Of a DNA stretch of 64,000 bases, positions 1 to 64,000 are shown one piece after another (position 1 is the first letter of the stretch; every line of letters begins with the position of its first letter). Source of the DNA: Thunnus maccoyii (taxonomy: Eukaryota > Chordata > Actinopteri > Scombriformes > Scombridae); NCBI RefSeq assembly GCF_910596095.1, contig NC_056534.1, forward strand, positions 12,595,490-12,659,489. The letters are read 5' to 3'. The position numbers and the translations under genes are program-made. The notes below the pieces were generated by a model. The model searched no databases. It was not told the DNA's origin and saw only the letters and a program-made list of their open reading frames with translations.

Positions 1-3000
1 TTTTAGCCAAGTGAAAGTTTAATACATTGCAGAAACCTTCATTATATTATTCAAAAACTGCCATCAAGGGATGATAAATACAATTTAATAACTATCATTA
101 AGCTCTTACATAGACCTTTATGTGCTGCTGTGATTTATTCCACACTTTATCTAAATATTGTCATCCATTTTAGTTACATTAATGAAGAACTATACATTAC
201 ATACACTGAATGGCTTAAATAGGCCATACATTTAAATTCTGCACCTGTCCAACAACTCACTCTCCTCTCCAGTGTCACTCTCAGGAAATTACATCATTAC
301 ACCATTTTTAACTAAGCAGCCCCAGGACACTGAGCTACTTGATCCATCTTCATCTGTCTCGCTTTCTCACATGTCGTCCACATCATAAACTTTGGCAGTC
401 TGTACAAACACACACCATGAAAGCGGAGGAAACACATCATGAAGGAGCGGTGACATTGACAGAGTGAGAGTGCGGCCGTAGTGCAATGTAACAGCATGTC
501 GCCACTCATGAAAACACCTGCTCCACACTGTCAGCAACTTAACCTTCTATCACCTAAATCCCCACTGGAGGATTACATGTGACAGATGTAGGACAGGAGG
601 GGGTCAGTGGGGTGGGGGTGACAGGGGTGAGGTGGAGGGTGGGGTGACAGAAGCAACTTCATAAGTAAAAGTCTTTTAGAGAAGGGTGGAAATAGAAAGA
701 CAGCTGAAAGACACATGAGGGAATAATCAGAAAGATACAAGTTTGTGAGAGAAGTAATTGGAAAAGGCGTGAGGAGGAGAAATGAGAGTCTTCATTAGTT
801 GCAATATAACATGAATGAGCCATTTAATATTGTGCCTTGTGTGTGATGCCAATTAAAGTCGCCTACTGTGTCTTTTTGTGTAAGTATATGCTACCTGACA
901 CCAATATGTTACCTTAATTAATGCTTTTTGTATGATTTGCATGTAATAACAAGACTAAAGCCTTGCGGGCAGCTGTGACGCAGGAGGTGAAGTGGGTTGT
1001 CCACTAATCACAGGGTTAGTGTTCCATGTGTAGACGTGTGCTTGAGCAAAACACCGAACCTCGGGTTGCTCCCGATGGTCATGTCAGCACCTTGCATGTT
1101 GTCTGAGTCTGTGTAGGTAAATGAGTGAATGAGAGGCAGAAACTGTAAAGCATTTTGTCCATTAAGGTAGAAAAACACCACATAAGTGTGTCTAAAATGT
1201 AATGGCAATCCAGAAATCCATTTGGTTGTTTTAATTATGGGATTTAATGTTTGAAAGGGGCCTTGTGAGGTTTTCTGTGAGGCAAATCTGAGGACGCCTC
1301 TGATTACAGGTAGCAACTAAGTACACCTGTTGGTAATAACTTGATTAACACTTACACATAGATGAAATGTCTGTGCATTTTTCCCCCGTGCTTGTATTGG
1401 GGAATTCAAATGAAATAAAAAAAATAATCTAATTGATTTGGGTGTGTGAACCCCCTTTTGTGCTTTGGACTCTTTGGTTACCCCAGCTCCCGAGTGTCAA
1501 GCACAATGTTTTTCACTTCAACTATGGAAATCCATCCAACTAAATTCATTAGGATTCATCCTCTTGGGACCATGAATGTCTTTACAAAATTTCATTGCAA
1601 TCCATCCAATATTTGTCAAGGTTTTTCATTCTGGATAAAGTGGTGGATTAACAGACATTGCTGATCTTGTGGCTAAAAATAAGCTACTTCAAATAAAAGA
1701 TCAAACTGCACTTTTTTATCATTTGTGATCCTGATTTAGGGACAAAAACAAACAAGAAGAAGATTTCACCCCAAAGAAGGAGTTTATTCCTTGTCAACAC
1801 TGTTGTAGGTTTTGTACAGTATATATAAAGGATGATAAATGTGCTTTTTCACAGTTGAAAGGCAGCTAATGGAGCAGGCAGACTTGTTAGACAAAAGGCA
1901 CTTTAACAAGGACATGAAAGACACAAAGGACATAGGAGTGTTCCTGAATTAACTCATCCTTCACCAGATGACAGATCTAATATTTAAACTGTCAGAGGTG
2001 TCGTACTGTTAGATTATTTGCATAAGTTTGTCTAAACGTTATGGGGAGCATTTGCAGTCACTCCATCAAAGCTTTGTGATGGCAAAGCACATGTTCTGTA
2101 CAGATGACAGGAGCTGTTTTTCACTACTTATAAGAAAATTTTCCGAGGTGTCATTTTGGTTGGAATTTGTTTTAGGATGTCATTTCCACTGGTACCTTAA
2201 TTTTGAATACCTAAACAATAAGCTATTTGAATATCAGCTTTGTTGCTACTGTTTTGAAGCATTGAAGCATTAAGATGTCATGTTGTTGTATTAAAGGCCT
2301 GAAATATTGGTTGCATGTCATTTTTGTTGTTATTTTTATACTGAGAGCCTGAAGTAGCACGCACAGTGCGTTACCAATTTGCTTGTCCTCGCTTGACGCT
2401 GTCTTCCTTCAGCTCTTTTTAGGTTCTTATGGGCTTAACCACTCAGCTTTTTCTGTACAAGTTATGACTGTTTAATCCTGTCAACAACAGGGATTGCTGT
2501 CAGAGTATCATTGAATTTGACAAATGACAGAACGAGTACGACTGGGATTCACTTCAGGGTAAAATGTTTCATGATTCATGACTTTAGAAACCTGACTGAC
2601 TAACTTTCTTAAAGCTTACAGGACTTTTATTCTGACTAGATTAATCTTCTGCTCTCTGAACCAAACTTTTTCAAGCACAGTAACACCAGGACTCTCTCTG
2701 AGGTATTCGAGTAGTTTCTCTCCAGCATCAGTTAAGACATGGTGAGGCTGACTGGTTCCAAAGGGTTTGGGCAGCCTTCATCAGTTTTTACCACTTTTTT
2801 CTCTGCTGGATGATAAAGTTCTTACCACTTTGGTCTTACTGCAGCGGGCAGATAACACGTACTCTGTCTAATTTATTTTGCTTCTTGACAGTGTCCACAA
2901 ATGATTTATTACCTCCTGTCACAGGCTCCTGATTGGGCCAATCCTGTTAAATGAGGTGACATTAACATAAACAGTTATACGAGGACGCCATCCTTCAGGT

Positions 3001-5130
3001 CACGCTCCACCTGCCTACCTTACTAGCTGATTGGTGTGAATATTTTTGCCTTTGACGGAAGGGTCTCCAGGGTTTAACTCAAAGAACATTTAACTTATGT
3101 GTGTGTGTGTGTGTTGGGGGGCGGGCAAGAAGTGACAACTGCCACTCCTTTAGACCTTGACCTTGATCCTGGTATATAGGAGGAAATGACAAAATGTCGA
3201 TGATTTATGATCTGCCATGATTAAATCTGAAATATGACGCAAGTCTCAGTACATGATATTCAATCATGTCAGAATGATTATCCTCTTGTAGTTCATTTGA
3301 CCGGATATTAGTCTAGTATGGAAATTTAAAAAACACCCAGGTTCATATTAGGACAAATCCTAAAGAGCTGTGAGAAAATAATATGGGTATGACAGTCTAA
3401 GCTATAATAAAATATTTTCACAGACAAAACACAAACACAAAGACAATATATTTTTGTGTTATTCTGATATATTTTCTTATTATTACCAAACACCAGATTA
3501 TTCTGAAGATACTTTGCCATCCCAAGCATGAAATAAAAGTTACTCAAGCCATAAAAAACAATAATTCTCACTTTTTCTAGCTGATATAGGCTACAATATA
3601 GCCTGTTTAGGCACTGAGTGGATCTTTTTCTAACATATGGAAGTTTCTTGTTATAACACTTTATCATGTTATAACGACAAAAGTTTGTTTTAATGAAATC
3701 TGTTAATTTTGTGAAATAATGAAAAAGTTTTGTGATATAACAAGATAAAGTGGTATGTTGTTATTAGAAGAAAAGTTTCTTGTTAAAACAGAATAATTTA
3801 GTATCCAGTATCAAACATGACAATGCTCTTGTCATAACAAGAAACTGAGCAAATGTTTTTGTCATGGTGGTAGCAATACAGTGCTATACATATAGAGATA
3901 TCCCAACAAAAGTCTGTTCAAAACCTGCGAAGAAGTAATTTATATATATGACAATAACTCAAGAACACAAACTGTGGTACCTATGGGAAATTAAATGATG
4001 TGAATTATACTGTATATTATGTGCTGGGGACACTAGTAATTCATATGGACAGGGAAGGACTAATGTTAGATGTGTGTTCTACTGTACATACACACTGAGT
4101 GATCAAAAATTACACTGTAATGCAGTCCAATACAATGCAATAGTCCTGATATAAAAAAGAACCTGTGTTAAACATATAATTTTTATTTTAATGTCTTTAA
4201 AACTTTTGTACTTTTTGAGGCACAATCCACTGTCAAAACAATCCCAGTTTTTGGTAATAGGTATATAACATTTCCTGACAGCCTGCAGTCAGATACAGGA
4301 AAACTAATGTTACTGTCTACGGCAGGTAAGAAAAAATGTATTTACTTGTGCAAACTTTGTGAGGCCTTTTCTTGGGGAAACTGAATTCAGTACTTTTTAG
4401 GTTTTTTCAAGACCTGCAGATACCCTGTATACCCTGTGAATACATGATTAATTTTGCACATTGTCCTCTTGGAAGGAAAATGTTACTCACTTCATAGTGA
4501 CTAACCCACAGAGAATTATCACCTGGCTCTTCCCTCGGCCCTATGGAGCTTTTTAGCGTCTTTCAGCTCTTTGTTTTGGTTGCACACCTGCAACTTTATT
4601 GTTTTGGTTCACTCTCACAGCTCTCATCAGCCAGATATTTACCTCAGAAGTTAGTAGAGACCAAAACAGAGCTAAAAGGAGTGTGAATATTGGACTTAAA
4701 ATCAAGTGGATTGAAAAATGACTCCAAATGAATGATAATGTCTGCTCGATGTGTAAATAAGCAATGGTTTGCTAACACGTTCACTATTATCAAATGTATA
4801 AAGTGATAATATAAGTTGTGTTTACAGCTAAAGCTAGCAATTTCCATTATTTCCATTATTATTAATTATCCCATTACATTGCCCCTCAAGTGACAAGAAA
4901 AAACAGCTAATACAGGTTATAATATCTGCTTTTTCAAAGCTGTCAGCAAGACACACACCAGAAAAATCTAAATTTGTTTTTGGACATTAACACTTCCTGG
5001 AAAACAATAAGTTCAATATAGTTCTTGAGGAGTTCGGCTCGGACTTTGAATGTGCCTCTGCGGCCACCGTACTTGTTTTTACAGGGAAACACAACTTCAC
5101 TCAGTGCTAACCGCTAGCTTAGGTAAAGAA
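1..5130. other. Gene-free stretch upstream of frg1
   Basis: I see no convincing coding exon here. The sequence is AT-rich with short palindromic stretches (for example around 3640-3850), a short GT tract near 3100, and a purine/G-rich stretch at about 590-650. The first 400 bases could hold the end of a minus-strand neighbour, but only one weak terminal-exon candidate was found (listed under rejected). The frg1 promoter and any 5'UTR must lie in the last few hundred bases; no TATA box was recognised. Confidence 0.5.
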
Positions 5131-8100
5131 ATGGCTGAATATTCTCACGTAAAATCATCCAAGCTGGTTTTGAAAGGTCTAAACAAAGGGTAAGTCTGTC
5201 TCTAACGTAGTAGGACTAATCACCCTTTCACCTAGGGTATTATTCACTGTTTCTGTAACCTGTGCTAAATGTAGCTGAGGCTAAAAGTGTTAGCGTTCAG
5301 TGAAACGTTTGCAACAACGATATTGTACCATGCAAAGCTTCTATTTTTGATTTATCCACCCCCTAAATCTTTAAACTTACTATCAACACAGTGACCGGGA
5401 TATCCAGAAACCTTCCCGTACCATCGTATCGGCCGTGTTCCCTTCCTTCGTTAATTAATAAGGCTCTACTTTACTTCTAAAAGTAGTTTTAGCAGTAACA
5501 TTAGCACACACGTTAGATAAAATAAGTATCTTGTCCTATAAAGTGTAAAACATATCATGTCAAATATCCATTACAAGATGACAGAGGCCAAAGTGATGTC
5601 TTAGAGATGCTTACTATGCTTGATCAACAGAGAAATGCATATTATTCAGCTCTTAATTATGTTAAATGGAGAAAACAAGCATAACAGTTACTGTTGCATT
5701 TATAAAAGTTAAAATCCAGCACAGTCACACAACGATTTATGACATGTTTATTAGAGCCGCATTGATTAGTCGATTAAGAGATTAGTCAATCAACAGAAAT
5801 ATCTGTCCATCTATCAAATATTTATCTGCAACTATTTTGATTATCGAATAATCGTTTACTAATTTTTCATGCTAAAATCCCAATCATTGGCTGCTTTCAG
5901 CTTCACCAATGTCAAAACTTCCTGCCTTTCTCTTTTTATATGATTGTAAACTGAATATCTTTGGGTTTTGGACTGTTGGTAGGTATTTTTACCTAGTATC
6001 TGCCATTTTTAGACAAAGCAATTAATCAAGACAATAACTGGCAGATGAATTAATAATGAAAAAAATCATTAGATGCAGCCCTAACATTTGTATATTTTAT
6101 ATAATGAAAACAACCTCCATCTTCCTCCATCAAAATCTGCAATGTCAACATGGGATCGTCAGCATATGACTCAGCGTCCAGCCGTGGCAAACTATTGATT
6201 ACGGTACCAGTCAAAAGTGTGGACATACCTACTCAGTCAAGGGTTTTTCCTTGTTTTTACTTTTTTCTACATTATACAATACTGAAAACATCAAAACTAT
6301 AAAATAATACATGGAATCATGTAGTAAACAAAACAGTTTTAAACAAACCAAAATATCTTTTCATATTTTAACTTCCTCAAAGTAGCCACCCTTTGTTTTA
6401 ATGACTGTTTGCATTTTCTAACATGACTCCATATGTGTTATTTTTTAGTTTTGATGGTATTGTTCTACCATGTAGAAAACAGTAAAGAAAAACCCTTGAA
6501 TGAGAAGGTGTGTCCAAACTTGTGACTCTTACTGTATATGTATAAAGACATAATCTATTTTTTGACAGGGTTTATCAAACAAGACCTCATGAAGTCCAAG
6601 AAACTGACAAGAACTGCCTGGAAAACACAATCAATAGAGTGTAGAAATTGCACAGGATTACTGAAAACTCTGTTATTGTGAAATGGAAAAATATATGTGG
6701 AATCTTTCTGGGCAACCGTTGATGAAGATAGAAGATAATAATGAGCCACTCAGACAGAGATACCAAACCTCAGTCCTTGTATATTATTTTTTTGTTTTTG
6801 TGTTTCATATCTATGGGTTTGCAAATAACTAAACTAACTAAACTGAAAACACTTGAATATGCTGTTAACAATATATATATATATATAGTTGTTACATAAT
6901 ATTTATTCTGATGTTTTTACAGGAAAAAGAAGAAAAATAAAGATAAGAAGAGAAAGGCGGCAGATGATGAAGAAAAACCTGATGTCGTTGGTATGTGTAT
7001 CTGCTGTATTTCCACATTAGAAGCCAACTAAAGAAAGTTTAGATCATATCAATGTGTCCATTTAGCAGCATGTTCTATGTTGTTAAAATAATTGGAGCAA
7101 ATTAGTCTAGAGGTTTAAAGGGTAATCTGATTTCATTCTTTTTTTTCTGACCATAAAAAGTTGAGATATATTTCCATTCATAATTGAAGAGATTTAATTG
7201 TTGATAGAGAATTGGCACTTCTATATCTGCAACGATGAGTTGATTAATCATTTACTCAATCAACAGAAAATTAAACGCCAAATATTTTGATAAGCAATTA
7301 ATCATTTTGAGTAATTTTGAAAAGAAAAAATGCTAAAAATTATCTGGTTACAACTTCTTAAATGTGAATTTAATTATTTGATGCTGTACGGCAGTAACAT
7401 CATGTGTCCAAGGCAAATTTCCCTCTGGGACAATAAAGTCTTATCTTAATATTTTCTGGCTTTTTTAGTCCTCAGTGATAGTAAATTTAATTGGGTTGTA
7501 GACTGTTGGTTGGGATAAAACAAGACATTTTTGGTTGCACCTTGGGCTTTGGGAAGCTGTGATTGACATTTTTCACCATTTTCTGACATTTTGAAGACCA
7601 AATGACGATTATTTTCTCGATTAATTGAGAAAATAATCAAAAGATAAACCGCGTTAATACATTTTTGATTTAAGCAAACCTTTCACAACTTTAGAAAACA
7701 TTAATTACTGAGATGTAGTTGTTGTCAAGGATTAGTTGTGGATTAAAAGGTCAGTCAATCAATTTCAGAGTGAGAGCAAGTTCCGTTTTTCTATCTTTTT
7801 GCACATCTGGATAAAAACAGGAGTTGCCCTTAAGAATCAATGAGTAAGTTAACATAATACCATTAGTAGTCCTAATATCCTAGCACATTTTTTATCTACC
7901 GTTTACAAAAATGTCACCAGACTGAAGCTACACTGTATCTTTTTAATGTTGCTGGATAAAAAGCACAGACCTTTTGATGTGAATTTTTCTGCTCACCAGG
8001 TGGTTGGTGGTCTGTCAGTAGCTTTGGGGAAATGACTGGAACAGTTGCCATAGAGATGCAGAACAACTCGTACATCCATGCCCTGGATACTGGTCTCTTC

Positions 8101-11100
8101 ACACTTGGTGCTCCACACAAAGGTGAGAATATGTACTAAAGTCACTTCAGAATTTGACCAAATCATTTTGGAGGAATCAGGTTTTTGTTTTTTTTTAATG
8201 CAAGATTTTTTTTTTTTTCACATGACAAATATACACTCACCGACCACTTTATTAGGAACACCTTTGCAATCTAATGCAATCCAGTATAACAGCTCTGCCA
8301 CGTGTGTTTGAAAAGTGTTATTGAAAAGCGTTCCTAATATTTTGCCCCCTTCCTATATGTTAATAGGTGGACAAAATATTAGGGACACCAATCAGTATAA
8401 TGCACCCAAGTACACCACCACCACCTACTACAACCTCAATAATAAATATAAAGTAGAATTATCACCTTTCTGACAATATCAGCAAAAACTGAGAATGTAT
8501 AAGCTTCATAAATATAGAATTTATGGCAGAGCTGTTGTATTGGATCGCATTAGATTGCACAGGTGTACCTAATGAAGTGGCCCTTGAGTGTATATGTAGC
8601 ACAGAAGAAGAGAGTTGTACTCTTCTCCTCAGAGAAATTATCAGGATTCTTATTCAAAAATAACACCATGTAAGATGTAAGCTGCTCTGTATTTCATTTT
8701 CTACTTCTCTTCATTTCAAATTGAGATGCAAATTGTTACAACAGTTCACTTATCCCACAGTTCTACACACTTGAAAACTCAATTTTGACGTTTCATTTAC
8801 TGTAGGCTCCAGGCGTTTGGGGGGGGGGGGGGGGGGGGGACATTTGCCTTCAGCCCATAAAGCAGCAAGTATTTAAGTAGTAATCCAGACACCAGGCTGA
8901 AAAAGGCTGAACAGGGGTTGAGTTGAGGGGAAAGACAGAGTTAACTCCGTGTTTCCACTCACTTGTGCCTTCGGGCAGTTCTGAGGGAGTGGTTCTCGTT
9001 GAAAGAGTCTGCCCAGAAAGAGACACTTCTAGCAATGAATTCAGCCCACGTTTTGTAAGAACCAGTGAAAATAGCTGGGAGATTGAAACATCCCAATTCC
9101 CTGAGTGGGTCCTCATCCTCTGCATGCACATAAGCTCATTTCTAGGAGATGAAAGAGGATGTGAGCTTGCAGTATAGAAAGAGAGACTACAGATTTTCTT
9201 CTCTTTACTGGATTTTCTGCACAGGCAACACACTCTTCATGACACAGCCTTTTAGAAATCTGCTGAAAAATGTTCACATTCACCTGCAGGTCAGAGTAAA
9301 TATGCTGATGTTCTGATAACCAACTCGGAGGGTTACAGTCTGACATATTCCAAATATAATCAGCCTTTTGAAAAAGCACCTAACGTCACATTTTCCTCTG
9401 CGTTATTAATGCTTTCCTCGTTAACGTCTACTAAGCTCTGCTCTTCCTTGACCAGATGTCTGCATGACGCACTACAAATTGCACAAAGCTTTGATTTATT
9501 GTAAAGGTCAGCAAGTGGCCCAAACACTGGGAAGTCACAGTTGTATGAAATCACGAGGAGCCCAGGAGACCTCAGTATGAAATAAAACATTTAAATGCAA
9601 CACAACAGTTCTTTCCATATCTTATTCCAAATGTCTCAGTGCTGGTGAGCTGGACCCACATCAGCCCAGAACTGCGTAGCCAGAGGGTCTGCATTATTAA
9701 TTACAAGAATGCATAAGTAACACACGAGGCAGGACTCATAGATAAACTTGGCATGAGAGAAAATTATGCACATTTTAATAAAAACACATGATTATTACTT
9801 ATGAAACACCAAACAATTCTTTCTGCAAAAGCAAAAGCTTTTGTTCTGTTTCCTTTTGTTCTGTTTCCAAAATTTGGTTATGGGTCAAAGATCTTGTATC
9901 ACAGAATATTCTGACTTGGCTGCAACATTTTGTTTGAATTGAGCCTCATTTAAAAACAATGGGCAAATTAAAGAAACAAAATAATACTCTATAAAGACTA
10001 ATTTGAAGTCATTTAACAAGTCAATATAAGCAACATTAACATAATTTGAACCTTAATTTGAGCATAATTTGAACATTAACATAATTTGAACCTCGTTTAA
10101 AACGGTATGTTTCAGATGATGAAGGACCAGACCCTCCAGAGCAGTTTACCGCCATCAAGCTCTCAGACACAAGGTGAGTATACAAAGACAAACTGCACAA
10201 CGTATTTGCTTCCACAGATCATCGTTCACAAACAGATTTAATTCCCCCTTCTGCATATTACATGAAGGGTTTATATTGTCTAGATGCACAACAGCAATTT
10301 ATCTTTATGTTAGAAATCCTTCCTTGAGTAAGAAATGTCCCATGTGAAGATTTTCAGTTGCAGATCTCAGATTCATACTGATATAACTGTATCAAACATT
10401 ATACTGTCATTAAGAAAGACATGAGGGAACGCCAGGAGAGAAAACAATATGTGCTGAACATTAGATTAGTTTTTTTTAGATTAGTAGTTTTTAGCTCGGG
10501 TGGTAGCGGAGGTCCCAAACTGCTCTTGGTTGTGTGTGTGGGGGGAAAAAATGTAAGTCGCTTTGAACAAAAGTGAAGGAAACTGATGCTGTTATGTAAT
10601 TCTAACGATAATGTAGAATTTCATTTGATCATTTTGCTGTTGCAGGATAGCCTTGAAGTCCGGATATGGCAAGTACATCGGTATCAACTCGGACGGTCTG
10701 GTGGTGGGGCGGTCCGATGCTATTGGCTCCAGGGAACAATGGGAACCCGTTTTTCAGGATGTGAGTGAATCTTCTAAAGTTTCTCCTCTTAATCTTGGTG
10801 CATTTTTATCTAGATTTAACCCTGCTGGCTAACAGGTCATTAATAGTGAGTTGGGGTACTGTTGGAATCTTTTATTTTTAAGTCTGTAATGGAGGGTGAT
10901 GCAAAAAAGAAATTTTCTTCCCATTTCATCCAACTTTATGTTACCTTCCCGGCCCTGTGACCTATATTGTTGCCGGTGCCCTCTCATTTTGATCCTGTTC
11001 TTTTTCCAGCTCCAAGTAATTATTTCCTATGTTCAATACTGTAAAGCTTTTACCCAAAGAACATGGTAGGTCTAAATTAAAAAAGTGTTTTTAAATGTGA

Positions 11101-14100
11101 AGTGCCTTTATTGGACCGAAACAGGTCAGTATATTCCATCCACAGTGCTTGTCAGATGGTTGAATAGCTTGGCCTCCCCACACCTTTACGACCTCTGATT
11201 AGGGGGGCTGTTTAGGGCCATTTTTATAACTTTCCAAAACAGACAATCTGACCTTCACACCCTTAGTGCCTCACGCCTGATTGGTCAGCTGTGCGGCGGT
11301 AATAAAGGAGCCAGGATTTGAACTTCTCTCCCTTGTTCTGGTTTGCCTTTGTTACTCAACTATTTCTGTCACTTCTAATGTGAACAACCAAGTGCAACAC
11401 TATGAATGTCTTCCAGGGGGAGACTGTCTGAAAATATGCTCTGTTATCCCTTTATTTAAACAATATCACGCCCCCCCCCCCCCCCCCCCCCCCCCCCCTC
11501 TCTCTATGATGGCCGTCTTTTCACTCTGCCTTTCTAGCCATTCTGAACAACTATAAACACTTTTGATTTCTGACGTGACAAAACATGTCGTACAAACAAC
11601 TTCTGAACAAGTATAAGCCGACCCTTCAAGGCATTTGATAGGATGTGAACCAATCTAACTACTGCATTCCTTCTTGATTAAAGTGACCAATTATATTTAT
11701 AGATTTGCTTTTAATTACTTTTAGCTTTTAATTACCTTCAGCCCCTCCGGCAATTGTTTAATGTTGTTCTTATTTAACCAATGAAATCCTCTGGTTAAAT
11801 TTGTTTTGAACAAGGTGCTGACAGAAAGGATTTTTTTTTCTTTAAGAGTAGCGGCCAAAGGCAGCAACATAACAAATCTAATGACACCACCGCAGTGAGG
11901 ATTTTTATGTAATTAAAGTATATTTTAAAGTGTCAAAATTGATATTTATCTGTACATTTTTACACATCATGTAAAAAAAAAACCCCACTTTTCTACCGCT
12001 GTCCCCTGCCCTTCATGCTTTGCCTCATGGCTGATTGGAATTTAGCCCATGAGAGATAACATTTAGAGGTAGTCATGAACAACTCATTCATTATGCGGAG
12101 TGCATCTACCTTATCACAGCAGCGCACTACTCGCCTTAATGCTTTGTTGAACCTATAAACAACCTGCCCAGCACAACCTTGAGACTCTTTTACATGAAAT
12201 ATCAGGCAACCTTTCGCGCTTGTCACAACAACCAGTCCCACTGCAATTCTATCTAATCTACTGCCTCCTCATCTGTTTTCTTTCTGTTATGCTTCAGGGC
12301 AAAATGGCTCTCCTGGCAGCAAATAGCTGTTTCATCTCCTACAGTGACAGCGGGGACATCGAGGCCAAGAGCAAGACAGCAGGGGACGGCGAGATGGTGA
12401 AGGTGAGGTGTAAATTGTGTTCTTCCACAAGGTTGCATGTTAATCCTTTCATTTTAAGCATGCAGTCTCTGTGGGGACCTGACTGTTGAGATGGGAGGGG
12501 GGGGGGCAATGTTTGTGACCTCACTTCGAGGGGGGGGGTTCAAGGTGTTGATGTTTAATCCAGAACTTCTCGCTCTGTTTTTTCCCTCCTGAATGATGAA
12601 CAGATCAGATCATGTGCGGAACGAGAGGTCAAGCGTAAAGATGACATTGCAGATGAAGACCGGGGCAACGTGAAGTCCTGTGAGGTCAATTATGTGTACG
12701 TAATTTCCATTTTGTAATGTATACTGCTGATTTAATATATCAAAAACATTTGAAGGAAGCACCGTGTTGGATTCTCTCTGCTAGGTTCAGTTCACTGCTT
12801 TGTGCTGGATTTAATGTGCAATTTTAGAGCCAGTCAGAAGTTATTTTGCTCATGTACTCACAAGTTGGAGCACTGTGAGCAGGTGGCTGCCGTTGTAAGT
12901 TAGTTTTCATGCATGTTAAAAGGGAAGTTTGACATTTTGGGAAATCCGCATATTTGCTTTCCTTCAAGGAGTTAGATGAGAGGATTGATACCATTCTCAT
13001 TCTGTACGTTACATATTAAGTTATGTTAGCATAAAGACTGGAAAAAGCTGGAAACAGCTAACATGGCTCTACCCAAAGGTACCAGCAGCTCTAAAGCGCT
13101 CTAATTAACTTGTTATATCTCGTTTGTTTAATCCGTATAATAAAAAACACTAACGTTTTACGAGGGGTTGTGTGCCAGACTATATCTTGGCTCTAAGCAG
13201 TTGCCAGTTGGTTTTTGTACAGATTGAACAAATGAGATATAACGTCATGTTAATTAGTGAGCTTTAGGTGCTGGTAAGCTCGGGGGGGGGTTTACCGTTG
13301 GACAGAGCTAGGCTAGCAGTTTCTCTCTGTTTTTAGTCGTAAGGCTGATTTATCAGGTTGCTCAACAGAAATTACATATTTTCAACAAAAAAAAGTGTCA
13401 CTCGACATTTTCCTTACATGTCGCTCACCTGGAGAATTTTGTTATGTCGTAGACACTGCCATATTTTGTTGCACAATCTGATTGGATAGTGTTACTTACG
13501 TTGCCATGGAGATTGTAGTTTTTGCTGAATTTCCTGACTGATATTTTGGTCTGTAACTTGTAATGTTCTTGTTTAATTAGTCCCAGTTAGGTGGATATAA
13601 TGTAACTATACAAGCCGGCTGGAGGATAGTGTCAGGTTACCATGGAGACAACTGAAACCGTTCATAAATTGAAAACATTGCGCATCTTTTTAATTTCTGT
13701 TGAGTGACACTTATTAAAAGTGAAAAGAGATCTACCATAAATCAGCCATTAGTGCTAAGCTAAGCTAAGAGGCTGCTGGCTGTAACAGACCGATATGAGA
13801 GAGATATCGGTCCTCTTATCTAACTCGTCAGAAAGTGAATAAGCATATTTCACAACATGTCAAATTATTCCTTTAAACACAGAGTGACCAGGAAAATGGA
13901 ACAATTCTGTACATCATGTTACAATCAAGTACCAGTCCCATAATAAATACTGTCTTTGTATAACTCCTCCATATGTGTAAATGATGTGGACAAAATATTA
14001 GAAACACCCTATAGCAGTAGTTCCAAACCTGAGAGAGTAAATCTAAGGGGTTGCAACATGACAGATAACAGGAAAAAATACTGATTTCTACTACACAAAA

Positions 14101-16644
14101 TTGCAGCATTTTTATATTTTCAGACTTTCTTCAAATCTTTGCTTTTTCCCTTTCCCTTCCTGGGTGATTTAACCTTCCGAGTCTTATACAAATCATTTTG
14201 GTCCAAGTCGATATACAGGTTATTACCAGTTATAGTGGCAAGTAGACTTTGCTTTGTTTTTAAGGGTCACAAGCCTAAAAAAAAGTTTGAACCACTGCCA
14301 GAGCGTAAACAACTCCTCACCGACACAGTGTCAATATTCTAGGACTGTTGTACTGGATTGGATTGTTAAGAGGTTTCTGTTTTTCTGGCCACTCTGTGTA
14401 CGCAATTTCTGTGAATTGTTCAGTCTGACCTCTGATAACACATTCACATTATTGCCTCAAAAAATCTATCTAGTGATTTAGATGTTTCTTAATGTATTCG
14501 TGTCCATGCACATTTATTTACACTAAAAATCATTTTCACATACTTGAAAATGTCATCTGGTGTCAGTGTGGGACATATTGCATCTCTTGGCTTTCTTGAT
14601 TCTCTTGTTTCAGACTCTGAAAGTGACTTCTTTAGTGGATTATGTCTTTAAGTTTTTGTCACATTGTATCAGTAATGATACTTTAATAATGATATGTGTT
14701 TCATATCAGTTTTACAGCAATAAACCTTGCATCCTAAAACACTTGATAATGATGGAAGTAAAAGCTTTGTGTACTAATCTTTGCAGTCATTTCTTTCCAA
14801 TTATCCTCGCATCCTGTTAGTGTGCTCCGACAAGATTTTGACAGCAAAATCGCATCCCTGAGTGTGAGATCAGGCCTTTTAGCTACCGCCTCATCAATCT
14901 CACATAGACATAGTTGATTGTGTGCTGTTTGGATGGGACGGGAAAGCACGGCAACACCACACTTTAGCTTCCGACATTTTATACGGCCCGTCTGTGGCCT
15001 ATTAAGTTCCAGGCAATATGTCTGAAGCTGTGTTTTTTTTTTTTTGCTTGGCGTGCTTCGGCTTGTGTTCCCACTCTATTATTTGTTAGATGAATGCTGG
15101 GGAAATGGACTCATCATGTTGACATGTTGATAATGGCTGCCCTTGAGCTTGTGTCTTGATGTAGTGCTTAGCGTCTCAAATGCCTTTCAGGTGGGAGTGC
15201 AACTAGGGAATCATAAAACACGGCCTGAGCAAAGAGAAACGAAATATCAGTAGTTTCTGACAAGATGCTTTGTTTGTTTATTGCGCTTTTGTGCTAGAAA
15301 TTTTTACACTGAAATGACAGATTATTTTAGGCTGTTCCAGGCACATTTATGAGGGAAAATATGCACGAGAGGATAGTTTAAGTCCCTGCAGTGCAGTGGT
15401 ACCTTGATGCATTTCTGGCGGAGCTTATTTAGATGCATGTATAAAATCAGGATCTAAAAAAAGATCTTCCTCCTCAATTAGCATATTCCACTGTTATCCC
15501 CAGTAAAACTTCCTAACTTGGCTGAGCTTGCTGACAACATTTAAATACTCTGCTATAGTTAATACATGGACTCATTATCTGGATTTAATAAGGATTTAGC
15601 TCCTTAGAGCCTCAGTGTCAGCTCACAAAAGAGGATACATTGTGAAAATGACTGTAATTTTGAGGGCCAGTCTGTTTATGCGTGTCTTTTGTAATAGTCT
15701 TAATGATATTTTTGTGCGAATTACAGGAAGAAGTTTCAGAGTTTTCAAGATCGGCGGCTCAGGGTTAATGAGGACGACCCCACCAAGCTAAAGAAGGCCA
15801 GAACAGAGGGAAAGTTTCATGAAGCTTTGCTTGACAGGTATGAAAATAAGCTCATATTCTGTATATATTTTATAATCACACTACTCCAGGTGTTATTTTT
15901 ACTCAAAGGAAGTAGCCGAATGTAATAAAATTGAAATTTAAATGTTGTCGTACATATTCACTTGGATTTTAGCTCATTTGCCTGTGAAATCAAAAAGCTT
16001 TATATCACTGGGGCTTCATCATAATTTATAGCTTTGAATGTGCTTTCAAATGCATCAGCTTCTTTTAATACATTTCAAAAGGGTTGTGAAATACACACGG
16101 GGAATTCAAGGCCAAGAACATGTTAAAGCAGCATGCTATGATTTCATTGACTTCCACAGTAAAGACATGACGGGCATGAAGATCACTAAAAGTTTTTATA
16201 TACAATAACAGAGAAATGAGTATATCTCTATCTTGCCCTATCTTAAGGGTTATGTATTGATTTAACATTGATCTAAAGCAAAAACTGAACATCACATCCT
16301 TTAAGATACTGTCAGAAAATATTACAATGATTTTAGAAAGAAGAGCTATTTAAAATGTCAAAACTACATCTAAAATGTACAAATAAAGTTTACAGTACCA
16401 GTCAAAAGTTTAGACACACCTTCCCATTCCCTTGAATGAGAATGTGTGTTCAAACTCTTGACTGGTACTGTAGTTGACATTTGAATGCACATATATTTTA
16501 AAATGAGGTTTTGCTGCTACTAGAATATTTTACCCCAAGATAAACTTCCTGAATTCCCTTCCTACATTGATTTATAGTCAAACATGTTACATAAATCCAT
16601 ATTGAAATAATGTGGCACAAGAAAATGTATGAGTGCTTTTTATT

Positions 16645-16710
<66 letters not shown>

Positions 16711-17335
16711 ATATATAAAAAATGTAAAATATATCGATATTACTTTATATTGTTGTGATGCCTATCTAACTGGACATTTCTGGTTATTTACATCTTCATC
16801 CAACTAATAATAACAAGCAAGCTATGCAGGAAGGAGTTCTGTCACCTTTCACATCACATATCGCATGTGTGTCAACAGAAGCAGTAAACAGAGCTGCATA
16901 TCCACTAATGTTGACTGTCAAAGTGAAAAAAAAACAAAAAAGATTTTGTTGTCTTGTTATTTACACTAGTATGATGCAATATAATAATGTAATGCAAGAA
17001 ATATCTGCCACCGTTCCTTTATGGTTGGTTTTAAATTTGTGACAATAAACAATGTGTGGCGTCGACTTCCAAATTAATAAAACACATTAATGAAGCTGTT
17101 TCATCTTCTTCTGATATTACATGAAGGCAGCAGACGACCAGTAGTTTGAAACAAACAAGTAAATGAGATCAACAAAGCCATTCGACATCAAGGACAAATT
17201 TTCAAAAAAAAAAAAAGAAAAAGGCTGAAAATAACCAAAGTACCTGTGCACTGAAGTAACACTGAGTGTAACATGTTGTCAATCTCTCTTCATTACAGGA
17301 GGAGCAAAATGAAAGCAGACAGGTACTGCAAGTGA
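5131..17335 (+). CDS. frg1: FRG1 protein (FSHD region gene 1 orthologue)
   Basis: Nine coding exons: 5131-5189, 6923-6990, 8000-8122, 10116-10173, 10646-10760, 12298-12402, 12604-12695, 15727-15837, 17299-17335. The joined frame is 255 codons plus stop, against about 258 in human. FRG1 is a nuclear and nucleolar actin-bundling, RNA-associated protein linked to the spliceosome; that role is family knowledge. Seen here: start [16 protein letters not shown], a Lys-rich nuclear localisation stretch at residues about 20-35, then the beta-trefoil (fascin-like) region with [20 protein letters not shown] and the block [11 protein letters not shown], and the C-terminus KMKADRYCK as in the family. All borders are GT-AG. 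The first ATG is chosen because the N-terminus matches the human one residue for residue at its start. Introns carry many dispersed repeats. Followed by asah1 on the same strand about 2.4 kb downstream. Confidence 0.95.
5754..6085 (-). repeat. Fold-back dispersed repeat, copy 1
   Basis: AT-rich element whose ends carry near-inverted GCTGCAACTAATGATTA-type sequence; the same family recurs at about 7220-7640, 18395-18570, 18676-18981, 20223-20353, 21130-21380, 23724-24076, 52494-52610 and 52799-53117. The internal wording (GGGTTTTGGACTGTTGGT and its complement) is shared by several copies. Lies in frg1 intron 1. Confidence 0.65.
6201..6536. mobile_element. Hairpin element with CAGTCAAAAGT-type termini, long copy
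   Basis: Begins GGTACCAGTCAAAAGTGTGG and ends with the near complement (GTGTGTCCAAACTTGTGACT). Internal part about 270 bases. Short copies of the same termini are at 16391-16472 and 43186-43267. Probably a non-autonomous Tc1/mariner-like element; assignment by look only. Confidence 0.55.
7220..7640 (-). repeat. Fold-back repeat copy 2, interrupted
   Basis: Same family as copy 1, minus orientation, in frg1 intron 2. About 70 bases (7380-7450) ending CTGGGACAATAAAGTCTTAT, which look like the 3' end of a retroposon, break the copy in two. Confidence 0.5.
8231..8593. mobile_element. MITE-like element with long inverted ends
   Basis: Left end ATACACTCACCGACCACTTT and right end AAGTGGCCCTTGAGTGTAT are inverted copies; the pairing continues inward for about 65 bases to GGCAGAGCTGTT. 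A widespread fish repeat type. Lies in frg1 intron 3. Confidence 0.6.
8819..8839 (+). repeat. G21 homopolymer
   Basis: Twenty-one G in a row in frg1 intron 3. Length may be unreliable in assembly. Confidence 0.9.
11471..11498 (+). repeat. C28 homopolymer
   Basis: Twenty-eight C in a row in frg1 intron 5, followed by a short CT repeat. Confidence 0.9.
12915..13870. repeat. Dispersed repeat with a nested element
   Basis: Outer part (about 12915-13342 and 13748-13870) has the wording of a repeat common in fish genomes (TTAGCATAAAGACTGG, TATATCTCGTTTGTTTAATC). The centre is a separate element, annotated at 13343-13747. In frg1 intron 7. Confidence 0.5.
13343..13747. mobile_element. Nested inverted-repeat element
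   Basis: Starts GGCTGATTTAT and ends ATAAATCAGCC. Further inside, TCAACAGAAATTA is matched by TAATTTCTGTTGA. About 405 bases, no coding capacity, so non-autonomous. Confidence 0.55.
16391..16472. mobile_element. Short hairpin element
   Basis: Inverted arms TACAGTACCAGTCAAAAGTT and their complement around a short loop. Same termini as the element at 6201-6536. In frg1 intron 8. Confidence 0.6.
16649..16706 (+). repeat. (TA)n microsatellite
   Basis: About 29 TA units in frg1 intron 8. Confidence 0.9.
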
Positions 17336-17433
17336 AGATCCAATTTTTGTAGATTACTGGCATGTCTTTGTAAATGTCTTGGTTCTAAAGATTTGGCCGT
17401 TTGATGTACTTTTTAGTTTGTTTTTATATTTTG

Positions 17434-17439
17434 AATAAA
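17434..17439 (+). other. Poly(A) signal of frg1
   Basis: AATAAA about 100 bases after the frg1 stop, followed by a GT/T-rich stretch. This gives a very short 3'UTR. No other hexamer lies between it and the stop codon. Confidence 0.75.
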
Positions 17440-17849
17440 CATGACGTGGTCAAATCACTTTGGTTGGTTTATTTTTTTATCTTTGTGGGGACATTTATAG
17501 AATTCGGTTTAAGTGTAAATAATTAACCATCGTTTCACTCTGCTGTGGAGCAACTGTTTGGTAAACTGTTTTAGGTTATAGCATGTCCTATGTCTGGAAA
17601 TTACTCTCTCACATTTTGTAGATGTATGCAGTAAAGTAGCAGTCAGTAAAATGTTATATAAACTATAATTGAGTAGTTAATACTCATAAATAAAACAACC
17701 CCAAAAACCATCCTTTAACTAACATTTACCAAAAGATCAGAATGTATGATTTATTAAACTGTGACTTACATCAGTTTGAAATTATTTGATTAACACCGCC
17801 TGAATTTTACCCTCCACTCCTTCCTCCATCCCCCATCCAATGGATGTAA

Positions 17850-18230
17850 CTATGTGAACACAACAGTACACCCAAATAGGATTTTTGACCATCTTATTCC
17901 AATCACTAGTTATTATAATGCTGCTCTAACAGCCTCGACTCATTTGGGAAGTCTTTTCTACAAGATGTTGGAAACCTGACTGTAAGGATTAGCTCACATC
18001 CAGCTATCAAAGCATTTGTAAGGTCGGCCACTGATGTCTGGCGATGAGGTCTGACGCACAGTTGGTGTTCCAGTTTATCCCAAAAGTATTGGATGGGGTT
18101 GAGGTCAGCGCTCTCTGCAGGTCATTCAGGTTCTTCAAATAATTTTTTAATGGACCTTGCATTGTCATGTTAATAAAGGAAAAGGTTTTCCCCAAACTGT
18201 TGCCATATAGTAAAGAATATTAAGGGCCCA
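17850..18230 (-). mobile_element. Degenerate DNA-transposon remnant
   Basis: Contains a 62-codon minus-strand frame (18007-18195) with segments such as SDLIARHQWPTLQML and STPSNTFGINWN. I recognise this wording from high-copy repeats in fish genomes but cannot assign the superfamily. Terminal repeats are not visible and the frame is too short for a transposase, so this is a dead fragment. Confidence 0.45.
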
Positions 18231-18394
18231 AACACATGAAAAACAGCACCAGATCACAAAAGTATGAAGTAATAATTATTTGTCATTTTTTTCTAGCAAG
18301 GGTGCCAGACATTCTCTAGTTCCTGCTTCTCAGCTGTGAGGATTTGCTGCAATTTTTTTGTCTTACGACATTGTAAACTGTTGTAAACTCACTG

Positions 18395-18981
18395 TCTGGG
18401 TTTCGGACTGTTGGTCAATCAACACAGGCAGTCTGAAGATGTCACCCTGGGCTTTGGGAAATTGTGCCATTCATTACTGATTTGTAGACATTTTATGGAA
18501 CAAATGGTTAATTAGTTGATGAAGAAAGTTATCAGATTAATTGTCAATAAAATGGTTATGAGCTGCAAGTACAAATGCATGTTTGTATATGTGCTACTGT
18601 AGGTATGTGAGTATATAAGGTATCTGGCTGGCCACATTGAGTTGTTATACCTCCAACATCAATGATTTATGTGATTTAAGGCTGCAACTAACGATTATTA
18701 ACTAATCTGACAGTCATTTTCTTGATAAATCGATTAATGTTTTGTCTATAAAATATCAGACAATAGTGAAAAACACTAGTTATAATTTCTTAGAGCCCAA
18801 TGTGACGTCTTTGAATGTCTTGTTTTGTCTGATCAACAGTCCAAAATCCAAAGATATTCAGTTCACTATCATGTATGACACAAACAAATCTCAAATCTTT
18901 TTTTTCCTTTGAAAAAAGGACAGTTGCCGATTCATTCTGTGTGATCAACTAATCGATGAATTGACTAATTGTTGCAGCACT
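18395..18981. repeat. Fold-back repeat copies 3 (minus) and 4 (plus)
   Basis: Two copies in opposite orientation, about 18395-18570 and 18676-18981, separated by about 100 bases. The second starts GGCTGCAACTAACGATTATT and ends AATTGTTGCAGCAC. Confidence 0.55.
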
Positions 18982-19711
18982 TATGTGATTAGGACATTAT
19001 AGCTTTATATTGTTCATCTGTTCTGTTGGCTGCTGTTTATTTTAGAAATAAAACCGAGAAGAGCATAATGTGAGACACTGGAACCAGAGAATTTCAGCAT
19101 TTTTATGTGATTAGTCTATTACAGTTTCCATTATGTACAGTATATCCTTTTTTAATACAATGTGTGGGTACATCATGTATTTAAGAGCTGTAACTTCGCA
19201 TCTCTTGAGTGTAAAATCCTTATAAAATAGTGTATTGAATACATTATGTAAAGTTACCCGGTGAAGCAAAACGCTGTTCCAATCGATATGTCTATATTAA
19301 CACTTTTTTAAAATGGATGTAGCAGGTGTCACGGGGAGAAATAGTCAATCAACCATATGAGTAATCATGTAATTTATTCTCACTTCCCTGTGGAAACAAC
19401 CACTGGTTCGTCCTGACTGTTTACAGGGGTGTTCTGTATCACTTCTATCTTTATTTTATATTACTATTGCTGTCTTTATCAAAAGCAGAAGAAGCTGAAT
19501 CCATCATTTCCTAATAACATTGAAAACATGTGATTTATTACTCGTTTTTATATGCAAATGGAGTTTCATGACCTTGTGAGAACTTCCTGTTCCCCCTCTG
19601 TTGCATAAAGTCCGCTCGCTGTCACGAGGTAAACAGTAGCAGCTTCCGCAGTAAACTTTATGTAGTAAATAGGCACTGGACGGAGATCATTTTGTTTGTT
19701 GTCCTGCGAAA

Positions 19712-22700
19712 ATGGGTCACTTTGTTTTTCTCATTTTAGCGGTTTTATTTTCCGTCACATCGACTCAGTTTATACCTCCGGTAAGCCATATTTCTGCTCC
19801 GTCATTGTGCTGTTAAACACATTATACTGACATAGTTTGAGCTGTATTAATGTTTCTACTCTGCAGTCACTTCAAAGTCTTAAACTCTGTGATTTACTGC
19901 ATTGAATACACATTTGTTTACAGTATACAGAAGACTGTCGGACAGGCATGTATCCTCCAAATGGTCCCACGTAAGTATCATAAATCTGTAGTGTTGTTAT
20001 TGTCAGAGAAGAAAACATTGTGACAACTAACAGTCAAAGAAACTCCGTTCATTAAATCAGCTTTGTCATCGGTGTGTTTTGTAACGCCTGTCATATCTGA
20101 GGTTACTTCACTTGTTCCTCGTAAATCTTACTATCTAAATTCTCAAATTGAAGCTTGTAGCCTAACTTCTTAATCTCAATAAATGGACTTTGTAGCTTTA
20201 TTTACTTATTTTTTCTGTTTTGTAGGGCTGCACCAAATGATTACTTTCAATTTCATTATCATGTATTCATTAAAAAAATGACTCAAAACAAATCGATTAT
20301 CAAAATAGTTGGCGATTACTTTTCTGTCGATCGACTAATCGTTGCAGCTCTACTGCTTTGTTCACAGCTTGTAATATATGATGCAGCAGCACAATGTTGA
20401 AAAGAAAATGTACACCAGACATTGATTGATGACATTTTAATGAATCATTTTGTTTTGCACATCCTCTGTAGAATAAATAGCTGAGTTTGTGGTATTAGGC
20501 TCTCTAAAGTGAAATCAGTACATGGAGTACCAGGAAAAGATTTGCCAGAATGATAAAAGGCGAACCAGTAACCTGACCCATAAATTGGCCTGGCAGATAT
20601 ATGATATAATATGATATGATGTTACTTATAATTACCAAGACATTGTCAAGTAATTTAGAAACAGTTTGACCAACATAGAGGACTTTAGTGTTTGTTTATG
20701 TCATGTGTTTGTGTTGAAATATACACATACCATTATCCAGTTTTGATAATGGTATGTGTGCCTTGAAAAGGTGTGATCTTTTTTAATTTATAGGTTCTCA
20801 AAAAGTGACCTCAGTAGTTAGGGTATGTTGCTTAAGAAATTTGTTGCAAGACCAGAAAAAAAGACAAACAGCTGTGCACGTCCATGCAAATTAGGAGGAT
20901 TTGGGAGAAGGCTTAATAATCTATATGAAAGGAGAAATGTATTAATGAATATATTATTTACAATTAATGGATTTCCCCTTTAACTTCTTGTTTCATAGAA
21001 AATGACCACTCTCCTTGTTTTTTGTCTTTCCACTTGAAGGCAGCAAACCATTAAGAACATTGATTTTAAAAAGGGGGGGGGGGGGGGGGGGGGCTGCATA
21101 TCTGAATGATATGATGAATCTCTGTTATTTTTAATTGATCGCTTTATTGTTCAGTCAGAAAAATGTCAGAAGACAGTGTAGAATGTGTACAGCTGACTTC
21201 TTTAAACTGCTTATTTGTCGAACCAATCGTCCAAAACACAAAGATAATCAGTTTACATAGAAATAAAACAGAGAGGCAGAAAATTCTCACATCTGAGAAG
21301 CCAGAGCTAGAAAATTTTGGTGATTTTTGCTTGATAAATGATTTCACTTATCAAAATGGTTGGCAAATATTTTGGAAATGAATTATGAATTGTTTCTGCC
21401 GTAGGTCAGATAGAATTAGTCAGCATGGCTTCAGCTGCTACATCTGAACTCCAGATGCATGAAATTTCAAGTTAATTCAAAACAGATTTTAAAAGGCATA
21501 ACACAAAAATGTCCAAACGATGATGGTGTGAACGGGATGTTGTATCATTTGCATTATTATGCTTCAGTAGTTTCACAACTTTACTTTTCTAATCAGGTTC
21601 AAAGGATCTGTCCCTTGGTACACGGTGGATCTCGACTTACCGCCCAGCAAGAGATGGTCGGCTCTGATTACTGACAAAAAAACAGACGTAAGAACGTTGT
21701 CAAGTGCTTTTTTTTTTTAGCTAATTATCCAACTCTCACAGAAATATCATGTCTTTACTCATTAACTCTTTTCTTTACAGCTGGTCAACATGATCCAGGC
21801 CATCAAAGACTTGGCTAATGCTTTTGTGCCAAGTGGGAAGCTGATAGAGATGGTTGACGTTACACTGGTGAGTGTCATTTCTCTCACTTGGTTCCACTTT
21901 CCTTAAATCAACTAACTTAAAATAATTTCGATGAAAGGTTTTATGACTGCAGTGTGTTTGTTAATGTTGTTCTGCAGCCTTTGATGGTGGAAACGCTGCC
22001 GTACCCGTTCAGTGATGAAATCAAAGGAATTGCAGCTGTTTCAGGCGTTCCTCTTGGTAAGAAAACCAAAAAGGTTGTAACCCCTCAATTCTGCGATCAT
22101 TTGTAAAAATAGAGGGTTGTAATTGTGTGCACATCCCGGCCTTTATTTAGGCAAGATGCGGGATCATGGGGGCCCAAAAGTGACACAGGAAATAAATAAA
22201 TGACTGTATAAATTAAATGTGGGGAAAAAAGGAAATAAATAAATGAAAAAATGCAGAAAAATATATTATTATTCATTTATTGCACATTTGTGTATTTATT
22301 TGTCAACATTTTGATTTATTTATTATTTTTTAATGAATGAATTATGGTTATTTATTTCTTTTCTTTGTCACTCTTGGGCCCTCATGCAGGATAACGGATT
22401 CAGTAAAAAAAGAAAACGGGGTGGGACGTGATAGAAAACATAAAACAACAACATAATCGAACATGTAAATTGTTGCAAAAACAGTTGTAGGAATCACATG
22501 AATTATACATATTTGAATATATTGGGGTACAGCATAAAATTCAATCGACCCCACAGACTGAACACAATATTATTTTTGTCTTTTTATATTTTTATAATCC
22601 AGGTGAAGTTGTCTTGTTCAACATCTTCTATGAGGTTTTCACTGTGTGCACCTCGGTTGTTGCAGAAGACTCTAAAGGTGGGTAGGCATGCTGTAGTCTG

Positions 22701-25700
22701 GTCCAGAATTAATTAATTTATCAAAAAAATGATTAAAAAAATGAATACTGAAATGCTTTTGGGCTTTGCACTCTTGCAGGTAACCTCTTTCATGGTAGAA
22801 ATCTGGATTTTGGATTATTTATGGGGTAAGAACATCACTTTTATTTTTAGGTTTGATGGTCTTGGCTCAGATCTAGTAAAATAACACCTCATGAGACGGA
22901 CTTGTCCCTCTTCGCAGCTGGGATGCCAAAAACAAGTCATGGATCATTAGTGAGAAGCTGAAGCCTCTGGTGGTCAACACCGAGTTCAAGAGAAATAACC
23001 AGACAGTCTTCAAATCTACAAACTTTGCTGGATATGTTGGCATGCTGACTGGCATCAAGCCTGTAAGTAATTTAGTATCATAAGTGAAGACTCCATCAGC
23101 ATAAAAGATAACTGAACATCAGTGACAGACGTTGTTTTGTGTACTTCTTCCAGAGTCTTTGATGTAAGAAAGATTAACCAAAGTTTCCTTGTTTTCCCCC
23201 TCAGCACATATTCACTCTGACTATGAATGAGCGCTTCAGCCTCGATGGAGGATACATTGGTGAGTGATGAGCTGTTTTGCTCAGTACTGCTTATACAGTT
23301 AGAGAGCGTGTTAGAGAGATTATGTATATTTCATGATCTCTCACCCTGCAGGAATCTTGGAGTGGATCCTGGGAAAGAGAGATGGGATGTGGATGAGCTT
23401 TCTCACTCGCTCTGTCCTAGAAAATGCAACCAGGTAGTCTTTCTCTCTAATATTTAAAGATACACTGTGTAGTTTTTGACCACTGTTGGCGCTGTAGAGC
23501 AGCGTCACTGTATGTTTTTTATATCTGGTGATCAAGCAGCACGTACATAAGGACACACATGCATGCCATAAGCACGGTGGTGATGTGATACCCATTTCTG
23601 TTGGATGGCAGTGCACCAGTATAAGAAGAAGAAAAAGGCCATAAGCTGATGTACAGAATACACGTTTCACATCATTTAAAACAGGCTTTGCAAATGTTTG
23701 AGTGGGGTAGAAAATTCACTCAACCAGGGCTGCAACTAACTGTTATTTTTGTTATTAATTAATCTGTAGATTTTATCAGATTTTATTAATCTGCTATTTT
23801 CAATTAATGGTTTGTGTCAGAAAATAGTGAAAATGACTGTTAGAGTAAAAGATGACTTATTTAAATGTCTTATTTTGTTCAAACAGCAGTCCAAAACCCA
23901 AATATATTCAGTTTACTATTATGCATGACGATGAAAAGCATTAAACAATCACATCTGAGATGCTGCAAGCTGCAAATTTTGGGCATATTTGCCTTAAAAG
24001 TGACTAAAACTAATTATTTGATTATTAAAATACTTGCAGGCTATTTTTCTGTCAATCAATTTATTGTTGGAGCTCAACAAAAGCTCCGCAGGGTACCGTA
24101 TTTTTTAACATCCTGAAAAATTGCTCTAATCTGTTTCAAAAAAGTAAAATGAAGACAGGATTTTCTGTCCAAACAATGACTTTAATCATGTTGTCATCAG
24201 CTACGAGGAGGCCAAAAATCAGCTGGCTCAGACCAAGCTGCTCGCTCCAGCCTACTTCATCCTCGGGGGAAACAGCACAGGCCAGGGCTGCATCATCACC
24301 CGGTCCAGACTGCTCAGTATCGATGTCTTGGAGTAAGTACTGAATTATTTTTTGAGAGCATTAGATGTGTGAATTGAATACATTTGCATTCCTGTGTAGC
24401 ATAATGTATGGAGAGTTGTGTTTCTAAATGAAGCACAGGGGATCTGTGTGTCCGGATGGAGGCAAAATGATTCAGCACTTTGAGTTGTGCATGAATTTGA
24501 CTTGTTATTGTGGAATGTTGGTGTGTCCTTTTGTGCTCATAGCTTAAAACAATACTAACATGCCCATATGTACATTTAAAATGGATATATATTGCTTCAG
24601 CAGTCTGAGTTAGACAAACAAGTGGGTAACTACCTAGTTTAGTCTAAATAGTACCTGATTCATTTTTTGTTTTTGTTACTATCCTTCTGCTGCAGCTCAG
24701 TAAGGAAACAGTCTGTGAAAACAATTTCTCACCACTAATTTGATTTGTTTAACTCAGACTGCTGAAGCCTAATATTATCTTCAACTGAACTTTAAATGTC
24801 ATTTTTGCACAGAATAAGGACTGTGAATTTTGTCCCCCCATCACATACATTGACATCATTTTAGGAAGGTATTTCTTTGTGCTCATTGGAAAAATTACAG
24901 CGACCAATAATCCTTTAAAATATACATGTAGACGTGCCAATATTGTTTTAAGAAAGACTTAAACTTGTGAACCTATCCTTAAAAGTCACAATGACACTGC
25001 CTTTCTTGTGAAACCATTGCCTTGCGAAACAATTACCTCTTTCTCAACTAATGGAGGAACTGGTGACAGCTTTAGTTTCATATCACCTGATATGACTGTG
25101 TTTCACAAATCAGTTGCTTAGTGTTGCTTAGTGATCACGAGTTCTTATTTAATTCTTGTTTTTCAGGATTGACCTGAAGCTGGGCCGGTGGTATGTCCTG
25201 GAGACAAACTATGACCACTGGAAGGAGCCTCTTTTCCTAGATGATCGCAGAACTCCGGGCATGAAGTGTATGAACCAGACCACACAGACTGTGAGTACAG
25301 ATGTCCAGAACTGGACTCATTTCTATCTGAAAAAGAAGATGTCAATATTTGCAGATGTAGTTAAAGCTCTGTTGTGTCCGTCATGTGATTCTACGGTCTG
25401 GAGTACAACTCTGACATGTTGCATTCCTGTTTTATTGAATTGGTAAAGACACCTTTGATCTGTCATTCCTTCACAGAACGTCTCACTGAAGACCTTGTAC
25501 GACGTGCTATCGACTAAACCAGTGCTGAACAAGGTGAGCTTTTTTATGGATTGTTGCTGTATATATTTGTTTTAGATCAGTTCATTGTAAATTACCTTTT
25601 TTCTCCTTTCTTATGTGCTTCTTGCAGTTGACCACGTACACAACACTGATGCAAGTGTCCAAAGGCAAACTGGAATCGTATATCCGTGACTGCCCAAACC

Positions 25701-25717
25701 CCTGCATGCCCTGGTGA
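19712..25717 (+). CDS. asah1: Acid ceramidase (N-acylsphingosine amidohydrolase 1)
   Basis: Fourteen coding exons: 19712-19780, 19924-19970, 21597-21687, 21781-21867, 21978-22056, 22603-22677, 22780-22825, 22918-23062, 23205-23259, 23352-23433, 24201-24332, 25167-25290, 25477-25533, 25628-25717. The product is 392 aa, human 395. The enzyme hydrolyses ceramide to sphingosine and fatty acid in the lysosome. A hydrophobic signal peptide covers residues 1-18. The precursor self-cleaves in front of the nucleophile cysteine; here it is Cys140 in FTVCTS (human Cys143 in FTICTS), so the residue before the cut is Val instead of Ile. The following [12 protein letters not shown] and the late segment FLDDRRTP are typical of the N-terminal nucleophile fold. 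Several N-glycosylation sequons are present (NAT, NST, NQT, NVS). Tail to tail with pcm1, the same arrangement as in human 8p22. Confidence 0.95.
20223..20353 (+). repeat. Fold-back repeat copy 5, truncated
   Basis: Starts TAGGGCTGCACCAAATGATT and ends CTAATCGTTGCAGCTC with the inner part deleted. In asah1 intron 2. Confidence 0.55.
21073..21093 (+). repeat. G21 homopolymer
   Basis: Twenty-one G in asah1 intron 2. Confidence 0.9.
21130..21380 (+). repeat. Fold-back repeat copy 6
   Basis: Diverged copy, recognised by CCAAAACACAAAGATAATCA and ATCAAAATGGTTGGCAAATA. The overlapping open frames on both strands (21144-21381) are products of this repeat, not genes. Confidence 0.5.
23724..24076 (+). 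repeat. Fold-back repeat copy 7
   Basis: Starts GGGCTGCAACTAACTGTTAT; ends CAATTTATTGTTGGAGCTC. In asah1 intron 10. Confidence 0.55.
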
Positions 25718-26300
25718 TCCTCTAAGCACTGAATCCTGATCAAAACCTGTGGCTGTTCCTTGAAATGTTTGCCCAGCAACGACTTAAATCACCTAAACCA
25801 AAGCTTGTCTCAACCATGATGTCAGTGTGACGTTTCTGTTGCATTTTTCAAACGATTAACGAATACCTAAAGCTTTGATCGAAATACTAAACACCTTTGT
25901 TGTGAGGGGAAATTGGTACAGAAGTGAATCAGCCTTTCACTTCTTCTTTTTGTTTTTACTGTAAATATGATTGTATGAGTTACAGGATGAGTCCATCAGT
26001 GGTTCTCAACATGGGCTTAGGGACCCCTGATATGAATTCTGATGTGTTTCAGTTTATGCTAAATATTGTTTCAGCACGTTTGTTAAGTTTCTAAAAATCA
26101 GAAGCCATTCTGTGCCTGCACACTGTGACACTGTTGGGTTTAGTTTGGTTCTTGTTTCTAACCAGGGTTACAAGTCAAAAAAGTTGGTTATTTAGGTTAT
26201 TGGCCATCACCATGACTACTGACCATTTCACACAGTAACACTGACCAATGTACCGCATAGCTGACTGCTTCCTTTTTTTTTTTTTTTTTTAAAGATGGTT

Positions 26301-26306
26301 AATAAA
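26301..26306 (+). other. Poly(A) signal of asah1
   Basis: AATAAA about 580 bases after the asah1 stop, directly after a long T tract and followed by a GT/T-rich stretch. It ends about 250 bases before the pcm1 poly(A) signal on the other strand, so the two 3'UTRs probably do not overlap. Confidence 0.7.
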
Positions 26307-26558
26307 ATGATTCCCTAATTGAGTTTCTACTTTGTGTTTCTGTAATTTGCAGTGTGATCTATGTGAAACTGGTTATATTTGAATGAGATTGTGCTAGATT
26401 TCTCAAGTATTGTGCAGAAGTGTTAACTACAGTGCATGATAGTAACATTCAGTTTACAGTAGTGTAGGTTTGTCGGTGCAACACACTGGAAAGTAGCTGG
26501 AGATGAATGACACAGATTTACAAAATTTGTCAACAGCCATTTTTGAGAGTTCCAGCAT

Positions 26559-26564
26559 TTTATT
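26559..26564 (-). other. Poly(A) signal of pcm1
   Basis: AATAAA on the minus strand, about 660 bases after the pcm1 stop codon. The stretch between has no other gene and is taken as the pcm1 3'UTR. Cleavage would fall near 26540. Confidence 0.5.
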
Positions 26565-27225
26565 ATTTAAAACTTATTACCGTAGTCAACATTTTAATTA
26601 CATGAAAATCATGGGAAACTAACCGTTAACAGAACAGAACAGTATATAAAGGTGTGTCTGAGGGGATAAAAGTTAAGTCTGAGCATGGAGCTTTACGGTA
26701 TATAAAGGAAAGTGTTCAAGCTGGAGAGACAATTAGCTAAAGTCAGCCAGCTACAACTAAACTTCCATTCTACTGTAATCTCTTTATAATTAGGAATCAA
26801 GTGCAGGAAAGATGAGCTGTACAACAGTAAGGCCAAGACAAATAAAACATTAAAAATCACAACTCATGTCAAACTGATCCCAGAACCAAGACTAAGGCGG
26901 ATCTCAACAGGAGTTTCAGTACTTAAGATTCAAACAGGCTTAACTGTCAGTGATCAGCAGCATAGAGATAACCCCACACCACATAACACATTCAGGAAAT
27001 AAAATGAGCTAAGTGTTAATTATGTGTAGAGGTTTAGTTTTTATCTGTTTTGTGTGTGTGTGTGTGCGAGAGTCACTGCTAACATGTGACCAAATTTTAT
27101 GAGGCTTTACCCTTTTAAACTAACAGATTAAGAATCAACAATCATACATCCAGAACAGATTTTAGGGTGGAAAGCATAGTGTTGCTAAAAAACAGTAGAT
27201 TTGGAGACGACGTCGGTATAGTTCT

Positions 27226-30200
27226 TCACACACTCTGGGCACCAACATTTTCTGAAAAAGACAAAAGAAAAAAAAAACAAAATTTACTCGAAAAGGGTAA
27301 AACTTTTATATATTGATGTATCCAGGCTAACATTGCCAAGGTGTTTTGGCAACTACACAAACAAAACTGTAATCCTAAATGACAAGGATTGTAATCCATA
27401 CCTGGTTCCTTCAGTGCCTGCGCATTTCCAACCAGCCCAGTCAGCGATTCAGTGTTCCCATTGAGGATTTCAACAGACAGGTTGTTATTCTGCTGCTCCT
27501 CCACAATTCTCTTCTGTAGTTCCTCCTAAAGTTACAGCACATACAGTAAGTATATTGTTAGATAAAGATCTTCTCACAGGGATTTTACACCTTGACTTCT
27601 GTTTAAGTTTAGTCTTTATTGTTACCTCACACATGACTGTAAGCTGCAACGGCAAGTCGTCCACCTTGACAAAGTCTTCCTCATCGGACTTCTGGCTGGT
27701 GTTACCTGAGCCCACCTCCTGCATCAATAAAGTTTAAGGTGTTAATTCCACTGAAAAGTACAACTATTTTTGTTAAAATCTTGATAATAGGATGAATACG
27801 CTTTTTGTTAAACCAGTATCTTCAGCCTTGGACTTACATCTACATTGATCATGACGGGAGAGTCCGTGTCAGGGCTGCTAGTGGTGTTTGACTCCTTGGT
27901 GAAGTTCTGAGAGGCTTCAGTGCTTTCCTCTGAGGCAGCAACTTTACTCTCCTTCTCGGGGACCTGGTCCTCCACCGTTGCATGTTCTTCTTCTGTGGAA
28001 TCCACAATCCCAGTTGACTTGTTGTTGGTCTCCGCTACACAAGGGGAAAGAAAAGTTTATGTGAGAGGACAAAGGAATAAAAGACGTACAGAGAGGCTGA
28101 AAATACCAAAAAAGTCCCTCACCATCATCTTTCTCAGACCTCTGTTCACTTTGAGTCTCCTGGATTTCATTTGTTGATGTCACCTAAAGGAGGACATAAT
28201 AACACAGGTCAGACTAAATAAAAAGGTGTTTATGTAAGCGATGACTTTTCACGGAATACATCTTTCACTCTGACCTCCTGCTCCACCTGTCCGTCAGCAG
28301 TAGCCTGTAAGGAGGTTTGGACATCTACAGGTCCAGCCTCAAACTCCTCCATCTCTTCCTCCTCGTTTTCATCCTCCCCACTGCCGTAGTTTGTCAGGGC
28401 TTGAGTCTCTGCTTTGGAAAGGCCTGAAAGAAAGACAACAGGCAAGAATGAGATGTACAAGCATGTTACATAACATGCATGTATAAATAAATCTCATTTA
28501 GGCAGAACAAACACGTAGATAGGTAAAGATACATATTTTCATTTAACAGTCACTTTTTGTGTCTTATTTCCTGCATTACTGGTCATATTCTTTTTTTTTT
28601 TAATGATGCATTTGTCATTTTCTCCCGGCCTCTTCTGTTTTTCAAAGTCAATATTTTCAAATAAAAATGTCTCACTCTGACAAGGTAAAGCACTTTCTGT
28701 GAAGAATATGTTTTGTTTTAGAAAGAAAATGTGGAAACCCGGCAGGCAGAAAACAGTAATATGTCACCCTTCATGTCTCGCCTCACCTCTTGCACTGTGC
28801 ATAAACATGAAATATGACTTTTATATGTCTTCTTATAAGTGAATTGTTTGATATTACATCTCAGTTTTACATCCTGACACAACTTTGCAAAACAGAATTG
28901 CCAGCTTCATGTTGACAGGGATCGACTGTCCAATCAACTCAACTAGATGTCTGCCAAAAATATGATGTCCTGACAGTACTATACATTTTTCTTTGGAACG
29001 GAGTGATGATGACAGAGGCAAGGATTTTCACTTACTGATCGACAGAGGGATTCCCTGTCCATCCCCTTCATCCTCATCTTCCTCTTCAGCCTCTGAAGCA
29101 TCACTGCTCCTGCGGTTCTTCGTCTCTGTCTGCAGGTAAATCTCCTGGAAAGCAGAATCACCGTCCTGCTCGGCCTCGTCTTGGTCCTGTAAGGGAGAGA
29201 GAGAGAGACATTAATGTAACACTGATTACTGATGTAGTGAGTTGTATTGACTGTTTTATTATCAATATCAAAATTACTGACGACCTTGTCTTCATCTGAG
29301 TAGGCTGGAGAAATTGATTCATCGCCCCCGGCTTTTAGATTTTCCTAATGGGGGGCATAAACAGAGATTCAAATAAGTCTGATTAACTCATACATACTTT
29401 AACTATATTACCAAAAACACAAGCAACTAACCTTTAGACTGTGTTTGGCTTTACTAGATTGCTCAGCCTTCTTCTTGTTTTTGTGTTTGGCTGCCAAAGA
29501 GACACTGCTGCTATTGTCCAAGTCTTGCATAAGCCTAAAAAAAGCCAATTCATTGAAGAGGATCTCCGAGATCTCCACCAGGAGGTCTTCCCCACAGTCC
29601 TTCAGAGTACGGCCCACAAATTTACTGAGAGATTCCTGGAGCAAGAAAAGAGTGAGAGTCAGACATCAGATCATTTGCTGCTGATCATTTGAACTCGTTT
29701 CACCTGCATTTGAGGAAACTGCGATCGGCAGAGTTCATACCTGCAGTATGCCTCCCAGCTGTCTGTGAAAGAAGCGGACAAACTCCTTGCTCTCGTCATT
29801 CTGCTGGGTGAGAGTGAGGACCATGCGCCGCACAGATGTCAGCAGCTGGAGGGAACACACCTCGTCCATGTTCTCCTAATTAAGGGGAACATGAAAAAAG
29901 TGATTTAGCTGTTAAGGTGATGGTGCACCTATCACTGAGGGGCACCTACCTAAAAGAAATAAAATCCAATACAAGACAACTCATTTCAACATCATATTAA
30001 AGCTTAAGATTTTTCTGCTGGCACAAATGCATCACCATATCCGCCCTAGAGCTCCCTGTGTTAGTTATCATACCTTAAGGAAGGGAATGACTTCTGTCAT
30101 GATATCTTTGATCTGACGATCCAACTGCTGGGTGTCAATCTGAGGGCAGCGCACATCACCGGCCGCACCTGCTGCTCACAGACAAACACAAACAACGACG

Positions 30201-33200
30201 TCATTTTAATCAGACATTCCGCTAAACGAAAAACAGCAAAGTGGAGGGCGGTGATCGTGTTGCTACAGGACTCAGGCGGGGTCATGTGATTGGGTACCTT
30301 CCACTGGTTCAGCAGCGTTAGCAGAAGGATGTTCAGCATTTGAGACTTCAGAGCCACCTGCACCTGCAGTGCTGGCGTTGCAGGGGTTAAACTCAACTTT
30401 AAGCTTCATGCGCTCATACTCCCTAATCCTGGCCAGAGCTTTGTCTAAATGAATCACCGTGTTGCCTATTAGAGCAGCACAGAAAGGAGAGCGAGGGGAG
30501 TCAAAAGGAGACAGAGATGGGGATACAAAAAAGTTAAAAAATCAATGAAGCAAGAGAGTGAAGACTATAATGGATATTAATGCATCTGCAACCAGGTTTA
30601 CACAACAGGATCAAACAAAAGTACGCCAGGCCTCACATCTAATCTCTCACTGAAGTTCCCCAAATATGAGAAATATGAGAGACCATCTGTTCATTGCTTA
30701 ACAGTCCTGAAAATATTATTTCGTTTGTCCATGCGGTATTGATCCTATGGTGTAAACCGGCTAGTAAACCAAGACAAGCCCTGTGCAGCCCTGAGTAGCT
30801 CTGCTGTAGTTAAAGGCATCAAGCAAAGCATTTCAGTTGAATACTGGGATGTGGGGAAAGGTTTCAGATGCAGTTTTTAAAAGCTTCAGCCCCTCCTTTT
30901 CCCCCCCAAAATCAAATAGTTTATACATGCATAACTAGCATGCATTACCGAGATCATCCTTAGCGAACGGATCCAGGTTGGAGGAGGTCGACACGGTGCT
31001 TTCATTGCCCACAGATTCTGCATCATCCCTCTTCTTCATTGTGTCCTGTGTGAGCCTCAAGTTCTTCTCCACCACCTCCTGAAAAAGGTGGAGATTCTGT
31101 TGTGAGGCAAACACACAGCGTGTATCTTACATTTCCTAAACCAAAGGATGTCCTAATTATAGGAGGAGATTCATCACAGATCGCATGTGAAAATAACAAC
31201 AGCATAACATAGAAAATTAGACATTTCATCCATCACTCTTGAACAAAGGCATTATTTAGACATAAAAAAGGCCACAGAAGACCTTGGCCTAGAACAAAGA
31301 ACACATGTCTGATCTGGAAGAAGAGACGTGGAGAGACGGGGGTCATTTCTTACAGAGAGGCGTCTGAAGTCTTGCTGTCAAGTTAAATTCAAAGACAATG
31401 AAGATGGGGAAAGGAAAAATTAAAAGCAGAATAAAGAGAGACGTGAAGCGATGAAAAGAGACAAGGCAGGGGAAGATGAAAGGAGATAAGGGTAAGAGAC
31501 AAAGTGATGAAAGATGTATTGAAATGTAAAAGAGGAAAGTAAAACTGAATGAAGATGGAAAGGATGACAAGAGGGACTGAGAGAAAGACTTCATTCAGGA
31601 CTTCAATACAAAAATGAGAGAAAAGAGAACAAACAAGGATGGGCAGCGTGAGAATTCCACGCTGGGAAGCAATAATGTGCCTCTTACTGCATCACTGGTA
31701 GCCAGACTCTCACTGGGTGTGAGCTCAGACTGAGAGCCTGCAGCCCACGCCACAGGGCCAAGCGGAGGCAACTGGTCCTCAGCTGCACTCTTCTCTGCCA
31801 GATGCCTGGTCACTATGTCCTGGCAGAGACAAAAAGAGAGCCTATTGTGCCACGGACTGATGTTGTCAAGGCAACATGCCATTTATATCAAAGGCCGGGC
31901 TCTTTTTTTCCCCCCCTTTTTTAATTCCCACTTGAAATCAAATTGCATCATATACATAATGTTTCACATAATATCTGCCCTCAAATCACAAACACAGATT
32001 AGAAAATAATGCTGAATCACAGACTTTAGCTCCACTAGCTTTTGCGGCTGCCATTTCCAAAGTCCCTTCTTTTCCTCCTCTTCAGCTGATTTGTCTTTTA
32101 TTGTCTACTGCAGGTCTGGTCTGCTCAGAAAGCAGTGACATTCGGATTCAGATTCTTGCAAATATCAAGCAAGTCTAAAATTATCGAGGCGGCCGCTATT
32201 GTGTGTAGAAATGTACTGAGAAGTCTGAAAACCTGTCACATTACCATATTGTTCTGTCCTGAGCATTGATATGGTAGGAAATATATCAAGTAAACATAAC
32301 TCGGGGGCCACTAAGGAAGTTCATAATTAACGATGTGGGAAACATATTGAATAGTCTAAATCTATGGAGAGTTTTAGGGTGCTACTGTATATGAAACTTC
32401 AGCTATAAGAAGAAAAATATGGTGTATTTTTGTTATCTCCAGGCCTAATATACAATTGCTGTGCGCTGGAAAAATGCAATTGTGATTTGAGTCTGACCAA
32501 ATTGTACATTATTAGTAGTTTTCTTCTTTTCCTTTTTCGTTCTGTTTGTGTTTTTAATTTATTTTTCATTATTTTTTGTTTCTCTCCTCAATGATTATTG
32601 TGTTTTGCATGTTTGACATATATATACATAAATATAATGGTTAAAGAGGGGCAAAGCAGCATGAATATCTATTGTAAACTGAGCCTGACATAAAGGGCAT
32701 AAACATATTTGATCCAGACAGCAGTGGTCACTAAGCCAGTTACATGAATCTGTATTTACCTGTAGGGAATACAGCGCTCTCTGGCGTAAGTAGTCTGTAT
32801 TGAGCAGCTGCAGCTCATGGAAGAGCTCGATGAGAAAGTGGGGTCGGGACTCATTCTGGGAGATCAAAGTCGCCACCTCAGAGTAAATGGTTTCCCTCAG
32901 CGCCTCAAACAGAGAGAAGTCGCTGCTTGCATCTGCAGTTTCAAGATTTGACAGGAAGAGATTTGGATGGATACTTGCATCGTGTCATTTGTGAGTAAAA
33001 ACAACACAGTAACAGATAATAATATTCAAAGCAACCGTTACGCAGGTCAGTTTTGGAAGTTTTGGGTTTAAGTTCAATAACCAACAATTGTCCATGCGTG
33101 GGATGCTTAGGTGATGTCAGAACAACCAAATGATGCTGGGATTTGCATGGTGAGTTTACCTGGTGCTTCTGTGCATGCAATTCTGTTAGAGAGGAAGGGT

Positions 33201-35188
33201 GTTCTCCAAGCATAGGCTGTGAGTAAGATAAATTAAAGTGACAACAAATTAAATTAACCCAAAATTAAAACATGTGGTCATGCAATATGTGCAAAAAAAA
33301 AAAAAAGAAGAAAAATCATATAAAAAGGAGATATTATATTTATGGTTAAAATATTCTGAAAAAATAAGTCAGTTGAAGTTTAATAAATGTTTAAAAAAAA
33401 CAACAACATACAACAGGGTGGAGGTGGGTGCTAAAACTTTCACAAAAAGTAGTTTTAGCCGTACCAGAGGAGAGATCATTTCGTTTGTTCCCAAGCTTAG
33501 TTTTGCTGTCTAGTTTCTCTTGAGTCAACTTGTCCAACAGACTCTGATTCTGATCCTTCTGACGAGGCGGGGCTGCCCTCTCCTGGACAAAGTCTGCAGT
33601 GCTGCTAACACTGTCGCTCTCATGGCCTGAGGAATGCACCAAAAAAATAAGAATAAAAACACTAGTAGGAATTTTCTCATTAATTTGGTTAGAGTAAATA
33701 CTTGGAAGGACACCAAAAAATAAACGTGTGCAATCCAATACAATCTAATACTGCCAAGCCACAAATACTACCTTTGGGTAACTAGTAAATCTTTGATGAG
33801 ACAGTCAGAGAAATGTTGATTAAACTCTGCTTTTAATACCTTCACTGTTCTTGTTGTGCCCTTTGCTCCTCCTGCGGCGACTCTTGCTTGGTGTCTTGCT
33901 TCGGGAGGCCAGGTTGGCTTGAGCGGAGGCCTTGCGTCCAGCCTTGAAAGTCTTTGTGATGGTGGTGGGATCAACAGGATCAGGCATGCTGCTGAAGCTT
34001 TCTTGTGAGGCCTGGTCAAAGTCTTGAGGTCGTGAGCGGCGGCGGGCCAGGGTGGGGGAGGAAGTCGGAGACTCTTCCTCTGTTTTAGACAGGTGATGCA
34101 GGACGGTGTTGTTTGTGTAGGAGGTGTTGAGCCAGCCAGCTGTTCTGAAGGGGTCATAGGGGAAATAAATACGCAGTATGAACGGCAATGTTGACAAGAA
34201 TAAATACAAATGTCTTTTTAGGGAAAAAATGATGACATACCCTCTGTCTGTAGCTGAGTTAAGAGGAGAGCGCTGCAGTGGAGGAGGGAAACTCATGTAC
34301 TCTGTTTTGATAGAAGCGTTTGGGTCTAAATGCTGCTTCTGGTGGTCAGGGGTAGCCTGAGCTGCCGCGCCCTGAGGGAACTCGCCCATGGCAGTAGGGA
34401 AGAGTGGAAATAAGTTAAAGCCTGCAGAGTGAGAGAAAGAAAAAAATAATATTTCCTTAAGTTAGTGTGTTAATAGGAAAAAAAAAAATCAATTAAATCA
34501 TGAAACAGCAGGGCTGTGCTCCCTTTTCTGGATGAAACTCTCCATCTTTTATACAACGAGCTACTATATCAGGTCAATGCCTTCTACTGACCAAAATGAG
34601 TGGATTTAAGATTCTGTACTTCATTACTTTGGTCCAGCCTGCCTGCGCAGCAGATAGTCTTAAAGCCACATTCATATTCATAACATATCCTATATTACTA
34701 TTAGAAATGAGTTATTAGTTTGAAAAATATTAACGCAAAATTGAGAATTATTACTCATACCAGTAATAGCAGCACAGTTAAGCTACAGTAATTTTTTATT
34801 GCAGAGGATTTTTGTCAGGATTTTTAAAATCCAATGAATATATGTACCTTTATTGATTTTAGAATAACTGAGAAGGTTTTTTGCACACTACATCACATCA
34901 TAATCAGAGAATGCATTTATCATTTCTTATTTAGATGTTTTAGCTCCCTGTTGCTTCTAATGCCTGCAATTCCTGACATTTTCTGTGTGAAAATCAAGCC
35001 TAAGGGCTGATAAATATGCACGTCATACTGGGAGCGAACGGGGATAAGGCAGCAGTTGACATGTTGTTGGTTGGAGGATGCAGAGTAGAGGAGAAGGGGA
35101 GGAAGACACCAGGAGAGACTGAGGGACAGGAGCTGGATTCCTGGGATGAGCCCTGGTTCTGTGTCTGCCAACCTGCTGTTGAAGATGA

Positions 35189-35239
<51 letters not shown>

Positions 35240-38200
35240 GCGGAGGAGCTCATTCAGGACCTGTTTTAGTCTGGAAGACAGGTGTGACAGAATACAGAAC
35301 ATTTAAAAAAAGATGAACCACATCATAGAAAAAAGTGGTGTACTTTTTTATACTACTGCTTTCACCTTTGTACGTTGTTTTGCTGCCAAGCCAGCTGGGT
35401 GTAACACTGGTTGAGCTGGTGCATGACCAGGTGGACCTGTGGTGACGACACATTGTTGGGTAACACACTGTACTGACCCGTCAGCAGGGTTTGCAACATA
35501 TAAGACAGCGTCTGTGGAAGGAGGGAGAGAGGAGAGGAATGATATTTATTGAGGCATTTGTCAATTACGACTGTCATTCAGTGTCTGTGCGTGCATGTGT
35601 TCGGTAAACCAACCTGCTGGTCCTGCAGGAGTGTCTGACACATGCTGGTGCTGAAGTCCAGCTGTCTCTGCAGCTGGCTGACCTGCTCCTGCCAGTGGCA
35701 TGAACCCTCAGTGAAGGAGAGCTCAGAAGCCCAGCGCAGGTTCTCTTGCCGCCTTGTACCTCCATGTTGGCTCACGGACTGGTTCAAACTTCTGGACTGC
35801 TGCTGCTGCTGCTGTTTGGTCTTCGCCTTAGTATGAGGAGAGGGATGCCCACTACTCTCACATGAGAAGGCTGGTGGAGGCTTCAGGTTGCTGGAGACAC
35901 AGACAAGTGAGCATATCATTTTAAAAGACAGATTACAGATATCAGTAATGGATATTTAGGAAAATCATTCTGCAGTCTGACCATGCTTGATTCTTCCTGT
36001 TACTGTAGGGCCGCTGGTTCCTGCTGGATGAGTAGATGTGGATGTCATCGTCAGAGCTGCTCTCTGCACAGTCGTCCTGTTCATCTTCCTCCTCTGCACC
36101 CATTTCTGAGCGATATTCTTCCTCATCGTCATCGTCCTCGTCATCAACGTCATCAAGGTGGCAGGGAGTGGAACCCCAAGTAGCCATTGTCCTAATGACA
36201 AATCAGCAAAATGGTTTAAAATTGAGCTGCTTGTGGAATAATTATTAATATGTGTATATAACTTGGACCTTCATGAGACAAGCCCCTGGAGCAATAGGTC
36301 TCCTACCTTTCATCCCTACTGACAGACTGTGAGGGTGTAGCAAGTCCCTCTTGGTCTTCAAGCCTGTCACAGAGACCACTACGCCTCTGGTGTTCAGCCA
36401 TCAAGGACTCTAAGTGCTTTCTGCGCTGACGCAGTTCTTCCCGCAGGATCTGGTGGCGACGCATCTCTGACCAAAGCTGCTGGTAATGGAAGAACAGAGG
36501 GGTAGGTTAACAGATCTATGGGGTTCTCAACGCAGAGGTTTTGTTTTGATCTTGTTTATTTTGACATGTGTCACCTCGTTGTCAGTGACTGAAGAAGTAG
36601 CTGCTTCTGGAGCAGTGGGTTTGAGCACAGGTGAATTGGTTTTGTGTCCAGAGGAAGAAGACACCTGGACGGTAGCCGGAGTGGAAGCTGCAACTGGAAC
36701 CTTCCTTAGCAAACCCTGCTGACTCACTGTGCTCGACACAGATGACTAGAATAGACACCGCAAGAGATAAAATGGTATATTTCAGATACATACATCTAAC
36801 CATTTAAAGAAATAGCTGCTGTATATAGTTTTAATTCTTTCCTTGCACAGTTGAGACAGCCTCAACAATCGACTGTTTTAGAATGAATGCAGTGTTTGTA
36901 AAGTGGAACCTTGAGTGGATTCAAATATATTGTAATATAGCTAAAACAGAACAGCAAAGGCCAAAGACCATTACTGTATATCATAAATATTTATATTTAG
37001 TAGCATTTGGCAGCTTGCAGGGGCTATTGGGAGACCTGTTGTGCAATTTGTGTGTATTTGTGTGCATGGGTAGACTTAGATATCACTATTTTTTGTGCAT
37101 ACTCTGTGTTTGTGTTTTTGTGTGTGAAATACCTGCAGGTCAGGGCAAGCCCACTGCAGGTCCTGGATCTTGCCCTGGATTTCCATGAGTCTCTGGCGTT
37201 CTTCATGGAGTTGCTTCAGCTCCTGTTTCTGCTGACGCAGCTTCTCTTCATACAGCTTCTCCCTGTAAATCAACCCAGGACATAAAGATGAAAACAAGAA
37301 GATAACAAAATATTCAGAATACACTGAAAAACAAGTTTTTTGAAAAAACTTTAAATTTTGTCAGGCAGGATTTTCAGATCTTTCATACACCATACCTAGC
37401 CTTGCTAGAGAGTGTGAGGTCTCTGGGATTCTGTTTAGATCCAGTCCCCAGTGGCCCTGCCACGGTAGCTCTAGTATTATTTGGCTGTTGGTGTAAAGCT
37501 TCGTCCTCATTTGCTGTTGTGCCATCTGTGTCGTCACTCTGCAAACAGACACACACTGTTCAGCTTAAGATTGAGTCAATAGGCCTTAACCACAAAAAAG
37601 GTGCTATTCTGGATGCAGAAGGATAGACAGTGCTTCAGTTGTTAAACCAAGAATAGACCTGAAAACACTTTAATGCAGTTCAAGGGCATCTGCAGTCATG
37701 GGCCCATTTTTGTTTGTTTTTGTTTTTCTTACTCCCACAAATAAAATCACCAAACATGACGCAAGATGTTAGATCCAACAAGTGAAGTCATATTAAAGAA
37801 AATCATCATTCAGTCATCTGCCTCACCTGAACCATGGCCACCAGCTCCTGCAGCTGCCGTAGTTTCTGCTTCGCTGTCTGCCGATGAACCTTCTGGGCAA
37901 AACCTGCTTCATTCCCAAGGCTGCTTCTCCGGCTAGACCCCGAAGCCTCGCTGTCTGGAGCTACAGCCTGTGCCCCTTGATCATTATTCAGACCGTCCTC
38001 ATCCTCATCATCATCCTTCACCTGATTATAGGGGGTGTCCCTATTATACTGGCACTCTAAATGGGAGCAAAGTTATAGGATTATCATCTACGTTTCGTAA
38101 AACACTCTGTAATATTATGTCATTGAAAAGTGGGTCTCTTGCCTACTGTAAACTAGATTAGACTAGATTGACTGAGATTGAATGTTGCCAAGTTTGAAAA

Positions 38201-39484
38201 GAATATTTGAAACCCATTTAACTTTCAAGGAAAAATTCAGTTATACAATGTGAAAACTCAAGAGAACTGTTACAATCAGGTGTAACGGTGAGCTGTTATG
38301 AGTGTGTGCATGAGTGTACCTATGGCTGAGGGGATGTTAAGGCTGCGGAGGTTGGCTGCTGACCGGTTGTTGATCTCACACTCAGTGTTGAGTCTGCCAT
38401 CCCGGTTATTAGTGGCACTACTCCTGACACTGCGCCCATTGGTCAGGCTGTTCAAGTCTGTCCAGTTTCCACTGCGCTGTGGGTTTCTGAACAGATCGGC
38501 TGACTGTTACGCATACATCACAAAAGCCAGTAGTTGAATTACACACACATAATCTAATGCTGAACTTGAGCCCAAAGACGACACAGCTTTCCCCTATTTG
38601 CCCTCCCACTGACAGTGTTTCAGTATAGTTTCGCCATTTTAACAAAATCTGTTCAATCTAAATATGATTAACCTCTTGATAAAAGTCCAATCAATCCATT
38701 ATTTGTTCAGAAAAACTGTCATTTTATGTATTTACACACCCACCTGATGTTAGTTACAGGCTGGCGATTCTCCTGCTCAGAGTCAAACATGGCCTCAAAC
38801 ATAGAGCCGTCCTCTGTCTCATCCTCCTCCTCCTCCTCATCGTCATCCTCCTTCACATTTTCATTGACTGCATCCACCATCATATCAGAAGTCTGCTCAT
38901 AGTACTGAACCAACTCACGCAGCTCATTCAGACGCTTGTGAACCTCCTTTAGCTTCCTGTAGGGTGACAAAGGGAGAGTGTACAAATGTGTGAATGAAAT
39001 ATGAATACTCACTGGAGTTAATAATTAAAAAGGTTATGTGACACGCCAGGACACTGTCTTTCCAATTCCCCCTTCTATTAAAAGTCAAAGTGCAAGGTCA
39101 CCTACAGAAAAGCACCCTTAAAACGGGTGGAGACAGGTGTTCATGAACACTTCAGCAAAGACTGATTTTAGTCCACAGAGGGATTTGTAGTAGATTTTCC
39201 TGCTGTAAAGTTATACTACACCACTCCCACTCTATTCTACAATACTCTGCTGCTGAAATCTGATCCGCCTGTTCAACTGGTTGGTGTTTTGTGTTTTTTT
39301 TGTGTACCTGAGCTTGTCTGTGGAGTTGGAACTGTCCTGGTGTTGTGTGAGAGAGGGATGAAAGGAAGTAGAGGCTGAGGCCCCATTAGAGCAGAGAGCA
39401 GATGGACAATCTGAGGATCCTCCCATACTCAGACTGCACTGTGTTGACAAGCCACGACCTGAGGGTAACCACATACAGTTTTAA

Positions 39485-39515
<31 letters not shown>

Positions 39516-42500
39516 CAGAATATTGTAAAACAATGCATGAGAAATATTCTTACAAGAGTTATTGTTGAGTGTCTGGTCTCTGAGTGAATGTAGCTCCTGC
39601 AGGATCTTGTCCATAGTTTGCTTCTTGTCTTGGAGTTCTTGGAGCTTTGTGAGTTTGGCACTGGCAGCTGTTGCCCCAGTGTCTAGGCCAGAGTGGGGAC
39701 CAGATGCAGAGTGAAGAAGGGGCCTGTGTGGAGGTGGACCAACAGCCTGGGGAGCCCTGGACCAACACACTTCTCTGGAGAGGGAAAGGCTCTCTGCCTG
39801 ACGACGGTTGTCTGGCACTGCCTTAGTCTGCAGGGCATAAACAGTGGCAGCTTGAACTGAAACTTTGTTAATACATTCAACTGTTTAGATACATTTCTTG
39901 ATAAAAAATAAAAAAAAGTTAATGTTGCATGTCAGATGAGTGACAAATTAGGGCTGAACATGTCAACATTATCACTTAGTCTCTCCATTTAATTGTATTG
40001 TGACAAAATTCTCACAGAGATATTGTGGTTCACAGTTTTTACATCTACATAAATTTAAAGTTACATTTTTTAGATGTCACAGCATGATATCTTAAATACT
40101 TGAGAACATACAGTAGGGTCCAAAAGTCTGAGATCAGTGGTCTCAGACTTTTGGACCCTACTGTATATTTTAAAGATTAGAAGATTTTATTTACAGTAAA
40201 ACACCAAATAACATTTGATTCCATGAGACAATTCTGAGTAACATGCAATTCTTTATATTTTTAACAAAATATAACATACCAACAGTGACATTATGACACG
40301 CTTTAATAATTATTATTTATTATTATTAATTAACTGGAGTACATAAGTCAGTAGCCAGTTCATTAAAGGAAATATTCCAAAATGACATAATGTTATTATT
40401 TAAGAAGACAATGCAGATGCAGGGACTACTGTACCTGAGAGTCATGTAGCTGGTTGTGGAACCGCTGGATCAAATCGTTCAATTCATCATTCAGCTCTGA
40501 TGTAATGCTCAGGCCTGACACACTGCCTGTGGTTTCTGTGACAACTAATGCAACACCAAATGCCAAAGGAATTAAACATAGTGGAGGGTTTGTTAATGTG
40601 TTTTAATCATTAAATTAAAAAATTATACATTTACCAGAAATAATTATTAACAGTTCTGTCAATTAAAAATTTTGTGAGTGACTTACCTTAAATCCACACA
40701 AAAAATACTAGTATGTGAACATGTCTGTGACTGTGTGTGTGTGTGTGTGTTTCTCACCAGTGTCCTCAATCACAGCAAGTGCCTGTTCTGCACTGTGCTG
40801 CATGGCCATCAGTGCTTCCTGTCGGCCCTGCAGGGCCCTGAGCTGTTCCTGCTGCTCCAGCATCTTCTTCAGTAGCTCGTGCTGCTTACGCAGGTTCTCC
40901 AGCTCTTCCTTCTGGTCAGCTCTCACAGTTTCTGGCCTGCCGCCCTACAGAATACACACCCACATTCCATTACCAAGACTGACTCTACCAAGACACAGCA
41001 ACATCAATACTACACTGTTACTCAGCAGCAATGGTAGAAGAGGCTTGTCAGGTACTGACAAAGCAAATAAAGAATAACCTACAATGATTTTTTAAAAAAA
41101 CGAAAATTGCTTAGTTTAAAGACAAAATAACATCATGATACCAATAACACTGGATACATGCAAATCAACAGAAAGCATGAACAAGGGTAAAAAGTGGCAG
41201 ATTTTTTTTAAAACAGTCCTCAATAAATGTACAAACCGTTGCATTGGAGGTATCTGAAGAGCGCACCTCAATGTTAAGAGAAGTGCTCTCTGCCAATGAA
41301 CCTGAGCCCACTGCAGAGTCCAGGGTCCCCACATCATCCTCCTCGGTATCCCGTGCCTATGGAAACAGTGGAGTGACATATAGGTAGCCAAATGTAAAGA
41401 AGTATGAAAAGTAGATGAAAAAAATTTGCTCATCAACTGTTTGCCATTATGAAAAGTAACAACAACAACAAGTTACTGAAAACTATTCAAAAGACAATAT
41501 GCTCCCCCAGATGCTCCATACATGAGAATGCATGCACACATCAACTAATGAAATACAGAGTACAAAAACCCATCTGTTCAATAAATATTTATATTTCTTG
41601 CAAATATGACTAAATAAATGAAGGCACAATAATTCCAAAGAGAATTACACAGGAAAGGAAGGTAGCATGCTATGTCCTAATTTTATGAGAAGATGAAAGC
41701 AGATGAAACATGACCTGACTGTTGAAGTGTTTCGAGACACACAGAAAGACAGCAATTAATAATATATGTGCGGCACGCTGCCAAGATAAAAAGGCAAACA
41801 GGTTCCTTTTCAACTATGTATAAGCTAAGAAACAACCTTATATATGAAAGAACACATTTTACTGAAATTGTAAACATTTGTCTGACACAATAGGAAAAAA
41901 ACAGTACTAGAAGATTAAAGAGAAGCTAAAGAAACAAATGACAGACTAACCAGCATTTTCTGCAGGAACCGTAAATAGGACTTCTCCTGCTCTTTGAGGT
42001 GGTCGATGAGATGGGAGAGGCGCTCCACGTTTGCCGGCACGTCATTCTTCTCCACCAGGTCATCCCGCATGGAGCTCGCCTTACTGATGTACTCCCGGAT
42101 CTGTACTAGTTTGCTCACCACCTGAGACCATACAAAGAGAGAGGGGGGGGGTGGGATGGTGGTGTGAGGGTTTGAGTATCAGAGGTGTAAACCAAAGAGA
42201 AGACAGAGAGAGACTAAAGGAAAGGAAAGGTAAGCGAGCATCTGAAGCGATGGCTCAGACTGGGCTAAACAAGGGCAGAAAGGGGGTTGGGCGCAAAACT
42301 CACCGGGCACCAAGGGTGGCATATTTATAAATTGCCCTAAATACAGCCTAGTTTTAGCTGCACTAGCTCTCCCTCACTTTCATCCTAGTTTTGGTTTCTC
42401 AGAGCAGTCTGGAGTGCAGTGATACGTACATATGCTATGTACATACGACCAGGGAGGCAAGCTTGAAATTAAATGTAAAAAATAATCTCCAAAGCAGGGT

Positions 42501-45500
42501 TGTTAACTACAAAATGAAATTTAATGAAAACATTAAAAGCAATAAACACCAATATTATACTGGGTTTTTGCACAAAGTAACCAGAATATTTCAAAGGGGG
42601 TGTGCCAGTGTTGCTTATCAGTGCTTATTACTGCTGTTACATCAAGCCTTACTAACAGGCAGGCTAGTTTTCTTTGTGTATTTGCTGGTAACGCTTGTGA
42701 GAAACCACAGTATGGAATTTGCTTTTTTAAAAAGGTTGTGGAAGAGACATGTTTGCCAGTGTTGTAGTTCCCCGTGCCTTCCAAGAGATGTTACTTTTAA
42801 CTTTACTGACTTCACCTTAAAATTTGTAAAAAGTAATCCCTCAAAAACAAAGTTAAGTAAAAAGATATGAGATAACGTTCAGTGCCTATTGTCTCTGTAA
42901 TTTGGATGTGTTGAACAGGACTATCAATTCAATATCAAAACATATTCGAGTTCTATGCAGTTATTCATACAGCAACTTCTTTTTTAAAAAGCTGATAAAG
43001 TTATTTTCTATATTCTTTTTCGAAAAAAAAACTCTTGTCATGTACTGATTTAGCAGGGATTGGTTTACTGCAATTGAGCTCACTGCTAATTCAAGTATAG
43101 CAGAATCATTGTCATATAAGAATGACATTGTACAGAGACAACGAAGTATAGTTAAGTCTTAATTCTGACCAAAAAAACATTTACTTACAGTAACAGTCGA
43201 AAGTTTGGACACACCTTCCCATTCACTTCAATGAGAAAGTGTGTCCAAACTTTTGATTGGTACTGTACAAACCTAGGCTTCAACAGTTCAACAGACACAA
43301 AACATTAAAATATTTTATTTCTCATATGACTTGCTGTGTGTTTTCCAGAGCAAGACCTCAGACTACATGGCATCAAGTGTATGCTCAATCATGAAACAAA
43401 GGTAAAAGCTGAGAAAAACATATTGCCAATGAAACTAAACATTACCTGGCTGCTGTCTATTCTGGGATCTCCTCTCCCATATTCTCTGTGCGCCGAGGGC
43501 CCTCTCTCAATGCCACCACGGCTGAGCCTTGACGATTCCTTGGTAGGAACTACAGGGGTTAATGTATCCCTGAATCCTGGGCTCTGTTTCTTAGTTTCCT
43601 TGGCAATAGCTGGGGTGGCTGGGGCAGAGGAGGAGGGAGGGAGCAGCTCCTTGCTTTTGTTAGTATTTACATGAAGAGGTAGGAAGTTGTAGGGCTTCTT
43701 GTTCTCTCCAGCTAACTGGCGCTGGTTGTTGGCAGCTGTGACACGCCCCTGGGAGTCACTGCCGATGCTCCTCTAAGGAAAAAGAAGATGCAAGTCAGAC
43801 AAATCACCACTCTAGACTTTTATTTTTAAAACTTAAGACACTGTAAGCATTGAGGTTTTAATTACTGTCCAGCCTAGAGAGGTGGAATTTTCATTGTAGA
43901 AAAACATTTTTTTTTCTGACCAAAACACATTGTATACATCCACATAAGGAGTTATTACCACCTGTGCTACACAAGTAAATGTGACAGTAGTCCAGTAAAA
44001 ACTATGCCCCATCTACACTGGTACAACATCTTCTCTCTGACTTCAGCTTTGTCCACCAAGGAAGTGCCTCACCAATACAATACCAACCTTGCTTTCTCTT
44101 TACACTGTTCTCACTTTCTTCTCCTGTTTCCATGTACAGCTCTGCTATTCTATCTCCTTCAGCTCCGCTGCAGACCAAGGCCGGCCAAACAACTCCATAC
44201 CAAACTATGAAAAATATTCTGCAGTTGCTTCCTCTGCTGGCTGCTGGAGCAGCACAGCAGTGCACTGGCATTTTATCGCTGAACAAGAACTGCAATTTTT
44301 TACTTTGTTTGACAGCATAATAAACCTTAAGCAGTGTTTCCCCTATAATTGTACAGGCCTGGTGGGCCACCGGGCCAACGAGAGGCCCCTCTGGGCCAAA
44401 AAATCTTTTCTCTGATGCCAAAAATAAGGCCAAATATCAAATCATTTGGAAATCAATAATCATTTGCAGTTGGGAGCCTCTGTGCGGCACTGTTCTGAAA
44501 CGTGAGTCAACCTCTGCGTCATTGCCTGGGAAACTCTTGACGTGATGTGAGTGCCTCGTCTCTTTAGGGTTTTTTCGGTGTGTACCGCTGGGCCTGAAAA
44601 AATTCTAGGGGAAACACTGCTTAAGATTTTTATTTCACGTCTATGAGATTCTAAAAATGACACTAGTAAAAAGTGAGACTTAATTTCTACTGATCTGCAA
44701 TCAGTAGAAATTAACATCATGCCAATGCAGTGCTTGTGTTTCCTCATACTTATGTTGGCAGGAGACTTACAATACTGCTCATCAAAACATTGCTCTATAG
44801 CACTAGTAGTGGTAAAAACTCCACAGTGTACCTTTAAAGTCAAATTTTACATCCAATGAGATCATACTAGGAGCACTACAGAGACACTACCCACTATGTG
44901 GTGTATTGTGTAACAGATCAGCAAGCCAACAACTTGTCAAACAGAAATGAACAGCACCAAATGGGACGTGTTAACAAAAACATTTAAAAACCACAAGATG
45001 AGACTTGACAAGTAGGGCCATCTGCAGTTACTAGTATATTACTGATACACTGGCAATACACTAAAGATGTTGCCTTGGCTATGGGTGGTTATTTCTCTTG
45101 AGTGTCTGACAAACCATCAGCTTTTTCAGATATCTTTGTCCACAGAAGGAGCTACTGTCTCCTCCATATCACTACCAGTTAGTCACTCAAGCCATGTTAA
45201 AAAAAATCTAGCCCTCTTCTCTTGGAACATGCATTAAGAACAACATATTGATCACATGAAACACATGGAACAATAAATGTTTCTAATGGAGCACAGCAGC
45301 TTTTCACCTCATCCAGGTCTGTGAAATTGATCCTCTGACGCAGCTTGTCCAATTCAGCCTGGTCTGGGACAGACATCTGGGTGGTGTATTTGATGTGAGG
45401 AAAGGAATGAGGAGTGCGGGCCCTCCTGCGACCAGCCCCAGGGGTTGACTCTGGAGAAATATCATTAGTCAGGCGGCTCTCCACCACCGCAGCTGACAGT

Positions 45501-45955
45501 TTCTTCTTGTTTTTCTCTGAGGATCGGTTGGCTTTCTTCTGCTGCACACCCCAGTCCTGATAAACAACAAAACATTTGAACTGTTAGTTATTATGTGTGC
45601 TTACTTTCGTGGGGCCAGATAAACTACTACTGTACATATCAGACATATGGTGACAAAAATAAGGTCATTTGCTATGCTTTTCACCTAGAAAGAGAGGTTT
45701 ATTTTGTTGAACAGTGCATACTTTATAGTTTTAAGAGTGTCAATTACAGAATTATGGTGAAATTGGTTGTATATCATATATGCAGGAAGTGTTGCGAAGC
45801 CCCTTCAAATATAACACTATGAACAACTGTCATATTCAGCTATTCTGACCAGCCCATACCATGTTATTGAGTCTATCTTCCAGACTGCCATTTGTTACAG
45901 TCCAGTTGTGCAGCTCTTCTGCACTGTCATCAAAAGGAGTGCCTCCAGTTGCCAT
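27226..45955 (-). CDS. pcm1: Pericentriolar material 1 protein
   Basis: Coding exons in order: 45955-45860, 45556-45308, 43772-43446, 42121-41951, 41356-41237, 40944-40758, 40544-40435, 39827-39554, 39458-39308, 38956-38744, 38486-38320, 38056-37827, 37538-37396, 37262-37133, 36745-36575, 36476-36307, 36191-35982, 35890-35614, 35511-35366, 35270-35029, 34421-34241, 34144-33840, 33626-33465, 32932-32760, 31819-31688, 31078-30949, 30465-30298, 30168-30074, 29875-29741, 29635-29432, 29344-29285, 29186-29036, 28423-28275, 28183-28123, 28034-27838, 27718-27626, 27525-27402, 27251-27226. Product about 2109 aa, human 2024. PCM1 is the scaffold of centriolar satellites. Seen: start MATGGTPFDD, coiled-coil segments (residues about 225-281, 322-383, 800-860), acidic runs, a Gln tract near 1193-1208, the highly conserved block ISQNESRPHFLIELFHE (about 1500), and the C-terminal LC3-interacting motif DEEDFVKVDDLP near 2041. 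It ends GAQSV. Confidence 0.95.
33160..33216 (-). other. pcm1: Possible 57-nt cassette exon of pcm1
   Basis: Sits between coding exons 33626-33465 and 32932-32760. It has a CTCACAG acceptor and a GTAAAC donor, enters and leaves in the same phase, and adds 19 open codons (AYAWRTPFLSNRIACTEAP) without disturbing the flanking frame. I do not recognise the peptide in human PCM1. It may be a lineage-specific cassette or chance. Confidence 0.35.
35192..35239 (-). repeat. pcm1: CAG tract coding polyglutamine in pcm1
   Basis: Sixteen glutamine codons in a row on the minus strand, interrupted by a single CAA, inside coding exon 35270-35029 just after the conserved RLKQVLNELLRQ. A second, six-residue Gln run is in the exon at 35614-35890. 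The human protein has no long pure Gln tract at this site. Confidence 0.9.
40109..40165. mobile_element. Perfect 25-bp inverted repeat with 7-base loop
   Basis: The arms 40109-40133 and 40141-40165 are exact inverted copies; arm starts TACAGTAGGGTCCAAAAGTC. Lies in a pcm1 intron. It looks like the fused termini of a small DNA element. Confidence 0.75.
43186..43267. mobile_element. Short hairpin element
   Basis: Same type as 16391-16472: AAAGTTTGGACACACCTTCC facing its complement around a CATTCACTTC-like loop. In the pcm1 intron between 43446 and 42121. Confidence 0.6.
44332..44615. mobile_element. Non-autonomous hAT-like element
   Basis: Termini CAGTGTTTCCCCTA and TAGGGGAAACACTG are exact inverted repeats, typical for hAT elements. 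The direct repeat CTTAAG flanks both ends. About 284 bases, no transposase; the open frames across it are chance. In the large pcm1 intron between 45308 and 43772. Confidence 0.7.
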
Positions 45956-46731
45956 GTCACCCACTTGCAGCTTGCTGGAATTCACAACAAAATTCATACT
46001 GGTCATCACACAGATAGCACAACAACAAGCAAGTTACACAAGTCTTGCTACATTAAAAAAAAAAAAAAAAACATGCTACAGTTGAGGAGAATTTTAAGTT
46101 TCTTGCTAACGTTACTTTAGATATTCTTAGTCACTTGACACTGTAACGTTAGCTAGAAAGCAAACTTGACATAGTAATACATGTCTTATTTAAGCTAGTT
46201 CATCAAATTTCTCCCAGTATCTTCCTTGGCATGTTATTACTTAGCTATTAACGGTAATTCTCTGTTAATAACGCTGCTCACTTATCACTGATAACACAGA
46301 TACGTTTTCAGAACCTACTGTATAGCTAACATGAAAGCATCAAATGCGTCATTTCTTACCAACAGCACGTTTAGTGAGCAGTTAACTTTAGCTAACGTTA
46401 ACTTATCCAAGTCACGAACAGCTCGACAACATCAGTGCGTTGATCGTGTACCGGCTAGTGATTCTGCCCCTGTCCGTTAACGTTAGCTGCCGTTGGACTC
46501 TTGTTTACGGCCCGCTCGGATTCCCGGGGAAAAACAATGAGACCTTCCCTCCACCACGCAGCGAGTTAGCGCGATCCTTCTGTAACTACTCCCCGCAGGG
46601 ACCGCAGCTTGCGTTAGCTTGGCAGGCAAAGTGTGAAGCTATAATCATTATTACAGTGCTTGTAGTCAGCTCAAACAAACGTTGATTGTCAGTGTGTGTA
46701 GCTTGTTTCTTGGTGAACTTTACTAGCTTAC

Positions 46732-47330
46732 CATTTGTGACCTAGTTCCGTCCCAGAATCGCCATGGCAACCCCGATCTGCACCGTTAAGTTAGCTAACA
46801 CGCTGAATGTCAAAAGAACATCACCTTTACATTTATTTGTGTCTATCATAAAGGCGAACAAAGCCCGATTTCAAAGAGTCACCGAGCTTGCACAGGTTGC
46901 TGGCTAATGCTATGTAGCTTGCTAACAGCGGAGCTAACTTTTAAATGCCTCGACACAAAAGTTGAAACAAACAAGCGTCTTAGCTCATGTTAACCAAGCT
47001 CAACTTCAATCAGGCATCGAGAATTGAAGCTCGGGTTTGTAAACTGACAAGTCTAGCTTACATTAACAGAAGACAGCTAACGAAATATCTGGCATTTGGG
47101 CATATTAATTAAAATGGTACTAGCCAAGTTAGTTTGCAGTTTAATACAGTGAACGTTGATGTTACCGTTCAAAGTGAAACTGAAACAGCCGTCCTAACCG
47201 AGCACTTCATATGTTGCAGATTGCTTTACAGATTCTCTAGGAGTCTGGTTAAAGCCATGTGAGAAATGATAATGTCTTGTCGGTCCCAGAAAATGCAGCA
47301 AGCCTCTTTTCACCAACAACTCCTTGAATG
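46732..47330 (-). other. pcm1: Probable 5' noncoding exon and promoter zone of pcm1
   Basis: The translation start is in an exon whose acceptor lies just upstream of 45955, so at least one upstream noncoding exon is needed. The best donor on the minus strand is CAAATG|GTAAGC at 46732/46731. The left edge (46732) is supported by this splice site; the right edge is a guess. The stretch faces the sart1 start with under 500 bases between. Confidence 0.4.
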
Positions 47331-47772
47331 GACGTGACCCTGGCCTGATATAAACACTCCCGTACAGCAGGAGGCAGTATACATTTCCTAGTATTGGACC
47401 ATAGGAAGTGCTTTCAAAGACGCAGTATCGTGTTGTCGTTCGCTGTTCGTTTGAGGACCTGGTCGTGTTCCTAAACTTGGCAATGATGGCTGTACTGACT
47501 TAAAGAAAACCAACAGCTTGGCTTTTTTTTATACATCTTCACCTATCGTCGGTTAATGTGGGATTTCGAGTTCAAGTCTTCATTTTTGTGTCTGCACTGA
47601 GTGAGTTAAGCCGTCCGTTAGCCACCTAGCACTGAAGCTAATGTGGGCCAGCTAACGTTTGTTAGCGAAGACAAGCTATATTCCTTCCCATTAATCCCAT
47701 CCAAGAGACTGTGTGAGCGAATATATTTTAACGTTTTTGAGTTGATACCGTTGTAACCAGCCGAGGGAAACA
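47331..47772. promoter_or_regulatory. Shared head-to-head promoter region pcm1/sart1
   Basis: The divergent starts of pcm1 and sart1 are close, and this stretch must carry the sart1 5'UTR and probably promoter elements for both. It has more CpG dinucleotides than the surrounding introns and no evident TATA box. A CTCF-like motif lies at 47364-47377. Confidence 0.45.
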
Positions 47773-50094
47773 ATGGGTTCGTCCAAGAAGCATAAGGAAA
47801 AAAGCCGCGACAAGGACACGGAGGAGCGCCGTCGCGAACATAAGAAACATCGCCACAAGGACCGAGAAAGAGATGCTTCTGACCGGGATGGGACTCGGAC
47901 TAAAGAGAAACGAAAACGCTCCGGGTCCAGGGAAAGGAGCGGACGAGAGGGCCGCAGCAAAGGCGAAAGGAGCAGTGGGGAGCCACGGGTGAAGAAAGAG
48001 AAAGTTGATCTCGGATATGAGGAAGGCAATACAGAGGTGGAACCTCAGTCTGCAAGCGGAGATGTATCGCTCAGCATTGAGGAGACAAACAAACTTAGAG
48101 CCAAGCTGGGTCTGAAGCCCCTGGAATTAAATGAGAACAAAAAGGAGCTTGGCACCAAAGAGGACCCAGTGGTGGCTGAGACCATCAACCCAGTTCTCAT
48201 CCAGAAGCAGAAAGATATGAGAGAGAAGCTTGCAGCTATGAAAGAGAAACGCATCCAGAACCAGAAATTGGGAAAAGTCAAGTCCCTAGCAGATGATGAT
48301 TGGCTGGATGACACCGCTGCTTGGGTGGAAAAAAGCAGGAAAATGGCTAAAGAAAAAGAAATGGCAGAGAAAAGAGCCAAGCTTCTGGAAGAGATGGATG
48401 AGGAGTTTGGTGTCAGCAGTCTGGTTGAGGAGGAGTTTGGACAAAGCAGGAAGGATGCCTATACATCTGGAGATCTAAAGGGACTCAAAGTACAGCACAA
48501 GGTGGAATCCTTCAATGAGGGCCAGACTGTCATCCTGACACTGCAAGACAAAGGTGTGCTTGAGGAGGAGGAAGATGTTCTTGTAAATGTGGGACTGGTG
48601 GACAAGGAAAAAGCAGAAAAGAATGTGGAGTTAAAAAAGAAAAAGCCAGATTACAAGCCCTATGAAGAAGAGGAGAGTGTGGATGACATGGTTACGTTTA
48701 AGTCCCACTCTGTACTGTCAAAGTATGATGAGGAGATTGAGGGCGAAAAGAAAAAGAGCTTCCGGCTGAATACAGGGGGCTTCGCTGATGGAGAGCGGGA
48801 GCGGGAGCTCCAGGCCATAAAAGAGGCTCTACGAAATCAGGCTCAGTCTTTGGAAATGCCCTCTCTCACTATTGCATCAGAGTACTACACGCCTGAGGAA
48901 ATGGTCGGCTTTAAAAAAACAAAACGCCGTGTGAAGAAGATCAGAAAGAAGGAGAAGCAGACAGTTGGAGTTGAACATCTTGATGACACTCGGAGTTCTG
49001 ATTTTGGCTCCAGGTCACGTGGCCGAGGCCGCAGACCGGTGGACGAGGACGGTGAGGAAGTTAAAGAGGAGGAGGAGAGCAGAATACCAAATGTTGTCCC
49101 CCAAATGTCTGATGACATCAGGATGGCAGAAATGGACATAAGTGAAGACGAAGACTTTACACCCCCTGAGCCTGCTGTAATTGAGGAGGACGAGGCAGAG
49201 CAGGAGCTGCAGAAACAACTGGAGAAGCAGAGGAAGCTAAAGCAAAAGCAGCTTCTCAAAGACTCTGGGGAGAAGGTGGCAGAGCAGATTAAAGTGCTTG
49301 GTAAAGATGACCATGACAATGATCCTGAGAAGAGGAACAACATCGTTTTCAACGCGACCTCTGAGTTTTGCAGAACTCTGGGTGACATTCCAACTTATGG
49401 CCTGTCAGGCAACAGAGAGGACCAAGAGGATATTATGGATTTTGAACAGGAGGAAGAGAAAGATGATGCTGGAAATTCAGATTCAGATATGGACGAGAAT
49501 GTTGGGTGGAGCACAGTTAACTTGGATGAAGAGCAGAAACAACCAGACTTCTCCACAGCCTCTGCCACCATTTTGGATGAAGAGCCCATTGTCAACTCTG
49601 GGCTTGCTGCTGCCTTGCTGTTGTGCAAAAACAAAGGTCTTTTGGACACTCAAATGCAGAAGGTCGCCCGTGTCAGAGCACCAAAAGGCGCCCTGCCCAA
49701 CGACAACTACTGCATCGAGGACAAGATGGGCTTCGATGACAAGTACAGTCGCCGAGAAGAATACAGAGGCTTCACCCAAGATTTCAAGGAGAAGGATAGC
49801 TATAAACCTGACGTCAAAATTGAGTATGTGGATGAGTCTGGGCGGAAGCTGACCCCAAAAGAAGCTTTCAGGCAGCTTTCACATCGCTTCCATGGGAAGG
49901 GCTCTGGAAAGATGAAAACTGAGAGGAGGATGAAAAAGCTTGAGGAGGAGGCGCTGCTGAAGAAGATGAGCAGCAGTGATACTCCTCTTGGGACGGTGGC
50001 TTTGCTTCAAGAGAAGCAGAAATCCCAGAAAACACCATATATTGTGCTTAGTGGGAGTGGGAAAAGTATGAATGCAAACACCATTACTAAATAA
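47773..50094 (+). CDS. sart1: SART1, U4/U6.U5 tri-snRNP-associated protein 1 (Snu66), intronless
   Basis: One uninterrupted frame of 773 codons; human SART1 is 800 aa. SART1/Snu66 is a tri-snRNP protein needed to activate the spliceosome. Seen: basic, Arg/Lys/Asp/Glu-rich N-terminus (residues 1-80, start MGSSKKHKEK); a HIND (Hub1/UBL5-binding) element at about 99-118, SLSIEETNKLRAKLGLKPLE; WLDDTAAWVEKSR; EEFGVSSLVEEEFGQ; FNATSEFCRTLG; the conserved C-terminal block from EDKMGFDDKYSRREEYRG to the very end KSMNANTITK, which matches the human C-terminus. The full length is present and no stop or frameshift interrupts it, so it looks functional. The human gene has many introns; this copy has none. 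The first ATG is in the family position. The neighbour pcm1 is divergent, osbp follows on the same strand. Confidence 0.96.
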   Translation: MGSSKKHKEKSRDKDTEERRREHKKHRHKDRERDASDRDGTRTKEKRKRSGSRERSGREGRSKGERSSGEPRVKKEKVDLGYEEGNTEVEPQSASGDVSLSIEETNKLRAKLGLKPLELNENKKELGTKEDPVVAETINPVLIQKQKDMREKLAAMKEKRIQNQKLGKVKSLADDDWLDDTAAWVEKSRKMAKEKEMAEKRAKLLEEMDEEFGVSSLVEEEFGQSRKDAYTSGDLKGLKVQHKVESFNEGQTVILTLQDKGVLEEEEDVLVNVGLVDKEKAEKNVELKKKKPDYKPYEEEESVDDMVTFKSHSVLSKYDEEIEGEKKKSFRLNTGGFADGERERELQAIKEALRNQAQSLEMPSLTIASEYYTPEEMVGFKKTKRRVKKIRKKEKQTVGVEHLDDTRSSDFGSRSRGRGRRPVDEDGEEVKEEEESRIPNVVPQMSDDIRMAEMDISEDEDFTPPEPAVIEEDEAEQELQKQLEKQRKLKQKQLLKDSGEKVAEQIKVLGKDDHDNDPEKRNNIVFNATSEFCRTLGDIPTYGLSGNREDQEDIMDFEQEEEKDDAGNSDSDMDENVGWSTVNLDEEQKQPDFSTASATILDEEPIVNSGLAAALLLCKNKGLLDTQMQKVARVRAPKGALPNDNYCIEDKMGFDDKYSRREEYRGFTQDFKEKDSYKPDVKIEYVDESGRKLTPKEAFRQLSHRFHGKGSGKMKTERRMKKLEEEALLKKMSSSDTPLGTVALLQEKQKSQKTPYIVLSGSGKSMNANTITK

Positions 50095-50239
50095 GTTTTG
50101 GGGAGGAATGAATCATCTGTAACACAAAAATACACATGCACAGATACACACACACACATACATACATTTAAAGGCTGTTTTAAGTATAAAAAGTACCTGC
50201 TATAATTTCATGCATAATTCATACAAGCTTCATTGTTGT

Positions 50240-50260
50240 AATAAAGAATTGTTCAATAAA
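50240..50260 (+). other. Poly(A) signals of sart1
   Basis: Two AATAAA hexamers at 50240-50245 and 50255-50260, about 150 bases after the stop codon, followed by a T/GT-rich stretch. No genomic poly(A) tail of the kind left by recent retroposition is visible after them. Confidence 0.7.
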
Positions 50261-51300
50261 ATGAATACAAATTAGAGAAATGTTTTTTTTGCTTTTTTTT
50301 TTGTTGCAAATTTGTGAAGTGGAGAGTAACTCAAGGAAACTATCTTCAGGATTAAAAATATTGTTTTAATGTGAAATTAAATTTGTGGTTGTCAATTTTT
50401 AATGTCTTTGTTTAGCTTCATGACAGCTGTTGAATAGTTTGCAGCAAGAGGTCAGAAATGGGTCTAGTGCTAGTGAACAAGGGGAGGAGGTATTTATCAA
50501 AAGGATTTCAAACGCATTTGGGTTCTGATTTTAAGTGGCAAAACCAGAGAGAAAGCTCAGACTCAGCTTTTTTTTTTAAGTTGAATGTGGTTTACAACAG
50601 AACTAAAATGACAATAAATAAAACAATGCAACAGTTTAAACACTAATAAAGCTGTATAGAATTTTACATAAATTATTTTTATGAAAACAGAGCGAAGCAA
50701 CATACTTACACAATGTGGAGGATGTTGTTTTCACAGAAAGTGGACAAGCAGTCCTGTGTTACAAATTCAAGTAATTCTCGGCCTTTGAATTTGGTTAACT
50801 TAACAGAAAATTAAACGGACTATAACCATTATATGACAATATAACTATGTATTCCACAAATGTTTACATTAAATACTGTTCAAAAACAGGTGAATTTTTA
50901 CCCAATAGATGGCAGCCTTGTAAGGGTTTGTCAAAAGGCACATGACACTGGTGGGTGGTTGCCTACGGGGCGTCGCTCTCATTTTTGTTAATTATATTAT
51001 AATTAAGTTATAGTTCAAACAAAAGCAGAGATTTACTTTGTCTTTCAGAAAAGTGTTGATATCGCGCATGCAACTGTTTGAAACTCTTAGACGTTTTAAG
51101 ATTATTTTAATACCGCCAAAGAAATTCACACACTCGTCCAGATTACCAAATAACTATTATGACGCATAATATGAGAATGACTACAAATTATAAATCAGGT
51201 ATTATCAGGTTATATATTATATTTTTGATACATAGCTACAGTACAGTGTGCCGCCTCTCCTCAGCGGAACTAACGTTCACGGTTAAGGAACTACTCGAAC
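50261..51300. other. Intergenic region sart1-osbp
   Basis: No gene recognised. It contains a strong CTCF-like motif at 50902-50915. The sequence after about 51240 gains CpG and probably is the osbp promoter. Confidence 0.45.
50902..50915 (+). promoter_or_regulatory. CTCF-like motif
   Basis: CCAATAGATGGCAG agrees with the vertebrate CTCF core CCASYAGRKGGCRS at 13 of 14 positions (only position 4 differs). Position between sart1 and osbp fits a boundary element. Sequence match only. Confidence 0.4.
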
Positions 51301-51412
51301 ACTATTGGGTGCACAACCTGTAGCAAAGTAGCTTTGCTAACACTAGTGAGCTAACATCGCTTATCCGACACGACATGAACACTATTGATGGCAAAAGCCT
51401 TACACGGTAACG
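51300..51412 (+). other. osbp: Probable 5' noncoding exon of osbp with a short uORF
   Basis: A good donor CG|GTAAGT lies at 51412/51413, and the coding exon has an acceptor (TCCACAG) at 52303, 37 bases before its ATG. The stretch carries an 11-codon upstream reading frame, 51375-51410 (MNTIDGKSLTR, stop), ending two bases before the donor. The left edge is arbitrary. Confidence 0.4.
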
Positions 51413-52340
51413 GTAAGTGTCATGAAAATAAGAACCTATAATGTCAACAATTATATTTAACACAGAAACGCAGAGAGAGTTGCACAGTTAAAATAATTGT
51501 AAACATCGTCTACGACGCGTCAGCTTGTTTGACAGCTTCCTGTTGTTTAAGTTAGCTAGCGAGCTTAGTGACGGACAGTTAGCTTTGATGCTTGGAAACG
51601 GTATCGTGTTCCTCGAAGTACTTCTCAGAATCCTTTACTTGGCACCTGTATGTTATCCTGGCAAAGAACTGGTGGGTTAAGATGACTTTTCAATAGCGAG
51701 CTGTGTTTTTTAGTTTCCGATAGAACGTAGTAAATGTTAGCTAAACAGATTATCAGGAGTCATGTCAGCACTCAATTATTTGTTGCTGTGTGTTATATCT
51801 TGTAGATTTCACGTTAAAGTAAATTTCAAGCTGCAAGCTAGTAAGAGGGACATGATGGAAACAGATCTTCGTGCTAATCGCCTTCCTTTACTTAGCGTTC
51901 ATAGCTGTTGTCAAGTGTGGATCATCCGGCATCCATTCATATCACGGTACATTCGACCAATTTCAGCCATGATTTTGTAGGTATTTTTATGTCTGATTTC
52001 ATTATAAATCATCACAAAGGATACGCAGTAGGCTGGTATCATACACTGTACACAATATTTAATTATACCTGAGGCCAAGGATTTATAAACTGAACGGTGT
52101 CATTATAGAATGACATAAAACAGTTTTGACTCTTCAGTAGTTAATAAGCGGTGACACACCAGTTTACTCTGTAATGCAAATGTCTGTAGTCACAAGACCA
52201 GTTTATTTGCTCACTTCACGTGTCATATGTACATTGAGCAGACTTAGTTTGCCCAACTATGAAGTGTCTGTGTTAATCATAATTAGATTTGTTATGTCCA
52301 CAGGCTCTAACTTCACCCAGTGAGACCACAGGCTGTTGTG

Positions 52341-55300
52341 ATGTCAGAGCCTAAGCCCCCTACTCCAACCGCTGGAGACACATACAAAGGTTGGCTCTTC
52401 AAATGGACCAACTACATAAAAGGTTACCAGAGACGCTGGTTTGTTCTAAGCAATGGACTGCTGTCTTATTACAGGTAAGTCATGTTGCATATTGGGGCTG
52501 CAAGTAATGATTATTTTTAGATTAGATTAATCTGTCTGTTATTTTTATAATTAACTGATTAATCGCCTAGTCTTAAAAATGTCTGGAAATAGTGAAAAAT
52601 GCACATCACAATTATCCAGAACCTGAGGTGTCATGTTTTGTCTGACCACATGTCTTGTGCAGATTCTTTAGGCTTTTTGAAGGCCATTTTACAGAGCAGT
52701 AAATAGTTCTTAATTAAAGAACACTACTTGCATCATTATGAAAAAATAAACAGTAGCCTTACAAGAAAAAAGTTAAATGGTTAGATAATATTTCTTATAG
52801 GGCTGCAACTAATGATTGTTTTCATTATTGATTAATCTGTCAGTGATTTTCTTGATTAGTCATTTGGTTTACCAAATGTCAGAAAATGGTGAAAAATGAT
52901 GATTATTGTTTCCCAAAGTGCAACCTCAAACCCCCGCAAGATATTCAGTTTACCATCATTAAGGACTAAAGAAACCAGAAAATATTCACATTTAAGAAGT
53001 TGGAACCAGGGCATTTTAGAATTTTTTCTTACAAAAATGATTAGTCAATAATCAAAATAGTTGGCAATTCATTTTCTCTTGATCAACTAATTGATTAATT
53101 GATTAATTATTGCAGTTCTAATTTCTTACTTCACAAAACAGTGATTTAGAAACTCAACATTTGACTGTCCTTCATTCTCTCTGTCTGCCTATAGGACCCA
53201 GGCAGAGATGGGTCACACATGCCGAGGCACCATCAACTTGGCCACGGCCAACATTGCCGTGGAGGACTCATGCAATTTTGTCATTTCAAATGGAGGGGCA
53301 CAAACCTACCATCTGAAGGCCAACTCAGAGGTAGAGCGCCAGCGCTGGATCACTGCTCTGGAGCTCGCCAAGGCAAAGGCCGTCCACATGCAGGCCGAAT
53401 CAGGTGAGCGGGTAGAAATGTTGGTAGGAGAATTCAGGAGACATAATATCAATATCCATAAAAAAGCCTAAATACCACCACCAGCAGCAGCTATGCCAGG
53501 CACAGATGTGTGTCTTTTTATATGTGCAAAGCATTTCCCTGTGACATTTTTTTGCTTTTTGGTTATCAAAAACATGTATGTTAGGTTAATTCTCCTGTCA
53601 ACACCCTTGACCAACGGCACTGGCACAGAACTGCAGTTGGTCCCTGGGTGCTGCACAGTGTCTTCCCACTTTTCCTAATAGTTAGGATGGGTTAAATGCA
53701 GAAATTGAATTTCATTGTACAACTATATGTGCATCAAATAAAGTATTTTTACCTACCTTACCTTAAATTATCTTCCCTTCCCTCTCTCAGATGACTCGGG
53801 TGATGATTGTCCTGCCGTGCCCCCCACCCCAGGACAGGGTGGAGGCCGTAACTCAGAAGTCCAGACCACACTACGCACACTAAGCAGCAAGGTGGAGGAC
53901 CTCAATACCTGCAATGATCTCATTGTCAAGCATGGGTCTGCCCTTCAAAGGTATCTATTATTAGATTGAGCAGTTTGACTACTCTAGAAAAAACATTATT
54001 ATCCAAGAAAAAGAAGGGTGGTGGTGTTTGTTTATTTATTTGTTCCCTTATTCATTGATCCCTTTACTCCACATACAGATCTTTGTCAGAACTGGAGGGG
54101 ATTCGTGTCGGAGGGGACATGGGGGAAAAGATCAGACAAGTTACAGAGAGGGCAACACTGTTCCGGATCACCTCTAATGCCATGATCAATGTAAGTCACC
54201 CACATGTCAATCATTGAGAAACGCATTATATGAACTAATGATTTATTTGCTGATTTGTTGCTCCTGTGTTTGCATGCTCCCCAAGGCATGTAGAGACTTC
54301 CTCTCCCTGGCTCAGAGCCACAGTAAGCGCTGGCAGAAGGCCTTACAGGTTGAACGAGACCAGAGGATAAGGTTGGAGGAGACTCTGGAGCAGCTGGCAA
54401 AACAACACAACCACTTGGAAAGAGCTTTCAGAGGAGCAACAGTTCTCCCTCCTTCATTCAGCAATGCTTCCTTAGGTAACAAAGGTACAGCTCTCATCCC
54501 CAAATGAGCTTTTGTCTTTGGAGCCTAGACTTTACTCAAAGCATATACGCCAAGCTACATACCAGTGCCAGTTAATTGAGGCCAGATCAAGCAGAAGCCT
54601 GCTCCAATTTACCATTTATTCTTCCACTGTCTCTCTTCGCTTTAGGTGGTGCTTCAGGAAAAGGTGATGCCAGTGATGAGGATGATGAAAATGAGTTCTT
54701 TGATGCTATGGAAGACCCAGCAGAGTTTATTACTGTCCCCGCTGATCCCAAGTATCACAGGTTAATAACTGGTTTTCTTTTTTAGATGTCAGTGATTTTA
54801 TTTCTTAATCTCAATCTTGTTTTTGTTTGTTTGTTTGTTTTTTATTTTCTCTCCCCCTGTGTTCTGTTTTTCTGTTAAATCTTGACTATCATGTTTGTCT
54901 GTCTTCCAGGAGATCTGGCAGCAATGTTAGTGGGCTCAGCAGTGAGACTGGAATGGACGATCAGTCTGTAAATGTATGTCTAGTTTGTGTTTTCGAGCAA
55001 TTACTAATTTGTTTTACTCTGTATTATCTTCTGCAGTAACTTAACCAGTAACACCCTTTTCCTTATCTTCCTGCAGTTTGATGAACTGTCTTTGGCATCC
55101 AATCCGGAGTCTCCACAGCCTCTTGAGCTAGAGCCAGTTAGACAAAGACGGACTCGTATCCCTGACAAGCCCAACTATTACCTCAATCTGTGGAGCATCA
55201 TGAAGAACTGTATTGGAAAGGAGCTCTCAAAGATACCAATGCCTGTAAGGAAGCTGTGCACTTGTTGTTATTAATATATGGAAACCAAGTCATTAGCAGT

Positions 55301-58300
55301 AACTACAATACTTCTCTCTACCTACCAGGTGAATTTCAACGAGCCCCTCTCAATGCTGCAACGTCTGTCTGAAGACCTGGAATACTACGAGCTGCTGGAT
55401 AAGGCTGCTAAATGTCAGAGCTCACTAGAGCAGATGTGTTATGTGGCCGCTTTCACAGTCTCTTCCTACTCCACCACCGTCCACCGCACAGGAAAACCCT
55501 TCAATCCTCTGCTGGGAGAAACTTTTGAGCTGGATCGGCTAAAAGACTGTGGCTACCGCTCCCTCTGTGAACAGGTATATTTGAGACAAACTGGAAATCA
55601 TTTAAAATCTTAAACAACTCGGAAAAGACACCATCAAACATTTAGCAAGTGACTTTTTGCAGACTAAAGTTGTATCAGTTCAGGCGATTTTTATTTGTTT
55701 CAACTACACGATCGCATTCAGGTTCGACCAGTTTTGGAAAAAAAAAACATGCTCAAATTATGTTTACGCCGTCATGCTCATTGGTTTGAATGCTCTATGC
55801 CGCCACATAATGGTGATGATCACATCTTGACTTTGCTACCTGTTCTCTCTCTCCTCTCCTCTCAGGTGAGTCACCACCCACCTGCTGCCGCTCACCATGC
55901 CATCTCTGAAAAGGGCTGGAGCCTCAGACAAGAAATTACCCTGGCCAGCAAGTTTAGAGGAAAATATCTTTCTATCATGCCCTTAGGTGAGTGTGTGTGT
56001 GTTTGCATAATTGCACAACAGAAGAGATGTTACACCTGTTTTTCATTTCAACATGTGAGAAGATGCCCGTGTCAATTCTGTGGTTGATTGAAGGTTAGTT
56101 TATTAGTCAGAGCAGAGGTTACCAACATGTTTGTTGTTGTGTACATACAAAAAAATCCTTGTCCCTGTGCGGTATCTCATTTGTAAGCTCAGTGTGTAGG
56201 ATATGTGGGATTCAAGTAAATTCATTTTGATTGAGCTGGTTAAAGACTGTTGTCTGTATCTCCAGGTTCTATCCAGTGCATATTTGATAAGAGTAACAAT
56301 CACTACTCTTGGAAGAAAGTGACTACAACGGTACACAACATTATTGTGGGGAAACTATGGATTGATCAGGTAACTTTTATGCTGATACATTATTGGTAAA
56401 AAGCAAAATTTCTATCATTAAGCATATGACACCACTCCCAACTATTTTTGGACAAATAAATGTCATAGTTGTCTTCATAGAATATTTTGCTGATCATTCT
56501 ACAATGTTAGCCCTTTAAGTTTTCAACAGCAAAACATTTAGTCTCTTTCCTTTGTTCCTTTCCAGTCAGGGGAGATAGACGTGGTGAACCACATGACAGG
56601 GGATCGTTGCCACCTCAAGTTTGCTCCCTACAGTTACTTCTCCAGAGACGTACCAAGAAAGGTGAGTTTTGATTTGTTCTTGTTAATATTGTTCACTGTA
56701 TTTAAAACCAGAGCTGATTCTTTATAGAATATGAAAAGTTTAATGATTTTAATTGAGATTTGTTTTCTATCCGGAATAATACTGAATACATTTCCCAAAT
56801 AAAGTTGATGCTTTCGTCCCTTGTTAGTCAGATTGTTTGGCTATGTCTGTCGTTAATTTATATGAAATTCTGTGACTAGATAGGCCAAGTAACAGCTTAT
56901 TTAATTTTAGTGTTAATTTGGGATTTTCGGCATTACCAGTGTTTTTGCAGTAACTTCATGCTTTGACATAATGATGATGATCTCTGTAGGCTAAAGAACT
57001 TGCGTTTAAATTTTAATTGATAGGAATAATGTTTTTTTTGGGGGGGTGTAAAAGCAAATGGCCAAGTCTTTCTTAAGTGTAGTGAAGTGGATTTGGTTTT
57101 CTGCTTCTGGTTTAAAATGATTTTAATTTAAAATAATATGAATATTACCTACTGCAGGTTATTTGATTACATTCTTAACTGAAACCTGTGTTTTGTCTTA
57201 AAGGTAACAGGAGTTGTAACAGATAAGGAGGGGAAAGCCCATTACGTGCTGTCGGGAACCTGGGATGAGAAGATGGAGTTTTCCAGGATAATGCAGAGCA
57301 GCAAAGGCGAGAACGGCACTGAAGGCAAACAGAGAACTGTATATCAGACCCTCAAAGCCAAAGAAATCTGGAAAAAGAACCCTTTACCGTAAGTTTATGT
57401 CATATAGATATTTGATAATATCGGAAAAAGTTGAAAGTGCTTTTAAACAAATAGAGCTGCACAGGCAAGGCTGTATTGTTGCTGTAGCTTTCTTCCTCCG
57501 ACCTTTTTATGATGTTGACTTTACAGAGAGGGAGCAGAGAACATGTACTACTTCTCCTCACTGGCCTTGACGCTCAATGAACCTGAAGAGGGAGTGGCGC
57601 CAACAGACAGTCGACGACGCCCTGACCAGAGATTAATGGAGGACGGCCGTTGGGATGAGGCCAACGCAGAGAAACAGAGGCTTGAAGAGAAACAGCGCAC
57701 GACCCGTCGAGAACGGGAGAGGGAAGCTGTTAAAGCAGCCAGTTCACCTGAGGAAGGTAAGAAAAGGAGGAGAACGAAAATAAAGCAGGGAAAAGGAAGA
57801 AGAGATGCTGTATGTGTCTTGTGTTTCTGTCTTGCAATGTTTCTCTGTCCATTCATCTTTTGTCCACTTTGTCTGTCTCGGTATACTTTGTCTGCTTGTC
57901 TTTGTCTCAACGCTAAGCTGTCACTGAGGATTCAATCAATGACTCACCCTTGAAAAGCAAGTACTCTTCTTAGTCTTTCCCACTCGAAATCTGCACTTTA
58001 CTTCGGCTTAAGTATAAAGAAATACATGTGAAATATGTCCGTGCGTGTAATAGGAAAGTGCGTAATGTCTTCTACATCCATCTTTTAAACACTCATTGAC
58101 CTTTTTACCATCCCTCCATCCGTTTCTGTTCCATTTAGCTGATGCAGGGGAGACTGGCACAGAAGCAAGTGAGGTTTCTGATGAAAGCAAGTATCACCTC
58201 ACAGCTTAACATATAATATGTACTTTTAAAGGTGCTTTGTGTAGCGTCTTAAGTGGGTAAATAAAAAAAATTACCCTAACATATCCATGGGAGATTGATT

Positions 58301-59793
58301 GGCTTGTTTTCTCAATACCAGTGACCTAACAATTACTTAAACATGTGCTGGATGACATTAGGATTTTAAAACTTTCAAAACTCAAGCTGTTTTGTAACAA
58401 GGTCACATCATTTCTTCCTTAAGTATCTTCAGTTGTTTGGTCACGGTGGTCAGAGCTACAAGTGACAAGTTGACAGAGATCATAGATGATTTAGATGCTC
58501 ATTTAACATCAAATGAGACCAGCACTGATCAGATTTCCCACCTTATATCGGCCTCTAAATTGCATTTTTCCAAGTCAGATTAAATAGATAATTGTCTATT
58601 ATAATAGAAGTAGTTTTTTTAGTAATTTTATGGGTAACAGTATTGCTTCACTGTGCATCATTCAGTACAAAAGTAGTAAGAAAAAAAGGAAGAAGCAAAG
58701 GTCTCTTTTCTGTACAGTCACTGCACTGAGCTGTCAGTCATTTTGACAAACATATATTACTTAAGATGCTACACGCAGCAGTTTAAAAGTGAAAATAAAC
58801 AACAGATTGGTGTGGAATTTTCTGAGTTATGGATTGACTTGATTTTTTGTGTGCTGACGTTCAGCTGACACAGAGGACTCTCCCCCTCTTACGCCTGTTG
58901 CATGCAAGTAGCCCCTTAACACTTTCACTCATCCTTTGTATCATACCCCCTTCTTTTATGTCTCAAAGATTCATCCGTCATTCTTTTTTTTTTCCAGCCC
59001 CCTATGGACCATCACCCCTCCCTTATCTAAGCAAGTATTCTGATCATGATATAACATGTACAGTGTCATTACTGTATTTCAAAATTTATTTAATTTAGTT
59101 AAACCCCCCTTTTCATCTTCCATCATTTCCTCCTCACATCCTTTCTTAGTGGGAGGCAATGAAGGTCCTTATGAAGCTCCAGTGAAAAGCAAGTAACATC
59201 AGTGTTGCTCCGAGTATCCCTTGTTTTGTTTTTTTCATATTTAGATGCGTGTTTGTAGTCTTTAGTGAATCTAATAGAATATTGTAGCTGTAGAAGTGGT
59301 GCAATAAACCTAGTACTACAATAGTTTAGAATAGTATTTTATCTGTCTTTACTGTGGTCCTTGGCAGTCGTGAGCCTGGCTCTTATCACATGGTACATCA
59401 TAGAGGAAGTAAGTAATTGGTGATTTCATGGAGTACTTATCTATGATTTGCCTCCTGCATTTGGTTTCTGAAGACCAAGTAATCAGTAACAATGAATATA
59501 TTTATCTCTATCTTTTTAGTCAACCATCTGAGAGCATATCAGCTTAACTTAAGCATGATGCAGTATGTTTTCATGGCTCAGTGGCTTCATAACCCTCATC
59601 TAGGGCCCCTGTAAAGATTTCACTTGCTTAAAGATTCTTATCTCCTTCAGGCGCCCATCAAGACAATCATCAAGCGTTGTGGTTTGAGAAGATAGACGAT
59701 CCCGTATCTGGTGAGACCCTGCATGTCTACAAAGGAGGCTACTGGGAGACTAAGGATAGCGGCAGCTGGGACATGTGCCCTGATATCTTCTGA
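52341..59793 (+). CDS. osbp: Oxysterol-binding protein (OSBP subfamily)
   Basis: Constitutive coding exons: 52341-52474, 53195-53403, 53791-53950, 54079-54190, 54286-54475 (or 54484), 54646-54760, 54910-54973, 55077-55244, 55329-55574, 55866-55986, 56266-56369, 56566-56661, 57204-57388, 57527-57756, 59651-59793; 758 aa without optional exons. OSBP exchanges sterol for PI4P at ER-Golgi contacts. Seen: PH domain at residues 15-108 ([20 protein letters not shown]), coiled-coil region about 145-255, FFAT motif EFFDAME at 285-291 for VAP binding, and the sterol-binding domain with signature EQVSHHPP at 465-472, split by an intron. The PH and core look like OSBP1; [19 protein letters not shown] and the C-terminal YKGGYWE resemble OSBP2, so the paralogue call is not certain. 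The Gly/Ala-rich leader of human OSBP is absent. A cluster of alternative small exons precedes the last exon. Confidence 0.85.
52494..53117 (+). repeat. Fold-back repeat copies 8 (partial) and 9
   Basis: Copy 8 at about 52494-52610 and copy 9 at about 52799-53117 (GGGCTGCAACTAATGATTGT to AATTATTGCAGTTC). They fill most of the osbp intron between 52474 and 53195, ending about 80 bases before the next exon. Confidence 0.55.
57918..57960 (+). other. osbp: osbp alternative exon A (43 nt)
   Basis: Acceptor CGCTAAG, donor AGCAA|GTACTC. Spliced after 57756 it reads [14 protein letters not shown] and leaves two bases (AA). Its start (CTGTCACTGAGGATTC) is clearly related to exon C (CTGACACAGAGGACTC), which points to exon duplication. 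Confidence 0.65.
58139..58190 (+). other. osbp: osbp alternative exon B (52 nt)
   Basis: Acceptor CCATTTAG behind a pyrimidine stretch, donor AGCAA|GTATCA. Reads [17 protein letters not shown] and leaves AA. A second good donor inside it, GCAA|GTGAGG at 58168/58169, would give a 30-nt form with a different exit phase that joins straight to the last exon. Confidence 0.65.
58865..58907 (+). other. osbp: osbp alternative exon C (43 nt)
   Basis: Acceptor GACGTTCAG, donor TGCAA|GTAGCC. Reads [14 protein letters not shown] and leaves AA. Same length and phase as exon A, with a similar 5' half. Confidence 0.65.
58998..59034 (+). other. osbp: osbp alternative exon D (37 nt)
   Basis: Very strong polypyrimidine tract and TTTCCAG acceptor, donor AGCAA|GTATTC. 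Reads [12 protein letters not shown] and leaves AA. Only 90 nt of intron separate it from exon C, which may be too short for efficient splicing of C to D. Confidence 0.65.
59150..59192 (+). other. osbp: osbp alternative exon E (43 nt)
   Basis: Strong pyrimidine tract and CTTTCTTAG acceptor, donor AGCAA|GTAACA. Reads [14 protein letters not shown] and leaves AA. Shares the terminal Lys-Ser codons with exon A. Confidence 0.65.
59368..59408 (+). other. osbp: osbp shared frame-restoring exon F (41 nt)
   Basis: Acceptor TTGGCAG, consensus donor GGAA|GTAAGT. It accepts the two bases left by any of exons A-E, reads [14 protein letters not shown] and leaves one base, which is the phase the last exon (59651) needs. 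It cannot be joined in frame directly to 57756. Confidence 0.65.
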
Positions 59794-62630
59794 TCACAGC
59801 CCGAATCAGCCTGTTTCCATCGGTGGTGTACAACCTCAACAAATGAGAAGCCAGTGAGGAAACAAACTTGACATCAACCTCCACCTTTTCCCTATCCCAG
59901 CATAGATTTGCTCAAGCCCCTTCTCAGGACTAGGGTCTGGACTTGTTTTTTTTTCTCTTCACCCTCAACATAAACTCAATGCACATCGTAGCTGGTTAGA
60001 GTTCAGATTTCCCTCTCACTGCCACTCTAATGCTGATGTTTATCATGTTGTCATCGCTGCAGTCTTTGTTGCAGCCTTTTCATTGCATTTTGCAATGCCA
60101 TTATGTATTTTCTTGAGCAGCACTATTGTGAAAGGAATAGGTTTGCTTAAATAGAAAGACCCACCACCTAAGATGTAATGTATGTGCTTGTTTATGTGGT
60201 ACACTCCTGATGTGATGATTTTATTTTATTTTTTTTGCAATGAATTTATCACAACTTCAGTCAAGTCCCCAGCACAGCACCACTACAAGTCAAAGTTCAT
60301 TCATACCAATTGTTTTCAGCTTACACAGAAAATATTCACTAAACCGGTTTCAGACCATGTGGATTGCACAGCTTCAACAGGCTTCACTGGTTCTGACAAA
60401 GAGGAGATAATGACTAATGTGTCAGAAACACTGAACATAATACTGAAACATAATGCAGAGTTTGCCTTGGAGTTTATCATGATTTGTGGTGCTACTTTAT
60501 TCCCCGAAGTGAAACAACAACTCTGGAGGCATATTATGTCTACACAATAGCCTTCTTTTCATTTTTGCACTCAACCAGGACATTTCATTTCTTCTTTTTG
60601 ATTTTTTTTTTTCCCCCCCTGAGTCAAAATTTGGGAAAATACTTTTAAAATACGTTACTGTTGAAGAGATGTGAAATCAGAAGTCGTTCATGATGGTTAT
60701 GCCACCCCTCTTATATTAGCCTGATAAACTCTGGTTAGGTCATCTTGACAATCCATAATTGTGGGTCGGAAATGGCGACATACTTTATTTCATATGTCTT
60801 TTGACCGTTTTCACTACACTGTAGAAGAATGACATTTCTTTTTTCTACTTTTTAATGATATTCCTGTAGCACATTAATTTTAATTGAATACTGTATATGT
60901 TTTTTATTTAATATGATACAATATTGAATACTATATGAAATTAAATAGTGGTACCAAACAAACTTGTATTAGTACCAATGAAAACATGAAAAATACCACT
61001 GGCACTTTGGCCAGCAATGTGGTGAAAAAACATTTAAAACTTTTGTCTTTTTGTTATTTGTCACTTGTTTTTTTGTGTGTTTTCTTTCAATGATTAATTT
61101 TAAGATCCTGGTTGAATTAAATTATGTTAGATTGTATTCAGTTTACTTTAATCCTCATGTTTGAGATCAAATGTGTTAGAAACTCCACCCCACTCCCAAG
61201 TACCTGAATTTCACATTTGTATTGTAAAGTTTGTGCTCTTACTAAAACTTGGATCAAACATTTCAACATCCATCAATTCTGCTTTCAACATAAATGTTGA
61301 GGCTGAGATTAATTTACTAGCTACAGAGTCGTGGCTCCCACGTGTCACTGGGTTGTGTGCTGATTTACTCTGGTTTAACGATCAGCAAAGTGAGCGGAAA
61401 TGTGAGACAAGAGTTTTTTTGTCTTCCTGGCTTCCCCTTTGAACTTACTGATTATAGCTTTAATCTTGATTAAGGTTATTTAAATCTTTGTGTGCTGCGA
61501 GTGTAGACTTTTAACTGTCAGCAATAAGAGTGCCTCGTTATGTAACATGCGGCACGAAATTAAATGTGAGGACAGTGTGAAGGAGAACGTTCAAACTGCA
61601 AAAAAAAATAACTTTGTCTTTGTATTTGTTATCTGTGATATGAGTGGAAGGACTGTATGGTTGATGAAAATCTAAATTTCATGTTATATTCAAGTGTACT
61701 TAAAATAGAACACTGACATTAAGATCACAAAACACAATGTTGCAAATATTTCTGTGTAAATATATTAAATAGTTGAAGTAATTGGGATATTAACTGGTAA
61801 AGTTGATAGAGAATCTAATTGCAGCGATGCACTTTTTTATTTAAACGTTTGGTTCTCTCTTTTCTTTCATTGTTGTTTACTCAGAACTGGATGCATTGTC
61901 ATTTCCTGAGCCTGAGTGTAACATGATTTTTTTTTTTTTTTTTGAGAGTTACTATGAGATTTCATCTTAACAGCTAGGATAGCTCTATTTTGATTTATAC
62001 TAATATGTTTTGGTCTAAACCATTTCTTGCTACTATCGCTTCATATATGATTCATATTGATATAAGAAGAGTGAGTGTGAGGATTGTACATCTTTATGCG
62101 ACACTACATCTCTTCAGTTACCGAATGAGTTTACAAGTTTCTGTCTTGTCTTTTTTTTTTTTTTTTTCACATACATGTAATCTTGATTTTTAGCCACTGG
62201 TCTTAATTGTGTAGCCCCGTGTTTTTATTTGCTTTTCTATTTTTAAGGTTTCTGCCTTTTTATCTCTTTTCCTCCTGCTGTGTTGTTTGTTTGTTTTTGC
62301 CCTGTCACTATTCACAACGCTACAATATACCACAATTCTTAAAAAGAGACTGAAGGTGTCATTTGCACTTTAGTACAGTACATCCATTATTTAACATGCC
62401 CTACTTGATTTGACTGATAAATGGTCACCTTTTGCTGTTTGAAGAGTTTGTCATTTTGTGAGTTTGTTTTGGAAACTTAAATCATGTTCAGTAATTGCAG
62501 ACATGTACATAAGTAAAAATATATACATATGTATTGACTTACAGTCCTGAGAATACTTTTCACCTTTTCTGTCCTTTACTGCAGTTTTTTAGCAGGATTG
62601 TGTTAGAGGGTGACAATATTAAAGTCTGGA
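59794..62630 (+). other. osbp: Long 3'UTR of osbp
   Basis: Follows the TGA at 59791-59793. No coding exon is recognised in it. T-tracts and AT-rich stretches are frequent. The best poly(A) signal is ATTAAA at 62618-62623 followed by a GT/T-rich segment; earlier sites may also be used. Confidence 0.5.
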
Positions 62631-64000
62631 ATAGAAATGACGTGCATCTTTTGTTGTCATTAATTGTTTCTACATGGCCTCACAAAATGGCTTATATTGG
62701 TTAAATGGTTAAAGATGCCTCTTCATGTGGGCATAAGTAAGGAATGAAAACAAAAAAAATCAATTCAGTGAGCTTTTAAGTGCAGACAACATCCAATTTG
62801 ACTGGGGTTATATTAAGCGTTCTGAAAAATATCTTACTGAAGTCTATGTGGGAATGTTGAACTCTGTAGTTATGAGATAGTAATCAGCTGTTAGGCTGCC
62901 ACACCCTGTTGTTGACAGGTGTCATTTTACAAATATAGACCTGGAAAAACTACATACTACTACATTTGAAATTGTCCCAGTAAGCAATGACAGCATGACT
63001 TATTATTTACACCTGTTATATCCCTACCTTGATATCTCAAAAATGTTTTTATAAAAAGGCTTATTGCTAAAGCACAATAATGAGCTAGCATCATGTTTCC
63101 TCCTTTTGTCAACAGGTGACATTAAATGTCATTTAAAAATCCATGTGTGTCCCAAAGACGATAAACTCAATGTCTGAGTTGTTAACAGCCCCACCAAATA
63201 GTGATTTTTCCCTCTAAACTTCTCACATGCTTCCATTTCGATTAATGTTCAAATGATTCAATATTTCACCAAAAATCAAGGATTAGAGAACAAGTACAAA
63301 AATTGAAAACAGATTCCTGTATCAGAACTTATTTTTTTTCTTCTCTCCTCTCCCATTAATCATCTCACGACCCCTCAGATTTATCTGGTGACCCTTTGGA
63401 GGGGCCCGACCCCTAGGTTGGGAACCACTGGACTAAACTAGCTAACTGTATATAAAGAAGTGGAGGCTCCACCTCCAGCAGCTACAACAATAACATGCTG
63501 CTTACACACTGATGCTTCAGTATTAATAATCTAATGATATCATATTTAGTAATATATCAGTTAGAGGGACCAAACCACTTCTTTTACTGCAATACTTTAA
63601 GTACATTTTGCTGCTAATAGTTATGTATTTTTACTTAAGTAGGATCTTTCATGCAGGACTTTTACTTGTAATCGAGTATTTTTACATTGCTGTATTGGTA
63701 CTTTTACTTCAGTAAAGGATCTGAGTACTTCTTCTACCACTGCTGTATACTTTTCTTCAATTGAAACCATGACCTCTGTATTTTTAAGATCCTGGTTACA
63801 GATTTAGTCGCCTCCCACGCGGCAGGCGCCGGGGAGTAAAACGAGCGCCCCTCAGCATTACATCAGCATCTTTGTTTACTAGCGAAGCGCAGCTACTTCT
63901 GTCTGAACACAACTTGCCATCGGTTTCAGTGGTTCGCAAGGTTTCCTGCTTACCGTTCAGGGCGTACAATCTTAAGCTGTGTTTTGTGATTAAATAGCTG
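62631..64000. other. Gene-free right end
   Basis: No gene recognised. It holds a dispersed repeat (about 63375-63745). The last 200 bases are richer in GC and CpG (GCGGCAGGCGCCGGGG near 63820) than the rest and could be the edge of a promoter of a gene beyond the window. Confidence 0.4.
63375..63745. repeat. Dispersed repeat
   Basis: Wording of a high-copy element of spiny-rayed fish genomes (ACTTTAAGTACATTTTGCTG, GGACTTTTACTTGTAA, TACTTCTTCTACCACTGC). No coding capacity. Confidence 0.55.

What the first reader, a model, noticed from the sequence alone, without database searches (positions are those of the whole stretch)
57757..59650. Cluster of five phase-matched alternative exons in osbp, predicted mutually exclusive
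Seen: between coding exons 57527-57756 and 59651-59793 there are five small open segments (57918-57960, 58139-58190, 58865-58907, 58998-59034, 59150-59192), each with an acceptor and a donor. All have length 1 modulo 3, enter in phase 1, leave two bases, and end in GCAA directly before GT. They encode short linkers rich in Asp/Glu/Ser/Pro. A and C are alike at their start and A and E share their last codons, which suggests tandem exon duplication. Inference: the cell picks one of five linkers, or none, just before the conserved C-terminus of a sterol/PI4P transporter. I know of no such cluster described for OSBP.
Basis: partly seen in the sequence, partly recalled or inferred. Interest (0 to 1): 0.85.

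Follow-up and report, generated by a model that had tools for sequence, protein, structure and literature searches.

The report
Five GC-donor cassette exons in osbp
A gene for a cholesterol-carrying protein, probably from a fish, holds five tiny optional exons in one intron, all apparently ending at the same rare type of splice site, and one of them survives in a second copy of the gene, so they are probably real switches that lengthen a flexible part of the protein.

Summary
All five end in GCAAGTA, the core of a GC-AG donor. Ending each exon four bases earlier, before GC, gives 39, 48, 39, 33 and 39 nt, all symmetric in phase 1; all 32 combinations then keep the normal C-terminus. GCAAGTA occurs 10 times in 64 kb, five in this 1.9-kb intron, and all five close an open symmetric cassette (at most one in 2000 shuffled introns). 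A second osbp copy in the genome has one cassette homologous to A in its 293-nt intron: same length, same GC donor, 9 of 14 residues identical, E = 2.5e-7. So A is well supported; B-E rest on sequence logic. Mutual exclusion is not supported by frame. A zebrafish brain RNA-seq paper reports two unannotated osbp exons, position not stated in its text. No transcript data could be run. Inferred function: regulated acidic/Ser-Pro linkers in the lipid-binding domain.

The parts
57527..57756 (+). penultimate coding exon of osbp; ends in phase 1, GT donor
   Evidence: Pfam PF01237 and human OSBP chain 7v62_A; donor score 11.0
57918..57956 (+). cassette A, 39 nt, phase 1-1, [14 protein letters not shown] (first and last residue from split codons); donor |GCAAGTA at 57957
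   Evidence: homologous exon A' with the same donor in the C22 copy, L004:8962-9000 minus strand, acceptor 7.2; A's own acceptor is weak (1.5)
58139..58186 (+). cassette B, 48 nt, phase 1-1, [17 protein letters not shown]; donor |GCAAGTA at 58187
   Evidence: acceptor score 8.5
58139..58168 (+). possible short form of B, 30 nt, also 0 mod 3, ending at a GT donor (GTGAGG); the only GT cassette found in the intron with both site scores 8 or more
   Evidence: acceptor 8.5, donor 8.1
58865..58903 (+). cassette C, 39 nt, phase 1-1, [14 protein letters not shown]; donor |GCAAGTA at 58904; a TGCATG (recalled RBFOX motif) overlaps the donor at 58899
   Evidence: acceptor 5.4
58998..59030 (+). cassette D, 33 nt, phase 1-1, [12 protein letters not shown]; donor |GCAAGTA at 59031
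   Evidence: acceptor 16.3, best in the intron
59150..59188 (+). cassette E, 39 nt, phase 1-1, [14 protein letters not shown]; donor |GCAAGTA at 59189
   Evidence: acceptor 7.8
59368..59408 (+). candidate 41-nt exon F that the GT-donor reading would need; judged probably not an exon
   Evidence: acceptor 6.5, donor 8.5; nothing like it aligns in the C22 intron
59651..59793 (+). last coding exon, (G)[13 protein letters not shown]...CPDIF, stop

Best explanation
Five short alternative cassette exons lie in the last coding intron of an osbp gene (species not identified here; probably a fish). Each is spliced from a weak non-canonical GC donor (GCAAGTA) and is symmetric in phase 1. The default mRNA skips them all and gives the human-like C-terminus. 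When U1 is helped onto a weak GC donor by tissue-specific splicing factors, one or more cassettes are kept and insert 11-16 residues each of mostly acidic or Ser/Pro-rich linker between the penultimate exon's Glu/Arg-rich segment and the final segment (ALWFEK...CPDIF) of the lipid-binding ORD, without changing the rest. Shown: the anatomy, the frames, the non-random clustering, and the homologous cassette with the same donor in the second osbp copy. Inferred: that the RNA is spliced this way, that inclusion is regulated, and that the linker tunes lipid exchange or partner binding, perhaps by phosphorylation. Cassette A is probably the ancestral one; B-E were gained in this copy or lost from the other.
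For: Donor: GCAAGTA is the only run of adjacent invariant columns when A-E are aligned with flanks (three other invariant columns stand alone). Its best pairing with U1 is at intron +3 to +7 or +8 counted from the GC. Under the GT register -1 is A and +5 is not G in 5 of 5. Frame: 0 mod 3 in 5 of 5 and all 32 combinations open, against a frameshift in 5 of 5 with GT donors. Chance: at most one such cassette in any of 2000 shuffled introns (post hoc). Composition: cassettes are 41-56% G+C, the rest of the intron 36%, the neighbouring exons 51 and 56%. Conservation: the C22 copy's 293-nt intron holds one cassette of 39 nt with AAA|GCAAGTA, AVDEDSLTDPSLKS against A's [14 protein letters not shown] (9 of 14 residues; blastn 57 nt, 75%, E 2.5e-7; local score 61, maximum 40 in 300 shuffles). 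All other pieces that align between the two introns are 23 nt or shorter with E 0.005 or more. The copies' last exons are 60% identical in protein, so A has diverged about as much as neighbouring coding sequence. Literature: two unannotated osbp exons appear in zebrafish telencephalon RNA-seq after injury (PMC8162057, one section and passages); grass carp OSBP1 has six database isoforms, two of which (797 and 784 aa) differ by 13 residues, the size of a 39-nt exon (PMC11286474, one section). Neither text seen locates the exons.
Against: No transcript evidence from this species. Donors are weak: none of the five (or A') has G at -1, whereas GC donors are said to keep the rest of the signal closer to consensus (PMC2490688). 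Their U1 duplex energy is -2.8 to -3.4 kcal/mol, against -9.5 for the exon before. A's acceptor scores 1.5. B-E have no counterpart in the C22 intron. osbp2 has no GCAAGTA in its 2039-nt intron at this place. Between A and A' changes are not concentrated at third positions (5, 2, 5 by position; 5 amino-acid-changing and 3 synonymous codons), so selection on the peptide itself is loose, and A's Ser-Pro is not kept in A' (Pro-Ser), against a conserved proline-directed site.
Confidence: 0.77

Rival explanations
1. The reader's GT donors are used and one cassette is kept together with exon F (59368-59408). The cell then chooses no cassette or exactly one plus F; two cassettes give a stop or a shifted frame, so the choice is mutually exclusive.
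For: Each of A-E plus F restores the frame, 5 of 5, and all 20 two-cassette readings (10 pairs, with and without F) lose the normal C-terminus. F has a good donor (8.5).
Against: The GT donors are poor, with +5 not G in 5 of 5. F by itself is an ordinary find: the window holds 27 GT cassettes (open in phase 1, 24-75 nt) with both scores 6 or more. No F-like block aligns in the C22 intron, where A' with a GT donor would shift the frame.
Confidence: 0.05
2. The GT half of the GCAAGT tandem donor (a GYNNGY site) is used without F, alone or beside the GC half. The cassette then acts as a frame switch giving an OSBP without its last 46 residues, ending [12 protein letters not shown]; the stop lies in the last exon, so decay by the usual rule (recalled) is not expected.
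For: GCAAGT fits GYNNGY, a known tandem donor whose two halves are four bases apart (PMC4267661); frame.
Against: PMC4267661 finds only about 20% of such human events regulated and argues that noise explains many (abstract and passages). The loss would remove the end of the ORD matched by Pfam. It does not explain the 0 mod 3 lengths in the GC register or the invariant GC.
Confidence: 0.07
3. Only cassette A is a working exon; B-E are decayed or chance segments that share the 7-mer.
For: Only A has a clear homologue in the second copy. Six of ten pairs of cassettes show no significant likeness.
Against: All of B-E are open, symmetric and carry the full GCAAGTA; three of the four (B, D, E) have acceptor scores of 7.8-16.3, C 5.4. 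Decayed exons would not all be expected to stay open with intact donors.
Confidence: 0.15
4. The GCAAGTA copies are U1-binding or other RNA elements and not exon ends (decoy donors).
For: They are weak donors that could hold U1 without splicing.
Against: 5 of 5 close an open symmetric cassette behind an AG, and the homology with C22 runs through the whole open segment.
Confidence: 0.04

Closest known systems
Snap23 microexon (mouse): short in-frame exon with a GC donor, promoted by QKI and RBFOX2 (PMC12064062; abstract and passages seen)
   Same: short symmetric exon, weak GC donor, in a membrane-traffic gene; changing GC to GT made inclusion complete in a minigene
   Different: a single exon, not an array; here there is no QKI motif ACTAAY in the intron and RBFOX-type TGCATG only once, at the background rate
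C. elegans let-2 alternative exons with a GC donor (described in PMC2490688, part 1 of 2 of the text seen)
   Same: a GC donor needed for regulated choice of alternative exons
   Different: a nematode collagen gene with one GC donor described
Clusters of mutually exclusive exons (PMC5740500, passages and section 6 seen)
   Same: several alternative exons side by side in one gene; human clusters of three to ten exist (283 MXEs in 71 clusters)
   Different: here every combination is in frame, likeness is weak, and all five donors are GC
GYNNGY tandem donors (PMC4267661, abstract and passages seen)
   Same: GCAAGT holds two possible donors four bases apart
   Different: in that study nearly all such events in coding regions shift the frame (Table 4); here only the GC half keeps it
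Ser/Pro phosphorylation motif in the ORD of ORP4L (OSBP2) (PMC6440634, abstract and passages seen)
   Same: Ser/Pro-rich loop in the lipid-binding domain of the paralogue; phosphorylation enhances cholesterol extraction
   Different: placed in a loop interrupting beta-sheet 16, by residue number upstream of this intron (my inference, not aligned); not described as an optional exon in the passages seen

Membership tests
GC-AG introns (U2 type) | GC at the 5' end, AG at the 3' end, AAGT at +3 to +6 | tested here: met
   GCAAGTA in 5 of 5 and in A'; AG before each cassette and the last exon
GC-AG introns (U2 type) | otherwise strong donor context (typical, not defining; G at -1 recalled) | tested here: not met
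   -1 is A, A, T, A, A (and A in A'); U1 duplex -2.8 to -3.4 kcal/mol
GC-AG introns (U2 type) | observed splicing at the GC | not testable with these tools
   no RNA data available
Mutually exclusive exon cluster | one and only one exon kept | not testable with these tools
   needs junction reads
Mutually exclusive exon cluster | joint inclusion blocked by frame | tested here: not met
   32 of 32 combinations open with GC donors; with GT donors single inclusion already fails without F
Mutually exclusive exon cluster | exons homologous and of similar length | tested here: inconclusive
   33-48 nt; 4 of 10 pairs p 0.02 or less, uncorrected
Microexons | at most 27-30 nt (some authors 51 nt) | tested here: inconclusive
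   33-48 nt with GC donors; size limits from abstracts listed
OSBP (oxysterol-binding protein) | PH domain and Oxysterol_BP domain, closest to OSBP | tested here: met
   PF00169 and PF01237 exons; C-terminal part matches human OSBP 7v62 at E 2.7e-47, next ORP2 at 1.2e-12; no OSBP2 chain was among the hits, so OSBP against OSBP2 rests on the C9 gene being the more distant copy

The most novel reading that the evidence does not exclude
A vertebrate exon array gated as a whole by one shared kind of weak donor: five GC-AG cassettes free to combine into up to 32 in-frame OSBP linkers, so that a single change in U1 or GC-donor recognition (for example after brain injury) shifts lipid exchange by grading the length and phosphorylation of the linker.
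Probability: 0.15. Interest if true: 0.72.

Novelty: new variant of a known kind. Interest (0 to 1): 0.6.

Why it matters
GC donors are about 0.8% of splice junctions in human protein-coding genes (PMC7242645, passages); five in a row in one intron, one kept in a second gene copy, would be a natural test bed for how weak donors are regulated. Gene finders that allow only GT would miss these exons or put their ends four bases off, in the wrong frame. OSBP is a central sterol/PI4P exchanger, so optional linkers inside its lipid-binding domain would be a new control point.

Tried and rejected
Exon F as partner exon (GT reading): rejected for poor GT donors and no counterpart in C22. An alternative acceptor for the last exon at 59634, which by my reading would also restore the frame: score 3.0, not pursued. 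Relatives of the penultimate exon's peptide in viral contigs and genome contigs: none. Rfam: no match in the window at gathering scores. Docking/selector RNA structure: one inverted repeat pair of 15 nt (minimum length 14), no support. Regulator motifs: TCTT (23 against 11.9 expected) and YCAY (46 against 31.4) are above the window rate, the other seven of nine patterns near or below it; the intron is pyrimidine-rich, so this is not evidence. Synteny to date the osbp duplication: of 940 window reading frames of 35 aa or more, only ones in the osbp region (52311-59790) matched in seven loci covering about 69 kb of C22, so the duplication is undated; a SART1 search of the genome did not complete. 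Ten paper searches (one search found nothing; 15, 37 and 65 matched more papers than they listed): no title or opening of an abstract in the listings describes a cluster of alternative exons in OSBP. The library lacks most subscription journals.

Splice matrices and motif names were recalled and approximate. Donor positions for the other osbp exons were set by eye and several are one base off. In the codon comparison the flanking bases G and GC were supplied to both copies (the C22 last exon really begins GT); the peptides quoted come.
Full report
What is there. The window lies in a 782-Mb genome of an unnamed organism (G000, contig C2). On the + strand around 53-60 kb it holds a gene with a PH domain exon and Oxysterol_BP exons, whose C-terminal 123 residues match human OSBP far better than the other ORPs with solved structures (7v62 E 2.7e-47, ORP2 1.2e-12). 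The human chain has no insert at the point in question. The intron between the last two coding exons is 57757-59650.

The frame problem. The exon before leaves one base and the last exon needs that phase, so a single cassette shifts the frame; all five then end [16 protein letters not shown]. A further 41-nt segment (59368-59408) would restore it. The GT donors also score badly (1.0-4.2, against 11.0 for the exon before, approximate recalled matrix).

The resolution. All five segments end in GCAAGTA, the only run of adjacent invariant columns in their alignment. Read as a GC-AG donor, the exons end four bases earlier and are 39, 48, 39, 33 and 39 nt: symmetric, phase 1 in and out. All 32 combinations read on to CPDIF-stop. 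In U1 duplex calculations the best pairing is at +3 to +7 (A, C, E) or +8 (B, D) of the GC register, weak at -2.8 to -3.4 kcal/mol. None has G at -1, which counts against strong use and fits regulated or low inclusion.

Is it chance? GCAAGTA occurs ten times in the window and five times in this intron (P about 6e-7). All five in the intron close an open, symmetric cassette, as against one of five elsewhere. Two thousand shuffled introns gave 0.0275 on average and never more than one. The motif and limits were set after seeing the segments. Cassettes are richer in G+C (41-56%) than the rest of the intron (36%).

Independent test. The genome has two further matches to the penultimate exon: a second osbp on C22 and a more distant, osbp2-like gene on C9. 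The C22 gene's intron at this point is 293 nt and has one cassette: 39 nt, AAA|GCAAGTA, AVDEDSLTDPSLKS, against A's [14 protein letters not shown]. The match (57 nt, 75%, E 2.5e-7; score 61 against a maximum of 40 in 300 shuffles) runs from the acceptor AG through the exon past the donor; every other aligned piece between the introns is 23 nt or shorter with E 0.005 or more. Nine of 14 residues agree, like the 60% of the last exon. Five codons differ in amino acid and three are synonymous: length, frame, most acid residues and donor are kept, the rest of the peptide drifts. This is the strongest evidence that A is an exon, that the GC is its end, and that F is not needed. B-E have no significant match to A' except C weakly (p 0.023, uncorrected); they were gained here or lost there. 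The age of the duplication is not known (one search found no shared neighbours in about 69 kb).

Literature. GC donors make up 0.8% of junctions in human protein-coding genes, and genes with them are more prone to alternative splicing (PMC7242645, passages). The Snap23 microexon shows the mechanism proposed here: a weak GC donor helped by QKI and RBFOX2, and complete inclusion when C is changed to T (PMC12064062, passages). Zebrafish telencephalon RNA-seq found two unannotated osbp exons newly emerging on injury (PMC8162057, section 15 read), and grass carp OSBP1 has six database isoforms of 856, 849, 842, 797, 784 and 783 aa (PMC11286474, section 17 read). Neither text seen gives an exon position, so these are hints only. 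No listing from the ten paper searches showed a description of this array (titles and abstract openings only, some lists capped).

How it probably works. By default U1 does not hold the GC donors and the intron is removed whole (57757-59650: donor 11.0, acceptor 10.0). When a factor stabilises U1 on one GC donor, that cassette is kept and adds 11-16 residues. Since every combination is open, the system can be additive and need not choose one. The linkers are acidic (A-C, mildly E) or Pro-rich (C, D), and A, C and D contain SP or TP, though A' has lost A's SP. In the paralogue ORP4L, phosphorylation of a Ser/Pro loop of the same domain raises cholesterol extraction (PMC6440634, passages), which makes a similar role plausible but untested.

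Verdict. Real observation; corrected mechanism; cassette A about 0.9, all five about 0.77 to be real exons; mutual exclusion unsupported.

Noticed in passing
L005:8082-8099 (minus strand; osbp2-like gene on C9): Candidate 18-nt symmetric microexon (ECDNDSG, phase 1-1, GT donor 10.2, acceptor 5.1) in the same intron of the paralogue, so an optional acidic linker at this point may be older than the osbp/osbp2 split.
   Followed up: partly
58139-58168: Cassette B has a second, in-frame end at a good GT donor (30 nt), so B may have two lengths.
   Followed up: partly
59104-59122: A pyrimidine tract upstream of cassette E (CCCCCCTTTTC-TCTTCCA, 19 nt, 95%, E 0.005) resembles the tract just before A' in the C22 copy; with the shared last codons of A and E this hints that E arose from A.
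   Followed up: no
54470-54490: Two GT donors (TTAG|GTAACA and AAAG|GTACAG) lie 9 nt apart at the end of an upstream osbp exon, a possible in-frame three-residue alternative end (read by eye).
   Followed up: no
47746-50094: A SART-1 protein with a HIND motif is encoded in one uninterrupted reading frame (782 codons from stop to stop) upstream of osbp.
   Followed up: no
57757-59650: TCTT and YCAY motifs are above the window rate in this intron (23 against 11.9; 46 against 31.4), possibly PTB or NOVA sites (recalled motifs) or just pyrimidine-rich sequence.
   Followed up: no
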